Shown here piece by piece: positions 1 to 64,000 of a stretch of 64,000 nucleotides of DNA; the first letter of the stretch is position 1; each line of letters begins with the position of its first letter. The position numbers and the translations under genes are program-made. The notes under the pieces are model-generated. The model made no database searches, was not told where the DNA came from, and saw nothing but the letters and a program-made list of their open reading frames with translations. The stretch comes from a candidate division WOR-3 bacterium (GTDB lineage Bacteria > SDB-A), in the NCBI GenBank assembly GCA_016934535.1, contig JAFGSQ010000019.1:1-64000 (forward strand). Reading direction: 5' to 3'.

Positions 1-80
1 AAATCAGTGATAAAAATCAAAAGAGCCAGCAACAGTGCTATTGCCGCAATAATCAAATGCGTTCTGGTTCTTAAAGACAA
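1..80 (-). CDS. N-terminal edge of a putative membrane protein (partial)
   Basis: Read on the minus strand from a TTG at 80, the frame runs open to the window edge and encodes a short basic stretch followed by about 17 hydrophobic residues (LIIAAIALLLALLIFI), the usual look of a first transmembrane helix. A purine-rich AGGAAGG sits only 3 nt upstream of the TTG, which is close for a ribosome site. The frame stays open further upstream to a stop near 167, so the true start may lie there. No domain is visible. It could be a receptor or kinase N-terminus, or a gene truncated by the neighbouring IS remnant. Confidence 0.3.
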   Translation of the reverse strand, partial: MSLRTRTHLIIAAIALLLALLIFITD

Positions 81-233
81 AGTCCTTCCTTTTTCGGATA
101 TTTTACAGGAATTTGATTTTTTTTGAAACAGCGAATTTTTAATGTCTTCAGCCGCAAAATTCAATGGCTATTGAACAATTTGATCTTCCTTTTTCTTTCA
201 TGAACATGATACAATCCAGCGTAAATGTTTCTC

Positions 234-278
234 GGGGCATCTTTTTTCCTTTTTTAGAGTAAAGACTGAAGATGCCCC
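234..278. repeat. Inverted repeat beside the IS break point
   Basis: GGGGCATCTT at 234-243 is matched by AAGATGCCCC at 269-278, a perfect 10-bp inverted repeat around a T- and A-rich 25-nt loop. It lies in the foreign DNA next to the truncated transposase. It could be a terminator-like hairpin or the end of another lost element; the sequence alone does not decide. Confidence 0.45.
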
Positions 279-324
279 ATTCCTTTTATTGATGCAACCT
301 TTTTGGGATAATCCGCTTTTTATT

Positions 325-365
325 CGTAAATATACATGCCGCACGACTCGTAAATTAACATGCCG
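325..365. repeat. Two-copy 24-bp-period direct repeat
   Basis: A 17-bp unit beginning CGTAAAT and ending ACATGCCG occurs at 325-341 and again at 349-365, with only the two central bases swapped (AT versus TA). It sits directly at the point where transposase homology ends. Confidence 0.5.
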
Positions 366-371
366 TTGTAC

Positions 372-1395
372 ATCAAACGCTTTCAGTGCATTTTCCTCCG
401 TATCAGCCATGTACATTTCCTGAATCATGAACTTAGCCTTTGATTGAACACTCTTCGTCATTTTGTCAAGAATGTTTGCGGTTTTATGCACCCAACACCG
501 CTGCCGTTTTGTTTCAGGGAACACCTCATCAAGAGCTTTCCAGAAACCCAATGCCCCGTCACCGATCGCAAGCTTTGGATCAACCTGCATTCCTTGTTTT
601 TTGAGCCCCAAAAGCATTTCTTTCCAGCTTTCCGTACTTTCCCGATACCCGTCGTTAACTGCCAGTAATTCCTTGTTTCCAGAGCTGTCAGCCCCCATAA
701 TAACCAGGATGCAGCTTCGTTCACTTTCCAGCCGGACATTGAAATAGATGCCATCAGCCCAAATATAGGCATATTTATTTTTGCTTAGATCTCGTTTTGA
801 CCAAATCAGGAAATCGTTTTCCCAACTCTTTTTCAGACGGACTATATTGGTCGCTGACAAACCTTTAGCACCCTCTCCTAAAATTGATGCCAAGGCATCC
901 TGAAATCCATTGGTAGATATTCCCTTCAGGTAGAGCACCGGAATCAGGTTATCGACACTTGGAATCTTTCGGAGATATCGGGGCAGGATGGCGCTAGTGA
1001 ATCGTTCTTCCGTCCCCTGATCAAGTTTTCTGTCGTCTACCCGAGGCGCTTTCACATTGAATGGACCCAAGCCTGTAATAATTTTTCTCTCCGGATAATA
1101 TCCGTTCCTCACGACTATCCTACGGCCTTTCTCATCGACTCTCTTTGAGTGTTTTTCAATAAATTCGTCTATCTCGTTTTCAATGGCCTGGATCAACATC
1201 CGTTGAGCTCCTTCTCTCAAAACTTTTTCCAGTACAGACCAACTGTATGTATCTTTATCTTGTTGAATTTTTGTGGTATAATCCTTCATAGAGCATCTCC
1301 TTTTGTTGCTGGTGTGGTACCAACATTTTACAGGAGGATTTGCTCTTTTTTTATCTCATCCACAACTTTTGATTATAACTCAAGCACAGTCAGTT
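372..1395 (-). mobile_element. IS256-family insertion sequence remnant
   Basis: The transposase frame between about 372 and 1289 is clearly IS256-like. Upstream of it (1290-1395) lies an AT-rich leader that should hold the left end of the element. No inverted copy of that end is found on the other side: downstream of 372 the sequence no longer resembles a transposase. The element therefore appears truncated at its 3' end and immobile. The outer boundary near 1395 is a guess because no terminal inverted repeat pair or target-site duplication can be matched. Confidence 0.7.
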
Positions 1396-1421
1396 AAATT
1401 CCCTATTATTTTATAATGTGG

Positions 1422-1470
1422 TTGACAATAAAAATAAATAAGTTGACAATATGAAGCGATTACATTGACA
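1422..1470 (+). promoter_or_regulatory. Three TTGACA boxes at 21-22 bp spacing (promoter/operator candidate)
   Basis: TTGACA occurs at 1422-1427, 1443-1448 and 1465-1470, immediately upstream of the start codon at 1482. The spacing is 21 and 22 bp, about two helical turns, which would put all three on one DNA face. They may be -35 elements or repeated binding sites for the winged-helix protein encoded just downstream. No well-placed -10 box follows them; a TATAAT lies just before the first copy at 1412-1417. Confidence 0.35.
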
Positions 1471-1481
1471 AAAGAGTTTTA

Positions 1482-2528
1482 ATGAAAGGATACAAATTGA
1501 AAGTTCGAGCTAGAGGTGAGCAGGTCCGTCGATTTATTATAGAGAATGTAGAGAAATATCCAAAAAATATTGCTAAGTTAACAGCCAGAAAATTCAATGT
1601 CTCCCGCCAAGCAGTTAATAAACATATACAAAATCTTGTCCTTGAAGGAATTGTTTCGGTTCAAGGAAGCACGCGTAGCAGAACATATAAACTACGCTCC
1701 TTGGATCAATGGGATAAAACATTTCAGATTGTTCCAGGGCTGGCAGAAGATGTTGTCTGGAGAACAGATATATTACCATCTCTAGGTAACCTGCCTGGGA
1801 ATATTATTGATATTTGGCATTATGGATTTACGGAGATGTTTAATAATGCAATCGATCATTCTGCAGGTACTTTGATTTACATACAACTTACAAAAACAGC
1901 GGCAGGCACAGAAATGATATTATCAGATAACGGGATTGGGATATTCAGGAAAATTCAAACTGAATTAAATCTTCTTGATGAACGCCATGCGATTTTGGAA
2001 TTGTCAAAAGGTAAACTGACTACAGATCCAGCAAACCATACTGGAGAAGGTATTTTTTTTACTTCCAGAATGTTTGATGATTTTATTATTTTATCCGGAG
2101 GTGTTTATTTCTCACATAAATATGGTAACGAGGAAGATTGGATACTTGAACTTGATAAATTTTCTTCAGGAACAACAGTTTTTATGCTTTTGCATAATCA
2201 TACATCTCGAACTCTTAAAAAGGTCTTTAATCAATTCACATCAGATGACGATTTGGGATTTTCAAAAACAATCGTTCCCGTTCGCTTAGCACAATATGGC
2301 GATGATAAACTAGTCTCCCGTTCACAGGCCAAAAGGCTATTAGCACGTATTGATCGATTTAGAGTTGTTATATTCGACTTTAAGGGAGTCGAAACAATAG
2401 GACAAGCTTTTACTGATGAGATATTTCGTGTATTTCAAAATAAACATTCCGATGTTGAACTAGTTTATATCAATGCGAATTCAACGGTATCACAGATGAT
2501 AAAAAGAATAATTATTTCTAATAAGTGA
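1482..2528 (+). CDS. Winged-helix + GHKL ATPase + DUF4325 (STAS-like) regulator
   Basis: A 348-residue soluble protein with three parts. Residues about 1-75 form a winged helix-turn-helix. Residues about 80-250 are a GHKL ATPase: N-box around E118-N122 followed by IDHS, G1 motif DNGIGI at 149-154, and TGEG at 187-190. Residues about 265-340 resemble DUF4325, a STAS-like fold, with VVIFDF followed by FTDEIFRVF. GHKL and STAS parts are normally separate anti-sigma and anti-anti-sigma partners; here they are joined to a DNA-binding part, so a self-contained switch is a reasonable inference. The gene is AT-rich compared with its right-hand neighbours and stands alone between an IS remnant and a tRNA, which suggests acquisition by transfer. 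The ribosome site before ATG 1482 is weak. Target and ligand are unknown. Confidence 0.8.
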   Translation: MKGYKLKVRARGEQVRRFIIENVEKYPKNIAKLTARKFNVSRQAVNKHIQNLVLEGIVSVQGSTRSRTYKLRSLDQWDKTFQIVPGLAEDVVWRTDILPSLGNLPGNIIDIWHYGFTEMFNNAIDHSAGTLIYIQLTKTAAGTEMILSDNGIGIFRKIQTELNLLDERHAILELSKGKLTTDPANHTGEGIFFTSRMFDDFIILSGGVYFSHKYGNEEDWILELDKFSSGTTVFMLLHNHTSRTLKKVFNQFTSDDDLGFSKTIVPVRLAQYGDDKLVSRSQAKRLLARIDRFRVVIFDFKGVETIGQAFTDEIFRVFQNKHSDVELVYINANSTVSQMIKRIIISNK

Positions 2529-2689
2529 AAAGGTGGATATAATAATAAATTTTTTGACCAGAGTATCTTCGTTTATACGGTATAATCTTATAGGTAATAT
2601 TTGTTTTAAATATTGTACAAAAAGTATTGTCTTTTTGTTAACCACCCTGTTGTTGAAATATTTTACAACATACCGATATTAAACAAGAT

Positions 2690-2723
2690 AGGCAGAACCT
2701 CAAATATTGAAGTTCTGCCTTTT
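2690..2723 (+). terminator. Rho-independent terminator after the regulator gene
   Basis: AGGCAGAAC at 2690-2698 pairs with GTTCTGCCT at 2712-2720 around a 13-nt AT-rich loop and is followed by TTT. The T-run is on the plus-strand side, so it most naturally ends transcription of the 1482-2528 gene. It may also help to stop the tRNA transcript coming from the other side. Apart from this hairpin, nothing is seen between 2529 and 2731. Confidence 0.65.
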
Positions 2724-2731
2724 ATACAAAC

Positions 2732-2807
2732 TGGCTGCTCGGGTGGGACTCGAACCCACGACCTAGTGGTTAACAGCCACCCGCTCTGCCAATTGAGCTA
2801 CCGAGCA
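2732..2807 (-). tRNA. tRNA-Asn (anticodon GTT)
   Basis: The minus strand folds as a standard tRNA. Acceptor stem TGCTCGG pairs with CCGAGCA, the D-arm is AGCTC with loop and GAGC, the anticodon stem GGTGG/CCACT encloses CTGTTAA (anticodon GTT, asparagine), and the T-arm contains GGTTCGAGTCC. The discriminator is G at 2735 and CCA is encoded at 2734-2732. It marks the border between accessory DNA on its 3' side and the core gene train on its 5' side. Confidence 0.95.
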
Positions 2808-2819
2808 GTGCAGGTTAAA

Positions 2820-2847
2820 ATTCTATCTCATTTAATCTTTTTGTCAA
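2820..2847 (-). promoter_or_regulatory. Sigma70-type promoter of tRNA-Asn
   Basis: On the minus strand TTGACA (2847-2842) is followed after 16 bp by TAGAAT (2825-2820). The predicted start near 2812 lies a few bases before the mature tRNA 5' end at 2807. Confidence 0.8.
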
Positions 2848-2869
2848 GAAATATCGAAAAGGCACGAGT

Positions 2870-3919
2870 TCAGGGAAGAATGAGCATGGCGTCCCCGTAA
2901 GAAGCGAAGCGGTAACCGCTGTCCAGCGCTTTCCTGTATGAACGCAATATGTTTTCCCTGCCGGCAAACGCCGAAACCAGGCACAAAAGAGAAGTTTTTG
3001 GAAGATGAAAATTAGTAAGTAGACCGTCAACGGTTTTGAATTCGTAAGGCGGGTATATAAAAATACTTGTCCACCCGCTCGACTTTCCTACTAATCCCCT
3101 CGATTCGGCGCAGGATTCCAAAACTCTGACTGTCGTCGTTCCCACGGCGAAAATCCTCCCTCCCTTTTTTTTAGCCGTATTTATTTTTTCAGCAGCAATT
3201 TCCGGCAGTTCGTAATATTCGGCGTGCATTCTGTGTTTTTTAAGGTCTTCAGAAAGATACGCGAATGTCCCGGGACCGACGTGCAGTAAAAGATAAACGG
3301 CTTCAACGCCTTTTTCCTCTAGATTTTCGAGGATTTCTTCGGTTATGTGAAGGCCGGCAGTCGGCGCGGCCACAGCTCCCGGAACGCCGGCGTAAATTGT
3401 CTGATACCTTTCTTTGTCAGAATTCTCGGCTTTTCTTTTTATATACGGCGGAAGAGGAGTTCCGCCGATTTTGTCTATCTCTTCCCAGGAAATCTCCTTT
3501 TCAGTGATGAATCTCACTGTTCTGAAAGAACCTTCTCTTCGGGTTTCGATGAGGATTTCAGTGTCAGAGTTGTCTAATTTTATCAGGTCATTCACTCTTA
3601 TTCTCTTCGACGGCTTGACAAGGGAGTTGAAAACATTTTTTTCGGAAGTTTTCTCTGTCAGAAATATCTCCGCCGCTCCGCCCGTGGCTTTTTTTCTGCC
3701 CAGAAGTCTCGCCGATACGACTTTAGTGTTGTTCATAACGAGAACGTCGCCTTTTGATAAAAATGAAGGAAGATCAGAAACCAAATAATCGCGGGATATA
3801 GAGTTTTCGGATTTAGAGACGACGAGCATTTTAGAAGCGTCTCTTTTTTCAAGAGGAAACTGGGCTATTCTTTCCGGAGGAAGCTCGTAATTGAAATCTT
3901 CGGCTTTATAGTGAACCAC
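2870..3919 (-). CDS. queA: S-adenosylmethionine:tRNA ribosyltransferase-isomerase
   Basis: QueA transfers and rearranges the ribosyl part of S-adenosylmethionine onto 7-aminomethyl-7-deazaguanine at the tRNA wobble position, giving epoxyqueuosine. The 349-residue length and family blocks fit: N-terminal DFNYELPPERIAQ, DASKMLVV, GDVLVMNNTKV, the central AAPTAGLHIT, HVGPGTF, VGTTTVRVLES, NFHLPKTSL and the C-terminal YGDAMLI. It is the last gene of the minus-strand train and its start overlaps the preceding 68-aa ORF by 14 bp. Other queuosine genes are not in the window. Confidence 0.97.
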   Translation of the reverse strand: MVHYKAEDFNYELPPERIAQFPLEKRDASKMLVVSKSENSISRDYLVSDLPSFLSKGDVLVMNNTKVVSARLLGRKKATGGAAEIFLTEKTSEKNVFNSLVKPSKRIRVNDLIKLDNSDTEILIETRREGSFRTVRFITEKEISWEEIDKIGGTPLPPYIKRKAENSDKERYQTIYAGVPGAVAAPTAGLHITEEILENLEEKGVEAVYLLLHVGPGTFAYLSEDLKKHRMHAEYYELPEIAAEKINTAKKKGGRIFAVGTTTVRVLESCAESRGLVGKSSGWTSIFIYPPYEFKTVDGLLTNFHLPKTSLLCLVSAFAGRENILRSYRKALDSGYRFASYGDAMLILP

Positions 3920-4112
3920 TTGAAATGAATTTTTTCAGTGTTCTTCTCGCCTTGACCTTGTCTTTGACGCTGACATATACCGAGTAAATACCGTCTGCCG
4001 CTTCGGGATTTTCGACAGAAGAAGCTATCAATTCGGCGCTCAGGGCGTTCATCAGCCTGTAAGCCGGATTTCTGCCGGGGAACTCAGCAAGTTTGAAAAC
4101 CTCAGTTTTCAT
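3906..4112 (-). CDS. Small conserved-looking hypothetical protein (68 aa)
   Basis: Not recognised. The ATG at 4112 is preferred over an upstream in-frame start because it lies in ATGAAAACTGA, overlapping the ruvB stop by 11 bp, an arrangement seen throughout this operon. The protein is mixed alpha/beta in appearance with a basic C-terminus (KDKVKARRTLKKF) and no membrane segment or cysteine. It looks like a small RNA- or DNA-binding protein, but that is only a guess from charge. It is co-translated with ruvB and queA. Confidence 0.55.
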   Translation of the reverse strand: MKTEVFKLAEFPGRNPAYRLMNALSAELIASSVENPEAADGIYSVYVSVKDKVKARRTLKKFISSGSL

Positions 4113-5115
4113 CGAACAATCTGCCGTCAATTTTGACTCCAACGTAGGAATACGCCGCCGATGTGGCCATTCTGCCTCTCGGCGTTCTTTTTATCATGCC
4201 TTTTTTAATCAAAAAAGGTTCGTAAACCTCTTCAATCGTGTCGTCGCTTTCGCCGAGAGCGAGCGCGAGAGTTGAAAGGCCGACCGGCCCTCCTTCAAAT
4301 TTCTTTATAATTGTTTCGAGGATGTCCCTGTCTATTTTTTCAAGTCCGAGCGAGTCAATGCCGTGGTTGTCCAGAGCCTGACAGGTTCTTTTGACTGAAA
4401 TTCTGTTCTCCTTGCTCACCTGCGACCAATCTCTGACCCTCCTCAGGAGCCTGTTTGCTACTCTCGGCGTGCCGCGCGATCTTTTTGCTATTTCCACTGC
4501 CGCTTCCCTGTCAATTTCAATGCCGAGTATGGATGAAGATCTTTCGATTATAGTCGAGAGCTCCCGCACGTCGTAATAATCGAGCCTGAAAGTCATCCCG
4601 AATCTGGCCCTGAGAGGAGGCGTCAAAAGCCCGGTTCTCGTTGTAGCCCCAATCAGAGTAAAAGGTTTGAGTCTTATTTTTATAGTTCGCGCCGCAGGTC
4701 CTGAATCAATAATTATGTCCAGAGCAAAATCCTCCATCGCTGAATAAAGGTATTCCTCGACTATTTTGTTCATTCTGTGTATCTCGTCAATGAAAAGAAC
4801 GTCTCTGAAAGAAAGGTTCGTCAGAATTCCGGCAAGATCTCCCGCTTTGTCAAGCACCGGCCCCGAAGTTGAAAAGAACTTCACTCCCATTTCCCTGGAC
4901 ACGATGTTCGCCAGAGTCGTTTTACCAAGCCCCGGAGGGCCGACAAAAAGGGTATGCTCAACCGCTTCTTCCCTGCCTTTAGCGGCGCTTATTGCAATTT
5001 TAAGGTTCTTTTTCAGGTCTTCCTGGCCCGGAAATTCTTCGAAAGTCTGCGGTCTTATAAGCTGTTCTGTCTTTCTGTCGCCTTCCTGAACTTTTGGATC
5101 GGTGTTTTCTTTCAT
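4102..5115 (-). CDS. ruvB: Holliday junction branch migration helicase RuvB
   Basis: RuvB is the hexameric AAA+ motor that drives branch migration of Holliday junctions with RuvA before RuvC cuts. Walker A is GPPGLGKTTLA, Walker B LFIDEIHRM, and sensor I GATTRTGLL. The lid and a C-terminal winged helix with RTPRGR follow. The 337-residue length is typical. Its start overlaps the ruvA stop by 4 bp, so the RuvABC set is translationally coupled in the order C-A-B. Confidence 0.98.
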   Translation of the reverse strand: MKENTDPKVQEGDRKTEQLIRPQTFEEFPGQEDLKKNLKIAISAAKGREEAVEHTLFVGPPGLGKTTLANIVSREMGVKFFSTSGPVLDKAGDLAGILTNLSFRDVLFIDEIHRMNKIVEEYLYSAMEDFALDIIIDSGPAARTIKIRLKPFTLIGATTRTGLLTPPLRARFGMTFRLDYYDVRELSTIIERSSSILGIEIDREAAVEIAKRSRGTPRVANRLLRRVRDWSQVSKENRISVKRTCQALDNHGIDSLGLEKIDRDILETIIKKFEGGPVGLSTLALALGESDDTIEEVYEPFLIKKGMIKRTPRGRMATSAAYSYVGVKIDGRLFDEN

Positions 5116-5693
5116 ATTTTCGCCAGGCTTTTTCTAATGAGCTCTTCGACGTCTATTCCGGGTTCTTTCGAAACAACCGATGCGACGGCCTTGTACGCGG
5201 CGATTCTCGAATAACCCAGTGTAACCAACGCGTTGACGGCGTCTTCTGACGAAGAAGACTCGAATTTCGCGGTTTTTCCTCCCTGAATTTTATCTTTCAG
5301 TTCAATTATCATCCTCTGAGCGGTTTTTTTCCCGATTCCTTTGAGCGTCTCCAGAAAACCGAGTTCTTCTGAACCAATGGCTTCTCTCAATCTGTCGGGA
5401 TTGGATGCCGAAAGCATGGAAAGTGCCATCTTTGGACCGATTCCTTTTACTGTAGTCAGGAGAGAAAACAACTCTCTTTCATTTTGTGAAAAAAAACCGT
5501 ACATCTCTATGTTCTCCCTGCCCTGCGAGGCCGAGAAGCACAGTTTTGTCCACAAAAAGGCTTCCGATCCCTCTTCCGGAAGGCTTTCAAATGAAGTGAC
5601 TGAGGTAAGGACTTTGTATCCGATGCCCTGTATTTCAAGAACAGCGAAAGCAGGAGTCTTTTTTAGGAGCTTCCCCTTTAAAAATTCAATCAC
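5112..5693 (-). CDS. ruvA: Holliday junction DNA-binding protein RuvA
   Basis: RuvA forms the tetrameric scaffold that holds the four-way junction and loads RuvB. The 193-residue protein has the N-terminal OB fold (MIEFLKGKL, then VLEIQGIGYKV). It has the two helix-hairpin-helix motifs (VKGIGPKMAL and LKGIGKKTAQRMI). The C-terminal RuvB-contact domain carries ALVTLGYS. It overlaps ruvC by 8 bp and ruvB by 4 bp. Confidence 0.97.
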   Translation of the reverse strand: MIEFLKGKLLKKTPAFAVLEIQGIGYKVLTSVTSFESLPEEGSEAFLWTKLCFSASQGRENIEMYGFFSQNERELFSLLTTVKGIGPKMALSMLSASNPDRLREAIGSEELGFLETLKGIGKKTAQRMIIELKDKIQGGKTAKFESSSSEDAVNALVTLGYSRIAAYKAVASVVSKEPGIDVEELIRKSLAKI

Positions 5694-6165
5694 TGCAAAA
5701 AGACCTCTTGTTTATGTGAGTCAAAGCGATTGCTATGGCGTCGAATACGTCAAAAGCATATTCGTCTATTTCGCCTAAAATGCTTTTCACCATGTACTTG
5801 ACCTGTTCTTTTCCGGCGTTTCCGTTTCCAGTGAGCGATTTTTTTATCTCCCGAGGGCTGTATTCGAAAACGCTTATTTTCTTCTCAGCAAAAAGCTCGA
5901 ATATCACTCCCCTCGCGTGTGACATCATCATGGACGAACGAAAATTTTTTGACAGGAAAACAGTTTCGCACGCGGCTTCAGTGACTTTCGATCCGTCAAT
6001 TACAGTTGACAAACCCTCCCGTATCAGTCTGAGCCTGTTACCCAGGGAATCGTCAGGTTTCGTTCTTATCATGCCGCAATTTTCCAGTCCGAGTCTGTTT
6101 CCGTCAGAAAAAACGAGACCGTAACCCGTAACGGTGAGACCGGGGTCTATCCCCATGACAATCAC
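5686..6165 (-). CDS. ruvC: Holliday junction resolvase RuvC
   Basis: RuvC nicks two strands of a Holliday junction. The 159-residue protein starts with MIVMGIDPGLTVTGYG, whose first aspartate is catalytic. It has a mid-domain CETVFLSKN (acidic second position) and ends with the DVFDAIAIALTH block supplying the last aspartates. Length is normal. Its ATG overlaps the yebC stop by 4 bp (ATGA). Confidence 0.97.
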   Translation of the reverse strand: MIVMGIDPGLTVTGYGLVFSDGNRLGLENCGMIRTKPDDSLGNRLRLIREGLSTVIDGSKVTEAACETVFLSKNFRSSMMMSHARGVIFELFAEKKISVFEYSPREIKKSLTGNGNAGKEQVKYMVKSILGEIDEYAFDVFDAIAIALTHINKRSFCSD

Positions 6166-6914
6166 TGATTTTCCAGCGCTCCGAGAATCTCGTCAGATAT
6201 GTCGAAATTGGCGTGGACGTTTTGAACGTCGTCCTGATCTTCAATACTGTCCATGAATTTCAAGATTTTTTGAGCTTTTTCCTGATTCGGGATTTTTACG
6301 GGATTGTCAGAAATCCATGCTATTTTTGCCGACAATACGCGGAATGTTTTATCAATTTTTTCCCTGACGGAATTGAAACTCTCGAACGAGGTGTATATGA
6401 AATACGAGTTTTCAGCGGGTTGAAAATCTTCGGCTCCCGCGTCGAGAGCCGCCTCCATGGTTTTGTCCTCGTCCAGACCCGAAGAATCTATTTCAATTAT
6501 CCCTTTTCTGACAAACATCCATGCGACGCAGTTCGGCGAACCTAGGTTTCCGCCGTATTTTGTAAACAGGTGCTTCAGTTCGGAAGATGTCCTGTTTTTA
6601 TTGTCTGTGGCAGTTTCTACAAGGACCGCGACTCCCTCAGGTCCGTATCCTTCATACAAGACCTCTTCATACACCACACCGGGCATTTCGCCAGTTCCTT
6701 TTTTTATTGCCCTGTCAATATTGTCCTGGGGCATGTTCGCGCTTTTCGCCGCGATGACGGCCGTTCTCAGTCTGGCGTTGCCGTTCTGATCGCCGCCGCC
6801 TTCTCTTGCCGCCAGAGTTATTTCCTTTATCAGTTTTGTAAAAATCTTGCCCTTCTTGGCATCGATTTTTTCTTTTTTCCTCTTTATCGTGCTCCACTTG
6901 GAATGCCCGGACAT
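6162..6914 (-). CDS. yebC: YebC/PmpR-family protein
   Basis: This family of about 250-residue proteins has been linked to transcriptional control and, more recently, to helping ribosomes through polyproline stretches. The N-terminus MSGHSKWSTIKRKK is diagnostic. It is followed by KIFTKLIKEI, NMPQDNIDRAIKKGTG and the YEGYGPEGVA block. The start at 6914 is chosen over a longer frame because a strong AAGGAGGTGACG ribosome site lies just upstream. Its position directly before ruvC is common in bacteria. Confidence 0.95.
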   Translation of the reverse strand: MSGHSKWSTIKRKKEKIDAKKGKIFTKLIKEITLAAREGGGDQNGNARLRTAVIAAKSANMPQDNIDRAIKKGTGEMPGVVYEEVLYEGYGPEGVAVLVETATDNKNRTSSELKHLFTKYGGNLGSPNCVAWMFVRKGIIEIDSSGLDEDKTMEAALDAGAEDFQPAENSYFIYTSFESFNSVREKIDKTFRVLSAKIAWISDNPVKIPNQEKAQKILKFMDSIEDQDDVQNVHANFDISDEILGALENQ

Positions 6915-6916
6915 CG

Positions 6917-7519
6917 TCACCTCCTTAAAATCTCTTCTCCGGTTTTTGGATTTAGAAGCGGAACATTGGCCGCACACTGGGGACATTCTTCGGGCGCGTA
7001 ATCTTCGCCCTGGGCGCTGTGAAGAGCTAATATCGGGGATTCGGAAGTTTTGTTTTTTCTCCTGTCAATCATTACTGCGTTGAGAACAATTATTCCGCCG
7101 GCATTTATTACCGCTTTCTCAGCCGCCTGGATCGATTTTCCAGTCGTCAGGACATCGTCAACTATTACAGTTCTCGCTCCCTGAGGTATTTTCATGCCCC
7201 TCAGAAGGCAGAATTCATCACCATTCTTCTCAAGATACACACAGCCCAAACGGAGTGTTTTTGCAACTTCGAATGCGAGTATCATTCCTCCCGTCGCGGG
7301 ACCGCAAACAATGTCAATGTCTCCTGAATGTTCTTTTATTATCATCTCGGCGATCCTTCTGCACAGGATCGAGGTCATCTCTGGTTTTTCGAGAATCCTG
7401 AATTTTTCAAAATAAAATGAAGAATGCCTTCCCGAAGTCAGAACGAAGTGACCCTTTTTAACAACACCGAGATCGCGCAGAATCTCTTCGGTGCTCTTTT
7501 CAATGTTCTCTTTGATCAA
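6917..7519 (-). CDS. pyrE: Orotate phosphoribosyltransferase
   Basis: PyrE joins orotate to PRPP to give OMP. The PRPP-binding loop VIVDDVLTTGKS is present, as are TSGRHSSFYF and the GPATGG flexible-loop region. The start is a TTG at 7519. It overlaps the pyrF stop as TTGA and has AGGAG 8 nt upstream. This gives 200 residues, a normal length, whereas the longer frame would add unrelated N-terminal sequence lying inside pyrF. The C-terminus carries two CxxC-like cysteines (CPQC), slightly unusual for the family. Confidence 0.95.
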   Translation of the reverse strand: MIKENIEKSTEEILRDLGVVKKGHFVLTSGRHSSFYFEKFRILEKPEMTSILCRRIAEMIIKEHSGDIDIVCGPATGGMILAFEVAKTLRLGCVYLEKNGDEFCLLRGMKIPQGARTVIVDDVLTTGKSIQAAEKAVINAGGIIVLNAVMIDRRKNKTSESPILALHSAQGEDYAPEECPQCAANVPLLNPKTGEEILRR

Positions 7520-8196
7520 TTCAAAATCTCCTTTATGCTTTCTACGAACGCGCGCGGATCGGGCGACTTGATTACGGGTCTTCCCATGACAATGCCGTTC
7601 ACTTTGGCAAGTTTTGCTTCTTTTGGCCCGTAGGCTCTGCGCTGATCGTCGGAAGTTTCCGTCAATCTTATTCCGGGAGTTATTATAAGAAAATCTTCGC
7701 CGTGGCGTTCCCGCAAAAAGGCAGCTTCTCCCACCGAACAAACAACGCCGTCCGCGCCGGATTCCCGGGCGGCATCAGAAAGCTTCAAAGCGTGCTCTTT
7801 AATATTCCCTGTTCCGGAAAAGCACTCTTTGAAAGATTTATCGTCAATACTCGTCAAAATTGTAATAGCGAGAAGCTTTGTCTTCGATCCCGAAATCGCT
7901 TCAGAAGCGACCCTGATCATCTCTCTGCCGCCGGAAGAATGAGCCGTCAGATATTTTACTCCAAAAGCCGCGGCTGCCTCCGCCGCTTTTCCGACGGTGT
8001 TCGGTATGTCGTGAAGTTTTAAGTCGAGAAAAACTTTCTTTTTCTGCGAAATAAATTTTTTGACCGCATCGGGACCTTCACGGCTGAAAAGCTGAAGCCC
8101 GACTTTGTAAACATCGACGGAATCGTCCAAAACTCCGACCCATTTTTCAGCTTCTTGTAAACTGTCAAAATCCAGCGGAAATATGAATTCGATCAT
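7516..8196 (-). CDS. pyrF: Orotidine 5'-phosphate decarboxylase
   Basis: PyrF removes CO2 from OMP to give UMP. The catalytic K-DxxK region reads FLDLKLHDIPNT, and the C-terminal phosphate-binding part has TPGIR and VMGRPVI. The 226-residue length is typical of the short bacterial class. Overlaps with rlpA upstream and pyrE downstream are 4 bp each. Confidence 0.97.
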   Translation of the reverse strand: MIEFIFPLDFDSLQEAEKWVGVLDDSVDVYKVGLQLFSREGPDAVKKFISQKKKVFLDLKLHDIPNTVGKAAEAAAAFGVKYLTAHSSGGREMIRVASEAISGSKTKLLAITILTSIDDKSFKECFSGTGNIKEHALKLSDAARESGADGVVCSVGEAAFLRERHGEDFLIITPGIRLTETSDDQRRAYGPKEAKLAKVNGIVMGRPVIKSPDPRAFVESIKEILN

Positions 8197-8654
8197 CTAA
8201 GAATCTCAATTTTGACTCTGCCTTTGGAAAGCAGGTCGATTCTCCTAGCTGACTCGTAACTGAGATCGATTATTATACTCTCGTCCACAGGTCCTCTGTC
8301 GTTGATTCTGACGACGACGCTCTTTGAATTTTCCAAGTTGGTCACTCTCACCAAAGTTCCGAAAGGAAGGGTTCTGTGGGCGGCCGTTAAAGCGTACATG
8401 TTGAAAGTTTCGCCGCTCGCCGTCCTTTTACCGTGAAAAGCTTCTCCGTAGTAAGTCGCGTATCCGGTCGTCGAATTGTCTGTGTCCGTTCTGTCATTTT
8501 GACCGGAAGACGTGTCCCTGTCGTCTGTTTCAACATGCTGATTTAATCCGTTTTCCCTGTTTATATGCGTTGTCGACGAATTGAACATGGCGGTCGCGCA
8601 TCCGGCCGCCGCAAGCACTGAGGCAACGAGTGTGAAAATTATGATTTTATTCAT
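8193..8654 (-). CDS. RlpA-like lipoprotein (double-psi beta-barrel)
   Basis: A 153-residue lipoprotein: signal peptide with lipobox ending AAAGC (Cys about 19), a short polar linker, and one RlpA-type double-psi beta-barrel from about residue 65 with GYATYYG, TASGE, AAHRTLPFGT and RINDRGP. Some RlpA proteins cleave denuded peptidoglycan strands at septa; others only bind. There is no C-terminal SPOR domain. It is embedded in the pyrimidine cluster with 8-bp and 4-bp overlaps, so it must be co-expressed although its role is unrelated. Confidence 0.9.
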   Translation of the reverse strand: MNKIIIFTLVASVLAAAGCATAMFNSSTTHINRENGLNQHVETDDRDTSSGQNDRTDTDNSTTGYATYYGEAFHGKRTASGETFNMYALTAAHRTLPFGTLVRVTNLENSKSVVVRINDRGPVDESIIIDLSYESARRIDLLSKGRVKIEILR

Positions 8655-9555
8655 GTTCCAATTTTATATCATTTAACGATTTTAATCCATGTCTTGAACA
8701 GTATTTTTTCAATCCATTAAAAATTTTTTTAGGAGAATCAGGATCTGAAAACAAAACTGTTCCAAGGGATATGGCGTCGACTCCGGCGAGAAAAAACTCG
8801 ACCGCGTCATTGTAATCCGTGATGCCTCCGCCGCCTATTATCGGAAGTGAAGTTGATTGCCTCAGACAATAAACGGCATAGAGCGCGAGCGGTTTTATGG
8901 CAGGTCCGCTAAGTCCGCCGGTTTTGTTGCCTATGGCAAAAGTTCTTTTTTCAGTGTCGAATAGCATTGCGGGAAAAGTATTTACAAAAGACAACGCGTC
9001 AATGCCGGTGTCTTCAGCCGTCCTGGCTATCTGAGTGTACGCGTCGCCCTGGGGAGTGAGTTTGAGTATGAGAGGTTTTTCAGTGGCTTTTCTCACTGAG
9101 TCAATCAACTGTTTCGCGGACTCTTTGTCTTTTCCGAAAGAAATGCCGCCTTTTTTAACGTTCGGACAGCTGATATTTATCTCAAAAGCCGCAACTGTTT
9201 CGCTTTCGTTCAGTTTCTCAACGACTTCGACATAATCTTCAGTTTCTTCGCCGGCGACGTTGACTACTATTTTGACAGGAAAATCCTTGAGTCCGGGAAG
9301 AATTTCATTTCTGAAAATTTCCAGGCCCGGGTTGGCAAGACCTATTGAGTTGACAAGTCCGGAATGACATACTGCAAGCCTCGGAGGGGGATTTCCCTCT
9401 CTCGGTTCTGGGGTCACTGCTTTCGTGATTACGGCTCCGACGAATGAAAAATCAGTCAAACCTTCCAGTTCAGGTCCGTTGCCTGCCGTGCCTGAAGCCA
9501 AAAATACAGGTGGACTGAATTTTACTCCCCTCAGCAACAGGGCCGATTCTTTCAA
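8647..9555 (-). CDS. pyrD: Dihydroorotate dehydrogenase, class 1B catalytic subunit
   Basis: PyrDB oxidises dihydroorotate to orotate with FMN and passes electrons to PyrK. The 302-residue protein starts with the class 1 pattern and has the catalytic cysteine in NISCPNVKKGG. FMN-binding blocks include LKLTPQ, GLSGPAIKPLAL and IIGGGGITD. Pairing with pyrK just upstream (4-bp overlap) identifies the NAD-linked class 1B enzyme. Confidence 0.97.
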   Translation of the reverse strand: MKESALLLRGVKFSPPVFLASGTAGNGPELEGLTDFSFVGAVITKAVTPEPREGNPPPRLAVCHSGLVNSIGLANPGLEIFRNEILPGLKDFPVKIVVNVAGEETEDYVEVVEKLNESETVAAFEINISCPNVKKGGISFGKDKESAKQLIDSVRKATEKPLILKLTPQGDAYTQIARTAEDTGIDALSFVNTFPAMLFDTEKRTFAIGNKTGGLSGPAIKPLALYAVYCLRQSTSLPIIGGGGITDYNDAVEFFLAGVDAISLGTVLFSDPDSPKKIFNGLKKYCSRHGLKSLNDIKLEHE

Positions 9556-10271
9556 TTCAGATCCTCTAGCCTGAAAACAGGCCCTTCAGCACAGACTTTT
9601 TTGCGCTCTTTCAGAAGAGGGGACACACAACCGGCGCATGCTCCTATTCCGCATACCATGTATGCTTCAAGACAAAAATAGGAATCTATTTTCTTTTCTC
9701 TGCAGATTCCGGCCAGTTTTTCGAGCATGACCGGGGGTCCGCACGCGAAAACAATTTCCTCAGGATTTCTGTATTTACTAAAATTATCCGTCACGAGGCC
9801 TTTTCCTCCCTGGCTTCCGTCTTCCGTTACAACGAGAGTTTTCCCTGGCGGCAGGTTATAACCTGGAACGGACATTGAATTTTTGGCCCCTACAAGATAC
9901 CTCGCGTTAAAACCACAGCTTTCGAAAACTGCCAGAGGGGCGCATCCAATACCTCCTCCGACAGCCAGGATTTTCTGTCCGCGATCAGGATTGAAACCGT
10001 TGCCCAGGGGTCCAGTCAAGTCGGCGGTTTTCCCCTCCTCAAGACGCGCGAGAGATGCACTGAAGGCTCCTCTTTCTTCGACGAGAAACTCTATCTGTTC
10101 GCCGGAATACCTGTGAACAGAAAACGGATGCCTGAATCCGAAGTTTTCATCGATTTTTATCATAAAAAAATGCCCGGGAAGGATCTGAGTCAGACCTTGC
10201 ATTTCGAAAACGAGATGCCAGGTTTTTTCCGACGCTCTATTTTTATTCTTCAGTACCGCTCGTGTCCGCAT
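9552..10271 (-). CDS. pyrK: Dihydroorotate dehydrogenase electron-transfer subunit
   Basis: PyrK carries FAD and a [2Fe-2S] cluster and passes electrons from PyrDB to NAD. The FAD domain shows PGHFFMI and GFRHPFSVHR. The NAD part starts with ILAVGGGIGCAPL. The cluster cysteines lie in CGIGACAGC plus VCAEGPVF. The ATG at 10271 (239 residues) is preferred. A TTG at 10286 in the same frame would add five residues and deepen the overlap with the upstream TPR gene from 29 to 44 bp. Confidence 0.95.
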   Translation of the reverse strand: MRTRAVLKNKNRASEKTWHLVFEMQGLTQILPGHFFMIKIDENFGFRHPFSVHRYSGEQIEFLVEERGAFSASLARLEEGKTADLTGPLGNGFNPDRGQKILAVGGGIGCAPLAVFESCGFNARYLVGAKNSMSVPGYNLPPGKTLVVTEDGSQGGKGLVTDNFSKYRNPEEIVFACGPPVMLEKLAGICREKKIDSYFCLEAYMVCGIGACAGCVSPLLKERKKVCAEGPVFRLEDLN

Positions 10272-11619
10272 ATCCGAGTTTTCCAAAAGCGTATTGAGAA
10301 TAATCGGTTGACGGAAAAAACTCGATCACAGATCTGTATATCGAATCCGATTTTGAATAATCCCCTTTTTCTCTCAGGATATTCGCATACATAAGCAGGG
10401 CTTTCGGATAATATTCGGATTCAGGATAATTGACAATGATGCCCAAAAATTTCTGTTCGCCTATTTCGGAATTGTTGAGTTCGAAGTTGTAAAGCTCTGC
10501 GAGAAAAAATTCTATTTTGTCTTTTCCTTCGCCCGTCATTGTCTCCGCCTGAGCTTCGTAAACGAAAATCCTTTCGAGTGAAAGAGCTCTTCTCATCGAG
10601 AGTGAAGCCGTCAGATCATCAGGATTCGAAAGCCTCGCCTGATCATAAAGCTCCTTGGCTTTTGCAAGATCGAAAAGGTCTTCTTCGTATATTTCCGCCG
10701 AAAGGTACAACGCCTTGGCGGCTTCTCTTGTCCTGGCGTATGTTTTTACAATTTCGTCGTACATAGAAATTGCCTGCTGATATTCGCCTTTTTCTCTAAG
10801 GCATTGCGCAATTTCAATCGCAACTTCAGCGTCGTTCGAACCTGTCGTCATGCGCGATCTGAGAGATTGGAGAACTTCTATCGCTTCGTCGGTTCTGTCG
10901 AGGTGTCTCAGCGCCTGGGCGAATCTCAAATTTGTCCTGTAGTAAAGAGGAAAATTCTTTTCGTCAAGAACTTCGTGTATCTGCTGTTGCAAAAGAAACA
11001 ACTGGGTCCAGTCCTCATTTTTAAAATATATTTCCGATTCTTCAAGAAGAACGGGCAGGTAAAAAGAGCTTCTTGGATATTTATCCTTGAACTCAGAAAT
11101 CTTCGAAACTGCTATAGAATGTTCTCCCGACAAAACGTAAACTTTTATCTCGTTGTAAAGCGCTTCGGGCATAACATGCCTGTCTCCGGTCATGTATGCC
11201 TTGATAAAATAACTGAGCGCGTTTTCGTACTCGCCTTTCAGCGTGTAAGCCACACCAGTCTTCAGAAGCGCCATCGCGTGAAAAGAACTGCCGGGATAGA
11301 ATTGCACGATTTCCTGGAATTTCCTTATGGCCATCTGATACTCGCCTTTGAGCAGAAATGCATTTCCCATCATGTAAAGCGCGTCATCAACGAACGGACT
11401 TGAGGAATTGTACTTCACTATTTTTCCGCATCTTATTATCGCCGAATCGAGTTCAATGATACCCACAAGGAGGGTGTCTCTGCCTGACAAAGCGGCGCTT
11501 TGTCTAAGTCTCAGCGCCGCACCGTAGTATTTCTTCGCGTTGTAGTACGTGTTGAAATAAGCCCTGTAGCCGCAGGAAAAAAAGACGGCTGAAAAAACAA
11601 GAACAGCTGACAGTTTTAT
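10243..11619 (-). CDS. TPR-repeat lipoprotein with apparent ATA start
   Basis: Tandem TPR-like helices run from about residue 55 to the end (458 residues), for example YMMGNAFLLKGEYQMAIRKF, and resemble BamD/YbgF outer-membrane tethered scaffolds. The frame stays open upstream of the first ATG/GTG/TTG (GTG-type start at 11490). It there encodes a clear lipoprotein signal: KLSAVLVFSAVFFSCGYR, with the lipobox cysteine about 15 residues from an ATA codon at 11619-11617. AAGGA lies 7 nt before this ATA if the preceding ATA (11622) is used, and 10 nt before 11619. The upstream gene stop overlaps it as TAATA, where TAATG would be normal. The start is therefore inferred to be ATA, or a recent ATG-to-ATA change. 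Function unknown. Confidence 0.75.
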   Translation of the reverse strand: MKLSAVLVFSAVFFSCGYRAYFNTYYNAKKYYGAALRLRQSAALSGRDTLLVGIIELDSAIIRCGKIVKYNSSSPFVDDALYMMGNAFLLKGEYQMAIRKFQEIVQFYPGSSFHAMALLKTGVAYTLKGEYENALSYFIKAYMTGDRHVMPEALYNEIKVYVLSGEHSIAVSKISEFKDKYPRSSFYLPVLLEESEIYFKNEDWTQLFLLQQQIHEVLDEKNFPLYYRTNLRFAQALRHLDRTDEAIEVLQSLRSRMTTGSNDAEVAIEIAQCLREKGEYQQAISMYDEIVKTYARTREAAKALYLSAEIYEEDLFDLAKAKELYDQARLSNPDDLTASLSMRRALSLERIFVYEAQAETMTGEGKDKIEFFLAELYNFELNNSEIGEQKFLGIIVNYPESEYYPKALLMYANILREKGDYSKSDSIYRSVIEFFPSTDYSQYAFGKLGYADTSGTEE

Positions 11620-12653
11620 TATTCTTTCCTTAATTCCATTCCCCTTATGAAATCAAGTTTCGCGTTGTCCCTTTCTCCGAGCTTTTCTTCGCAAATAGCC
11701 CTGTTCGTGTATGCGTCGGGGCTATACGGGTCTATCGCTATGGCTTGAGTGAAAATATTTTTCGCCTGAGTGTAGAGTCCGCTTTCCATAAGCATAACAC
11801 CGTAATTGAAATACAGAAGAAATGAAGTACTGTCCAAAACCGTCGCTTCAGAAAAGCATTTCAGCGCATTTTCCTTGTCGCCGGTCATCATTTCAAGCAT
11901 CGCGCGGTTGTATAATGCCGAGGCTTTTATCTCGGAGGAGGTGTCTTCGAGCGCAAAATCCAAACAGGATCCAATTTCAGCTTTGTTTATCAGGACCGTT
12001 TCCTCGTCAAGAGACATCAGCATTGAAGTTCCTAACATGTAATACTCGGCCGGTTTTAAAGACGAGTAATTTTTCAAAAAAGCCGTCACTTCAGCGTATT
12101 CACCCGATCTGAAAAGAGCGATACAATAGTTTTGTCTCGCCTCTTCGTAAAGGTTGTCCGCTTCGAGAGACTTCTCCAGGTAAACGACCGCCTGGACATT
12201 GTTATCCTCTTCCAGCATGGAAAAGCCGGCTAAATTGTAATAATAAGACGCCTCGCCGGATACAGACGCCGCAGCGACAAAACATCTCGCGGCGTCTTCG
12301 AAAAGATTTTGTCCGAGGTATTGAAAACCGGCTTCGGCGTATATTGCTTCGACTGAAAATCCGGCTTTTTCAGCATCTCTCCGAGCCTGGGTTTCCCCAA
12401 GACCCAGCGCAAAAGAAGTGTCCGCCTCAAAGGCCGCTTCCAGATATTTTCCGCTCGCATGCAGGATCAATGCGTACCTGTATCTGACAACCGCATCGCC
12501 GGGCTTTTTCGACACTTCTTTTTCCATCGTAGTCAGCGCTTCGGAATATTTCCTTTCGCTTACAAGTCCGAGACTCTTGTCCCAATATCCCGAAAAGCTC
12601 AGACAGCCCGTCAAAAAAATTGAAACGGCGAGAAGATATAAATTCCTTTTCAT
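11619..12653 (-). CDS. TPR-repeat lipoprotein
   Basis: A 344-residue protein with a lipoprotein signal (MKRNLYLLAVSIFLTGC, Cys 17) followed by TPR repeats through most of its length, such as ALTTMEKEVSKKPGDAVVRY and the C-terminal AKNIFTQAIAIDPYSPDAY. Likely an outer-membrane or periplasmic scaffold. It is the middle one of three adjacent TPR genes, 5 bp after the previous one. Nothing points to a specific partner beyond the neighbouring polysaccharide-export genes. Confidence 0.88.
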   Translation of the reverse strand: MKRNLYLLAVSIFLTGCLSFSGYWDKSLGLVSERKYSEALTTMEKEVSKKPGDAVVRYRYALILHASGKYLEAAFEADTSFALGLGETQARRDAEKAGFSVEAIYAEAGFQYLGQNLFEDAARCFVAAASVSGEASYYYNLAGFSMLEEDNNVQAVVYLEKSLEADNLYEEARQNYCIALFRSGEYAEVTAFLKNYSSLKPAEYYMLGTSMLMSLDEETVLINKAEIGSCLDFALEDTSSEIKASALYNRAMLEMMTGDKENALKCFSEATVLDSTSFLLYFNYGVMLMESGLYTQAKNIFTQAIAIDPYSPDAYTNRAICEEKLGERDNAKLDFIRGMELRKE

Positions 12654-12658
12654 TTATC

Positions 12659-13744
12659 TCAATCGCCTAATTCCAGAGCCCTTCTGAGATCGTCCTGAGC
12701 CTTATCCCTCATATCGAGGTTGTTGTAGCTATCCGCCCTGAGGTTGTAGTATTTTGCTTCTTCTTTGATCTCTATTGCCAGGGTGATCGCATCGACGGCT
12801 TCCTGGTGCCTTCCCAGTTTGTTGTAGCTCAAACCGAGATTGTAGAGAAGTTTATCCTTGTTGGGGTCAGTATCTTCAAGTAATTCGACCGCTTCATTGA
12901 TCACCGGTATTGCATCCTCGTATCTCTCAAGATTGACAAGGCATATCCCCCTGTACAGGGCTATTTCGCTTATTCTCGAAGAAGGATCAATTTGAACTGA
13001 TTTCGCGAAGGCTTTTTCAGCCATGTCCATGTTTGCCGTTCTGCCTTCGATGTCGCCTTCAGAACCGAGTTTATTGGCGTTTTGAATGTAAGCAAGCCCC
13101 AGGTAGTAATTGAGCGAAGCCGACGTGTCATGAAATACCTGAGCGTTGTTAAAGGTTTGTATCGCGTTTTCGTAATCGTTAACTTCCGTAAGGTAATAAA
13201 GTCCGAGATTTCTCAGAGCCGGGAAATTGTCAGCGTCCAGAGAGAGAGCGTAATCATAGTATTTCATCATTGAATCGAACTGTTCAGATTCCTTGAAAAT
13301 CGAACCCAAAATTGCATAAGGAGTCGCCGAATCCGGTTCCATCTCAATACTGTATTTCAAAAAAGAAGCGGCTTCATCGTATTTCTTTTCTCCGAGTGAT
13401 TGGACGCCTCCAGCCAGAAACACCTGAAAAAAGTTCCACGCATCGATACCTTCGCCTTTGCCCCTCTTTTCTATTTCCTGAATATCAAGTCCTCTGTCCA
13501 TGGCTTTTTCGAGGTAACGGCATGCTGTTGCATAGTCCTGTTTTTCCACGTAGGCAACACCCGTCCAGTAATACGGTTCCGGATTGTTGGGTTCCATTGA
13601 AATTGCCGCTTCACCTTCTCTTATGGCTTCGGGAATTCTTTTTTGCTGAAGATAAACTTTGAGGGCTGTCAATCCGCTGCTTTCACACGCAAAAGATCCA
13701 ATAATTACCGCGGTCATTACCGCGCCCAATAACGCCTTTTTCAT
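12659..13744 (-). CDS. TPR-repeat lipoprotein-like protein
   Basis: The start at 13744 is chosen because AAGGAGAAAAT precedes it and because MKKALLGAVMTAVIIGSFACES is then a proper signal with a possible lipobox cysteine at about residue 20. The upstream frame encodes unlikely sequence. The 361-residue protein is built of at least seven TPR units (for example EPYYWTGVAYVEKQDYATA and KDKLLYNLGLSYNKLGRH). It follows the tyrosine autokinase after an 83-bp gap, so it may belong to the exopolysaccharide machinery. This is inference from position. Confidence 0.88.
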   Translation of the reverse strand: MKKALLGAVMTAVIIGSFACESSGLTALKVYLQQKRIPEAIREGEAAISMEPNNPEPYYWTGVAYVEKQDYATACRYLEKAMDRGLDIQEIEKRGKGEGIDAWNFFQVFLAGGVQSLGEKKYDEAASFLKYSIEMEPDSATPYAILGSIFKESEQFDSMMKYYDYALSLDADNFPALRNLGLYYLTEVNDYENAIQTFNNAQVFHDTSASLNYYLGLAYIQNANKLGSEGDIEGRTANMDMAEKAFAKSVQIDPSSRISEIALYRGICLVNLERYEDAIPVINEAVELLEDTDPNKDKLLYNLGLSYNKLGRHQEAVDAITLAIEIKEEAKYYNLRADSYNNLDMRDKAQDDLRRALELGD

Positions 13745-13827
13745 ATTTTCTCCTTTCATGATTTCCATTTTTCTGAACGCTGAACACAGCAATATATCAT
13801 AAGCGCTTTTTCCGTTCCAGTTCAAAG

Positions 13828-16335
13828 TCAAAAAAAGAAGCGCCTGACTTTTTCTTTAAAACTTTTTTCAGTCCGGGTCTTTTTCTCTCCTTCATGTCCG
13901 TAATGGTACTGATAATAATATTTGTAATAATAACCGTAGCCGTATTTTCCCGTTATGTCGACGTTGTTGAAAACAGCTCCTTTGACATCAGCTCCGATGT
14001 TTCTGAGCGCTTTCAGAGCCGCTTTTGCCGCGTCTTTATCCGTTTTTTCCGAACGGATTACAAGAATTGCTCCGTTTGTCTTTTTTGACAGTATTACGGC
14101 GTCCGTCACCGCAAGGATCGGAGGCGAATCAAAGACAATAAAACCGAAATCCGACAGCTCGTTATTAATTAAAAAATCCATTTTTTCCGAGGAGATTACC
14201 TCGGAAGGATTGGGGGGTATCGTTCCGCATGGTATAAGAAACAGGTTGTCAACTCCGGCGGGTTTAATAATTTCACCTATCTCTCTCATTCCGAAAAGGT
14301 AATCAACCAGACCAGGCGTTCTATCTGCCGAAAAAACGTTGTGCAAAACAGGTTTTCTCATATCTGTGTCAATCAGAACCGTTTTTATGTTCTGCTGGGC
14401 AAACGCTACGGCAATATTTGCTGCGGTCGTAGATTTTCCCTCTTTCGGCAAAGCGCTCACCACGGTTATCGATTTTACTTTCTTGTCAACCGAACTGAAA
14501 GTTATGTTGGTTCTGACTGTCCTGTAGGCCTCCGAAACCGGCGATTTCGGCGATACATGAGTGATCAGGCTTCTCTCAATGGCTTTTTCAGGAGCAAACT
14601 GAATTTTCGGACCGGTCTTTTCAACGTCAGCAATGAAAGGAATGATGCCGAGAAGTTTTATCTTCAGAACATTTTCGATTTCTTCCGGATCACGGATTGT
14701 AGTGTCAAGCTTGTCGAGTGCGAAGGCAATGGCGAATCCCAGAACCGCCCCTATAAAACCCGCAATGATTACGTTTTTTTTCTTCTTGGTGCCGATTGGC
14801 CTGACAGGGGTCATCGCGCTGTCTATCAGAGATAAGTTGCCAACCTGTGTTGCTTCAGAAATTTTAGCCTCCTGAAGTTTCTGAAGGAGCATTGTGTACG
14901 TCTGTTTTTCCACCTCGACCATCCGGTAAACGCGTTCAAATTCGGCTATTTCACCGGGGAGGCTTTCAAGTTCAGATTGAATCGAATAAACGGTTTTTTC
15001 CAGCGCGGAGTAACGCGCCCTCGACGACGCAAGTTCGACTTCGGTCAGGACGTAATCTTTAACTATAGCCGACCATACCGGATCTACAGGACCGGAGCCG
15101 TAAGTTTCCATCATGATCTGGGTTTCTGCTGCAATTTGTCTTTTGAGGTACTCTATTACGGAATCGAGATGCCTTACTGAAGGATGGTTTTCAGTGTATT
15201 TTCCGAGAAGTTCCGATTTCTGAATTTCGTAATTGTTTATCTGATCCTGAATTGAACGAAGCGTCGGATTTGAACTTAATTCGGGGATTGCCTGTGATTC
15301 ACCGTAAAGGCTAAAAGCCCCGTTCCCTTCAAGCTGTGACCTCAGAGCGCTGATTTTCTGTTCAAGCACCCTCACTTCAATCATTGTGTTGACTCTCGCC
15401 TTTATCAGTTCCGAAAGCTGTTGTTCCACTCTCACTTTTTCTGTCTGCGCCGTAAGCCAGCCGTATTCCTCCTGAAGTTTTTTAAGATTCTTTTCGGCGT
15501 TTTCCAGACTGCTGTTCGTTATCAGCAATTGACCTTCGATGAATTCCCTGACATTCTTTGCCGTTTGTCTTCCGCTTTGAATGTCGAATTCAACCATGAC
15601 TCCCGCAAAAGCGTTTGCCATTTTTCTCGCTTCTACAGGATCTGAATGATTGACGGTTACGAGCAGTATGTTTGTTTCCTCCACATTCGTTATATAAACC
15701 AGCCTCCTGAGAACATCCGCCATAACGTTTACGGGCAGTAACCTTACGTGAATTGTTCCGGTGTCGCCTTCGTCTGTTCTCAAGGTAAAAGAGACTAAAT
15801 CGAGCCTGATTGTGTCTCCTAAATGAAAGGTTTCTGTCGTGTGAGACCCCGACGAATCGAACATGATTATTTCGGCGGAGTCATTTTCTTTTACTTTCAG
15901 AGAAAAAGAATCAGTTTCAATAATCTCGGCCATCCATAGAACATGTATCCCGACGTCATTTGGCCGTTCAAAACCCGTTGTATTATACATGAAGTTTTTA
16001 TTAAGTTTTCTTACAACTCCTTCGGCGACAGACCTTGAACTGAGAAGCGCTATTCTGTCGTTAATCGGATTTATGTGGTAGGAATAACCCTGAAATACGT
16101 TTCCCCAAAGACCCAGGTTCTGAGTGGCGACAGACATTTCATAGTCTATCCTCAGCGCCGCTGTGGCGCTGTATACGTTTACGGATTTAGTAGTCGAGTA
16201 AACGGAAATCAGAAGTGACAACAAAAAGACAACAAATATAAGCCATCTGAAGCGCACGGCTGATTTCACCAACGCGTTGTCAAAAAGATTTATCTGCTCT
16301 GTAGCATTTTCAGTTATACCGTCAGGTTCCTGCAT
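13828..16335 (-). CDS. Wzz/Wzc-type polysaccharide co-polymerase with tyrosine autokinase domain
   Basis: An 835-residue inner-membrane protein of the BY-kinase class that controls chain length and export of surface polysaccharide. It has an N-terminal membrane helix at about 30-50 and a periplasmic Wzz part with long coiled coils (about 270-330 and 430-500). A second helix lies at about 545-565 after the proline-rich PVRPIG. The cytoplasmic kinase has Walker A ALPKEGKSTTAANIA (about 620), Walker A' VLIDTDMRKP and Walker B FIVFDSPP. A tyrosine cluster near the end (YGYGYYYKYYYQYHYG) holds the expected autophosphorylation sites. The SLBB exporter lies 7 bp upstream. No glycosyltransferase is in the window. 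Confidence 0.95.
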   Translation of the reverse strand: MQEPDGITENATEQINLFDNALVKSAVRFRWLIFVVFLLSLLISVYSTTKSVNVYSATAALRIDYEMSVATQNLGLWGNVFQGYSYHINPINDRIALLSSRSVAEGVVRKLNKNFMYNTTGFERPNDVGIHVLWMAEIIETDSFSLKVKENDSAEIIMFDSSGSHTTETFHLGDTIRLDLVSFTLRTDEGDTGTIHVRLLPVNVMADVLRRLVYITNVEETNILLVTVNHSDPVEARKMANAFAGVMVEFDIQSGRQTAKNVREFIEGQLLITNSSLENAEKNLKKLQEEYGWLTAQTEKVRVEQQLSELIKARVNTMIEVRVLEQKISALRSQLEGNGAFSLYGESQAIPELSSNPTLRSIQDQINNYEIQKSELLGKYTENHPSVRHLDSVIEYLKRQIAAETQIMMETYGSGPVDPVWSAIVKDYVLTEVELASSRARYSALEKTVYSIQSELESLPGEIAEFERVYRMVEVEKQTYTMLLQKLQEAKISEATQVGNLSLIDSAMTPVRPIGTKKKKNVIIAGFIGAVLGFAIAFALDKLDTTIRDPEEIENVLKIKLLGIIPFIADVEKTGPKIQFAPEKAIERSLITHVSPKSPVSEAYRTVRTNITFSSVDKKVKSITVVSALPKEGKSTTAANIAVAFAQQNIKTVLIDTDMRKPVLHNVFSADRTPGLVDYLFGMREIGEIIKPAGVDNLFLIPCGTIPPNPSEVISSEKMDFLINNELSDFGFIVFDSPPILAVTDAVILSKKTNGAILVIRSEKTDKDAAKAALKALRNIGADVKGAVFNNVDITGKYGYGYYYKYYYQYHYGHEGEKKTRTEKSFKEKVRRFFF

Positions 16336-16342
16336 GCGCTTT

Positions 16343-16924
16343 TTATTGGGAAAGTTTGTAAAGAGTTATCATGAAAGTCATCGTCGTCATAATGGTCCCC
16401 CATTCGGTCCAGGAAGGCCACCAGACTTTGGGTACGTATATCACGTCACCTGATTTCAGTTCCACGTCCTTTTCAGTTCCCGACATTGCGAGACATTCTT
16501 TGAGATTCAGATGGATTTCATTTCCATCCCTGTACAAAGCTGCTCTTACAAGATCCGCTCTCTGAGCCGGACCTCCCGAAAGAGACAGAAGTCTGGAAGC
16601 GGTTATAGATCCTTCGACGTCATAAACCCCGGGAGATTTCACTTCTCCCAGAATAGTTATATTCCAGACAGGTATGACATATACCGTCGGGTCCCTGTAT
16701 ATATCCCTCAGGTAACGGGAAATTTCATTCTGTGCCTGTTCGATCGTCAGTCCTTCGACCATGATCCTGCCTACGACAGGAAGGATGATCGTTCCGTCAC
16801 TCTGAATCGTGTAAAGATTTTCTCTGCTTTCGGCTGATTCGGCGACAAGTATCACTTTTAGCTGGTCGCCTTTGGCGAAGACCTGAGAGACGGAACATAA
16901 AACAATTAAAATGAGGGAATTCAT
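16343..16924 (-). CDS. Polysaccharide export protein (Wza-like, SLBB domain)
   Basis: A 193-residue secreted protein with a signal peptide ending near VFAKG. A polysaccharide-export domain (about 20-100; ILPVVGRIMVEGLTIEQAQ) is followed by one SLBB domain (ITILGEVKSPGVYDVEG, then LKSGDVIYVPKV). A hydrophobic C-terminal segment (about 170-190) could be a membrane helix. It is shorter than classical Wza (about 380 residues) and lacks a lipobox, so it may form only part of the outer-membrane channel. It overlaps the upstream membrane protein by 4 bp and is followed by the autokinase gene. Confidence 0.9.
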   Translation of the reverse strand: MNSLILIVLCSVSQVFAKGDQLKVILVAESAESRENLYTIQSDGTIILPVVGRIMVEGLTIEQAQNEISRYLRDIYRDPTVYVIPVWNITILGEVKSPGVYDVEGSITASRLLSLSGGPAQRADLVRAALYRDGNEIHLNLKECLAMSGTEKDVELKSGDVIYVPKVWWPSWTEWGTIMTTMTFMITLYKLSQ

Positions 16925-17238
16925 CTGAGAAACTTGTAATACAGGTATGCGAAGGCGGAAAGAGCGGACACCGCCGACAGCAGTTTGAACATCAGCGTTT
17001 TTTTAAGCTGGATAGTTAAAAAATAAATAACTGAAATTGCAGTTAGAAAAAATCCCGCTTTTACCGACGCTCTCACAAAAATGAAGAGAGAACGCGGTAC
17101 GAGATCGACTGAAAACACCGAAATAACGAAAAGGAACGCCATCAGAATGAATGGAAAAAGCACTCTCAATGGAAATTTACTCAAAAAACCAGTTTCGTCG
17201 AAATTTTCATGCACGGTAAATTTTTTTCGCAGATTCAT
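16921..17238 (-). CDS. Small membrane protein at the head of the polysaccharide/pyr gene train
   Basis: Not recognised. The 105-residue product from the ATG at 17238 (AGAGAGAAA upstream) has a basic N-terminus and three probable membrane helices around residues 27-45, 50-72 and 78-98. A longer frame to 17283 is possible but has a worse ribosome site. It ends in an ATGA overlap with the SLBB gene, so it is co-translated with polysaccharide export and may be a membrane partner of it. Confidence 0.6.
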   Translation of the reverse strand: MNLRKKFTVHENFDETGFLSKFPLRVLFPFILMAFLFVISVFSVDLVPRSLFIFVRASVKAGFFLTAISVIYFLTIQLKKTLMFKLLSAVSALSAFAYLYYKFLR

Positions 17239-17277
17239 TTTCTCTCTTGCTTGATAAAGAGTTAAAATTCCGAAATA

Positions 17278-17305
17278 TTGCATTATTCTGAATCGTAATT
17301 ATAAT
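17278..17305 (+). promoter_or_regulatory. Promoter of the moxR-bat operon
   Basis: TTGCAT (17278-17283), 16 bp, TATAAT (17300-17305); a second TATAAT follows at 17305-17310. It lies 50 bp before the moxR ATG, in the only divergent gap between the two long operons. Confidence 0.55.
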
Positions 17306-17355
17306 ATAATGGTACATTCTTCGCCATAATAAAATTTCAAAGGAGAAAGACTGTC

Positions 17356-18342
17356 ATGAGTGAAATAAAAGAAATTACAGAAAAAATCAAACGGAACCGC
17401 CAGATCATCGACCAGATAACTATTTCAATAAGGAAAAGAATAGTTGGACAGGACAAGATGATAAACAGGATACTGGTTTGCCTTTTGGCTGACGGGCACA
17501 TATTGATAGAAGGCGTGCCCGGCCTCGCCAAAACTCTTACTGTTTCAACTCTGGCGGAATCAGTCAGAGCCATCTTTCACAGAATTCAGTTCACTCCCGA
17601 TCTTCTGCCTGCGGACATAATTGGCACGCTGGTTTACAATCCAAAAGAAGGCACTTTTTCGACAAAAAGGGGGCCCGTCTTCGCCCAGATAATACTGGCT
17701 GACGAAATCAACAGGGCTCCCGCCAAAGTTCAGAGCGCCCTTCTCGAAGCAATGCAGGAAAGACAGGTGACCATAGGCGAGACGACTTTCCCTTTACCAA
17801 AGCCTTTTCTTGTACTGGCGACCCAAAATCCTATCGAACAGGAGGGGACTTATCCTCTTCCGGAAGCTCAGGTCGACAGATTCATGCTCAAAATAAATCT
17901 TGACTACCCGACTCCCGAAGAAGAACTGGAAATCCTGGACCGTATGACACAGCCCGACGACATAGTGATAGAACCGGTCGTCAATTCAGAGACAATAATA
18001 GAACTCATGAATCTCACAAAAAAAGTCTACGTCGAAAAATCAATAAAAGAATACGCCGTCAGGATAGTCGCCTCTTCGAGATGGCCCTCAAAATACAAGT
18101 TAAACGAATTGAACGGCCTGATATCATACGGAGCTTCCCCCAGAGCGTCCATTTACATAATAAAAGCCGCGAAAGCCCTCGCCCTCATTGAAGGCAGAGG
18201 TTACGTCTCCGATTACGACATCAAAGAGATCGCCCGGGACGTTCTCAGGCACAGAATAATAATCACTTACGAAGCTGAAGCTGAAAAAATTACAACAGAC
18301 CAGATAATTTCGACCATACTTTCTAAAATTCCCACGCCATGA
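17356..18342 (+). CDS. MoxR-family AAA+ ATPase
   Basis: MoxR ATPases act as chaperone-like partners of von Willebrand factor A (VWA) proteins. The 328-residue length fits. Walker A is EGVPGLAKT, Walker B ILADEINRAP, sensor I LATQNPIEQEGTYPLPEAQ (family hallmark) and the C-terminal lid has GASPRASI. An AAAGGAG ribosome site precedes the ATG. It opens the bat operon and overlaps the DUF58 gene by 4 bp. Confidence 0.95.
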   Translation: MSEIKEITEKIKRNRQIIDQITISIRKRIVGQDKMINRILVCLLADGHILIEGVPGLAKTLTVSTLAESVRAIFHRIQFTPDLLPADIIGTLVYNPKEGTFSTKRGPVFAQIILADEINRAPAKVQSALLEAMQERQVTIGETTFPLPKPFLVLATQNPIEQEGTYPLPEAQVDRFMLKINLDYPTPEEELEILDRMTQPDDIVIEPVVNSETIIELMNLTKKVYVEKSIKEYAVRIVASSRWPSKYKLNELNGLISYGASPRASIYIIKAAKALALIEGRGYVSDYDIKEIARDVLRHRIIITYEAEAEKITTDQIISTILSKIPTP

Positions 18343-19259
18343 ACAAGACGCTCGAAAAAAGAATCGCCGGAAAAATAAGAAACATCGAGATAAAAACAAA
18401 AAAACTCGTCGAATCGGCCATCGGCGGAAAATACACCAGTGCGTTCAGGGGATTGGGGATCGAATTCAACAAAGTGAGGGAGTACGAACCAGGAGACGAC
18501 ATCACTTCCGTTGACTGGAACGTCACGGCGAGAACAGCTGACGACAGACTGTACGTCAAGGAATTCATCGAAGAAAGGGAACTGCAGGTCTTTCTTGTCG
18601 TCGACACTTCGGCTTCGATGGTCTATTCAAGCCTGAAAACAGGTGAAGATGACCTCGCGCCGCTTAAAATTGACATTGCCGCTGAAATAGCGGCCGTCCT
18701 CGCGCTCAGCGCCATTAAGAACAACGACAAAGTCGGTCTCATGACTTTCTCGGGCGCCGTTCAGGAATACATTCCGCCGAGAAAAGGCAAAAGGCATGTT
18801 CTTCACATAATCCGGGACATTCTTTCCAATACAGAAGCCGTGGGACAGACAAAGCTTTCAACGACCCTTGAAAACCTTTACAGGGTCATAAACACCAAGG
18901 CAGTGATTTTCATTATCACCGATTTCATGCTCGGACAAGACGACGATTACGCAAAACCTCTGGCTGTCCTTTCAAGGAAACACGACTGTATCGTAGTCAG
19001 GATCTCGGATCCTTACGAAGAAGAATTTCCTGACGTTGGTCTTGTCAATCTGATAGACCCTGAATCGGGCAAAGAAATACTTGTGGATTCATCCTCCGGT
19101 TCTTTTCGCAGGACATTCAAAGCAAGAATGGAATCCGAAAGAGAATTTCACAGAAAGATATTAAATAAAACGGCCGTTGACGTCATTGACGTCAAAACCG
19201 ACGCGGATTACATTCCAATTCTTTATAATTTCTTTAAATTGCGGACAAAAAAGAGATGA
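18339..19259 (+). CDS. DUF58 domain protein
   Basis: A 306-residue protein of the family usually encoded next to MoxR. The N-terminal DUF58 block contains GLGIEFNKVREYEPGDD and VDWNVTAR. A degenerate VWA-like fold follows, with the metal-site pattern DTSASM and DFMLGQDDDY. No membrane helix is obvious. Probably cytoplasmic and worked on by the MoxR ATPase. ATGA overlaps occur on both sides. Confidence 0.93.
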   Translation: MNKTLEKRIAGKIRNIEIKTKKLVESAIGGKYTSAFRGLGIEFNKVREYEPGDDITSVDWNVTARTADDRLYVKEFIEERELQVFLVVDTSASMVYSSLKTGEDDLAPLKIDIAAEIAAVLALSAIKNNDKVGLMTFSGAVQEYIPPRKGKRHVLHIIRDILSNTEAVGQTKLSTTLENLYRVINTKAVIFIITDFMLGQDDDYAKPLAVLSRKHDCIVVRISDPYEEEFPDVGLVNLIDPESGKEILVDSSSGSFRRTFKARMESEREFHRKILNKTAVDVIDVKTDADYIPILYNFFKLRTKKR

Positions 19260-20206
19260 ATTTCATCCTGTTTCAGGTTTGCCTTTTATCGCAGTTTTGC
19301 ACGTTGAATCCCTCGAAAGACAGCGTTTACCTTGGTGAAATCTTCCAAATTGAGATCTCTTACTCACACCCGAGAAATTGTTCGGTAACGGTATCGGGAG
19401 ACAGTGCCGAATGGCACCCTTTCATTATGAACGAAGCGCCCGCCAAATTCCTTCTGACAAACGGAGAAGACAGCCTTTCCACGGTTTTCACTTTATCAGG
19501 CGCCGTATACACCGAAATAGACTCGGTGTCGATTCCCATACCGCCGGCGAGTTTCCATTTACCGGACACTTCCTGGACAGATTCTCTCAGAACATTGGAC
19601 ATGACAATGCTTTCTAGCCTCACCGGACCAGACGACACGATTTTGTCACCTTTGAGGCCGAGGCTTGACTTCCCTCCGAAACCTCCGGAACCCCTATACA
19701 AAAGACTTTTCAGAATGACACTGCGGTTCTGGTATATCCCTTTGCTGATTATCTCGATTATATTGATTGCCTCAGCAGCTTATCTGCTTATTAAAAAATC
19801 AGCTAAAAAAGGATTCTTTGTTTTGTCTCCAAAAGAAAAAGCCATGGATGAGCTGTCTAAGATATTCAATTCATATTTGAAAGAAAAATCTCCGGTTTCA
19901 AAAGAGTTTTACGAAGAACTGACTGAAGTTTTCAAAGATTATTCGGAAAATGTTTCTACGCTTAAAACGAAAAAGATGACTGTCAGGGAAATAAGGGATG
20001 TCTTCCTTAAATCATTTTACGTTTCAAAAGATGTTGAAAAATCCCTGTCCTCTTTCAACATGACGTCTGAATTGGCAAAATTCTCCAAAAAAACCTTCGA
20101 TTCCGAAAAAGGACAGGAAGATTACGAAGCCGTAAAAAACTTTGTCTGGGTCTTCCCTCTTTTTAAAAAAGACGAGAACGGAAAAAAAGGCGGAAAAAAT
20201 GTTTAG
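19256..20206 (+). CDS. Single-pass membrane protein of the bat operon
   Basis: No firm family match, but position and architecture resemble DUF4381/BatD-like proteins found between DUF58 and BatA. The 316-residue product has a hydrophobic N-terminus serving as signal or anchor and a beta-rich extracytoplasmic part of about 130 residues. A proline-rich linker (RLDFPPKPPEPLY), one membrane helix at about 157-180 and a charged helical cytoplasmic tail follow. The tail (MDELSKIFNSYLKEKSP) resembles the corresponding part of the BatD protein at the operon end. Confidence 0.75.
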   Translation: MNFILFQVCLLSQFCTLNPSKDSVYLGEIFQIEISYSHPRNCSVTVSGDSAEWHPFIMNEAPAKFLLTNGEDSLSTVFTLSGAVYTEIDSVSIPIPPASFHLPDTSWTDSLRTLDMTMLSSLTGPDDTILSPLRPRLDFPPKPPEPLYKRLFRMTLRFWYIPLLIISIILIASAAYLLIKKSAKKGFFVLSPKEKAMDELSKIFNSYLKEKSPVSKEFYEELTEVFKDYSENVSTLKTKKMTVREIRDVFLKSFYVSKDVEKSLSSFNMTSELAKFSKKTFDSEKGQEDYEAVKNFVWVFPLFKKDENGKKGGKNV

Positions 20207-21158
20207 GTTTTCCCATCCCTGGCTTCTTATATTCATCCCCCTGGTAATCGGTTTAGGCTTCTACCTCCAATTTTCGAAAAAGCCTTCCGTCATCTATTCG
20301 GCTTCATCTTTTTTTGGAGAAAAAACCACTTTTAGGATTTTTGTAAAAAAATCGCTCCTCTGGCTTTACGTAGCAAGTGCAATCGCGGCTATATTCGGCG
20401 CTGCGGAACCTCTGGGAAAACCCATAATAATTAACAGGGAAAAAATCGGAATAGACATAGTGCTGGCTCTCGATTTATCGACGAGCATGGAGGCGCCCGA
20501 TTTTTCACCGACAAGATTCGAAGCCGCCAAAAAAATTGCCATCGATTTCATCAAATCACGGGAAAATGACAGAATAGGTCTGGCAGTTTTCGCCTACGAC
20601 GCATATCTTCTCGTCCCGCCCACCCTCAATCATTCATTCCTCGTCAACAGTATTGAAGATCTGTCTCCGGGTATAATAACCGACGGGACAGCAATCGGTA
20701 TGGGCCTGGCACTCGCTGCGAACGGTCTTCGCGATTCGGACAGCCCGAGCAAGGTGATAATACTGATCACCGACGGCGCCAACAATGCCGGATACGTGGA
20801 CCCGGTAACGGCCGCTGAAGCGGCGAAAACACTCGGAATGAAAATATACACAATAGGCATCGGGACAGAAACGTCTTTCACTTACAACAGCCCGACTTAC
20901 GGATATGTTTATGCGTCGACAGCCGATTACGAATTACTTTCAAAAATAGCCTCTTCCGAAAACACCTCCTTCAGGGCGACGGACAAAGGAGCCCTTAAAA
21001 AAGCTTTCACGATGATAGATCAACTTGAAAAAACAAGGGAAAGCGGCGAAATTCTGGCGTTGAGTCCGTCAAAGGCTCATTTTTGGGTTGCAATGTCCAT
21101 TATTTTGCTCACAATCCCGTTTATTCTCGACAGGACTTTTTTCAGGAGCATACCTTGA
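20199..21158 (+). CDS. batA: BatA-like VWA membrane protein
   Basis: The start at 20199 (MFRFSHPWLL) is chosen because AAAGGCGG lies just upstream and it overlaps the previous gene by only 8 bp. The upstream frame would be translated antisense-like sequence. The 319-residue product has an N-terminal helix, a second helix near 55-75 and a VWA domain with an intact metal site (DLSTSMEA, then TDGTAIG, then ITDGANNAG). A C-terminal helix follows. BatA proteins were linked to aerotolerance in Bacteroides; the exact role is unknown. Confidence 0.92.
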   Translation: MFRFSHPWLLIFIPLVIGLGFYLQFSKKPSVIYSASSFFGEKTTFRIFVKKSLLWLYVASAIAAIFGAAEPLGKPIIINREKIGIDIVLALDLSTSMEAPDFSPTRFEAAKKIAIDFIKSRENDRIGLAVFAYDAYLLVPPTLNHSFLVNSIEDLSPGIITDGTAIGMGLALAANGLRDSDSPSKVIILITDGANNAGYVDPVTAAEAAKTLGMKIYTIGIGTETSFTYNSPTYGYVYASTADYELLSKIASSENTSFRATDKGALKKAFTMIDQLEKTRESGEILALSPSKAHFWVAMSIILLTIPFILDRTFFRSIP

Positions 21159-22168
21159 TATTTACAAGACCCATATTCCTCTATTTGATCCCTGCCGTTG
21201 TTTTACTTTCTGTCATACTCCAGACCATCAATCTTATCAAAAAGAAAAAGCTGGTCGGCAGACTTCTCGCCACCGGTCATAAATCGAGGTTGTCGCTGTC
21301 CGATTTGAGAGTGGAAATAGTCAAAGAGTCTCTCATAGCGCTCGCTTTGACTTCTTTTCTTTTCGCCGCCGCAGGTCCCGCGAATGAATCAGAAATATCG
21401 TCTCTGACAAAAAAAGGCATTGATATAATTTTTCTCTGCGATATCAGCCGCAGTATGGAAGCTTCGCAACCGGTGAAAAAAATTGAAATAGCAAAAAAGA
21501 TTATGACCGGAATCATAGAAAGGAGAACCGACGACAGGATTTCTCTTGTTTTGTTTTCCGGAAGCGCGACAATCGCAAGCCCGTTGACTTTTGACCACAG
21601 AAGTCTCAGGAACTCCATTAAACAGCTGTCAACAAGAGCTACTACCAGCACCGGCACTTCATTTTTAGGAGCTTTCACGGCTGTTGAAAGAGTGATAGAA
21701 AAAGAGGCAAGCCGTTCGACAGTTGTCGTTTTACTGTCCGACGGAGAAGATTTCGGACCTGAAATATCGAATGAACTTGACTGTCTTTCCGGAAAAGGAA
21801 TACCTGTTGTTTCCGCGGGAATAGGCAGTGTCAAGGGAGACCCTGTCCCTGAAATTAATTTTGAAGGTGAAATTGAGGGATACATAATGCTTTCCTCATA
21901 CGACACCGCGAAAACTTATCTGGAAGAAGAAAATTTGATGTCGATATCGGACAAGACCGGCGGTGTATATTTAAGGGCGGAAAATCCGTCGAGAACCGCG
22001 GAAGAGATAGCCCGGTTTCTTGAAACCGTTCGAAAACAGGCCATAACTCAAAAACAGGACGCCATGTATGTTTACCATTATGAAATACCGCTTGCTATAG
22101 GCGCGGTTTTGATTGCCCTGTCAGTCACTGTGGAGAAAAAAAGAAGGTCATCAAAATGGTACTTTTGA
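21155..22168 (+). CDS. batB: BatB-like VWA membrane protein
   Basis: The start is a TTG at 21155 forming a TTGA overlap with the batA stop, with AGGAG 7 nt upstream. A longer frame reads antisense-like peptide through batA. The 337-residue product has two N-terminal helices and a VWA domain with DISRSMEAS, the threonine of ATTSTGTS, and LSDGEDFG, then a C-terminal helix. Tandem BatA and BatB are the normal order. Confidence 0.92.
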   Translation: MIFTRPIFLYLIPAVVLLSVILQTINLIKKKKLVGRLLATGHKSRLSLSDLRVEIVKESLIALALTSFLFAAAGPANESEISSLTKKGIDIIFLCDISRSMEASQPVKKIEIAKKIMTGIIERRTDDRISLVLFSGSATIASPLTFDHRSLRNSIKQLSTRATTSTGTSFLGAFTAVERVIEKEASRSTVVVLLSDGEDFGPEISNELDCLSGKGIPVVSAGIGSVKGDPVPEINFEGEIEGYIMLSSYDTAKTYLEEENLMSISDKTGGVYLRAENPSRTAEEIARFLETVRKQAITQKQDAMYVYHYEIPLAIGAVLIALSVTVEKKRRSSKWYF

Positions 22169-23016
22169 TTTCATTGTTTTTAACATTTTCGATTCCTCCC
22201 GACAAAGCATACGAAGGAGCACTGTCACAAGACGCTGGAAATTTCAGCAAAGCCATTGAACTTTACAGTAAAGCACTCGAAGAATCTCCTGGAAATTTTA
22301 CAATTATCTACAATCTCGCTTGCGCTTATTACGACAACGGTGAACCTGAAAAAGCCGCTCTATTTTTCGATTCGATCCTGTCTCCGGATTCTGTTTTCGC
22401 CGATATGAAACCCGACATTTTATACAACGCGGGAACATCATATCTCAGATCCGCGCAATCCGGAACAGACTCCAGTTCGTCTTTTTTGGATTTATCAATA
22501 GAAAGGCTCATACAATCTCTCGTTTTAAACCCTTTCGATAACGAATGCCGGCGTAATCTTGAAATTGCCCTAAAAATGAAAAATGATCAGCAACAACAGA
22601 ATCAGGATCAGCAAGATCAGCAGGACCAACAGGACCAGCAGGACCAGCAGGATCAGCAGGATCAACAAGACCAGCAGGACCAGCAAGACCAACAAGACCA
22701 GCAGGATCAGCAGGATCAGCAGGATCAACAAGACCAACAGGATCAGCAGGATCAACAGGACCAACAAGATCAGCAGGATCAACAAGACCAGCAGGATCAG
22801 CAGGATCAGCAGGATCAACAAGACCAGCAGGATCAGCAGGATCAGCAAGACCAACAGGATCAGCAGGATCAACAGGACCAACAACAGCAGGACGATTTAC
22901 CTCCCATGTCCAGTGAACAAGCTGAAAGGATTCTCGACGCGGCTCTGAACTCGCCCGGTCAAGATTCGATTCTCCCTCAAAGTAACGGTAAGTCGAATCC
23001 CAGCGGCCAATGGTGA
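22156..23016 (+). CDS. BatC-like TPR protein with long Asp-Gln-Gln tandem repeat
   Basis: A 286-residue exported protein: signal peptide (MVLLISLFLTFSIP), TPR helices in about residues 18-140 (FSKAIELYSKALEESPGNF), then about 100 residues of almost pure (Asp-Gln-Gln)n at 144-247, and a short tail with LPPMSSEQAERILDAAL. TPR proteins with a Q/D/E-rich segment and this C-terminal helix are typical of BatC. A repeat this long and regular is unusual. The 13-bp overlap with batB and the 4-bp gap to batD show co-expression. Confidence 0.85.
   Translation: MVLLISLFLTFSIPPDKAYEGALSQDAGNFSKAIELYSKALEESPGNFTIIYNLACAYYDNGEPEKAALFFDSILSPDSVFADMKPDILYNAGTSYLRSAQSGTDSSSSFLDLSIERLIQSLVLNPFDNECRRNLEIALKMKNDQQQQNQDQQDQQDQQDQQDQQDQQDQQDQQDQQDQQDQQDQQDQQDQQDQQDQQDQQDQQDQQDQQDQQDQQDQQDQQDQQDQQDQQDQQDQQDQQDQQQQDDLPPMSSEQAERILDAALNSPGQDSILPQSNGKSNPSGQW
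22606..22890 (+). repeat. 9-bp tandem repeat encoding (DQQ)n
   Basis: About 31 units of the form GA(C/T)CA(G/A)CA(G/A) run head to tail, in frame, in the BatC-like gene. Variation is confined almost wholly to third codon positions, so the peptide is kept nearly perfect while the DNA has drifted. This is the pattern of selection on the protein repeat, not of a very recent expansion. Confidence 0.95.
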
Positions 23017-23020
23017 TATT

Positions 23021-24706
23021 ATGATGAAAAACGCCCTCATGATCATTTTTCTTGTTTTCGCTTCTTGTCTTTACGGAGCTGAATTGACTGTCAGGCCGGA
23101 CAAATTAGAGACGGTTGTCGCCGGATCCTGTATTTTTTCTGTTGAAATAAAGACGTCGGGTTCCGAAATTCTGACGGATATTCAAATTGACGCAGACAAA
23201 ACATTTCAGCTGTCAATGCCGTCGATCTCAACGAGCACAATAATTGTCAACGGCCAAAAAAGTTCTTTTCATATTTACGCTTATTCAATCTACCCGATAT
23301 CCGGCGGTACTTACACAATATCCGTAAAAGCAGTCGTCTATGACGGAAAAACAACAAGAAATATAACAGGAACTCTGCCGGTTTTTGTCAAAGGAGACTC
23401 GGTTCCTCTTTATTCATACGACAGGACAAGCTCAGGAATACCGGTTTTGACGGCTATAAATCCCGTCAAGATGGCAATGACTGTTAGCGATCCTGAACCC
23501 TACGTCAACGAACAGCTGGTCGCCGAACTTTCGATTTACTCGAAATTCAAACTTTTAAAATACCCGGACTTCATTTATTATCCCTCCTTCAATGGATTCT
23601 GGACCGAGACCGGCGACAGTTATTTCACGGCATCTCAAATACATACGGAATTCGGCACAGTTTATAAATACTCCGTCAAATGGATACTTTTCCCTGTTCA
23701 GGCTGGAACGGCAACTATCGGCGGTGCGGGGACCGAAATCGTCATTTCTTCTTACCCGTTGCTGCCGCGAAAATTGAATCTGTATTCAGACTCCATAATT
23801 CTATTTGTCAAACCATTGCCGAATAATTGTGTGCCTGCTTCATTCAAGGGAAGCGTCGGTAATTATTTAATTTCCATGGAAGCTCCGCGGTATATTGACT
23901 CTACCGCTGAAATATGCGTCGTCGTTTCAGGAACCGGCAACATAAAAGGTATCGAAGAAATTGAGATCCCTGAAATAAATGGTGCGGACATATACTTCGC
24001 GTCTTCTGAAATCGAAATAGAATCACGGGAACCGCATCTAACGGGCAGAAAAATATACAGATGGACAATAATACCCTACTCTGACGAAGAGATAATCATT
24101 CCACCTCTGCAATTTTCCTATTTTGATCCTGATCTTTCCAGTTACGTCACGAGTCAAACACCTGTTTGCACTCTTGGGATCACAGGATGCGCGTCTTCAT
24201 CACCTGTTCCGTCTCTGACAGACACCTTGCCCCTGAATTCTGAAATAAGCGTATTGAAATTCCCTGGCCTGCCTGACAAGGTCTTGTTTGCCGCCTTCGT
24301 TTTTTCTGCTTCAGTTTTCACTCTGGGTACCGCGCGATACCTCGCAAAAAACAGCAAAGTTTTTACAAGAAAAAGAAATCGCTCGAACAGATATAAAACA
24401 TACTTGAAAAATGCCATCAAATACGCCCACGCAGAAGATTACGACAAGTCTTTTGACTTTCTTAAAAAAAGTCTTCAGTCGTTCTTTTCTGAAAAAGAAT
24501 CGGAAAAAATGAGTTTGAAGGAAATTTCGGAAGCCGTTTTCGAACTGACCGGCGACAGATCCTACGAAGAAATCTTTGCCAGGCTCGAAGAGATTGATTT
24601 CACTGAAAAGACGGCCGTAAAAAGCATAATCTACGACATCAAAGCAGTGGAGAGGCTTTATAAAAGAATCGAGAAAGCCGGAATTACAATCAGTCGACGG
24701 TTATAG
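23021..24706 (+). CDS. batD: BatD-like membrane protein
   Basis: A 561-residue protein with a signal peptide (IIFLVFASCLYGA). Repeated Ig-like beta domains cover about 25-390, with the BatD hallmark of a first domain beginning LTVRPDKLETVVAG. One membrane helix lies at about 420-440 and a cytoplasmic helical tail at about 455-561 (YAHAEDYDKSFDFLKKSLQSF). It closes the operon. Its 3' end overlaps the convergent comF gene by 17 bp, so no room is left for a separate terminator. Confidence 0.9.
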   Translation: MMKNALMIIFLVFASCLYGAELTVRPDKLETVVAGSCIFSVEIKTSGSEILTDIQIDADKTFQLSMPSISTSTIIVNGQKSSFHIYAYSIYPISGGTYTISVKAVVYDGKTTRNITGTLPVFVKGDSVPLYSYDRTSSGIPVLTAINPVKMAMTVSDPEPYVNEQLVAELSIYSKFKLLKYPDFIYYPSFNGFWTETGDSYFTASQIHTEFGTVYKYSVKWILFPVQAGTATIGGAGTEIVISSYPLLPRKLNLYSDSIILFVKPLPNNCVPASFKGSVGNYLISMEAPRYIDSTAEICVVVSGTGNIKGIEEIEIPEINGADIYFASSEIEIESREPHLTGRKIYRWTIIPYSDEEIIIPPLQFSYFDPDLSSYVTSQTPVCTLGITGCASSSPVPSLTDTLPLNSEISVLKFPGLPDKVLFAAFVFSASVFTLGTARYLAKNSKVFTRKRNRSNRYKTYLKNAIKYAHAEDYDKSFDFLKKSLQSFFSEKESEKMSLKEISEAVFELTGDRSYEEIFARLEEIDFTEKTAVKSIIYDIKAVERLYKRIEKAGITISRRL

Positions 24707-25406
24707 CTGCAACAGCCGCGTATATACTTTTAGCCCCGCTTTTTTTCAAAACCCTGTGAGCTTCTTTTAAAGTCGCCCCGGTGGTCATGACGTCGTCTAT
24801 CAATATTACGGTTCTGTCTCTCAAAAACCGGAATTCTTCACCTTCGGACATTTTTCCCTTCATGTTTTCAGCTCTTTCTTCCCTGTTCAATCCCATTTGA
24901 TTTTTTTTCTTCCCCTTTAACTTGAGGACTTTGCGTCGGCATTCACCGTCCAGTAGCCGGGCGGCGGATTCCGCCATCAACCGTGCCTGGTTGAAACCTC
25001 TCTGCCTCAAACTCTTTCTCGAAGAAGGTACCGGCACAAAAACAACGGATTCCTCAAAAGCCGGTATTTTTTTTGACAGCTCCTCTCCCAATCTCTTAGC
25101 GAGTCTGGAATACCCGTTGAATTTCATGGCCAATATGCTTTCTTTAAGAGGGCTTCTGTAGGGCCCCAAATAGAACAAGCCGGCAAAAGGCAGTTTCAGT
25201 TTTTCTGCACAGTGCTGGCATTTGCCTTCACCGGGCAAGGGAAGAGAACAAAAAGGGCACTTGTCAAATATTCCGCACAGCTTCAGGCAATCATCGCAAA
25301 GAAAAACTTCTTCGTACCCGAGCATTTTACCGCAGAAGCGGCATTTGGAAGGCAGAAAAAATGAAAATACGGCAGAAACGAATCTTGCCGTGGAAGGGAA
25401 TATCAT
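24690..25406 (-). CDS. ComF-family phosphoribosyltransferase-like protein
   Basis: A 238-residue protein with an N-terminal zinc ribbon of several CxxC pairs (CRFCGKM, CDDCLKLC, CPFC, CQHC). A type I PRTase fold follows with VPVPSSRKSLRQRGFNQA and VILIDDVMTTGAT. ComF proteins take part in DNA uptake in naturally competent bacteria and interact with helicases. No other competence gene is nearby. It overlaps rodA by 4 bp and is the last gene of the mutL operon. Confidence 0.93.
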   Translation of the reverse strand: MIFPSTARFVSAVFSFFLPSKCRFCGKMLGYEEVFLCDDCLKLCGIFDKCPFCSLPLPGEGKCQHCAEKLKLPFAGLFYLGPYRSPLKESILAMKFNGYSRLAKRLGEELSKKIPAFEESVVFVPVPSSRKSLRQRGFNQARLMAESAARLLDGECRRKVLKLKGKKKNQMGLNREERAENMKGKMSEGEEFRFLRDRTVILIDDVMTTGATLKEAHRVLKKSGAKSIYAAVAAITVD

Positions 25407-26737
25407 TGTCCCGACGATGTCAGATTGAACAGAACGCCCAGCAAAAAGAACGACATCAACATCGAAGACCCTCCGTAGCTTATAAAAGGAAGAGGGATAC
25501 CTACAATTGGCAGAGAACCGAGAGTCATCCCGACGTTCACTGTAATCTGAAAAGCGAAAAGACTGCTTATTCCTATTATCACCAGATGCTGACTCATTGC
25601 TTTGGTTTTGTACGCGAGAGTGATGGTTCTGACCAAAAACAGAAAATACAAGATCAGCAGAAAAACAGATCCGACGAAACCGCTCTTTTTTGCTATTACA
25701 GGAAAAATAAAATCCGTGTGTTGTTCCGGAAGAAAAGACAATTCCCTTTTTTCAAGATGCAGGATACCCTCTCCCCATATTCTTCCGGATCCTATGGCCA
25801 TCTTCGATTGAAGTATATGCCATCCGGCTCCGGTTGGGTCTTCGTTGGGATCAATAAATGTCATTATCCTTTTTCTCTGATACTCTTTCAGAGTTCCATT
25901 CCATATGAGAGGAGCCGAAATCATCATGACAATATTCACAGTCAGCACAATGAAGACAACAGACCATTTTATCCTGAAAATAACAAAAGTCGCAATCAGA
26001 ACTGTGTACAAAGCCGCTATCAGCGCGGTATTGAGAACGGAATAGGAGTTTATAACAAGAAGAATAGCCAGAATAACGGACACAAACGGCGAAATCAGGT
26101 AAACAATCGCCGTCAAACTTACACCGGAAAAGTACAACATTGTAAGAAAAATAAAAATGTAAATCACCGAAGTCCCAAGGTCCGGTTCCGCCATTACAAT
26201 CAAAAAAGGCAGGAATGTTATGAGGAATGCTTCAAAAATTATCAGGGGATCGTTTGATTTGCGCCTTGTCGCTGCGGGAAGTTTGTAAAACTTGTCTTTT
26301 TTTGAATGTTTCCATTTCAAAAAATTTCTTTTGACCGCGTCATAAAAACTGTATCTTTCTGAAAGATACCTTGCCAAAGCAAAAATCAGACCCAGCTTGG
26401 CTATGTCCGACGGCTGAGCTTTAAAAAGTCTGAAATCTACCCACCTGTTCGCCTGTCCCGCGCCCAAACCCGGAATGAGGGGAAAAAGAAGAAAAAGGAC
26501 AGTCAGAGCGTAGAATATGTATGAATACGACATGACAAAAGACATTTTAAGATTCAACGAAATCAAGAACATCACGACAATCGACACGGCTATCCAAATT
26601 ATCTGTTTGAGTAAAAATGAAGGCCCCGCCCACAAAGTAGCCTGATTCAGAGCGAACAATCCGAACAGTATTATCAGGGCTGTTACTGTTATCAGCGCGG
26701 CGTCGGGCGCGTTTTTTTCTTTTACTTTATAATCCAT
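25403..26737 (-). CDS. rodA: Rod-shape SEDS peptidoglycan glycosyltransferase
   Basis: RodA polymerises glycan strands during side-wall growth, paired with a class B PBP. The 444-residue product has about ten membrane helices and SEDS signatures WVDFRLFKAQPSDIAKLGLI, MAEPDLGTS, GAGWHILQSKMAIGSG and PFISYGGSS. The ATG at 26737 is preferred over one at 26794 that would extend far into miaA. It leaves an 11-bp overlap. RodA is favoured over FtsW by the absence of any neighbouring mur cluster and by the HLEKRELSFLPEQHTDFIF block. Confidence 0.94.
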   Translation of the reverse strand: MDYKVKEKNAPDAALITVTALIILFGLFALNQATLWAGPSFLLKQIIWIAVSIVVMFLISLNLKMSFVMSYSYIFYALTVLFLLFPLIPGLGAGQANRWVDFRLFKAQPSDIAKLGLIFALARYLSERYSFYDAVKRNFLKWKHSKKDKFYKLPAATRRKSNDPLIIFEAFLITFLPFLIVMAEPDLGTSVIYIFIFLTMLYFSGVSLTAIVYLISPFVSVILAILLVINSYSVLNTALIAALYTVLIATFVIFRIKWSVVFIVLTVNIVMMISAPLIWNGTLKEYQRKRIMTFIDPNEDPTGAGWHILQSKMAIGSGRIWGEGILHLEKRELSFLPEQHTDFIFPVIAKKSGFVGSVFLLILYFLFLVRTITLAYKTKAMSQHLVIIGISSLFAFQITVNVGMTLGSLPIVGIPLPFISYGGSSMLMSFFLLGVLFNLTSSGQ

Positions 26738-27644
26738 TGTCTTTCCAGTGTTCCATTGCTCTTTCAGCCGATTCAGAAACGCTAATATTATCACAATCTA
26801 TCCAAAACACGTCCTTAATTTTTTTCAGCCACACAATCTGTTTTCTCGCGTACTGCCAGGTGAGGGTAGATATCTTTTTGAGAGTTGTCCCAAAATCGGC
26901 GACTCCTTCATAATATTCGAGGGCTTCCCTGTAACCTATTGAATTCATCGGCCAGGTTTCGATTCCGTGTCTATCCCTCAGAAGAGCGGCTTCTTCAGGC
27001 AAGCCTCCTTCAATCATTCTTCGGGCTCTTTTTTCTATTCTTTCCCTGAGTTTTCCGGCCGTCATTGTCAATCCGACATACTGAGCACTAAAAGTATTTT
27101 CCTTTTTTTTTTCTTTCCAAAGCGTCCTCATCGGTTTGCCTGTCTGATAATAGATTTCGAGCGCTCTAATTATTCTAACGGCGTCATTCTTATGTATTGA
27201 CATAGCAGATTCACGGTCGAACCGACCGAGTTCGGTCCAAAGTTTTTCAAGTCCCTCTTTTTTTATCCTTTCTTTCAGTTGTTTTCTCAGTTCGACGTCG
27301 ACAGGCGGAGCGTCAAACAGGCCTTCGAAAAGGGCTCTCAGATAAAGACCGCTTCCGCCTTCGGCAAGGGGATTCCCTTTTTTAAAAGTTAAAATTTCAA
27401 ATGCCCGTCCGGCAAACTCTTTCGCCGAAAAAATTTCGCTGGGCTCGCATACGGCGACCATTTCGTAGGAAAATTCTTTTATTTCTTTCTCTCCGGGAGA
27501 AGCGCTTCCTATTGTCAGCCCTTTGTATATCTTTCTCGAATCGGCGCTGATTATGTAATCGGCAAAACCCCTTTTCACAGCAGTCTCGGCGACTTCAGTT
27601 TTCCCGACAGCAGTCGGGCCGACAATCACCGGTACGATTTTCAT
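26727..27644 (-). CDS. miaA: tRNA dimethylallyltransferase
   Basis: MiaA adds dimethylallyl to A37 of tRNAs reading UNN codons. The 305-residue product begins MKIVPVIVGPTAVGKTEVAE (P-loop) and has ISADSRKIYKGLTIGSA, the catalytic region GSGLYLRAL and the C-terminal QYARKQIVWLKK. The ATG at 27644 overlaps the mutL stop by 4 bp. A longer frame inside mutL is rejected. Coupling of mutL and miaA is widespread. Confidence 0.97.
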   Translation of the reverse strand: MKIVPVIVGPTAVGKTEVAETAVKRGFADYIISADSRKIYKGLTIGSASPGEKEIKEFSYEMVAVCEPSEIFSAKEFAGRAFEILTFKKGNPLAEGGSGLYLRALFEGLFDAPPVDVELRKQLKERIKKEGLEKLWTELGRFDRESAMSIHKNDAVRIIRALEIYYQTGKPMRTLWKEKKKENTFSAQYVGLTMTAGKLRERIEKRARRMIEGGLPEEAALLRDRHGIETWPMNSIGYREALEYYEGVADFGTTLKKISTLTWQYARKQIVWLKKIKDVFWIDCDNISVSESAERAMEHWKDNGL

Positions 27645-29335
27645 TTTGTCCTTCCGAATCTTTTTTCCAATTCCCTCGTAGTTATTCGTACAATAGTCGG
27701 CCTTCCGTGCGGACAAACGTGCGGACAACGGCAAAGAAACAATTTCCCGATCAGGCTCTCTATTTCAGACGGCTGAAGCCTGTCTCCAGCACGAATGGAA
27801 GCCTTGCAAGCTATCGCCCGGGCTGTCTTTTCTGCGGTGTCGTTTTTCCCGTTCTGAGAAAGTATGTCCTTTACAAGAGAAGAAATTTCCCGGGGTGAAT
27901 TGTTTTCTATACCGGACGGGACTCCTTCCACTGAAACAGCATGACTTAACAGTTTGACGCGGAATCCGGCTGAATACAGCATGTCCCCTTTTGTTTTTTC
28001 GAACTTGTCCCAGAGTTCATCGTTTAAATTCACTATTACGGGGAACAAAAGATTCTGAACTGTCAGATCTTTGTTGAAAAGGATTTCCTCGTACAGAATT
28101 CTCTCGGCGGCGGCGTGCTGATCTATCAGCATTATGCCTCCTTTAGTCTCTGCAATTATGTACGTGTCATGTATCTGGAAAAAAGCCGCGCCTGAGATTG
28201 CTATTTTTTCCGGATTATAAAATACTGTTTCCGGTTCCTTAAGAATTTCGAAAATCTCACTTTCGCCGGTATTTATTATGGCTGTTTCCTGAGTTTTTTC
28301 ACTTGCAGGAGAGTCGTAGGAATCATTGAACGCTGTTTTTGACGATTTATAAATCCGGGCGGGAGATATAGCGTTTGAAACTGCTCTTTTTATTTCTCTG
28401 AAAACAAATCCCGGATCACTGAATTTCACATTCTCTTTTGAAGGATGGACGTTGACATCAACAAGGGAAGGATCTATTTCAACGAAAACTGCAAACAAAG
28501 GAAGTCTGTCAAAAACCAGAGGTCCGTACCCGATCCTCACAGCGGCGCTGAGGCTTTTGTCTGTCACCGCCCTTTTGTTGACGAATAACGGACTGAACGG
28601 CTTTTTCGAAGCGATCGAGGGTTCTCCGAGAATTCCGTGAACCCTGAGATCGGGCAGTGCATGTTCAAACGGGACGAAATGATCGCGCAGGTCGCCTGAA
28701 AAGAAAGCGCAGTATCTTTCGATGATGTCGTCCTCAGGGGAAACGGATAAAGGCTTTTTCCCTTCGTCGTTCCACAAAAAACTGACACCGGGATTGGAAA
28801 GACAGAGGCAGGCAAACGCTTTTTTCGCCCGAAGAGCTTCTCCTGAAGCCGTTTTAAGAAATTTCCTTCTGGCCGGGACGTTAAAAAAAATGTCCTGAAC
28901 TTTGACAGACGTCCCCTTCCGGAATACAGAAGGAAATGTCTCCGTTATTTTTCCTCCTTCGGCGGTCAGGGTGAAGCCTGACAAACCTTGTACGGAACTG
29001 GTCAGTTCGAACCTTGAGACCGAGCAAATTGAAGCGAGAGCTTCACCCCTGAAGCCGTACGATTCGAGCTCGAAAAGGCAATCAAAACTGTCTATCTTGC
29101 TCGTCGCATATCTGGTCACGGCGAGTTCCATGTCTTCGGGAAGTATTCCGTCTCCGTCGTCTTTTACCAGTATCTTTCCTAATCCGCCGTTTTCGAGAAA
29201 AACTTCAATTTTTAAAGCGCCTGAGTCTATGGAATTTTCCACGAGTTCTTTGACGACCGAATGAACTCCGCCAAGAACTTCTCCGGCGGCTATCTTCGAG
29301 ACGAGATAACCGTCGAGTTTCTTTATATTTCCCAT
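27641..29335 (-). CDS. mutL: DNA mismatch repair protein MutL (endonuclease-type)
   Basis: MutL links mismatch recognition to excision. The 564-residue product has the GHKL ATPase motifs ELVENSIDSGA, DDGDGI and GFRGEALASI. The C-terminal dimerisation domain carries the metal-binding endonuclease motif DQHAAAERILYEE, ACKASIRAGD and CPHGRPT. This marks the nicking MutL of bacteria without MutH. No mutS is in the window. It lies 6 bp after the small TPR gene. Confidence 0.97.
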   Translation of the reverse strand: MGNIKKLDGYLVSKIAAGEVLGGVHSVVKELVENSIDSGALKIEVFLENGGLGKILVKDDGDGILPEDMELAVTRYATSKIDSFDCLFELESYGFRGEALASICSVSRFELTSSVQGLSGFTLTAEGGKITETFPSVFRKGTSVKVQDIFFNVPARRKFLKTASGEALRAKKAFACLCLSNPGVSFLWNDEGKKPLSVSPEDDIIERYCAFFSGDLRDHFVPFEHALPDLRVHGILGEPSIASKKPFSPLFVNKRAVTDKSLSAAVRIGYGPLVFDRLPLFAVFVEIDPSLVDVNVHPSKENVKFSDPGFVFREIKRAVSNAISPARIYKSSKTAFNDSYDSPASEKTQETAIINTGESEIFEILKEPETVFYNPEKIAISGAAFFQIHDTYIIAETKGGIMLIDQHAAAERILYEEILFNKDLTVQNLLFPVIVNLNDELWDKFEKTKGDMLYSAGFRVKLLSHAVSVEGVPSGIENNSPREISSLVKDILSQNGKNDTAEKTARAIACKASIRAGDRLQPSEIESLIGKLFLCRCPHVCPHGRPTIVRITTRELEKRFGRTK

Positions 29336-29341
29336 TTCAGA

Positions 29342-29803
29342 TCAAATCGCTTCTACGTCTCCGATTTGTTCTCTTACATGTTTTTTGTATTCTTCATCCT
29401 GTGATATTTCAAGGATCTTGTTGAGAAGAGCGAGAGCGTCGTCTTTCTGATTTCTTTCCGCGTAAAGGGTTGCCAGATTCCTCATGGCATGAATATTCCT
29501 CGGATCCAGTTCAACAGCCGTCTGATAGGCGATTTCCGCTCTTTCAAACCAAATCTCGCTGTCAGTACTTTCTTCCCAGAGTTCTTCGAAGGTCAGGTCC
29601 TTGAGATATACCATTCCGTAAAGGACTCCGAGGTTGTAATGAGCTTCCGACGAACCGTTTTCCCCGGCTCTTTTGAAAAGTTCTTCCGCTTCCTTGTACC
29701 TGTTCTCTTCTGTTAAAAGCAGACCCAGGTTTATCATTGCGTCAGTATCTCCGGGATTCTTTCCCAATCTTTCTTCGAGTCCTCTTATCTCTTCAGACGG
29801 CAT
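29342..29803 (-). CDS. Small TPR-repeat protein
   Basis: A 153-residue cytoplasmic-looking protein with no signal peptide and about three TPR units (DAMINLGLLLTEENRYKEA, IHAMRNLATLYAERNQK). GGAGAAAAA precedes the ATG. It heads the mutL operon. Partner unknown. Confidence 0.85.
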   Translation of the reverse strand: MPSEEIRGLEERLGKNPGDTDAMINLGLLLTEENRYKEAEELFKRAGENGSSEAHYNLGVLYGMVYLKDLTFEELWEESTDSEIWFERAEIAYQTAVELDPRNIHAMRNLATLYAERNQKDDALALLNKILEISQDEEYKKHVREQIGDVEAI

Positions 29804-29869
29804 TTTTTCTCCTTTTTTTTATGTCTAAAACCGCTTGTCCTTTCAAATTAATATTCTATATTATATGGG

Positions 29870-29898
29870 CTGACGGAATTTTGCTCAAGATGTATAAT
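29870..29898 (+). promoter_or_regulatory. Promoter of the PHP/radical SAM pair
   Basis: CTGACG (29870-29875), 17 bp, TATAAT (29893-29898), with a predicted start near 29905, about 46 nt before the start codon. It lies in the divergent gap to the mutL operon. Confidence 0.6.
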
Positions 29899-29950
29899 TT
29901 CAATCTCTAAAAAAGCGGCTCTTTGGAACTATTCGAAACAAAGGATTTTG

Positions 29951-30607
29951 ATGAACGCAAAAATAAAGGTTGAAACTCACCTTCACACGGAAGTTTCAAA
30001 AGACGGAAAAATAAGATTGAAGGACATTGTCCGCGCGATAGAATCCGGTATAATAGATAAAGTTATCGTAACGGACCACGACGAGACTTCAAACGCGCTG
30101 TTTTTCGCCGGAAAATTCCCTGAGAACATCTTCCCCGGCGAAGAGGTCATGACACTGTCGGGTGAACTCCTTCTCTTATTCGTCAAAGAAAAAATACCCG
30201 GAGGACTTAGCCTGTCAAAGACACTGGAAATTGCTAAAGAACAGGGATGCTTCATAACTATACCTCATCCTTTTGACAGGTTCAGGAACTCGAGAATAAA
30301 AGACGCCATAGAAGAGGCCTCTCAGGCGGCGGACGCTATAGAAATATTCAATTCAAGATGTCTGCTGGCCTCCGACAATGAAAAAGCCCGGATTTACGCC
30401 CTCGGAAAAGGTTTTTTTTTCACCGCGGGCAGTGATGCTCACGTCCCCTCGGAGATTGGCACGAGCGGCCTTTTGATGCCTGACTTCAAGGACTCAGTTT
30501 CATTCAGGGAATCCCTGAAACGTGCGGAAGTTTTCGGCAAACTCAGCCCTTTTTTGGTGCACGCGCTTTCCACATGCGAAAAATGGCGAAAAAAAACCCG
30601 TTCCTGA
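29951..30607 (+). CDS. PHP-domain metal-dependent phosphoesterase
   Basis: A 218-residue protein with PHP motifs: ETHLHTE at the N-terminus, VTDHDE at about 40, TIPHPFDR at about 110 and TAGSDAH near the end. It probably binds two or three metals and hydrolyses a phosphoester; the substrate is unknown. The ATG at 29951 has AAAGGA 7 nt upstream; a TTG one codon earlier is possible. Its last 34 bp overlap the radical SAM gene, so the two are probably translated together. Confidence 0.85.
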   Translation: MNAKIKVETHLHTEVSKDGKIRLKDIVRAIESGIIDKVIVTDHDETSNALFFAGKFPENIFPGEEVMTLSGELLLLFVKEKIPGGLSLSKTLEIAKEQGCFITIPHPFDRFRNSRIKDAIEEASQAADAIEIFNSRCLLASDNEKARIYALGKGFFFTAGSDAHVPSEIGTSGLLMPDFKDSVSFRESLKRAEVFGKLSPFLVHALSTCEKWRKKTRS

Positions 30608-31836
30608 AATCCGCAGTCAACGTCGGTATGATATGTCCTGGCGGGAACGCCGCGACTTTTTCCTCTCTCAGCCTTCACTACATGAAACAGGAACTGGCCG
30701 AAGAACCGGGCGTTTTCGCCGATTTCCTGTCAGAAGAAAAGGGCGTGCTAAAAGGTTTCGAAAGCGGTTTTGATCTAGGTAAATTTGACGTTTTAGCCGT
30801 CACTGCCAGCTGGCCGGGAGATTTTTTCAGCCTCAGGAAAATCCTCGACGCGACTCCTCCTGAAAAACGCAGATTCAGGATACTGTGCGGCGGGCCAGGC
30901 GTATTGACGGCGCCTCATTCGTTTCTCGGAATATGCGACGCAGTATTTTTCGGCGATGCGGACTATATTTTTACAGACATCGTCGGAGACTTTTTGGCTG
31001 AAAAAACCGAAATGCCGTGGCTTATATTCGCCGGAGAAAAAAGAGCGCCGAAAATAAGGTTCAGCAAAATTGGAACAGGCAAAATGACACTGCCGGGAAA
31101 TTCTTCAAGTTTCGGCGAGACCGGACTCGTCGAAATTTCCAGAGGGTGTCCATTTTCTTGCAGGTTCTGCTGGCTCAGCGGCGTGAGGAAAAATTTTCAA
31201 CCCAGAGACACAGGAGAGATTCTCCGCGACGTGGAGAGTTTCCCTAAAGGAAAAATAGGCCTCGTCAGCGCGGCGTTTTTGAGCCACCCCGATATAACAA
31301 AAATCATTTCTGTTTGTCCTTCCGTCTCTCCACCCTCGTGCAGAGTAGATCTTGTCACTCCCGAAATATTATCGCTCCTCGCTGAAAAAAATGTCAGAGC
31401 GCTAACACTCGCACCCGAGACCTGTTCGGAAAAGCTTTCAATTCAAATCGGCAAACCTTTCGACAAGAGAAAATTCTTTGAAACGGTCAAATTCGCCGGA
31501 TTGAAAGGAATAAGGAAAATAAAGCTTTACATGATGACTGGTCTTCCCGGAGCGTCCCAGGACGACGCAAAAGAGACAGTTGAAACTCTTTTTGAACTGG
31601 CGGCTCTGACTAAAATCAGAATTGAAGCTTCCTTCAGCCAATTCATACCGATGCCTTTTTCTGAATTCAATTCTATGCCCCTCGCCGAGGGGCAATGTTA
31701 TTCAGACGAGATCAATACACTAAAAGACGGGCTTAAAAAATGCAGAATTGCTACGAGGTTTTCATCTGACAAAACACAGAAAAAAATTTTCGATCTTATA
31801 ATAAACAGTCAAAAGTATGTGACATGGTCAAATTAG
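30574..31836 (+). CDS. Radical SAM protein with N-terminal cobalamin-binding-like region
   Basis: A 420-residue protein. Residues about 10-140 resemble the B12-binding Rossmann-like domain of class B radical SAM enzymes (FDVLAVTASWPGDFFSLRKI; LCGGPGV), though without the histidine-containing DxHxxG loop. The iron-sulphur site CX3CX2C is at C192, C196 and C199 (RGCPFSCRFCW), followed by the TIM-barrel part with LAPETCSEKL and MMTGLPG. It resembles YgiQ/MiaB-like proteins of unknown substrate. ATG 30574 overlaps the PHP gene; ATG 30583 is an alternative. Confidence 0.88.
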   Translation: MRKMAKKNPFLKSAVNVGMICPGGNAATFSSLSLHYMKQELAEEPGVFADFLSEEKGVLKGFESGFDLGKFDVLAVTASWPGDFFSLRKILDATPPEKRRFRILCGGPGVLTAPHSFLGICDAVFFGDADYIFTDIVGDFLAEKTEMPWLIFAGEKRAPKIRFSKIGTGKMTLPGNSSSFGETGLVEISRGCPFSCRFCWLSGVRKNFQPRDTGEILRDVESFPKGKIGLVSAAFLSHPDITKIISVCPSVSPPSCRVDLVTPEILSLLAEKNVRALTLAPETCSEKLSIQIGKPFDKRKFFETVKFAGLKGIRKIKLYMMTGLPGASQDDAKETVETLFELAALTKIRIEASFSQFIPMPFSEFNSMPLAEGQCYSDEINTLKDGLKKCRIATRFSSDKTQKKIFDLIINSQKYVTWSN

Positions 31837-31880
31837 ATATTGATCTTTTCAATTTATTCGCATGGATAAGTTATATCGTG

Positions 31881-31909
31881 TTGATTTATGACAGCTTTAA
31901 TATTATAAT
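31881..31909 (+). promoter_or_regulatory. Promoter of the secreted-protein gene
   Basis: TTGATT (31881-31886), exactly 17 bp, TATAAT (31904-31909). The start near 31916 gives a leader of about 42 nt ending in AGGAGGTGCT before the start codon. Confidence 0.7.
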
Positions 31910-31957
31910 CTATTATTAACCTTGTGCAATGTTGTACAACAAATAACAGGAGGTGCT

Positions 31958-33553
31958 ATGATGAGAATGTTTTTAGTGCTGTCTCTGGCACTGCTGACGC
32001 TCGCCTCGGCTGCTTTTACCGAGAATTTTTCCAGAGCCGGGAATCCCGACCCTGAAATACTTCCCTCTATAACCGGAACCATGTTCAGACAGGGCTCCAG
32101 GGCCGGCGACGTACTTTTCGTCGAGGCTTGCGGTCAGCCAGGTTTCGGCCCGGCTACAAAACCCGACCCGAGATGGACGATGTATCTCGACTCGACTCTC
32201 GGTCCCGGCAACTACGACTGGTACGGACCGATAAACGACACCGGCGACGGCCCGACGGTCGACACGATGCTTATGTACGATCTGGTCATCTGGAACACTT
32301 ACGATTGGTGGTGGACAAGTCCGACTTATCCGTCTACGACCTCTCTCAACAACATGGCGTTGTACATGGATCAGGGCGGAAAGGTCTGGTTCATAGGCCA
32401 GGACGCGCACTGGAGCACGGGCACAGGTATGAACGCCTGGCTGCTTTCATATTTTGAAGTCCAGAGCGTCACAGACGATGTCATAAACGGCGTCTCTCCA
32501 ATAACCTGCACCGGCGAAAATTTCCTCACCGGATTCAGCTACTCGAACGCTTCCGATTTTGCTTCGAACGATTTTTACTCCGACGGCCTGACTATGACCG
32601 CCAACGGACAAACCGTTACAGCGTCTTCCGGCTATCACATCAACTCCCTGGCCAACGACTCTAATGCAGCATACTGGACTAACGACCTGAGAACAATATC
32701 TCCAAACTCCACACCGATAGCCATAGTAGATACAATGCTGGATTACCTTTTGGGCACCGGCACAGGTCCCGACTACTGTGACACCATCACTTACTGGAAC
32801 TGGGGAGACATTGAAAACGGAATAAACTACGGAGATCCGCCGGAATGGATGGCGATGGCGATCAAACTGACCCAGACAGAACTCTCTCCCTACACCGGAA
32901 GATACATCCGCAATGTGTGGTTCCAGCTCAGAACGGGCACCAACCCTGCCGCTGACGCCAGGGTAATCGTCTTGGGCGATACTGCTGTGGGCGACACACT
33001 CGCAGTAGTTCCTTTCACGGTTACCGGAGATTCCGGATGGTATTACATATCTCTCGGAGATGATTCCGTTCTTATCAACCCGACTGACACTCTCTGGATA
33101 ATGGTCGGATTCACTTATGCTTCCGGAAATTATCCCTTCCCCTGCAACGCCGGATCTCTTATAGCTCAGAAGAGCGATTGGGCCTGGACAAACTCCGGAG
33201 GATGGGAATATCTCAGCGCTTACGGTCTCAACTACGGTTGGTGCATAGTCGCGACGACGTGCGCCGCCAACTCCGTCGAAGAAGAGATAATCGGTTCGCC
33301 GATATATCCTTTTGACGTCAGAGCAGTGACACCCATAGGAAGAAAGACTGCGATAAGCTTCTCGAGTCCTTTCATGGTCGGCGTCAATGTCAACGTATTT
33401 GACGTCACCGGAAGAATCGTCGAGAACCTCTTCTCGGGATCAATTCAGGGACAGAGGACTTTTGAGTTCACTTCAGACGTTCCGGGGACCTATTTCTATC
33501 AGGTCAACGCTTCGGGTGTAAACTACACGGGTAAACTGACGATCATAGACTGA
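31958..33553 (+). CDS. Secreted protein with Rossmann-like domain and C-terminal sorting tail
   Basis: A 531-residue exported protein with its own promoter and terminator. The signal peptide is MFLVLSLALLTLASA. Residues about 45-180 look like a flavodoxin/ThuA-like domain (VLFVEACGQ, YDLVIWNTYDWW, MDQGGKVWFIGQD). A beta-rich middle follows (about 260-450), with GRYIRNVWFQLRTG and TDTLWIMVGFTY. The last 75 residues form a sorting-type Ig fold (VNVFDVTGRIVENL, then GTYFYQVNASG, then GKLTIID). Such tails direct substrates to the type IX secretion system in Bacteroidota. AGGAGG lies 4 nt before this ATG and 7 nt before a second ATG at 31961. Enzymatic function unknown. Confidence 0.82.
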   Translation: MMRMFLVLSLALLTLASAAFTENFSRAGNPDPEILPSITGTMFRQGSRAGDVLFVEACGQPGFGPATKPDPRWTMYLDSTLGPGNYDWYGPINDTGDGPTVDTMLMYDLVIWNTYDWWWTSPTYPSTTSLNNMALYMDQGGKVWFIGQDAHWSTGTGMNAWLLSYFEVQSVTDDVINGVSPITCTGENFLTGFSYSNASDFASNDFYSDGLTMTANGQTVTASSGYHINSLANDSNAAYWTNDLRTISPNSTPIAIVDTMLDYLLGTGTGPDYCDTITYWNWGDIENGINYGDPPEWMAMAIKLTQTELSPYTGRYIRNVWFQLRTGTNPAADARVIVLGDTAVGDTLAVVPFTVTGDSGWYYISLGDDSVLINPTDTLWIMVGFTYASGNYPFPCNAGSLIAQKSDWAWTNSGGWEYLSAYGLNYGWCIVATTCAANSVEEEIIGSPIYPFDVRAVTPIGRKTAISFSSPFMVGVNVNVFDVTGRIVENLFSGSIQGQRTFEFTSDVPGTYFYQVNASGVNYTGKLTIID

Positions 33554-33570
33554 GGATCTTTTCCTTATAA

Positions 33571-33600
33571 AGAGGGGGGCCCTGCTCCCCTCTTTTTTTT
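33571..33600 (+). terminator. Rho-independent terminator of the secreted-protein gene
   Basis: GAGGGG pairs with CCCCTC around a GC-rich loop and is followed by eight T residues, 17 bp after the stop codon. Confidence 0.9.
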
Positions 33601-33837
33601 ATTCACTTTGCGGTAGAAGTTATTTTTTTCATACTAGTTTTTAAGATAAAGAAATTTCTACCACGAAGTATAAAATTTTGGGACAAATTTTATATGACAC
33701 TGTTTTATTTCTTCCTGCTTCGTGTAGGAGGATTGCTTGCAATCCTCTTTTCGTGCAGGTGGGAAGCGATGCTTCCCACCCTTCGTGGTTGATATCTCTT
33801 GTTCTTTCTCTTTATATTAAATACAAAATACAATTTT

Positions 33838-33959
33838 TACCACGAAGCAGAGGCATGTTAAATTACATTCAGCATGCCTCTTACACGAAGGTCTGCTTAT
33901 TTGCACAGAGCAAATAAGCAGCCTACACGAAGTATAAAATTTGTGAAACAAATTTTATA
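33838..33959. repeat. 122-bp direct repeat, copy A
   Basis: Copy A holds three hairpins in order. It matches copy B (34113-34234) at all but three positions. Its first stem (AGAGGCATG/CATGCCTCT) is perfect. Confidence 0.92.
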
Positions 33960-34112
33960 TGAAAAAGTTCTTTGGATTAATTTTCTTCACCTTCGTGAAG
34001 ATGGATTGTTTACAATCCATCCTTCGTGAAGCCGCTAATATTCGCGGCCTTCGTGGTGGATATCTCTTTTTGTTTTTATTTCTAAGTTTAATTAAAGAAA
34101 TAAGAGAATTTC

Positions 34113-34234
34113 TACCACGAAGCAGAGACATGTTAAATTACATTCAGCATGCCTCTTACACGAAGGTCTGCTTATTTGCACAGAGCAAATAAGCAGACTA
34201 CACGAAATATAAAATTTGTGAAACAAATTTTATA
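34113..34234. repeat. 122-bp direct repeat, copy B
   Basis: Same three hairpins as copy A. One change breaks a pair in the first stem (AGAGACATG), while another extends the second stem to TCTGC/GCAGA. The third spacer box has changed from CACGAAG to CACGAAA. Confidence 0.92.
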
Positions 34235-34366
34235 AATAAACCTCTTTCTGCTTTCTTTCCTTTGTGTTCCAATTTTTGTTTGCAAAAATTGTATCCGCGG
34301 TTATATTCTTTTTCTTAAACTTCATAATGAAATCCCAAGTTGTGATTTCAGCCGACGAAAGTTTTA

Positions 34367-34375
34367 TGTTATAAT
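34367..34375 (+). promoter_or_regulatory. Extended -10 promoter of the zinc-ribbon operon
   Basis: TGTTATAAT is an extended -10 (TGnTATAAT) with only a poor -35. The predicted start near 34382 lies about 17 nt before the ATG at 34399. Confidence 0.5.
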
Positions 34376-34398
34376 AGTTTTTTTTGAAAAGGCGGAAA

Positions 34399-34986
34399 AT
34401 GGTATCTGTTTGCCCGCAATGCGGAGGAAAGGTAACACAGCGGATTTCCCCCCAGGTGGTCCTTTGCCCTTACTGCGGCAGTTCAGTCGAAGTTGAGGCG
34501 CTCTCATCTGAAGTCTGGACTCTGAACCCCGTGATAGAGAAAAAGGCGGCGTGGAATCTTGCCTCGTCCTGCATCGGTGAAATAAGTTTCATCAAAGGAT
34601 ATCTAGTGCCTTTTTCCTCTCCTCCGATAAGCGTTCCGCTCAACGAAAAAGCGCCGCGGGGTCTCAAATTGAGCTTCGGCGACAGAATTTTCAAGGACAG
34701 ACTGGACGGATTCGAGACCTTGTCTTCAAAGAACAAACCTTACGCCTACATACCTTTCTGGCAAGCAAAAAAAGACGGAGCCTGCGTATGGATTTCGGCA
34801 TCCGACGGTTCTAGGACAGTGATAAAAGATGAAAAAAAACCGTCCAAAACTTTCCTGCTTGAAACAGTAGCGCTGGCATTATCGATAGCGGCGGGAACCG
34901 TCTGGAAATTGAGTTTCGCGCTTTCCGTACTCGCATTTTCCGCGATTTTCACGTTAAGTCTTTTTATAAGACCGGGAAAAAAATGA
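34399..34986 (+). CDS. Zinc-ribbon membrane protein (first of three related genes)
   Basis: Not a named family. The 195-residue product from ATG 34399 (AAAGGCGG upstream; a TTG at 34384 is less likely) begins with a zinc ribbon, CPQC and CPYC at about residues 5-26. A beta-rich region follows, containing AYIPFWQAK at about 115-123. The C-terminus has two hydrophobic segments at about 152-190 and no signal peptide, so the ribbon is probably cytoplasmic. A 4-bp overlap leads to the next gene of the same type. The shared pattern of ribbon plus xxPxW/F motif suggests the three products work together. Confidence 0.72.
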   Translation: MVSVCPQCGGKVTQRISPQVVLCPYCGSSVEVEALSSEVWTLNPVIEKKAAWNLASSCIGEISFIKGYLVPFSSPPISVPLNEKAPRGLKLSFGDRIFKDRLDGFETLSSKNKPYAYIPFWQAKKDGACVWISASDGSRTVIKDEKKPSKTFLLETVALALSIAAGTVWKLSFALSVLAFSAIFTLSLFIRPGKK

Positions 34987-35927
34987 ACGTATCAATATCA
35001 TGCCCGTCATGCGCTTCGCCGGTTTCATACGCGTCAGGCAACAAAGTCTGCAGGTGCCTGTCATGCGGAACGGTGCTGAAAATATTACTGACTGGCGGGA
35101 TATTCAGTTACAGGAAGGAAATTCAGGAATCAATCCTGGAAAAAGCCGTGAAAACTTCTCTCGACGACTTCTGCCAGAACAATGATTACAGAATCATAGA
35201 CAGAGATGTTATATTCCTGCCGATTTGGTGTGCAGAAGGAAGAGTTACCGGCTGGGTTTCCGGAAAAGTGAACAAAAAAAGGACACCTTATTCAGTGGAG
35301 GACGGAAAAGGAAAAAAAAGGGTTTTGTTCAGGACCGAGGGAGGAGAAGTACTCAGGAGGATAATTGACGTCCCTTTGACCTTTTTCGACGTAGACAACT
35401 CATTTTTCAGGGAATATTTTCCATCAGTCGATTTATTCTCCGGCGCCCGAGAAGACAACCTTCTTCTTTTCGATGAAGATAAAATGAAAGATTCCGGAAA
35501 AATATATTTTCCGGAAAAGGAAATTGAAGAAGCGAAAGCGGTTTTTGTAAAAAAAATGAAAGAAACCGCACTTTCGCATTGGGACGCGAAAAAATTCGAC
35601 TTTTTCAGATCAGTTTCTGAAGTTTTGAATTTCAACCTGACCCTGATATTCTATCCTGTCCTGTTAGTCAGGTTCGTTCTTTCAAAAAGAGAAGGATTTG
35701 TAATAATCGACTGTACGACCGGAAAAACAGCGGGCAGGAAAATGACAGTGCTCAAATCCGGAGAAGAGAATTTCCTTGCCAAAAAAGGGCTTTTTTGCCT
35801 TGCCTCCTCTGTTGTGGGCTACGTCTCGGGGATACTGATATCTAGAGGCGGTTTTTTTGCCGGCGTGGGGATTTTTCTCGCTCTCCTAGGCGCTGTTTTC
35901 CTGTTCAGGAAGAATTATGGCGATTAG
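34983..35927 (+). CDS. Zinc-ribbon membrane protein (second of three)
   Basis: A 314-residue protein with an N-terminal zinc ribbon (CPSC and CLSC at about 8-30). A beta-rich middle has VIFLPIWCAEGRVTGW at about 77-92, and a second similar stretch is LIFYPVLLVRF, followed by IIDCTTGKTAG. The C-terminus has two membrane segments at about 258-308. The phrase pattern of a short beta strand with P and an aromatic residue, then a polar beta hairpin, resembles proteins in which a zinc ribbon precedes a DUF with a YPF(W/Y)-like motif. Function unknown. Confidence 0.7.
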   Translation: MNVSISCPSCASPVSYASGNKVCRCLSCGTVLKILLTGGIFSYRKEIQESILEKAVKTSLDDFCQNNDYRIIDRDVIFLPIWCAEGRVTGWVSGKVNKKRTPYSVEDGKGKKRVLFRTEGGEVLRRIIDVPLTFFDVDNSFFREYFPSVDLFSGAREDNLLLFDEDKMKDSGKIYFPEKEIEEAKAVFVKKMKETALSHWDAKKFDFFRSVSEVLNFNLTLIFYPVLLVRFVLSKREGFVIIDCTTGKTAGRKMTVLKSGEENFLAKKGLFCLASSVVGYVSGILISRGGFFAGVGIFLALLGAVFLFRKNYGD

Positions 35928-36627
35928 AATCGTTCCGCTCGTATGCGGTATATGCGGCAACAGCCTTAAAGCGAAAGATTCAGACCAGGTGTTTTTGTGC
36001 TCTCACTGCGTCAAGGCATTTGAACCGCAGGAAACGACTGACAATGTTTTTAATGTATTGTCGTCTTCTTCTGAAGACTCCAGCGTTTTTCTTCCCTATT
36101 TCCTTATCAGGGGCACCGTGACAGAAAATGAAATTGAAATCATAGACCTTGACGATCTCGCCGAACTGAGCGCCTCTGATTATTTCGGGACACTTAATCC
36201 TTTTCATGACAACGAAAAGACAAAAGAAGAAATTGTCATCAGCGCCGGCAAAAAAATGATAGAGGCAAAGATCCTCAAAAAACCATACTCATTATCAGTA
36301 GCCGTACCGGCTTTTAAGTCCAAAAACGCGATTCAATACGGTATGGAATACGGCAAAATTTTTCCCGCTGAACCAAGGTTTGAAAAAAAATACGCCGAAC
36401 CGTCCCTTTCCCTGCAAATGTCTTCAGGCGGCGCGGTTTTAACGGCAAAAAACCTTATTCTGAACGCGAGAGCTAAGGAAAACTCCTACATTCTCAGCAT
36501 TGACTTCGACTGGAGAATTGATATTATAAGCGTCGTGATACTCGGTTTCAAAGAAACCGGCGGTGTTTTGGAAAACGAAGAAACCGGCCTGAAGATTCCG
36601 AAGACAGCCCTGAAAGAGGACAAATGA
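35917..36627 (+). CDS. Zinc-ribbon protein (third of three, no membrane segment)
   Basis: A 236-residue soluble protein: zinc ribbon CGIC and CSHC at about 10-31, then VFLPYFLIRGTVTENEIEII at about 62-81, matching the motif position in the two preceding genes. The rest is beta-rich and ends with a strand-rich segment (SYILSIDFDWRIDIISVVILGF). The ATG at 35917 overlaps the second gene by 11 bp, and the next gene overlaps this one by 4 bp. Unknown function; possibly the soluble partner of the two membrane members. Confidence 0.7.
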   Translation: MAIRIVPLVCGICGNSLKAKDSDQVFLCSHCVKAFEPQETTDNVFNVLSSSSEDSSVFLPYFLIRGTVTENEIEIIDLDDLAELSASDYFGTLNPFHDNEKTKEEIVISAGKKMIEAKILKKPYSLSVAVPAFKSKNAIQYGMEYGKIFPAEPRFEKKYAEPSLSLQMSSGGAVLTAKNLILNARAKENSYILSIDFDWRIDIISVVILGFKETGGVLENEETGLKIPKTALKEDK

Positions 36628-38255
36628 CAGAAAAAACAAAATTTTCAATAAAACGGGGACAAATCCCTTTTGAAGTGTTCAAATCTTCCGGCCTCAATCT
36701 TGAAAACGTCATAGCCTGCCGCCTGAACGGTTTTCCCGCGGACCTGCTTCTGCAGGTAAAGGATTCATTCAATGTCACTCCTATAACCGCTTCCGATACT
36801 GATTGGCTGAGGATATACAGAAACTCGATGACCTTTCTCCTTTTCAGGGCGGTCAGCGAGATATTCAGAAACACTCGTGTGGTAGTCAACCATTCCATTT
36901 CTTCGGGATATTATTACGAAATTGTGTCGTCAGTTCTCCCGAGGGCCGACGAAATTACGGCCATCGAATCGAGAATGAAAAAAATCGCCGAAAACGACGA
37001 AGAAATCCAGCGGGAAGTAATTTCAAAAGAAAAAGCCGTCAAACTTTTTGAGAATAAAGGCAGAAAAGACACGGCCGGCCTTTTAAAAAATTACGACCGT
37101 GACGAAATCGTCCTGTACAAATCCGGCCCCGTTTTTGATTTTTATAATTCTCCTCTCGCTCCCAAAACCGGCATTCTCAAACATTTCGCTGTAAAATCAT
37201 ATCCGCCTGGAATCGTCGTTCAGTTTCCGTCTGCCAATAACCCGTCAAAGCTCGGTCCGTGGAAAGAACAGAAAAAGCTGTTTAAAATATATCACGAACA
37301 GAGGAGATGGAATCAGATACTCGATATAATCAATGTCAGAGACCTGAATCAGGCTATTGCCCGAGGAAAGGGAGGAGAAATTATCCGGGTCGCTGAAGCC
37401 CTGCACGAAAAGAAGCTTTCCGCTATAGCCGACGAAGTTTCCCACGACCGCCAGAAAAGGGTCATTTTGATTTCCGGACCGAGCTCGTCAGGAAAGACGA
37501 CTTTTTCGCGCAGACTGACAATAGCCTTGCAGGTAAACGGACTCCGGTCGGTGACTCTCTCGCTTGACAACTACTTCGTCGACAGAGAACAGACTCCCCT
37601 CGACGAAAAAGGGAATCCCGATTATGAGTCTCCTAAAACAATTCAGACCGATTTATTCCGTGAACAGCTCCTGAGCCTCCTAAACGGCAAAAAGGTCCGG
37701 GTTCCCAAATTCGATTTCACGACGGGAAAGAAAAAAGTCAATTCGGTCGAGACGTCCATAGAACCGGGTCACCCGATAATAATCGAGGGCATCCACGCCC
37801 TGAACGAAGATCTGACTGATATGCTCGAACCCGAAGTGAAACTGAAACTTTACGCAAGTCCGTTGACGCAGGTCAACATGGACGATCACAACAGAGTAAC
37901 TACGTCCGACTGCCGTATACTGAGAAGGATTGTCAGGGACAGCCAGTTCAGAGGCTACAGCCCCACGGACACAATTAACAGATGGCAGAGCATCTCCCGC
38001 GGCGAAGGAAGATGGATCTACCCTTATCAGGAAACCGCCGACATCATGTTCAACACTTCTCTCATATACGAGATACCGGCCTTAAAAAGAAAAGCCGTCG
38101 AAATGTTAAAAACAGTAAAAGAATCTGAACCGGCGTACATGGAAGCAGTCAGGCTTCTATCAATTCTCGAATTTTACTCCGAGATGGAAACAGATGAAAT
38201 ACCATTCACTTCCGTCCTCAGGGAGTTCATTGGCGGAAGCGTTTTTAAATACTGA
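36624..38255 (+). CDS. Uridine-kinase-like protein with N-terminal tRNA-synthetase-like domain
   Basis: A 543-residue protein with two halves. Residues about 1-200 resemble the TGS/second additional domain of threonyl-tRNA synthetase (RLNGFPADLL; VVNHSISSGYYYEI). Residues about 280-500 are a uridine/phosphoribulokinase-type P-loop kinase with ISGPSSSGKTTFSRRL, SLDNYFVDRE and IIEGIHALNE. This fused form is known in many anaerobes as a nucleoside kinase or uridine kinase homologue; its substrate is not settled. It overlaps the zinc-ribbon operon by 4 bp and acpS by 1 bp. Confidence 0.88.
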   Translation: MTEKTKFSIKRGQIPFEVFKSSGLNLENVIACRLNGFPADLLLQVKDSFNVTPITASDTDWLRIYRNSMTFLLFRAVSEIFRNTRVVVNHSISSGYYYEIVSSVLPRADEITAIESRMKKIAENDEEIQREVISKEKAVKLFENKGRKDTAGLLKNYDRDEIVLYKSGPVFDFYNSPLAPKTGILKHFAVKSYPPGIVVQFPSANNPSKLGPWKEQKKLFKIYHEQRRWNQILDIINVRDLNQAIARGKGGEIIRVAEALHEKKLSAIADEVSHDRQKRVILISGPSSSGKTTFSRRLTIALQVNGLRSVTLSLDNYFVDREQTPLDEKGNPDYESPKTIQTDLFREQLLSLLNGKKVRVPKFDFTTGKKKVNSVETSIEPGHPIIIEGIHALNEDLTDMLEPEVKLKLYASPLTQVNMDDHNRVTTSDCRILRRIVRDSQFRGYSPTDTINRWQSISRGEGRWIYPYQETADIMFNTSLIYEIPALKRKAVEMLKTVKESEPAYMEAVRLLSILEFYSEMETDEIPFTSVLREFIGGSVFKY

Positions 38256-38623
38256 TGATTCAGGGAATTGGCATAGACATAGTCGAAAAGAGAAGAATAG
38301 CGTCCGCTTTGAGCAAATTCGGCGTCAGATTCGCTGAAAAGATATTGTCTGAATCCGAACTTGCCGAATTTACGTCGAGAGAATATGATATCGAATGGCT
38401 TGCGGGAAGGTTTTCCGCCAAAGAAGCGGCTTCCAAAGCTATCGGCACCGGAATGAGAGACGGGATATGGTTCAAGGATTTTTGTGTTGCCTCTTCGGAT
38501 GGAAAACCAGCAATAATATTGAATGGCAATGCTAAAAAACGCGCAGGCGACGGATTTTTTCATCTTTCAATAAGTCACGAAAGAGAATACGCAGTTTCAG
38601 TAGTAATATTCGAGAAAGGATAA
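38255..38623 (+). CDS. acpS: Holo-[acyl-carrier-protein] synthase
   Basis: AcpS transfers phosphopantetheine from CoA to apo-ACP, needed for fatty acid and lipid A synthesis. The 122-residue product has GIGIDIVEKRRI with the metal-binding aspartate. It also has LAGRFSAKEAASKAIGTG with the catalytic glutamate, and LSISHEREYAV. The start overlaps the preceding stop (TGATG). Confidence 0.95.
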   Translation: MIQGIGIDIVEKRRIASALSKFGVRFAEKILSESELAEFTSREYDIEWLAGRFSAKEAASKAIGTGMRDGIWFKDFCVASSDGKPAIILNGNAKKRAGDGFFHLSISHEREYAVSVVIFEKG

Positions 38624-38629
38624 AAGTGA

Positions 38630-39601
38630 ATGAACGACATAAGAACGGGAGTAATCGGCGTCGGCCACCTCGGAAGACACCACGCGAGAATCTACAAACA
38701 GCTTGGCTGCCTGGAAGGAGTTTACGACCTTAACCAGGACAGAATGAATGAAGTTGCCGCCGAATTTTCCTGCAAACCTTACCCTGACATGAACGAACTT
38801 ATAAAAAAAGTAGACGCGGTCTCTCTCGCGACGACAGCTTCAACCCATCACACAATAGGCATGAAAGTGCTTGACAACAAAAAACATCTTCTCGTAGAAA
38901 AACCTGTAACAGTCCTGACCTCTCACGCCGAAGAAATGATTAGATCCGCTTCAAAAGGAGGCGTTGTACTTCAGGTCGGGCATTCTGAACGATTCAATCC
39001 GGCTTTTCTTTACGTCAAAGACAAAATACGGGATCCCTTTTTCATTGAGAGTCATCGAATCGGTTTCCCCTCGGAACGTGGCCTCGACGTAGCCGTCGTT
39101 TTCGACTTGATGATCCACGATATAGACATCGCGCTTCAATACATAAAAAGTCCCATAAAGGAGATATCCGCAATCGGCGGACCGATTTTCTCAAGAGAAA
39201 TCGACATTGCAAACGCGCGTGTCGAATTTGAAAACGGAGCCATAGCAAATCTGATGGTCAGTCGGGCGGCTCAGAAATCAAAAAGAAAAATCAGATTTTT
39301 CCAGATGGACGCTTACATATCACTCGATTTTCAGGAAAGAATCGTCGAGATTTACAAGCGGACTCTGGAGAACGGAAAATACAGCATTTCCGTGGATAAA
39401 TCCGAGCAGAAAGAAGGAGAGCCTCTCATGCTCGAGATCAGTTCTTTCATAAACTCCGTAAAAGAGGGTAAAAAGCCTGAAGTCAGCGGTGAAGACGGCA
39501 TGAGGTCGCTTGAAGTCGCCTGGAAAATTATTGAAAAGATAAAAACGAGATATTCAAGCATGATAGGTTTTTATGCGCAAGATACTCATAGTAACCGGTG
39601 A
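38630..39601 (+). CDS. Gfo/Idh/MocA-family NAD(P)-dependent oxidoreductase
   Basis: A 323-residue protein with an N-terminal Rossmann fold (GVIGVGHLGRHHARIY) and the family EKPVT motif (LLVEKPVTVL). The C-terminal alpha/beta dimer domain carries VVFDLMIHDIDIAL. Its place directly before lpxB suggests a sugar-nucleotide oxidoreductase in lipid A synthesis, for example a UDP-GlcNAc 3-dehydrogenase (GnnA-like) feeding 3-amino lipid A. No aminotransferase partner is visible here, so this is tentative. Confidence 0.88.
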   Translation: MNDIRTGVIGVGHLGRHHARIYKQLGCLEGVYDLNQDRMNEVAAEFSCKPYPDMNELIKKVDAVSLATTASTHHTIGMKVLDNKKHLLVEKPVTVLTSHAEEMIRSASKGGVVLQVGHSERFNPAFLYVKDKIRDPFFIESHRIGFPSERGLDVAVVFDLMIHDIDIALQYIKSPIKEISAIGGPIFSREIDIANARVEFENGAIANLMVSRAAQKSKRKIRFFQMDAYISLDFQERIVEIYKRTLENGKYSISVDKSEQKEGEPLMLEISSFINSVKEGKKPEVSGEDGMRSLEVAWKIIEKIKTRYSSMIGFYAQDTHSNR

Positions 39602-40685
39602 ACTTTCCGGAGACATTCACGCCTCCGAATTCATAAGGGAATCACTGGCCTTTGACAGCGATATCGAATTTTTTGCTATCGGCGGAAGCAACATGGAAAA
39701 AGCCGGCGCCGCTATAATAATGCCTTATGACTCCCTGACGGCCATGGGTTTCGTCTCTCCGGTTCTGAACATATTTCACTACAGGCGAATACTCGACAAA
39801 ATACACAAATGGATGAAGACCGAAAAACCGGATGCCGTCGTACTCGTCGATTTTCCCGGTTTCAACCTTCAGGTCGCGATGTTCGCTCATTATCTTAACA
39901 TTCCGGTTGTCTACTATATTCTGCCTCAGGTGTGGGCGTGGGGAACATGGCGAATCAGACAAATTAAAAAATATGTAGACCTTGCCCTGGTCATACTCCC
40001 ATTCGTACCGAAGTTTTTTTCCCAGTACGGTGTAAGATCCGTATACGTGGGGCATCCGGTCCTCGACACTGTTGTTAAACGCGGGAACTACCCTGAAACC
40101 GCAGACGAAAAAAATACCGCTACTGTAGGTCTTTTCCCCGGTTCGAGAAAGTCGGAAATCAGAAGGCATATCCTGGTAATGTTAAAAGTAGCGGAATTAA
40201 TAAGAATCCGGCATCCAGAAGTCAATTTCCTCGTCGCCTGCGACCCGAAAAACGCAGACACGGCATACTTGCCAGGTTACATAAACTTCGTGCCAGACGA
40301 TCCATACGGCGTCATGAAAAGATCCAGTATCCTCATAGCCGCTTCAGGTACAGTGACACTTGAGGGAGCCTTTTTTGAAAAACCCATGATCGTCATATAC
40401 AAAACCGAGGCTCCGACCTATTTTCTAGCAAGGCTTCTCGCAAAAGTACCTTACATCAGCCTCGTAAATATAACGGGAGGGGAAAAAATATTACCTGAGT
40501 TCATTCAGAAAAACGCCGACCCGGAAAAAATAGCTCAAAGCGCCGAAAGCCTTCTGTACGATAATGCTGTGAGAGAAAAGATGATAAACAAAATTAAAAC
40601 CGTCAAGAAAAAACTCGGCTCTCCAGGAGCGTCAAAAAGAGCGGCCGAATATTTTTTGAGATTCATAAATGAAAATAAAAGATAA
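39573..40685 (+). CDS. lpxB: Lipid-A-disaccharide synthase
   Basis: LpxB condenses lipid X with UDP-diacylglucosamine to give the lipid A disaccharide. The 370-residue product has the diagnostic N-terminus ILIVTGELSGDIHAS, then IGGSNMEKAG, YYILPQVWAW, LFPGSRKSEI, and ASGTVTLEGAFFEKPM. The ATG at 39573 lies 29 bp inside the oxidoreductase gene. Confidence 0.97.
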   Translation: MRKILIVTGELSGDIHASEFIRESLAFDSDIEFFAIGGSNMEKAGAAIIMPYDSLTAMGFVSPVLNIFHYRRILDKIHKWMKTEKPDAVVLVDFPGFNLQVAMFAHYLNIPVVYYILPQVWAWGTWRIRQIKKYVDLALVILPFVPKFFSQYGVRSVYVGHPVLDTVVKRGNYPETADEKNTATVGLFPGSRKSEIRRHILVMLKVAELIRIRHPEVNFLVACDPKNADTAYLPGYINFVPDDPYGVMKRSSILIAASGTVTLEGAFFEKPMIVIYKTEAPTYFLARLLAKVPYISLVNITGGEKILPEFIQKNADPEKIAQSAESLLYDNAVREKMINKIKTVKKKLGSPGASKRAAEYFLRFINENKR

Positions 40686-41325
40686 ACTTTTTCTCGGCCC
40701 CGGCGTGTACATTGGTTATCTGTTCATACTTTTGTGGGGCAAAACTCTTTCCATTGTCAAAAGGAACATCGAAGAAACACTGTCCGATAAAAGCAATTAC
40801 CCGGCCGTCTATCTTCTTTGGCACAGAGACCTTCTGGTCCCGGCTTTTTTCTTCAGAAACAAAGGGTATAAAGTACTCATCGGAAAGCACAGGGACGCAG
40901 AATATATTTCGAGGATATCGCTGAAACTCGGTTACAGAACACTGAGGGGTTCTGCAACCAGGGGATCCGCTTCGGCGATGAGAAACATCGTCAAATCTCT
41001 CAAAAAAAATGAAATCGTCGTTATCACTCCTGACGGCCCGACTGGTCCGCCTCAGGAAATAAAAGAAGGCTCCCTCCTGGCCGCCGTCAAAATAGGGGCT
41101 CCCGTGATACCTGTTGTACTTTCGTACAAAAAATTTTACTCTTTCAAATCGTGGGACAAGTTCCGTCTCGCAATTCCATTTTCAAAAGTGTGCATTCTGT
41201 TCGGCAAGCCTGTTTTAATGAAGGATTGCGGGTCCAGGGACAACGTCCGCAGAATAAAACCGATCCTCGAAAAAAAAATAATCGGACTCGAAAAAGTTGC
41301 AGAGAAGGCGTTGTGCTCAGCGTAA
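40669..41325 (+). CDS. DUF374 lysophospholipid/lipid A acyltransferase-like protein
   Basis: A 218-residue membrane-associated protein of the LPLAT superfamily (DUF374). It has an N-terminal hydrophobic segment, LWHRDLLVPAFFF (HxxxxD-like catalytic motif, H followed by RD), RGSATRGSASAM and TPDGPTGPPQEIKEG. Members of this family are found where LpxL-type late acyltransferases are missing and may acylate lipid A. The position between lpxB and waaA fits. It overlaps lpxB by 17 bp and waaA by 13 bp. Confidence 0.9.
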   Translation: MKIKDKLFLGPGVYIGYLFILLWGKTLSIVKRNIEETLSDKSNYPAVYLLWHRDLLVPAFFFRNKGYKVLIGKHRDAEYISRISLKLGYRTLRGSATRGSASAMRNIVKSLKKNEIVVITPDGPTGPPQEIKEGSLLAAVKIGAPVIPVVLSYKKFYSFKSWDKFRLAIPFSKVCILFGKPVLMKDCGSRDNVRRIKPILEKKIIGLEKVAEKALCSA

Positions 41326-42560
41326 TCGCGTACAATATCTTTCTTGCTATATTTTTCCCCTTTCTGGCTCTTGTCATTTTTGCGAAAATACTGCAAACAC
41401 GCAGAGAATGGATGAACAGATGGGGATTTTTGCCAAAATTCAAGAAAAGATACGTAATCTGGATCCACGGTTCATCTGTCGGAGAAATAAATTCTCTCAA
41501 ATCAATTTGCGCGGACCTGAGTGTCAAACACCCCCGCTTCAGGTTTCTGGTGACCTCCTACACAAGGACAGGTGTCATTCGCGCAGAAAATATAATGAAC
41601 AAAAAGAACATCAAAACGGCTTTTTTCCCTTTCGATTTTCCTTTGAGCGTAATCAACGCGGTCAACAGAGTAAAACCTTCATGTGTCCTTTTCACGGAAA
41701 CAGAAATATGGCCGAATTTTCTTTTTTACTGCAGGCTTAGAAAGATACCGGTATTCCTTTTGAGCGCAAGAATATCCGACAGGACTTATCCCCGATACAA
41801 ATCCTTCCGGAGATTTTTGAAAAGGGTCCTTTCCTCCTACACATTCGTTTTCGCCCAGGACGAATTAAACGCCCGGCGCTTTATAGAAATCGGCGTGCCC
41901 AAGGACAGAATATCCAGGTCAGGCTCTCTGAAAGCTTCTTATGAAATACAGTCGCCTCCTCCTTTACCAATCCGGCCCGGAACAATTCTATGGACAGCCG
42001 GCCCTTTGAGAAAAGGCGAATTCGAGCAGATTTTAGAGGTTTTCTCTTCCCTGAAAAACAGGTATTCTTCCCTCGCTCTTCTTTTGGCTCCAAGATATCT
42101 CGACATGACACAGGATATTCTGCGGTGTGCCCGATCAAAAAGCCTCGAACCGACTCTTAGGTCTCATTCTGCGGAGATATTGCCGGGACTGACCATACTT
42201 GACAGCCTTGGCGAGCTTTCTCGTTTCTACAAAGAGGCTAAAATAGCTTTTATAGGGGGTTCTTTTGTCAACGCGGGAGGTCACAATCCCCTCGAAGCGG
42301 CTTTTCAGGGAGTACCCGTGCTGATGGGACCGCATTATCAGAACGTCGAAGACACGATGAACAAACTCGCCGAGGCAAAAGGAGCCTGGATAGTCGAATC
42401 TCAACAGGATCTTGAAAAAGCGCTCGATAAGTTACTCTCCAACGAAGACATGAGACGATCGGCCTCGGAAAATATACAAAAAGCCGCACTGTCGCAGCTC
42501 GTTTCAAAAAATGAAATATACGAGATGATTGAGAAGAAAACTCCCGGATTCCCATGTTGA
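41313..42560 (+). CDS. waaA: 3-deoxy-D-manno-octulosonic acid transferase (Kdo transferase)
   Basis: WaaA adds Kdo to the lipid A precursor at the inner membrane. The start is taken as GTG 41313 (AAGG upstream; 13-bp overlap with the acyltransferase gene), giving 415 residues and an N-terminal membrane anchor. The longer frame reads through the acyltransferase gene and is rejected. Motifs: IWIHGSSVGEINSL, CVLFTETEIWPN, LLSARISDRTYPRYK and, in the donor domain, FIGGSFVNAGGHNPLEAA. Confidence 0.96.
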   Translation: MLSVIAYNIFLAIFFPFLALVIFAKILQTRREWMNRWGFLPKFKKRYVIWIHGSSVGEINSLKSICADLSVKHPRFRFLVTSYTRTGVIRAENIMNKKNIKTAFFPFDFPLSVINAVNRVKPSCVLFTETEIWPNFLFYCRLRKIPVFLLSARISDRTYPRYKSFRRFLKRVLSSYTFVFAQDELNARRFIEIGVPKDRISRSGSLKASYEIQSPPPLPIRPGTILWTAGPLRKGEFEQILEVFSSLKNRYSSLALLLAPRYLDMTQDILRCARSKSLEPTLRSHSAEILPGLTILDSLGELSRFYKEAKIAFIGGSFVNAGGHNPLEAAFQGVPVLMGPHYQNVEDTMNKLAEAKGAWIVESQQDLEKALDKLLSNEDMRRSASENIQKAALSQLVSKNEIYEMIEKKTPGFPC

Positions 42561-43513
42561 AATTCCTTTTAGTTCCTCTCGTTCCTCTGTATTTCTCACT
42601 TTACTGTTTAGACAAAAAAATAAAGACCTCCAAAAAAACAAGATTTTCAGCAAAGACGATAAGCGTCGGAAATATCGAAGCAGGAGGCACCGGTAAAACC
42701 CAGTTTGTATCTTACATTCTTTCTATTCTGGAAAGAAAGAATGTCCGTGCGGCTGTGCTGGCGAGAGGATACGGGGGATCTCACAGAGGTTTCGTGAGCC
42801 CAAACACTCCTGAAGCGGGTGACGAAGTAAGAATGATCTCCAGGAAATTCAGCAATTTTCCTGTCGTCGCTTGCGGCGACAGACAGAGAGGTTATAAAAT
42901 GCTGATCAAAGAAAATCCGGGAGTCGAAGTCATTATACTCGACGACGGATATCAGCAATACGGAATTGCCAAGGATCTCGATATCCTTCTTCTCGACTGG
43001 GAAAATCCCAAAGCCGGAGGTCTCATTCCCATGGGGAGCCTGAGAGAACCTCTATTGGCTTCAAGAAGGGCAGACCTTATAATTTTCACAAGAACCAAAG
43101 AACCTGTTTTACCGGCAGGTTTGGCAAGATTCCCGGATTCACTCAGTGTTCCATGCCTTTTTTGCGATTTCGAGACAACAGGAGTTATAAAGAAAGGCGT
43201 CTCTCTGTCGCGAAGGGAAAAATATTTTTTTGTAAGTTCCATAGCAAAACCCGAAAGACTGCTCAGACATCTGAACTCCTCAGGATTCGACATCACAAAT
43301 TTCATGTTTTTCAGGGACCACCATTCCTTTTCTGACAGAGACGCCGATAAAATCATTTCGAGCACAAAAAAAAGCGGATGTAAGGAAGTGCTTTGCACAG
43401 AAAAAGACGCTGTGAAACTGCCCTTCGAATGCGCAATAATAGAATCTGAAATAAAATGGTTCGGCAATTCGGGAGACATTTTTATTAAAAAGCTCACGGA
43501 GACTGTACTTTGA
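42554..43513 (+). CDS. lpxK: Tetraacyldisaccharide 4'-kinase
   Basis: LpxK phosphorylates the lipid A disaccharide at the 4' position. The 319-residue product has an N-terminal hydrophobic anchor, a P-loop in SVGNIEAGGTGKT, then ARGYGG, GDEVRMI, VIILDDGYQQYGI (catalytic aspartate region) and LLDWENP. It overlaps waaA by 7 bp and the next gene by 4 bp (TTGA). Confidence 0.97.
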   Translation: MLKFLLVPLVPLYFSLYCLDKKIKTSKKTRFSAKTISVGNIEAGGTGKTQFVSYILSILERKNVRAAVLARGYGGSHRGFVSPNTPEAGDEVRMISRKFSNFPVVACGDRQRGYKMLIKENPGVEVIILDDGYQQYGIAKDLDILLLDWENPKAGGLIPMGSLREPLLASRRADLIIFTRTKEPVLPAGLARFPDSLSVPCLFCDFETTGVIKKGVSLSRREKYFFVSSIAKPERLLRHLNSSGFDITNFMFFRDHHSFSDRDADKIISSTKKSGCKEVLCTEKDAVKLPFECAIIESEIKWFGNSGDIFIKKLTETVL

Positions 43514-44463
43514 AAGCGGGAATCATTGAAGGAGGGGGCGGCGGACTTCGCTTTTTCGTATTCAATGGCTGGAAAATAGTGGAAAAAGTGTCGCTTCCCG
43601 AGGGCAATTATATGAAGATAAAAGAAAATTTACCGGATTATTTAAAAGATCTCCTTACAAAAAGCTCTTCATACGATCCTGTCTCCCCTATCGGCGCCGC
43701 CCTTGCAGGTCTTTATACTGATTCTGAAAAAGAGCATTTTAAAACTTCGCTCAAAAAAGCCGGGCACCTGGGCGAAGCTTACATAACCAACGACGCATTC
43801 GCAGCTTATCATGGAGCTTTCAAGGAATTCGGGAATATACTAACACTGTCCGGAACGGGTTCGATAGTTTTTTCCGTTTCAAAAGAAGGATTTCTTAAAA
43901 GACGCGGCGGTTGGGGACATTTGCTGGGAGACGAGGGCAGTGGATTCTGGATAGGCAGGCAGGCTCTCAGGAAAGTCACCGGATTATACGACAAAAAGAT
44001 CCAAAGCTCTTCTCTCGTTTCATTTCTCCTGAACAACAGACGGTTCGAAACAATGGATTTTGTCAGGCAGTTTTTGTCTTCGAGCAATCCGGTCAAAGAT
44101 ATTTCACTTCTCACATACGATCTGAATAATGCCGCGGAAAATGGCCTCGTTGAGGCGGCGGATATTTTCCGGGAAGCGGCCGATAATATCGCGGAAGAAG
44201 TATTGAGCCTGTCCATTGAAACAAAATCACATTTTTATGCCCTGCGCGGCGGAGTGGCGATGAACTGCCCTGTTTTTTATGATAGAATTACGGAAATACT
44301 TGAAAAAAAGGGAATGGAAATGAAAGACGAAAAGTTGACTGCCGTCGGAGGATTATTGGCGATAATCTTCGGCGACGAAACTTTTCAAGAACTCAGGAGG
44401 CATAATGATAAAGAAGTCGTTCTTATTGTTAATCCTTATGATTCCCGCAGTGGCGTTTTGTGA
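43510..44463 (+). CDS. BadF/BcrA-type ATPase, probable N-acetylhexosamine kinase
   Basis: A 317-residue ASKHA-fold protein starting at TTG 43510 (TTGA overlap with lpxK). Phosphate loops are IIEGGGGGLRFFVF and TLSGTGSIVFSV; GGWGHLLGDEGSGFWIGRQAL is characteristic of the BadF family and of GlcNAc kinase. The adenosine part is ALRGGVAMN. Being last in a lipid A/Kdo operon, it may recycle or activate an amino sugar. Its last 59 bp overlap the start of the next gene, which has its own strong ribosome site. Confidence 0.85.
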   Translation: MKAGIIEGGGGGLRFFVFNGWKIVEKVSLPEGNYMKIKENLPDYLKDLLTKSSSYDPVSPIGAALAGLYTDSEKEHFKTSLKKAGHLGEAYITNDAFAAYHGAFKEFGNILTLSGTGSIVFSVSKEGFLKRRGGWGHLLGDEGSGFWIGRQALRKVTGLYDKKIQSSSLVSFLLNNRRFETMDFVRQFLSSSNPVKDISLLTYDLNNAAENGLVEAADIFREAADNIAEEVLSLSIETKSHFYALRGGVAMNCPVFYDRITEILEKKGMEMKDEKLTAVGGLLAIIFGDETFQELRRHNDKEVVLIVNPYDSRSGVL

Positions 44464-47188
44464 CGACTCCTGCTGGATAAACACATACAGGTTCACTGAC
44501 ATAGAGATCATACCGGAATACGATTCCGTTATTGGCATGGCTGTGGAAGATTTTGTTTGTTTGGATGCGTCGGACACTATAAGATTGGACTGCGTCTCCC
44601 CGGTTGCAGACAGCGTAAAAATAGCGACTCAGAACAGGTATTTCTACCAAACTGACAGCCTGCTCGTCATCTCTTTGGACAGGACATACAATCCTTCAGA
44701 AACGCTTGAAATTGCAGTGTACTTCAGAGCGGTGCCGGTCAACATACCCATTCCTTTCGCAACCGGAGGAATATTCATTACTCCCACTCTTATTTATTCG
44801 TGTCACGCTCCTTTCGGACTAAAGACGTGGGTGCCGTGTCTGGATAATCACAGACATAAAGCCGCTGTGAGACAGTATTACACTGTCCCTGAAAATCTGT
44901 ACGTCGTCTCTAACGGCGTACTCGACTCAGTGATCCAGCTTTCGGGAAACAGGAAAAAATATTTTTGGAGGGAGACGGAACACCTGTCACCGTACCTGCA
45001 GGGACTGGCCGCTTACGACTATTCGCTGAGCAGTTATTCTGTCGGCGGAGTTCCAGTTCTGCTCGCCGCGTTCCCTCAGGACTCATCCGCCTTGGCCTAT
45101 GATTTGAGAAGACTCGACACAATGCTTTTGGCCTACGAAGAAAGATACGGAGATTATCCGTTCGAAAAAATCGCTTACGCTGAAGTCAACCTGCCGGGAG
45201 CCATGGAGAATCAAAACTGCATACTGGCCGGCTCTTCAGTAATAACAGGAACTGGCGCCAATGAAATTCTTTTCGCTCATGAACTTTCACACATGTGGTG
45301 GGGAGATTATGTCACCACGGAAAGCATAAAAGAGGTCTGGTTCAACGAAGGAATGGCGACTTTTTCCGAAGGAATTTTTGTTGAAAAGATTTCAGGCGTT
45401 CAGGCAATGCACAATTACATGCATCAGCGCAGAACCCAATACATCGGATGGGAAGGCACGAACGGAATTTATCCGATGTACGACCCGCCGTGGGAGCATT
45501 ATTATTCGGAATTGACCTACGAACGCCCCGGAACCGTATTTTACGCTCTGAGGTATATGATCGGCGATTCCGCTTTTTTCGCTTCTTTGCAGAACTTAAC
45601 AGCAATTTTCGGCTCTTCGACGGTTACATGGCAGGACGTCGATTCAATATTTTCCGACGTATCCTGTGAAGATTTGACCTGGTTTTTCGAGCAATGGGTT
45701 CTAGGTTCAGGGACTCCATGGATGCGCTGGACAGCTTTAAGTAAAAGTGCCGGAACTGACAGCGTTCTTGTCAGGGCCTGGACATTTTCAAATTCTTCGA
45801 CAGACTTCACAATAAAAGCGCCCCTTTTTATCTATCAGGGCAACGACACTGCTTTTTACAAAGTAACGGCCTCAAGAGACACTTTTGACAATTTTTTCGC
45901 ATTTGCGCCCGATTCAGTTTGTCTCGATCCCCTAGGAACTCAGTTCACCTCTTCTACGGCCAGAGAAAACCCTGAAATATCAGCGCTACTGGCACTCGAC
46001 GAAGCGATTCTGGTTCAATGGTCTCCGTGTTTTTTTGGCGATCTGACTGGCTACAATGTATACGGAGCCCCGTACGGAACAACCTTTTTTGAAAAGCTGA
46101 ACCCGGCTCTTCTCACTGACACGACATTCCTGGCTCAAAATTTAACAAACGGCGTAAAATACACTTTCTTTGTGACGTTCGAGATTCAAGGGGGCTGGGA
46201 AAGTTATCCATCGGACACTTCTTCGACAACTCCGGTGCCTTTTCCTTTCGACAGGAGAATTCTTGTTGTAGATGAAACCGAGGGCGGAAACGGGACTCAG
46301 CCTCATTTACCCACAGACGCTCAGGTGGATTCCGCTTACGCCGCCCTTTTGATTGGCATTAACCATGACGTATATCACTGCGACACATCATTGCCCGACT
46401 TGACTTTACTCGGACATTACCAGTGTGTAGTATGGCACAGCGACGAATACACATCGACAAGTCTGATAAAAAACCAATCACAACTGATAAGGTCATACAT
46501 CACAGCCGGCGGTAAGATTATCCTGTCAGGCTGGAGAGTGTTCGAATTGTCGCCGCCGGATTTCCTTGCGCTTTTCGGAGTCACTCAAGCCTCCGTCGTC
46601 ACTCAAAAGAACTTCGAAGTCTCAGTCGGAAAAAACGGTTTTCCCGACGTTTACGTCAATTCCTCCCTCATGCCCCCGTCTTGGAACGGAAAAATGGACA
46701 GAGCAACTTATTTTGAGACTTTTGGGTCAGATACGTTGGGAGTTTGGGGCAACGGTTATCCCCAGACGGGGAAAACGACAACCGCGGGAAGTAATGACTC
46801 CATCAAGTTTGTCGTCAACGGGTACCCTCTTTATTTTATGGAACATCAAAACGCGAGAGATTTTCTTGTTTCCTGTTTTACATACCTTGGTCAGGTCGGA
46901 ATAGACGAAAACTTCTCTGGTCAGGAACCGGCGATTCTTCCCGTCCTGAGACTGTGCCCTGAAGGCGTCGAAATTCTTCTTTCTTCAGGTCTCGCCGGCA
47001 GTAACTTTGACCTAATGATCTATGACGTCGCGGGAAGGCTTGTTTTCAGGAGAGAATTCGGGTTCTCGGAAAGAACTGTCTATCACTGGACGGATTCCGA
47101 AGGAAAATTACTGCCTCAAGGCAACTATTTCATCAATGTCGAATACAACGGTACAACCGTTTCGGGCAAGTATTTTTACATTCAATAA
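44405..47188 (+). CDS. Secreted M1-family aminopeptidase with sorting tail
   Basis: A 927-residue exported zinc peptidase. The signal peptide is IKKSFLLLILMIPAVAFC. The N-terminal beta saddle is followed by GAMEN at 265-269 and HELSH at 292-296. The third zinc ligand, E315, lies in FNEG, so all catalytic parts are present. An Ig/FN3-like domain follows at about 515-615, then a Rossmann-like domain at about 618-800 (RILVVDETEGG; CVVWHSDEYT; ITAGGKIILSG). The last 75 residues form a sorting tail (LMIYDVAGRLVFRREF, GNYFINVEYNG). AGGAGG before ATG 44405 gives it independent translation although it overlaps the kinase gene. Confidence 0.92.
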   Translation: MIKKSFLLLILMIPAVAFCDDSCWINTYRFTDIEIIPEYDSVIGMAVEDFVCLDASDTIRLDCVSPVADSVKIATQNRYFYQTDSLLVISLDRTYNPSETLEIAVYFRAVPVNIPIPFATGGIFITPTLIYSCHAPFGLKTWVPCLDNHRHKAAVRQYYTVPENLYVVSNGVLDSVIQLSGNRKKYFWRETEHLSPYLQGLAAYDYSLSSYSVGGVPVLLAAFPQDSSALAYDLRRLDTMLLAYEERYGDYPFEKIAYAEVNLPGAMENQNCILAGSSVITGTGANEILFAHELSHMWWGDYVTTESIKEVWFNEGMATFSEGIFVEKISGVQAMHNYMHQRRTQYIGWEGTNGIYPMYDPPWEHYYSELTYERPGTVFYALRYMIGDSAFFASLQNLTAIFGSSTVTWQDVDSIFSDVSCEDLTWFFEQWVLGSGTPWMRWTALSKSAGTDSVLVRAWTFSNSSTDFTIKAPLFIYQGNDTAFYKVTASRDTFDNFFAFAPDSVCLDPLGTQFTSSTARENPEISALLALDEAILVQWSPCFFGDLTGYNVYGAPYGTTFFEKLNPALLTDTTFLAQNLTNGVKYTFFVTFEIQGGWESYPSDTSSTTPVPFPFDRRILVVDETEGGNGTQPHLPTDAQVDSAYAALLIGINHDVYHCDTSLPDLTLLGHYQCVVWHSDEYTSTSLIKNQSQLIRSYITAGGKIILSGWRVFELSPPDFLALFGVTQASVVTQKNFEVSVGKNGFPDVYVNSSLMPPSWNGKMDRATYFETFGSDTLGVWGNGYPQTGKTTTAGSNDSIKFVVNGYPLYFMEHQNARDFLVSCFTYLGQVGIDENFSGQEPAILPVLRLCPEGVEILLSSGLAGSNFDLMIYDVAGRLVFRREFGFSERTVYHWTDSEGKLLPQGNYFINVEYNGTTVSGKYFYIQ

Positions 47189-47221
47189 TCATAAATTTTC
47201 TCGGGGTAGAAGAATTTTAAT

Positions 47222-47254
47222 AAAAAAGGGCGGATTTAAAAATCCGCCCTTTTT
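47222..47254. terminator. Bidirectional rho-independent terminator
   Basis: AAAAAGGGCGGATTT pairs with AAATCCGCCCTTTTT. It has A- and T-runs on both sides and sits between the convergent M1 peptidase gene and the secreted gene at 47278. Confidence 0.92.
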
Positions 47255-47277
47255 ACTGACAACTAAACCGGATTACT

Positions 47278-48240
47278 TTATTCGGCTACGATTATCTTGC
47301 CCGAGAAAACGCTTCCCGAAGCTTCTAATCTGTAAAAATATGTTCCCGTGCTGAGGTTCTGATCAAGAGAAACGGTGTGAGTTCCCGCTCCGGCATTGAG
47401 GTTTTTGGAACCGATCGTCCTTCCCGTGACGTCCATTACTCTGAATGAAACATCTGACGAGGAAGGAAGAGCCAATTCAACGGCTACTTTGCCAGAGAAA
47501 GCCGACACGAGTCTGCACTGCAATAAGGAAGGAATCTGCACGGGATTTTCTTCAACCGCATTGGGATTTCCGTAGAGAATGAATCCGGCTTCGGATCCCG
47601 CGTAGCCCTGAGCACTGGCAGAAGTCCATTTCGTTATTCCGAGAAGGACAAACGCCTGGTACCATTCCTGGCCGTTGCCTATGCCGACTGAGCACTGCCA
47701 GCCCGTCTGGCCGTTGGCCGCGAAAGAGGTCGAAGGCTGAGCGACAATCCACCATCTGCCGACGGGGATCTGCATTCCGAGTCCCGTCAGGTTCATGTGA
47801 ACGCTGTAAGGATTCGCGCCGTATGCCGTGTAATTGGCCGCTTCGACTATGATCGTCTGCGTCGGCGTCATTTTGGGCATGGGTGTCGCTATTCCGCTGT
47901 CTTCGTAAACCAGTACGCGGATGTTGGGAACGAGGGTCCAGCTTGAAAATCCGTTCCAATTGCTCCACCAAGTCGTCATTGAATCAATATTCCATGCCGA
48001 ACCTGAATTGTTCTCGACGTCGTCTACAAGTTCAGATTCGAAAGGATAGACTGAATCTATCTGACTGGACATACCCGCTCCTGATATTGAATCTGGAATC
48101 TGGGACCACAACGTCGCAAGAGGCAATGCCAGATCCTGATTTGGAGCGGTTGTATTGTTTATCTGACTGTGAGTTTGCAATCCCGCAAAAAGTCCCGTCG
48201 CAATCATCATTGAGCACAGTACCAACATACTTCTCTTCAT
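47278..48240 (-). CDS. Secreted beta-rich protein with sorting tail
   Basis: A 320-residue exported protein: signal peptide MKRSMLVLCSMMIATGLFAG and a beta-rich module at about 40-230 (LWSQIPDSISGAGMSSQIDS; GRWWIVAQPSTSFAANGQTG; GYAGSEAGFILYG). A sorting tail of about 85 residues ends with GTYFYRLEASGSVFSGK and the terminal KIIVAE. The module recurs as the N-terminal part of the 922-residue neighbour. No catalytic residues are recognisable; a surface or extracellular binding role is likely. AAGGAGGAG precedes the ATG. Confidence 0.85.
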   Translation of the reverse strand: MKRSMLVLCSMMIATGLFAGLQTHSQINNTTAPNQDLALPLATLWSQIPDSISGAGMSSQIDSVYPFESELVDDVENNSGSAWNIDSMTTWWSNWNGFSSWTLVPNIRVLVYEDSGIATPMPKMTPTQTIIVEAANYTAYGANPYSVHMNLTGLGMQIPVGRWWIVAQPSTSFAANGQTGWQCSVGIGNGQEWYQAFVLLGITKWTSASAQGYAGSEAGFILYGNPNAVEENPVQIPSLLQCRLVSAFSGKVAVELALPSSSDVSFRVMDVTGRTIGSKNLNAGAGTHTVSLDQNLSTGTYFYRLEASGSVFSGKIIVAE

Positions 48241-48268
48241 TGAGTCTCCTCCTTGTAAAATTTAATAC

Positions 48269-48297
48269 ATTTTAATAAATTCCTTATAATTTGTCAA
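48269..48297 (-). promoter_or_regulatory. Promoter of the 320-residue secreted protein
   Basis: On the minus strand TTGACA (48297-48292), 17 bp, TAAAAT (48274-48269), about 30 bp before the ATG at 48240. Confidence 0.7.
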
Positions 48298-48375
48298 TTG
48301 TTATCGTCTCTGACATTATCCGTTTTCCCAAACCATATGATTCGTTATCTTTTTGCTGAAAACCTTACAAGAGAA

Positions 48376-48421
48376 GGGACGGGTTTTGAAGCCCGTCCCA
48401 TGAAGGCGATTGCCCGCCTTC
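48376..48421. repeat. Two adjacent perfect hairpins
   Basis: GGGACGGG/CCCGTCCC at 48376-48399 and GAAGGCG/CGCCTTC at 48402-48421 stand side by side downstream of the 922-residue gene. They lack a strong T-run, so they are weak terminators at best. In form (unrelated short stems placed next to each other, with CTTCG beside them) they recall the hairpin array at 33.65-34.3 kb. Confidence 0.6.
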
Positions 48422-48441
48422 GTATTTCGAGGATAATTCGC

Positions 48442-51210
48442 TTATTCGGCTACGATTATCTTGCCAGAGAAAACGCTTTCCGAGGCTTCGAGCCTGAAGA
48501 AATACGTTCCGGCAGATACTTCGTCGCCGTTAGTGTCCCTGCCCTGCCACACGAGATTGTGCGCACCGGCTCCGACATTGCTGTAATTATCCAATGTAAC
48601 TGTTCTTCCCGTCACGTCGTAAACCGTGAACCTGACGTTCGACGACATAGGAAGATTGAACTCTACCCTTAGCTCGCCTCTGAAGATGTTCGAAGACACG
48701 AGTTTAGCCGTGAAGACTTCCGAAATCTCTCCGGGAACTTCTTCTATGTAGTTGAAAGAATTCGTGTGCAAACATCCGAATGCGGCAGAATAAGGAGTGT
48801 ATCCGCCGGCGGCGAATATAAGACCCTCAGCCATGTCCGTGAATGAAGTGTCCACCCAAGCTGCGCATCCGCCGACGTTCGATCTTCCCGGGCCGAACAT
48901 GTTGGGCATCTGAACCCAGCCGTCTGAAGTCCTGTATCTCCAGCAGTCATTGACATAGGTTGTACCGTAACCGCCGTACAGATAAAGTGCGTCGCCGAGA
49001 TCGGCGTAACCGCATCTGTAACGAATTCCTCCGGGGCAGTCCGTTGCCGCCGACCATGTTATCGTCGTGGGTGTGACAGGGTCTATCACTCCGAAAAGTG
49101 AAGTCGCCACGTAAGCAGCTCCCGAACGTCCGCATGATATAAACAGCGTGTCATTGCCAAGATAAGCTGCTGCCCCTGACATCCACGTCGCGGGTAATGC
49201 TGTTCCGTCGGTGATCGTCAAAGTATTTATATCGAAAACCTGAACGTAATTTACCTCAGTCCAGGATCCATTGTCTCCTCCGCCCATGATGTATATGAGC
49301 TCTCTGCCTTCATCGAGCGCGCACATCGCGTCGTTGACAGGATGGTTCAAAGCGACTGTGTTCGTGTAGAAAGTGTCTCCGTCGCAGTCGTATATCATTA
49401 TATGAGTGGGGCTCGACCATGATCCGATGAGATATATCTTATTCTCATACGATATGCATCCGCCGTAATGTTTCGGATACGGCATCGTGACAGGTCCTGA
49501 CCATGTCTTCGTCCCGTAGTCGAAAGAATACATTATTGTGTTCTGAGCCGCCGGATTTCCGCCGAAAACGTGGATAATCGCGTTACCGGTCACTCCATCC
49601 CATTCCCAGCCTACGAGCGGTCCGCTGATGGCTACCGCCATGTCAGTCAGAACTTCCCAGAACACCGCAGTGCAGACAGTCGTTCCGACGGCAGTGTCGT
49701 TGGCGGGATTAACGTCGCCTGCAAGAAGCGTCGCCATCGTCATTGTGTATGTCTGACCGTCCTGCATAGCGACCTGTCCAAAGTCGAGCGTGTCACGTCC
49801 CCCTATAAGCGTCGTCGCGTTGACAGTCGTGTCGAGAACGACGGCGTCAGTAAGGTCTGTCACAACGCAGTGGACGTCGAACGTCTCATCAAATCCACCG
49901 AAGTTTCTGACTACACCGATAATGTCCTGGTTCGAAGGAGCGACTGTCGCTGCTGGTGACAAAAAGTCGACGCTGGCGACATCATGGAAAGTGACGGGAG
50001 GAAGTACGACGGGTCCTATGTTGTCAAAAACGCCGTACCAAGCGTAAGAAGAAGAATCGCTGTAATATATTCCCATCTGAAGAGTGTCAAAAGTCAGCCA
50101 TGCCGAAACGTCAGCTGAATCCCATCTCGAGGGGACGTCCACTCCGTTGGGGTAGTAGTAAATAGTGTCCCATGCGCCCCAAGAAGTTCCGTTGTGGCCT
50201 CTCATGATGAGATAAAGTCTTTCGTTCGCGCTTATAAAATTGAAAGCTATTCCCCATTTGAGCCATCCGCCGGGGACGTCTGTAAATACAGGAGATACGG
50301 CAGTGTCGCGTATATCCACACCAGAACCTGCTGCGTCCGAATCTACCCAAAGAGAAGAATCGCCGTGATCGGGAGTTACCCAGGTTGTTCCGTTTTCATT
50401 CCAGCCCCTGACTGACCAGCCTGCCGGCCATGGATTGCCTGTGTGAGTCCATCCCTGCCAGCCATCTTCGAAGTCCCAAGTTGTTCCTGAAGAAGCTTCT
50501 TCTCCGTAGAGAATGAATCCGGCTTCGGAACCTGCATAGCCCTGGGCACTGGCTGAAGTCCACTTCACTATTCCGAGAAGAACAAAACACTGATACCATT
50601 CCTGGCCGTTGCCTATGCCGACAGATGTCTGCCAGCCGGTCTGGCCGTTGGCCGCAAATGAAGTCGAAGGCTGTACAACCAGCCACCATCTGCCGGCGGG
50701 AATCTGAAATCCGAGACCCGTCATGTCAAGGGTGACCTGATAGGGACCGGAACCATAAGCCGTGTAATTGGCCGCTTCGACTATGACAGTCTGAGAAGGA
50801 TTCATCTTCGGCATTGTCAATGTTCCGCTGTCCTCGTATAGCATAACGCGGAAATTGGGAACGAGAGCCCACGAAGAAAATCCGTTCCAGTTAGCCCAGT
50901 ATGTGTGTATCGAATCTATGTTCCATGTTCCATCGCTGTTGTTTTCGACATCGTCAGCCAGCTCCGAAACGAAAGGATAAACCGAGTCCAACTGACAGGA
51001 CATGCCTGCGCCCGCGACAGAGTCGGGAATCTGAGACCACAATACGGCTCTGTTGCCTGTAAATTCCATTCTTGTTCCGTATGTCGAGACACCCGGAGAT
51101 GACACGGTCATTGTGCGGATGTTTCCGCTGTTGTCCTGATCCGCATTCGACGCGAACAAACACGCCGATGCGAGCATTGCTGTCAGGGCCAATACTGTTA
51201 GCCTTTTCAT
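48442..51210 (-). CDS. Mosaic secreted protein with kelch-like propeller and sorting tail
   Basis: A 922-residue exported protein. ATG 51210 is preceded by AAAGGAGG; the longer frame is rejected. After the signal peptide (LTVLALTAMLASACLFAS), a module at about 40-235 matches the 320-residue neighbour. A jelly-roll/MAM-like domain follows at about 240-420 (TWDFEDGWQGW; WGAWDTIYYYP), then a CARDB-like domain at about 425-530. A kelch-like propeller lies at about 535-830 (IIHVFGGNPAAQN; YGGCISYENKIYLIG; YRCGYADLGDALYLYGG). The sorting tail ends SVFSGKIIVAE. The propeller and tail are almost the same as those of the next gene. Probably cell-surface or extracellular. Confidence 0.88.
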   Translation of the reverse strand: MKRLTVLALTAMLASACLFASNADQDNSGNIRTMTVSSPGVSTYGTRMEFTGNRAVLWSQIPDSVAGAGMSCQLDSVYPFVSELADDVENNSDGTWNIDSIHTYWANWNGFSSWALVPNFRVMLYEDSGTLTMPKMNPSQTVIVEAANYTAYGSGPYQVTLDMTGLGFQIPAGRWWLVVQPSTSFAANGQTGWQTSVGIGNGQEWYQCFVLLGIVKWTSASAQGYAGSEAGFILYGEEASSGTTWDFEDGWQGWTHTGNPWPAGWSVRGWNENGTTWVTPDHGDSSLWVDSDAAGSGVDIRDTAVSPVFTDVPGGWLKWGIAFNFISANERLYLIMRGHNGTSWGAWDTIYYYPNGVDVPSRWDSADVSAWLTFDTLQMGIYYSDSSSYAWYGVFDNIGPVVLPPVTFHDVASVDFLSPAATVAPSNQDIIGVVRNFGGFDETFDVHCVVTDLTDAVVLDTTVNATTLIGGRDTLDFGQVAMQDGQTYTMTMATLLAGDVNPANDTAVGTTVCTAVFWEVLTDMAVAISGPLVGWEWDGVTGNAIIHVFGGNPAAQNTIMYSFDYGTKTWSGPVTMPYPKHYGGCISYENKIYLIGSWSSPTHIMIYDCDGDTFYTNTVALNHPVNDAMCALDEGRELIYIMGGGDNGSWTEVNYVQVFDINTLTITDGTALPATWMSGAAAYLGNDTLFISCGRSGAAYVATSLFGVIDPVTPTTITWSAATDCPGGIRYRCGYADLGDALYLYGGYGTTYVNDCWRYRTSDGWVQMPNMFGPGRSNVGGCAAWVDTSFTDMAEGLIFAAGGYTPYSAAFGCLHTNSFNYIEEVPGEISEVFTAKLVSSNIFRGELRVEFNLPMSSNVRFTVYDVTGRTVTLDNYSNVGAGAHNLVWQGRDTNGDEVSAGTYFFRLEASESVFSGKIIVAE

Positions 51211-51293
51211 CAGCAAACCTCCTTTGATTTGGTTAAAAATCGGGCGATCGGACGACCGCCATTGCAAAAAAACACTTTTGCCATAGAACCATA

Positions 51294-51322
51294 ATTTAAC
51301 CATTTATTATTGTTCAAGTCAA
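51294..51322 (-). promoter_or_regulatory. Promoter of the 922-residue secreted protein
   Basis: Minus strand TTGACT (51322-51317), 17 bp, TTAAAT (51299-51294). The sequence around it, TTGACTT then GAACAA then TGGTT, and the following leader are shared with the promoter of the 640-residue paralogue. Confidence 0.65.
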
Positions 51323-51463
51323 ATATTCTTCAATGATTACTTTTCGAACTTTTTTACAATGCCCGTCAAGTAGTCCACGCCAATAAATGATAAAATTTTG
51401 ATCTCATAAATTTTCTTCACATTCTCACTAGACGGGTTTCAGCACATCTACGAAAATGAGTAA

Positions 51464-51491
51464 AAAAAGGGCGGGAAATCCCGCCCTTTTT
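51464..51491 (-). terminator. Rho-independent terminator of the 640-residue secreted protein
   Basis: AAAAAGGGCGGG and CCCGCCCTTTTT form a 12-bp stem around AAAT. A-runs and T-runs flank both sides, so it works in either direction; it lies 20 bp after the stop at 51512. Confidence 0.9.
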
Positions 51492-51511
51492 CATCAATGA
51501 GTAGAAAAAAC

Positions 51512-53434
51512 TTACTCAGCTACGATTATCTTGCCAGAGAAAACGCTTTCCGAGGCTTCGAGCCTGAAGAAATATGTCCCGGCAGATACTTCGTCGCCGT
51601 TTGTGTCTCTGCCTTGCCACACGAGATTATGAGCGCCGGCTCCGACATTGCTGTAATTATCCAGAGTTATTGTTCTTCCCGTCACGTCGAATACCATGAA
51701 GTTGACGTCCGTAGTCGCAGGAAGATTGAATTCAATTCTGAATTCTCCGTTAAATACGGAAGACACGATATTGGCTTCGAAGACATCGGATATCTCTCCG
51801 GGAGTCTCCTCGATGTAGTTGCATGTAATCCCCGTGTGAAGGCATCCGAACGCAGCAGAATATGGAGTGTATCCACCAGCAGCAAAAATCAATCCTTCAG
51901 CCAGGTCTGTGTATGAAGTGTCAATCCACGCCGCACATCCGCCGACATTCGATCTTCCGGGTCCGAACATGTCGGGCATCTGCTGCCAGCCGTCTGCAGT
52001 ACTGTATCTCCAGCAGTCGGACACGTACGTCGAACCGTAACCGCCGAAAAGATAAAGCGCGTCGTCCAAATCAGCGTAACCGCACCTGTAACGGATTCCT
52101 CCGGGACAGTCCGTCCCTGCAGTCCACGTTATCGTCGTGGGCGTGCCGGCATCGATCGTTCCGATGTACGAAGTCGCTACGTATCCGCCAGATTCGTATC
52201 CGGATGAAACAAACAGCGAATTGCCGCCCAAATAAGCCGCAGCACCTGACATCCTCGCTGTCGGGAAAGGAGTACCGCTTGCAAGTGTCAGGGCGTTTAT
52301 GTCGAATACCTGAACGTAGTTCGTCATCGTCCATGAACCGTTGCTTCCTCCGCCGATGATGTATATGAGTTCCCTGTCTTCGTCAAGCGCGCACATGGCA
52401 TCGTTGACCGGATTTATAAGAGCTATAGTGTTGGTGTAGAAAGTATCTCCGTCGCAGTCGTATATCATTATGTGCGTCGGACTCGACCACGAACCGATTA
52501 GATAGATCTTGTTCTCGTAAGATATGCATCCGCCGTAATGTTTGGGATAAGGCATCGTGACAGGTCCCGACCAAGTCTTCGTCGCGTAGTCGAACGAGTA
52601 CAGAAGGTTGTTCTGCGCCGCCGGATTTCCGCCGAACACGTGGATTATCGGATGACCGCTGCCGTCTATTCCCCAGCCTACGAGCGGTCCGCTCTTGGCT
52701 TCGGGTATGTCTGTCAGTACTTCCCAGAAAGTGTCGGGAGGAACTACTCCGGCGATTGTGTCTATTTGCACATCGTCGATCGCACAGTCAGCGCCGTCGT
52801 TGTGGACGTTGTGGAAACTGATTATGAGGTTGTTACCGGCATAAGCGTCGAGGTTCAAAGTTGCCTGGTACCATGTCCAGTTTTCCCACGGCCATACTCC
52901 GCCTGAATTGACGACATCCGCCGAGTCTCCTAACGTCCAGAGCTGGGTCCAGTTTGAACCGGCGTCGGTGCTGACTTCGACAAAAAGATCGCCGTTGTCA
53001 TTAGGATCCACGAACCAATAGTAGCTGGCGTCCCACCAGAATGAAAGGGTGCAGTTTGTCGCAGATGTCAGGTTAAGACTCATGGTGTTAAGCCTGACGT
53101 CTACCGTGTAGCCCCAGCCGACCAAAGCCGCAGAAGAGCCTGTATGCTGATAGCTTGTGGAAAGATGCCAGTAACAGGGGGTTGTTCCACCCATTGTTCC
53201 GCTCGTAATTGTTGTGTCCCACCCTGTCGGAGGCACTGCTGTTTCAAAGCCTTCGGCCAGCATTACTCCGAAAGGAGAAAACGCAGAGGAATGAGTGCCG
53301 GAACTGAGCGTTGCAGGCATTGTCTTGCTGTCGATAGCAATGCCCTCCTGAATCTGTAACGGTGCGAAATCCGCTGAAGCGAATATGGCGGCCGACAGCA
53401 GAGCAAAAGCACAGAAAAAAAGTACTTTCTTCAC
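51512..53434 (-). CDS. Mosaic secreted protein with kelch-like propeller and sorting tail (paralogue)
   Basis: A 640-residue exported protein starting at GTG 53434 (AAAGGAGGT upstream). The signal peptide (VLFFCAFALLSAAIFASA) is followed by a MAM/jelly-roll-like domain at about 55-225 (LAEGFETAVPPTGWD; LSFWWDASYYW; CAIDDVQIDT). A kelch-like propeller at about 230-530 and the sorting tail are close copies of those in the 922-residue neighbour. The two share long blocks at the DNA level, pointing to duplication of the 3' part with different N-terminal modules attached. Function unknown; binding or adhesion is plausible. Confidence 0.88.
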   Translation of the reverse strand: MKKVLFFCAFALLSAAIFASADFAPLQIQEGIAIDSKTMPATLSSGTHSSAFSPFGVMLAEGFETAVPPTGWDTTITSGTMGGTTPCYWHLSTSYQHTGSSAALVGWGYTVDVRLNTMSLNLTSATNCTLSFWWDASYYWFVDPNDNGDLFVEVSTDAGSNWTQLWTLGDSADVVNSGGVWPWENWTWYQATLNLDAYAGNNLIISFHNVHNDGADCAIDDVQIDTIAGVVPPDTFWEVLTDIPEAKSGPLVGWGIDGSGHPIIHVFGGNPAAQNNLLYSFDYATKTWSGPVTMPYPKHYGGCISYENKIYLIGSWSSPTHIMIYDCDGDTFYTNTIALINPVNDAMCALDEDRELIYIIGGGSNGSWTMTNYVQVFDINALTLASGTPFPTARMSGAAAYLGGNSLFVSSGYESGGYVATSYIGTIDAGTPTTITWTAGTDCPGGIRYRCGYADLDDALYLFGGYGSTYVSDCWRYSTADGWQQMPDMFGPGRSNVGGCAAWIDTSYTDLAEGLIFAAGGYTPYSAAFGCLHTGITCNYIEETPGEISDVFEANIVSSVFNGEFRIEFNLPATTDVNFMVFDVTGRTITLDNYSNVGAGAHNLVWQGRDTNGDEVSAGTYFFRLEASESVFSGKIIVAE

Positions 53435-53504
53435 ACTAACCTCCTTTAATTGGTTAAAACAGAACAATCACTATTACATAAACCGCTTATGCAATAGAAC
53501 CTTC

Positions 53505-53533
53505 ATTAAACCACTTTTTGTTCACTAAGTCAA
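53505..53533 (-). promoter_or_regulatory. Promoter of the 640-residue secreted protein
   Basis: Minus strand TTGACT (53533-53528), 17 bp, TTTAAT (53510-53505). It is matched in layout and bases to the promoter at 51294-51322. Confidence 0.65.
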
Positions 53534-53558
53534 ACAATTCTGTATAAATAACACTATT

Positions 53559-54350
53559 TTACCTTCTCGCCCTTCCGGCGAGCCCCATTTTGCTTTCTGA
53601 CCCAATAAACGAGAGGAGATTTTCTATCTCAGGAATTTTCCTGCACTCCTCTTCTATCTTTTTCACTCTGTCGTCGAAAAGAGGAATTTTACCCGAGAAT
53701 AAAAAACCGTAAGCCTTCTTGAGCTCCTCTAATGTCTCTTTCTTGAAATTTGCCCTTCTCAGAGCGACGAGATTGAGCCCCAGCATGCCTATGGGTTCTC
53801 CCACCGCTTTTCCGTATGGCAGAACGTCTTTGTTTATTCTGTAGCCTCCGCCTACGAAAGAAAATCGTCCTATCCTCGTGAACTGGTGAATCGGACAGAG
53901 TCCGCTGATGAAAACGTTGTCTTCGACGACTACATGCCCCGAAAGCGCCGATTCGTTTGCTATCGTTATATTGTCTCCCAAAAGGCAGTCGTGGGCTATG
54001 TGGACAAACCCCATAATGAAACATCCGCTGCCTATGACTGTTTTTTTGTATCCGAGATTCGTACCCCGGTGAACCGTGACATATTCCCTGAGGACGTTGT
54101 TGTTCCCGATAACAGTCAGGCAACCCTCTCCCGGATCCTTGAGGTGTTGGGGATTTCCTCCGATGAGACAGCCTTTGCCTATCTGGCAGTTACTTCCTAT
54201 CTTTGTTCCGGGCATTATCTCGGCGCAGGAACCTATGTACGTGTTGTCTCCTATTTCAACACCCTCGTGTATTATAGCAAAAGGCGATATATCAGCATCT
54301 TTTCCCAGGACTGCTTGTTTCGAGACTATTGCCGTTTCGTGAATTTTCAT
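53559..54350 (-). CDS. lpxA: Acyl-ACP:UDP-N-acetylglucosamine O-acyltransferase
   Basis: LpxA starts lipid A synthesis by putting a 3-hydroxyacyl chain on UDP-GlcNAc. The 263-residue protein is a left-handed beta-helix of hexapeptide repeats ([14 protein letters not shown] onward) with [16 protein letters not shown], the catalytic histidine in [13 protein letters not shown], and [16 protein letters not shown] helical C-terminus follows. It overlaps fabZ by 4 bp and is the last gene of the envelope cluster. Confidence 0.97.
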
Positions 54351-54790
54351 CTGTCCGCCAGTTTAGCTTTTAAAACACCTTCACAGGCGAGCTCTCCTTC
54401 TACTGTGCTTCTGGCCTTCATCACGCATACCCCGTGCCTGTAGCTTTCGAGGTAAAGTTCGTGCCGGAGAGTATCACCCGGGACGACGGCTCTCCTGAAC
54501 TTTACAGCGTCTATTCCGAGAAAAAGAAGTATCTTTCTATCGGGATTTTCCACTTTTCTAAGTAGCAGAAATCCGCCGGTCTGAGCCATTGATTCCACTA
54601 TGAGAACTCCGGGCATGATGGGATTGCCGGGAAAATGACCCTGGAAAAAAGGTTCGTTCATTGTGACGTTCTTTATTCCGACGACCCTGTCGTCTGAAAT
54701 CTCAATTATCCTGTCTACGAGCAAGAACGGATACCTGTGAGGTATCAGCCTCATAATTTCCTCAATTTTCAGCGAGTTCTGATCAGGCAT
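54347..54790 (-). CDS. fabZ: 3-hydroxyacyl-[ACP] dehydratase
   Basis: FabZ dehydrates 3-hydroxyacyl-ACP and competes with LpxA/LpxD for substrate, so its place between lpxC and lpxA is typical. The 147-residue hot-dog protein has [14 protein letters not shown] (catalytic His) and [21 protein letters not shown] (catalytic Glu). ATG 54790 follows AAAGGAGGGG and overlaps lpxC by 8 bp. In some relatives lpxC and fabZ are fused; here they are separate. Confidence 0.96.
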
Positions 54791-55634
54791 CTTTCCCCTC
54801 CTTTCGGCCGTTATATGATAGAGACAGTTTTTGAACAAAATCAAGATGTAACGAGTGTCCCGGACAAAACGCGAAAATTCTTCCTCTCAGTTTTTTCGGA
54901 AAAAGCATGAGGTCTCCGAGAAAATCGAGGGCTTTGTGCGCACAGAGTTCGTCTTCGACCCTGAAAGAGCAGCCCTCCAGTAATTTTCCATGTTTTCCGA
55001 CTACGAGCGCGTTCTCGAGGGATCCCCCGTTGATGAGGCCGCGCTCTCTGAGAGAGTCCAACCAGCTTTCGAAAGCAAAAGTCCTGGCCCCAGCGATTCT
55101 TGTTCCCAAGTCTTTTGAGAAGGCGTCGAATGTGAGATGTTCGCAATTGACTCCCTCTTCGGGGAACGATATCAATACTGTTATCACAAGGCTTTCTTCT
55201 CGCCAGGGTGCGAAAAGAATCTCGGAAAAACCTTTTTTTACGTAAACAGGCATTTCTTCTTCATATTCGTCTCTGAAATTTTTCGTGTCTTTTGTTCCGG
55301 ACCCGTTAATAGCTTCGACAAAGGGAAGAGCGCTTCCATCGAGAAATGGTACCTCTTCACCCACGACTTCAATTCTCACATCCGTAATACCGGTAATAAA
55401 GAAAGCAGACATGACGTGTTCTATCACCTCTATCTGCGTACTTTTACCTTTCAGCGCCGTACATCTTCTAGACGAGTCCGCATTTTGCGGAAGCGCTTTA
55501 ATTTCCTCACCTCTGGAAAAAAAAACTATCCCTCCGTCATCGGATGGCAAGATTTTCAAACTGCATTTTCCGCCATTGTGAAGACCGGTCCCAGAGATTT
55601 TTATCGTTTCTTTAAGCGTTCTTCTATTAGTCAA
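54783..55634 (-). CDS. lpxC: UDP-3-O-acyl-N-acetylglucosamine deacetylase
   Basis: LpxC performs the committed, zinc-dependent step of lipid A synthesis. The 283-residue product has GTGLHNGG at the N-terminus, the first zinc histidine in VIEHVMSA and the other ligands in [21 protein letters not shown] is also present. The overlap with lpxD is 8 bp. Length is near the usual 300. Confidence 0.97.
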
Positions 55635-56613
55635 GTTTCCTCAATTTTTTAGCCATCTGAGGTAGGAATTTCAAAGAAGCTATCACTCTCCTTGCCAGGG
55701 ATATGTCCATGGCAGGTATCCAAAGATATACCGCACCGTCCGGAACGTTTCCGGAAACTCCGCTCTTTGCCATTATGACGGCATTTTTCCCGATTTTGGC
55801 GTGATCCGCGATACCTACCTGCCCTGCCATCATAGTTCCGGATCCGACTTCGACGCTGCCGCTTATACCTGTCTGTGATGCTATGAGACAGTTTTCTCCT
55901 ATGCTGACGTTATGTCCGACCTGTACGAGATTATCAATTTTCGTCCCTTTTCCCACTACTGTTTCGTCGAGCATTGCCCTGTCTACTACGGCATTGGCGC
56001 CAATTTCCACGTCATCCTCAATGATTACCCTTCCTATCTGAGGTATTTTTATCGCTTTCCCGCTTTCACGAAGATATCCGAAACCGTCGCTCCCGATGAC
56101 GGTTCCCGGATGAACGATGACCCTGTTGCCGATAGAACAGTTCCTCAAAACAGTGACGTTAGGATAAATGGTGCAATCTGAACCGATTTGAGAGGATTCG
56201 CCGACATAACAGTTGGCGCTGATGACCGTGTTGTTGCCGATGACGGCATTATCCGAGATGACTACGTTTGGTCCGACCGATACACTGTCGCCCAAAACAG
56301 CGTCTTTTGATATCACGGCCGTCGGATGGATTCCTTTGTCCGTATTGATTACAGCGAAAAACTCTCTCATGACCCTGACGAAAGAAAGATAGGGATTCTC
56401 GGCCTCAATTCCTTTTTCAAGACCAAGACCCGGCATGCAAATTATCGCCGCCCCTTTTTCCGAGGCTTTGGCCAATTCATTTTCGTCTTTTTTGTCAAGG
56501 AAAGTCAGAGAACCTTTTCCTGCTTTTACGATAGAGGAAAGTATTTGTATCTCAAAATCCGGATCTCCGATTAACTTGCCGCCTGCTATTGCAGCGGCTG
56601 AAGAAAGTTTCAA
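55627..56613 (-). CDS. lpxD: UDP-3-O-acylglucosamine N-acyltransferase
   Basis: LpxD adds the second 3-hydroxyacyl chain. The 328-residue protein has the N-terminal uridine-binding domain (LTFLDKKDENELAKA), then hexapeptide beta-helix repeats. The catalytic histidine lies in NLVQVGHNVSIGENC; GSDGFGY and GQVGIADHAKIG follow. It ends in the usual helical tail. Confidence 0.97.
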   Translation of the reverse strand: MKLSSAAAIAGGKLIGDPDFEIQILSSIVKAGKGSLTFLDKKDENELAKASEKGAAIICMPGLGLEKGIEAENPYLSFVRVMREFFAVINTDKGIHPTAVISKDAVLGDSVSVGPNVVISDNAVIGNNTVISANCYVGESSQIGSDCTIYPNVTVLRNCSIGNRVIVHPGTVIGSDGFGYLRESGKAIKIPQIGRVIIEDDVEIGANAVVDRAMLDETVVGKGTKIDNLVQVGHNVSIGENCLIASQTGISGSVEVGSGTMMAGQVGIADHAKIGKNAVIMAKSGVSGNVPDGAVYLWIPAMDISLARRVIASLKFLPQMAKKLRKLD

Positions 56614-56625
56614 GTGTTCCCCCTT

Positions 56626-57570
56626 CTACAGCTCTGTCGCAATGTCCGACACAAGGAGCTCTACGGCTCTTTCGAGGTTCTCTGATTTTTCGAAATTCTG
56701 CTCTACGGCGAGTAATTCTCTAAAAAGCTCCGCAGAATAAAGGAAAAGCTTTAAATTGTACTGTTCCCCGGTTTGAGTTATCTGCCCCCTGACAATGTAA
56801 TCGGCGCCAAGGAAAGAAGCGAGCGCGGCGAGCTGGGATTCTGTTACTGATTCTATAGAAGTAATCGCGTTCTGGGTCATCCCCTGGGACACGTCGTCTC
56901 CTTTGGACATCTCTACGTTTGCAATGTTCATAAGAGCCGTATTGACCATTGAGGAAGCCGTCAAAGCTATACCTGACGCTCTGGCGTCGGCTGTAGTTGC
57001 CACGACAGATAAAAACGCAAGTATTGTCTTTTCTGCCTCCGTTGTGTCGACGACGGTAATGTATTCGGCGTTGAGTCTCGTAAGTATTTCGGATGTAATG
57101 TCAAGTCCGGGTTCAGCGTAAAGTATGACTCCCGACGAGACGTCCAAAACAACGGAGAGATTCTTTAATTCCGAGACTTCTTCTATGGTCCTGTTTATCT
57201 GAGCCACTGGAGATTCCGTCAATTCTTCGGTTTTGTTTTTCAACAAACCGTCCTCTCCCCACACAGATTGAATAAAAGACTCGTAATCAGTCTTTTTTTG
57301 ATTTATGAGATCCCTCCTGCGGGCGATCTCTTCCTCGGAGAGTGTCACGGCTTCAGTTTCAAGTTCGGATTGAAGAGTCAGCCATTCCCTCTTTTTTGTT
57401 TCGGCTTCGTTCGTCCAGTTGTTTTCAAGTATCTGAAGCTGGGATCTTAGATCGTTCATCGCCGTATACTCTCTGAAAATCCTCTCTATGTCCACGTATC
57501 CGATTTCTCCGGCCGACAAAGTCCCGTAAAGAAAAAACGCGACAAATAATTTGAAAATTGCTTTTTTCAT
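56626..57570 (-). CDS. Skp/OmpH-family periplasmic chaperone fused to a CsgG/TolB-like domain
   Basis: A 314-residue exported protein. The signal peptide is followed by an OmpH domain at about 20-165: IGYVDIERIFREY, a long coiled coil, and the closing strand LSVVLDVSSGVILYAEPGLDITSEI. Ordinary Skp (about 160-180 residues) stops here. The extra 140 residues (ADARASGIALTASS; GADYIVRGQITQTGEQYNLKLFLYSAEL) resemble the alpha/beta domain of CsgG/FlgO/TolB-N type lipoproteins. The location between bamA and lpxD is the classical Skp place, supporting a role in outer-membrane protein delivery. Confidence 0.85.
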   Translation of the reverse strand: MKKAIFKLFVAFFLYGTLSAGEIGYVDIERIFREYTAMNDLRSQLQILENNWTNEAETKKREWLTLQSELETEAVTLSEEEIARRRDLINQKKTDYESFIQSVWGEDGLLKNKTEELTESPVAQINRTIEEVSELKNLSVVLDVSSGVILYAEPGLDITSEILTRLNAEYITVVDTTEAEKTILAFLSVVATTADARASGIALTASSMVNTALMNIANVEMSKGDDVSQGMTQNAITSIESVTESQLAALASFLGADYIVRGQITQTGEQYNLKLFLYSAELFRELLAVEQNFEKSENLERAVELLVSDIATEL

Positions 57571-57585
57571 TCAAGCGCCCCTTGC

Positions 57586-59949
57586 TCAAAAGTTTGTGCC
57601 GAACTGTATATGCGGTTTCCAGTCTCCCGATGAAAAACCGTACGCGTAATCTACGCCGATTATGCCAAGCATGGGTATATTCAGCCTGAAACCCACTCCC
57701 GCGCTTTTGTAAAAGTCGCCGAAGCTTCTCGAACCGCCGACCGAATACGGGTCCGGCCAGGTATTCCCGGCATCTGCAAACAATGATACGTTCGCCATGT
57801 CGCCAAGATTGACGGAATACTGAGCGTTCAAAAGGATCGCCGTCGCGCCGCCCTTTACGTCTCCGTCCCTTACAGGGCCTATTGTGTATTCGTCATATCC
57901 TCTGACGCCCCAATCTCCGATGCCGCCGAGTCTGTATAACTCATACACGGGGACATCGGCGCCTCCCGTCGAATAAAAATCCGAAATCACTCCAGTTTTA
58001 TTTCTGAACATGAGAGAAGTCGACGGCATATTGGATCCCGGCATTTTCGTAGTCACCGGAATAAAATATTTGAACTCGAACACGTGTTCCCTGAAATTGA
58101 CATCTCCCTGCATGAAGCCGCCCGTTAGATTGGTGGCAAGTGAAAAATACGACCCGCGGGACGTGTTGAAATATTTGTCCCTTGAATCCCTGACGAAAGT
58201 CAGACCGAAACGGCTTATATACTTGAGCCCCTCCTGCGACTTCAGGTAGTCGCTCGCGCTGTCCTGATCGAATATGTCAACTTCGACCCGCTCGATTGTG
58301 TAGGAATTGTAGATTTTGGAAAAGTTTATCCAGGGCAGTTGTCTCGCAGTGTTTATCTGGAATCCTTCTTTTCTGTATTTGTAGTTGTCCATTTCGTAAG
58401 TCGTCGCGAAAAATCTCACTCCTCCGGCCCAGTTTGTACCGAAAATCCACGGTTCGAAATAACCTATGTCAAAATTCCACATTTTTGAGTTTATATCGAA
58501 TTCAAGGTCGAACGATTCACCTTTTCCGAGAAGATTGGGAACGGCGAACTTGGCGTAGGCACCCACTCCGCCGTAATGTGAATATGTCGCTCCTCCCCTT
58601 ATTTCCCCGGATTTCTTTTCGAAGACCTCAATTATCAGATCCGCGTAAGCGATACTGTCGTTTGAGCTGTCGACAGGCGATATATCGGGTATTATATTGT
58701 CGAAAAAACCCAGGTTGAAAATTTTCTGTGAAGTCAGTCTCAATCCCGAGACAGAAAAATAATCTCCGGGCAACTGCGTTATCTCTCTTCTTATCAGTCT
58801 GTCTCTGGTCCTGTAATTTCCTATAATCTCGACGAGTCTTATCTTCACTCTCGGACCTTCCCTCAGCTGCCATTTTATGTCAACAAAACTGTCCCTTCTC
58901 GTCTGAACAGGATTGAACTGCACGTAAATGAAGCCGCTGTCGGCGTAAATTTCGCTCATCACCCGCTGGGTTTTTTCCAATTTTACAATGTCATAAGGCT
59001 TCCCTTCGCTGTAGGATATTAATTTGCGAAGAAATTCTTCGTCGAGAAACACCTGCCCTTCGAAAGAAGTCGAACCGAAAAATTTTTCTTCGCCTTCTGT
59101 CAGATAGACGTCAATGGAGACCAGCGTCGATTCTTCGTTGAAAGTGTAGTTGAAACTGTCCACTATTGCGTCGGGAAATCCTCTGCTTTTCAGCGCTCTT
59201 TCTATTGATTCTATGTCGGAGGATTCAAAAATGTTTTGATTGAAACCGCCTTTTCTGAAAAGACCGAATCTGTAAAAACTCCGGAAACCGCTCCAGCCGT
59301 AAAAACCCCATTCTCTGTTCTGAAGTCCGGTTTTTATATTTTCGGCCTCCAATGAATAAAGCCCGTTCAGATATATTGATGCGATCGTGATTTTTCTTCC
59401 TTCGGCAATGTCTATAACGACCGATACCCGGTTTTTGGAATCAGGTTCGCTTGCGATCACATCTACGACGGTCCCTATGTATCCTTCCCTTCCGTAGGAA
59501 TCCAGAACAAATTTCTTCCAGATCGCGATCTTTCTCGGTGTGACTGTTCTTCCTCTGAAAGGCCCCTCCGCCCAACCTCTGAGAACAGCTGTGTCTGCAG
59601 AACCGTGAGAAAGCCATTTTCTCATGTCTTCCTCGGATATTCTTCCGCACCCTCTTAATATCAGAGAATCGAGGACGGGATTTTCAGTGACATCGATGAT
59701 CAGAGTCAGCTGGTCCAAGTCTTCTGTAAAAGTGTCGAGGGACACATCGCTGAATAGATCCGTGGCGTAAAGATTTTTGATTATCATCGCAGAGACAAAG
59801 GGGGAAAATTCAGCGCCTTCCGCAAGACCGGCCATTTGAATGACCTGATCCTCGCTCGATCTGTCGTTTCCGGTGATTCTTACAGCCGAAATCGTTTTAG
59901 CCCAGACGCAGACGGGCAATAAAAGAGCCAAAAATAATAATTTTTTCAT
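57586..59949 (-). CDS. bamA: Outer membrane protein assembly factor BamA
   Basis: BamA inserts beta-barrels into the outer membrane. The 787-residue product from ATG 59949 has a signal peptide (LLFLALLLPVCVWA), POTRA domains through about residue 415 (ISAVRITGNDRSSED; IASIYLNGLYSLE; VRIKLVEIIGNYRTRD), and a C-terminal 16-strand barrel. The barrel has the VRGY loop motif (GVRGYDEYT) and ends at phenylalanine (PHIQFGTNF), as barrel substrates do. The upstream frame to 59997 is inside clpC and rejected. Confidence 0.97.
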   Translation of the reverse strand: MKKLLFLALLLPVCVWAKTISAVRITGNDRSSEDQVIQMAGLAEGAEFSPFVSAMIIKNLYATDLFSDVSLDTFTEDLDQLTLIIDVTENPVLDSLILRGCGRISEEDMRKWLSHGSADTAVLRGWAEGPFRGRTVTPRKIAIWKKFVLDSYGREGYIGTVVDVIASEPDSKNRVSVVIDIAEGRKITIASIYLNGLYSLEAENIKTGLQNREWGFYGWSGFRSFYRFGLFRKGGFNQNIFESSDIESIERALKSRGFPDAIVDSFNYTFNEESTLVSIDVYLTEGEEKFFGSTSFEGQVFLDEEFLRKLISYSEGKPYDIVKLEKTQRVMSEIYADSGFIYVQFNPVQTRRDSFVDIKWQLREGPRVKIRLVEIIGNYRTRDRLIRREITQLPGDYFSVSGLRLTSQKIFNLGFFDNIIPDISPVDSSNDSIAYADLIIEVFEKKSGEIRGGATYSHYGGVGAYAKFAVPNLLGKGESFDLEFDINSKMWNFDIGYFEPWIFGTNWAGGVRFFATTYEMDNYKYRKEGFQINTARQLPWINFSKIYNSYTIERVEVDIFDQDSASDYLKSQEGLKYISRFGLTFVRDSRDKYFNTSRGSYFSLATNLTGGFMQGDVNFREHVFEFKYFIPVTTKMPGSNMPSTSLMFRNKTGVISDFYSTGGADVPVYELYRLGGIGDWGVRGYDEYTIGPVRDGDVKGGATAILLNAQYSVNLGDMANVSLFADAGNTWPDPYSVGGSRSFGDFYKSAGVGFRLNIPMLGIIGVDYAYGFSSGDWKPHIQFGTNF

Positions 59950-59993
59950 TTTTGTTTTCGCACCCCTGACATGAATTGTTTCTTCCGGGCAGC

Positions 59994-62555
59994 TCACCCG
60001 CCGGCGGAACTCTCTCCCGGCATTCCTGCCAAATCTTCGGTTTTTTCAACTGGTATATTGAGCATGCACTTAACGTCTTTTACTACAAATCTCAATTCTT
60101 TACCGGACCTCTCTATTACAACTACATCGTTGACCTTTACCGAACCCTGCAGAAATTCCTCGACAAGAGGGTCTTCGACGTATCTCCTGAACGCCCTCCT
60201 CAAAGGCCGGGCTCCGAAGGAAGGGTCGTATCCTTCTTCGACGAGAAGTTCTTTGGCGCTTTCAGAAAGCTCAATTCCGATTTCTTTTTCCTTCACCCTC
60301 TCTTTGACCTCTTCGAACACGAGTTCTATTATCTTTTTCATGTCTTCTCTCGTAAGTCTTCTGAATACGACCACTTCGTCAATTCTGTTTATGATTTCCG
60401 GATTTATTATTCTTTTAAGCTCCGAGAGAATGTTTTCTTTCATTTTATCGTAATCAATATTTTCCGGTGTAGAACCGAATCCCATCGGTTTCGAACGGGT
60501 TATGTCTTTTGTGCCAATGTTCGAAGTCATTATTATCACACTGTGCCTGAAACTTATTTTTCTGCCGAGGCTGTCGGTGATTTCGCCTTCTTCCAAAAGC
60601 TGAAGCAATATGTTCAGGACGTCGATGTGGGCTTTTTCAATCTCATCAAAAAGAACGACCGAATAAGGTTTGACGCGGATTTCTTCAATCACGGGATTTT
60701 GTTCGCCGTATCCTATGTAACCGGGCGGAGAGCCGATGAGTCTTGACACGGAATACTTTTCCATGTATTCGCTCATGTCAATCCTTATGAGGTTGCTCTT
60801 GCTTCCGAAAAGGATTTCAGCCAGGGATCTCGCCAGTTCCGTTTTACCCACGCCCGTAGGTCCGAGAAAAAGAAACGATCCAAGAGGTCTTTTTGGGTCT
60901 TTTAAACCCATCCTTCCCCTTCTGATCGCTCTGCTGACTGCTTTGATTGCTTCAGTCTGGCTTATGACTTTGGCCGCAAGCAAATCTTCGAGATTGACGA
61001 GTTTGTCGTGTTCTTTTTCCTGAAGCCTCTGAATGGGTACATTCGTCCACATGCTGACCACTTCCCTGACATCTTCTTCGGTCACTACCGGAGTGACCTT
61101 GTCAGACATCTTGAGCCATTCTTTCTGCTTGGTGTCAATCTCTGCTCTTATTTTGGCTTCCTTGTCCCTGAATTCCGCGGCTTTTTCGTATTGCTGATCC
61201 GATACGGCTTTTATCTTGACTTCGAGGATATTTTTAAGCCGTATTTCGTCTTCCACAAGATCAGGATACGGGGGCACGGAGGATAATTTGACTCTGGCTC
61301 CGGTTTCATCGATGACGTCTATTGCTTTATCGGGAAGCTGTCTGTCCGTTATGTATCTGTCGGCGAGGATAGCCGCTGCTTTTAGAGCGCTGTCTTCGTA
61401 ACTGACACCGTGATGCTCTTCGTATTTTTCCCTGAGACCTTTAAGTATGTTTATTGCTTCTGAAATCCCCGGGGATTCAACAAGTATCGGTTGAAATCTT
61501 CTCTTCAGAGAACCGTCTTTTTCAATGTGTCTGTGATATTCAGCCACGGTCGTGGCTCCAATGCATTTAATTTCACCTCTCGCCAGAGAAGGTTTCAGAA
61601 TGTGGGAGGCGTCGAGGGAACCTTCCGCTGAACCCGCCCCAACAATCGTGTGCAGTTCGTCAATAAAAAGAACTATGTCATCCCTGTTCTTTATAGTTTC
61701 AATTATTGATTTCATCCTGCTTTCGAACTGACCTCTGTATTTCGTTCCGGCTACAACCGAAGCGAGATTGAGCTGATAAAACTTTTTACCTATGAGAGAA
61801 GGAGGAACGTGTCCCTGAACTACTTTTTGCGCGAGACCTTCGACAATGGCTGTTTTTCCGACACCGGCTTCTCCTATCAGCACCGGATTGTTTTTCCTTC
61901 TTCTGGAAAGGACTTGTATGACTCTTTCGATTTCTTTGTCTCTGCCGATTATCGGATCAAGCTTTCCTTCTTCCGCGAGACTCGTAAGATCTCTGCAGAA
62001 ATCTTCGAGTGCGAACTTATCTTCTTCCTCGTCGTCGATGTTTTCGCGGGAGCGTCCAATCTTCCTCTTGTCCTCTTCTTTCACGGAAAAATCACTCTCT
62101 TCTATGAGGTTCTGCAGTCCTGCACTGAATTGGACATAAGTAATATCAAGGCTTTTCATCACTTCTCCGGCCGCAGAATGTATGTTGTCGAGAACGGACA
62201 GCACAAGGTGTTCTGTGCCGATGAACATGTGTGAAAGCTCTTCCGCTTTTTTCATGGAACCCTGAATCACGCTCTCGACCTCTATTGTCGGGACGGGATC
62301 TTTGAAATTCGGCGGATATCTCGGAGTCTCTCTGTATAAATCATTTTTGTAGATTCTTGCGGCAATTATCTTTTTCATCAGTGAAATATCAACGCCGAGT
62401 TTTTGAAATATCTTTACTGCAAAGCAGTTCGTCTCTGTCAAAATCGCGTAGAGAATATCCAGTGTCGTGTAATAGCCTCTCTTGTGAAGCTTCGAATTCT
62501 TCTGCGCAGACATAATTATTTTTCTGTATCTCAATGTAAAATTTTCGCTGTTCAT
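59994..62555 (-). CDS. clpC: ClpC-type AAA+ protease ATPase
   Basis: ClpC unfolds proteins for ClpP; in Firmicutes it takes substrates marked by McsB. The 853-residue product has the N-domain (about 1-145), AAA1 with [10 protein letters not shown] and [13 protein letters not shown], a UVR motif ([16 protein letters not shown]), AAA2 with [11 protein letters not shown] and [10 protein letters not shown], and the C-terminal D2 small domain. A ClpP-contact loop of the IGF type is not clear. The UVR motif and the neighbouring mcsB set it apart from ClpB. The start overlaps mcsB by 4 bp. Confidence 0.95.
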
Positions 62556-63595
62556 GCCTTTCTCGCAGTCATTTCGACAAACATCGCCAGACTGAGATCT
62601 TCCCCTCCTTCTGTTTGCTCAATTATAGCATCTCTGTGTCCTCTTCTCAAAATAAAGAAGAGATCCGAAACCGTCTCTTCGGAATACCTTTCTTCCAATC
62701 CCAAATCGAATCCGAGCCTGAGGACAGAAGCCGCGTTTGCGTATTCCGAGAATTTCAAAGAGCTGACTTTCTTCTCTCCGAAAATCTCAAATCCGCTTTT
62801 TAAATAGTTTTCAACGGCTTTTTTATTGTACATTACAAAATATTCCCGCGCAAACAATTCATTTTCGGCAAAACAGTCAGAGAAATAATCAACTTCGTCC
62901 ATTGCCTTTGATTCTTTTTCAGATGTTTTCTGATTCGATATCTGACAGAATGAACCGGCTGTTTTCGTCCCTTCTCCGAAAATGCCTCTCAAAGCCAATC
63001 CGCATGCTTTTGCCGCACGGACTATTTTTTTTTCATTTCCCGACAAAAACACGCACGGAGCGTGAAAAAGGTTAGAGTACCTCATTCCTGTTCCTCTGTT
63101 CGTAGGGCAGGCTGTCTCGAAATCGCCTTCAGCCGTTCTGGCAAAAGGAAATGCACTTTCAATTTCACCGCTAAGTGAAAGAGCTTCTGAAAGACAGGAC
63201 TGGCCTTTTCCGGGGACTGAAATGATCTGTATTCTGACATCGTCTTCGTCGTTGACGAGGATTGATGTCTTTTCATCAGGGCTGACAAAAAGACATAGTC
63301 CGAAAGACGGGGAGGAATTCAGAAGATGCCTTTCGGCAAGTATCCTGCAGTGAGACTCGCTCGCTTCCCAAAGATTAATTCTTATGAAGTCTCTTCCGGA
63401 AACTGCTTTTTCAACTATTCCGGCTATCTCTTGCGCATCCTTTTTTTTGACGTCAAAATTTCGAGCCAGCCTGACTCTTGTGCTGAATACGACTTTTCTG
63501 TAATCGGCTCTGAACCATGAAGGCGCTTTTTGCCTGATCCTTTCGACGAAACTCAAAGCGTTTTCAGTGTTATTTTTTCGAGTCGTAAATGTCAA
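62552..63595 (-). CDS. mcsB: Protein-arginine kinase McsB (ATP:guanido phosphotransferase)
   Basis: McsB phosphorylates arginines and so marks proteins for ClpCP. The 347-residue product has the kinase hallmarks STRVRLARN at 38-46, NDEDDVRIQ at 115-123 (usually NEEDHIRIQ), and CPTNRGTGMR at 163-172 with the catalytic-site cysteine C163. The H-to-D change in the second motif is notable. Start: TTG 63595 directly after the lolD stop, with no clear ribosome site; TTG 63553 (giving MSFVERI) fits the usual family N-terminus better. No mcsA or ctsR is present. Confidence 0.9.
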   Translation of the reverse strand: MTFTTRKNNTENALSFVERIRQKAPSWFRADYRKVVFSTRVRLARNFDVKKKDAQEIAGIVEKAVSGRDFIRINLWEASESHCRILAERHLLNSSPSFGLCLFVSPDEKTSILVNDEDDVRIQIISVPGKGQSCLSEALSLSGEIESAFPFARTAEGDFETACPTNRGTGMRYSNLFHAPCVFLSGNEKKIVRAAKACGLALRGIFGEGTKTAGSFCQISNQKTSEKESKAMDEVDYFSDCFAENELFAREYFVMYNKKAVENYLKSGFEIFGEKKVSSLKFSEYANAASVLRLGFDLGLEERYSEETVSDLFFILRRGHRDAIIEQTEGGEDLSLAMFVEMTARKA

Positions 63596-64000
63596 TTATA
63601 CCAGAATCCCCTGATTCAATCGCAGAATACGGTCGCACAGAGCGCTTATACCGGGGTTGTGAGTGACGACTATGACTCCGCAATTGTTATTCCGCGCAAG
63701 CTTCAAAAAGACGGAAAGAACAATCCGGGCCGTTTTGCCGTCGAGATTTCCCGTTGGCTCATCGGCGAGAATTACTTTCGGATAGTTGGCCACCGCCCTT
63801 GCTATGGCTACCCTCTGTTTTTCGCCCCCCGAAAGCTGGGAAGGGTGATGGGCAATACGCTCGGACAAGCCCACGTCATCCAGTATTTCTTTTGCTCTTT
63901 CTTTGGACTTGTTTTTTTTCATACCGGCGACTAGCATAGGCAACATTACATTTTCCAGAGCGCTCAGCTCGGATATGAGGTTGTGAAACTGAAAGACAAA
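63596..64000 (-). CDS. LolD-type ABC transporter ATPase (partial, C-terminal part)
   Basis: The gene enters from the right edge. The visible 134 residues start at the Q-loop (FVFQFHNLISELSALENVMLPML) and contain the ABC signature QLSGGEKQR, Walker B VILADEPTGNLD and the H-loop VVTHN. This pattern is typical of the MacB/LolD class. With bamA and lipid A genes downstream, lipoprotein release (LolD) is the likeliest role; a MacB-like export ATPase is the alternative. The stop is immediately followed by mcsB. Confidence 0.9.
   Translation of the reverse strand, partial: FVFQFHNLISELSALENVMLPMLVAGMKKNKSKERAKEILDDVGLSERIAHHPSQLSGGEKQRVAIARAVANYPKVILADEPTGNLDGKTARIVLSVFLKLARNNNCGVIVVTHNPGISALCDRILRLNQGILV

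Follow-up and report, generated by a model that had tools for sequence, protein, structure and literature searches.

The hairpin array at 33643-34308 of the window, the whole 64,000-nucleotide stretch of candidate division WOR-3 DNA that we analysed, is probably built from a MITE/REP-like element, palindromic, non-coding and dispersed, that stands there in three tandem copies and spreads non-autonomously (probability about 0.7). The element is real, repeated, structured and dispersing; its box is fixed and its stems are free but paired, and it can contain or bracket genes (GxxExxY, a DUF6036-like nucleotidyltransferase, MntA/HepT and Fic). We compared the genome of the window (G000) with two genomes of the same WOR-3 genus (G001 and G002) and one of a sister genus (G003); all three array-bearing genomes are draft MAGs. 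A mobile modular element is favoured because the pattern is multi-copy with zero matches in the reversed control, the modules are genus-restricted, the stems covary and ladder folds form; because copies are present or absent at orthologous sites (contigs C56, C70, C18 and C44) and change in size at the window site and on C10; and because a core of 87 nt is identical between genomes, modules are shuffled and genes lie between arms (G001 C28 and G002 C126). Among the three options of the initial annotation (a mobile or recombination-built element, transcript-processing hairpins or protein-binding sites), the first is the best supported. We infer that spread would be non-autonomous, an enzyme supplied in trans recognising the boxes or the folded single strand, and that exchange at repeated boxes and central hairpins may lengthen or shorten elements.

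Three tandem elements in the window

Hairpins were defined as the segments left after cutting the array sequence at its boxes. The results revealed 11 exact CACGAAG/CTTCGTG boxes, three near-boxes and 12 hairpins, which bears out the initial annotation of at least eleven inverted repeats on this 7-bp box. All 11 exact boxes of the array fall within 33662-34165, with four more in the ~63 kb of the window outside it; the near-boxes each carry one mismatch (TTTCGTG at 33749, CACGAAA at 34201 and CTTTGTG at 34260). The array does lie where it had first been placed (33651-34295), but it extends slightly beyond, to about 33643-34308, and is made of three tandem elements, not one long list of hairpins. 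The element plan runs from a left inverted end through box-hairpin modules to a central AT hairpin, then through modules in opposite orientation to a right inverted end, with zero to three modules ('box + hairpin') in each of the oppositely oriented arms. The terminal sequences of the element type are TTTCTACCACGAAG ... CTTCGTGGTTGATATC (inverted).

Element 1 (33643-33806; no strand is assigned to any of the three) is without left modules. Its left inverted end (33643-33668, including a box at 33662-33668) is followed by the central AT hairpin (33669-33694), a box (33718-33724), a hairpin (33727-33748), a near-box (33749-33755), a second hairpin (33758-33780) and, on the right side, a box (33781-33787) and the right inverted end, up to 33806. 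The two 26-nt inverted ends (33643-33668 and 33781-33806) are 81% complementary. Element 2 (33818-34078) is complete and folds as a ladder. After the left inverted end, three boxes (33841, 33884 and 33926) separated by two hairpins form its left arm, the central AT hairpin (33933-33959) leads into a pyrimidine-rich linker, and the right arm runs in the opposite direction with boxes at 33991, 34022 and 34049, again separated by hairpins, before the right inverted end. Element 3 (34097-34308) has boxes at 34116 and 34159, a near-box at 34201, a central hairpin (34208-34234) and a near-box at 34260-34266. Its degenerate right arm, which is the same as that of the orthologous element in G002, comprises a hairpin (34270-34291) and a decayed right end, TATCCGCGGTTATATTC. 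Elements 2 and 3 share a 172-nt repeat (87% identity) that contains their left hairpins. No ORF of at least 80 aa was found within 33554-34383, and no gene cassettes lay between the hairpins of the window. CRISPR, dismissed from the outset, is excluded on anatomy, as there is no constant repeat with unique fixed-size spacers; the box-to-box hairpin spacers measure 20-36 nt, recur between loci and flip in orientation at the centre.

Folded as single-stranded DNA, element 2 forms a ladder in which box 1 pairs with box 6, box 2 with box 5 and box 3 with box 4, the hairpins protruding sideways. Its fold energy was -66.6 kcal/mol, compared with -22.9 kcal/mol for shuffled sequence (z -13.2 as DNA, -12.8 as RNA), and an element on another contig, C10, gave a similar ladder fold (z -14.4). 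This pairing of boxes, together with the complementary 26-nt ends, confirms the second-level palindrome that had been proposed. Box counts are often unequal between the two arms of an element, so the ladder fold is not obligatory.

Dispersal and turnover within one genus

The box-and-hairpin grammar, for which further loci had been anticipated in this genome and its relatives, recurs in both. A pattern of two boxes 22 to 52 nt apart gave 26 matches in the own genome and none in the reversed control; the two congeners gave 18 and 17 box-spacer-box matches, and the sister genus G003 gave none. Copies were frequent at contig ends (e.g. C55, C6, C32, C52, C37, C73 and C76 of the own genome), as expected of true multi-copy repeats. 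A covariance model of box, hairpin and box, run on 386 genomes, gave 9 to 11 modules per genome in the three WOR-3 genomes; the other 383 yielded no more than two matches, both marginal (E 0.003 and 0.009). The module is restricted to one WOR-3 genus, with clear matches in three genomes among 386; its absence elsewhere is stated on the basis of this search.

We also looked for the same grammar in other phyla. A triple-box pattern occurred in at least 118 genome stretches and 26 viral stretches, to all of which a hairpin filter and to a selection of which the module model was applied; among the matches listed, only the WOR-3 contig clearly retains the grammar, and the remaining stretches resemble coding repeats, tandem repeats or chance. 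A phage or plasmid origin was rejected: DNA searches of phage and plasmid records gave no match, and neither did a search of viral contigs for the specific left end.

At the site orthologous to the window array, G002 keeps both flanks and has a single short element between them. The surplus in the window (33696-34235) amounts to ~510-540 bp and runs from central hairpin to central hairpin; its junction is best placed in the repeated ACAAATTTTATA, the exact point being uncertain because the ends of the surplus are repeats. G001 carries a different element set at this site. Elsewhere, the C56 element is absent in G001 and the C70 element is absent in both G001 and G002 (both flanks aligned in each case), the C18 and C44 elements have no counterpart in G001 (one flank aligned), and the C10 element differs in size at the orthologous site. 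As far as can be judged, an assembly artefact is unlikely, since the 70.9-kb contig continues on both sides of the array and the G002 ortholog has a shorter element within the same flanks. Contigs of G000 and G001 share an 87-nt core at 100% identity, whereas the orthologous flanks compared are 71-85% identical. Recent movement or transfer fits this pattern; cross-binning of the draft genomes could also produce it but is less likely. Neither a cognate transposase nor a target-site duplication was identified for the WOR-3 copies, the relatives being too diverged for the latter.

Two elements lie near tRNA genes: one ends ~10 bp from a tRNA-Asn gene and another stands ~200 bp from a tRNA-Asp gene (L156:178-456, G002 C133; L133:8086-8443, G000 C61).

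Genes between inverted box arrays

On contig C28 of G001, a GxxExxY gene (PF13366, TIGR04256) lies between three left and three right boxes. It scored 152.7 bits against the TIGR04256 profile (cut-off 35), and D67, E77 and K79, the PD-(D/E)XK residues, are invariant among nine GxxExxY members; on profile score and conserved residues it belongs to GxxExxY TIGR04256 / PDDEXK_3. Comparison of GxxExxY with solved structures gave no convincing match, no GxxExxY gene was found in phages or viral contigs, and the searched literature gave no role for the annotated family. Other genes are placed likewise: a DUF6036-like nucleotidyltransferase gene (a weak match, just under the Pfam cut-off) between two arms on G002 C126, MntA/HepT and Fic genes bracketed by elements on G002 C12, and a Fic gene adjoining an element on G000 C61.

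GxxExxY genes were also found between inverted arrays in other lineages. The array-free sister genus has a single GxxExxY gene (G003 C423, L162:1740-2240), which is bracketed by a different inverted array, built of AACCACTGATAAACACAGCAAAACACAG and its near complement, with arms AACCACTGATAAACACAG... and ...CTGTGTTTATCTGTGGTTA. Plasmid-labelled records of other phyla carry GxxExxY between inverted arrays in Bacteroides (TTCACCACAGAGGACGCAGAGGACACGGAG), Bernardetia, Gemmatirosa and Sphingomonas. In Sphingomonas parapaucimobilis (NZ_CP155749.1, L370:1440-1900), the GxxExxY unit sits between fabD and fabG with inverted CACGCGAAG arrays, the right of which overlaps the end of the GxxExxY gene. We scored inverted flanks by shuffle-corrected z-scores for 11 GxxExxY genes from four phylum-level groups. 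The results showed that 6 of the 11, with z 7 to 19, scored above the 99% level set by 158 control ORFs (at the 95% cut-off, Fisher p 4e-5), and the other five had no significant inverted flanks. One control ORF, at 38255-38623 of the window, reached z 8.2 for inverted flanks, with no box array recognised by eye.

Gene-less copies occur as well. Bacteroides finegoldii has palindromes of ~72-161 bp with the same boxes and no gene in ordinary intergenic gaps, and arrays closely similar to those of Bacteroides were found in Gemmatirosa and Scytonema (91-94% over ~33 nt). The gene-less Gemmatirosa palindrome AACCGCAGAGGACGCAGAGG...CCTCTGCGTCCTCTGCGGTT (for example L369:1295-1380) has at least 40 and at least 39 similar places on NZ_CP007129.1 and NZ_CP007130.1, respectively. 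At seven Bacteroides copies of the related type, we saw no target duplication of at least 4 nt. The open-access papers searched held no description of these boxes or of their link to GxxExxY.

GxxExxY is a candidate mobility enzyme or a frequent passenger. The odds are about even that GxxExxY and the other genes are all passengers and that some other enzyme is the mover: Fic, MntA/HepT and the DUF6036-like gene are likewise enclosed, and G000 and G002 are rich in arrays and have no GxxExxY gene. On the other side, GxxExxY stands between inverted arrays of different boxes in four phylum-level groups, and gene-less copies with matching boxes occur in the same organisms as GxxExxY units. The WOR-3 element may belong, as a version without a gene, to a wider group of elements whose inverted short-box arrays enclose a gene, often GxxExxY. 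The fullest version of this idea we offer tentatively, as the less probable case: a widespread, undescribed mobile class, with a GxxExxY PD-(D/E)XK nuclease (or toxin/defence cargo) between inverted, lineage-specific box arrays, would move without target duplication through folded single-stranded ends and would have expanded to hairpin ladders in this WOR-3 genus. In several unrelated phyla, similar inverted box arrays surround a small nuclease-like gene, which hints at poorly described mobile DNA, and the link to GxxExxY provides a concrete candidate enzyme or passenger, with predictions testable in culturable Bacteroides and Sphingomonas.

Stem variation and relation to known systems

We assembled a catalogue of 78 box-hairpin modules. 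The commonest class reads CACGAAG, a 9-bp stem, a 4-nt loop, CTN and CACGAAG; the closing base of the stem is the C of CTN. Across 18 distinct 24-nt modules, the 9-bp stem and 4-nt loop were invariant, 94.4% of cells were paired, and two-sided changes affected 32 cells compared with 10.0 after shuffling (0/500). Pairing of the hairpins is thus retained while the stem letters vary. The grammar of constant box and variable hairpin stands as originally described, with stem letters differing by paired changes; 'unrelated hairpins' was too strong a term, given these paired changes, the 87% repeat across elements 2 and 3 and the hairpin classes that recur in the genus. The same classes are reused in varying combinations across the genus, the right arms showing, from outer to inner, GGTGGGAAG+GAAAAAATG, GGTGGGAAG+GGACAAATG, GAAAAAATG+GGACAAATG and GAAAAAATG+GATGAATTG. 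On G001 C28 (L144:723-1155), right arms recur every ~121 bp as tandem repeats whose hairpin modules have been exchanged. The CACGAAG elements are intermixed with simple arrays (AACCACGAATTGACACGAATGGACGCGAA) of a second box type, CACGAAT/CGCGAAT (L133:67-120, L141:865-1209 and L153:2228-2310).

Perfect stems could also arise by template switching during replication, which corrects imperfect palindromes and needs no hairpin function or recognition. Covariation alone cannot separate selection from such correction, and some modules are imperfect intermediates, but the constant 9-bp stem, 4-nt loop and CTN module end are left unexplained by correction alone. We regard this process as possible, though less likely than not; it is compatible with mobility.

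The letters that trail a module before the next box are mostly CTA (29 of 78), CTT (19) and CTG (15), so that the trailing tag read on the opposite strand is GNAG, most often GTAG. Together with the tagged hairpins in opposed orientation and one Y1_Tnp (RAYT-like) gene per genome, this could indicate REPs or BIMEs moved by a resident RAYT (a Y1 HUH transposase), with box plus GNAG as the tag at the hairpin foot; in some families, GTAG tags are known in the decayed forms GYAG or GYRG (PMC3733652). The initial annotation had likewise suggested looking for a recombinase or a REP-associated tyrosine transposase. However, the gene occurs in all four family members, including array-free G003, none of the four RAYT loci (in G000, L130:4234-5160 on C32) has flanking box arrays, a lone box inside a neighbouring gene being the only one nearby, and the stem sequences are unconserved. 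We therefore consider a RAYT-driven origin unlikely. It is equally unlikely that the arrays serve the host as transcript-processing hairpins or as nucleoid, topology or regulatory protein sites: they are intergenic and fold stably as both DNA and RNA, but they are missing from orthologous gaps, lie in various positions and orientations with respect to the adjacent genes, and match known RNA families at best far under the Rfam gathering scores.

REP-like palindromic repeats are common, yet for few of them is the spreading machinery known. With a fixed tag and a free stem, recognition, if any, must rest on the box plus shape, which is testable. The GTAG- and CGTC-tagged REPs, BIMEs and REPINs (PMC3733652, PMC3116915) resemble the WOR-3 element in their short tag at the hairpin foot, opposed orientation, clustering, intergenic location and genus-restricted families. 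In the WOR-3 element, by contrast, the constant part is the 7-nt box, boxes pair across the element, no palindrome is conserved in the family, as the stems vary compensatorily, and no RAYT flanked by repeats was found at the four RAYT loci, in line with the first assessment that this is not an ordinary REP/BIME.

The Bacteroides and Gemmatirosa CACAGAG/CGCAGAG arrays share with the WOR-3 element inverted short boxes, dispersed gene-less palindromes and GxxExxY between arrays; unlike in WOR-3, their boxes are consecutive with ~2-nt spacers and have no hairpin modules. The S. pneumoniae BOX element has a boxA/B/C architecture and is set beside the WOR-3 element by description, not by sequence. 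MITEs, including BOX and P. gingivalis BrickBuilt (PMC10969869, PMC4596501), are likewise short and non-coding, with inverted ends, repeated internal units and a length that varies by copy. The WOR-3 element is short and non-coding with terminal inverted repeats, and is present in multiple dispersed copies that are present or absent at orthologous sites. As for ends shared with an autonomous transposon, the GxxExxY gene on G001 C28 lies between ends of the WOR-3 element and is not a known transposase. In contrast to MITEs, what repeats inside the WOR-3 element is a constant box carrying a hairpin whose sequence changes, with the units inverted about a centre, and no parent transposase or target duplication has been identified. 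The WOR-3 element works like a MITE/REP composite, and belongs with MITEs by its ends, size and dispersal only.
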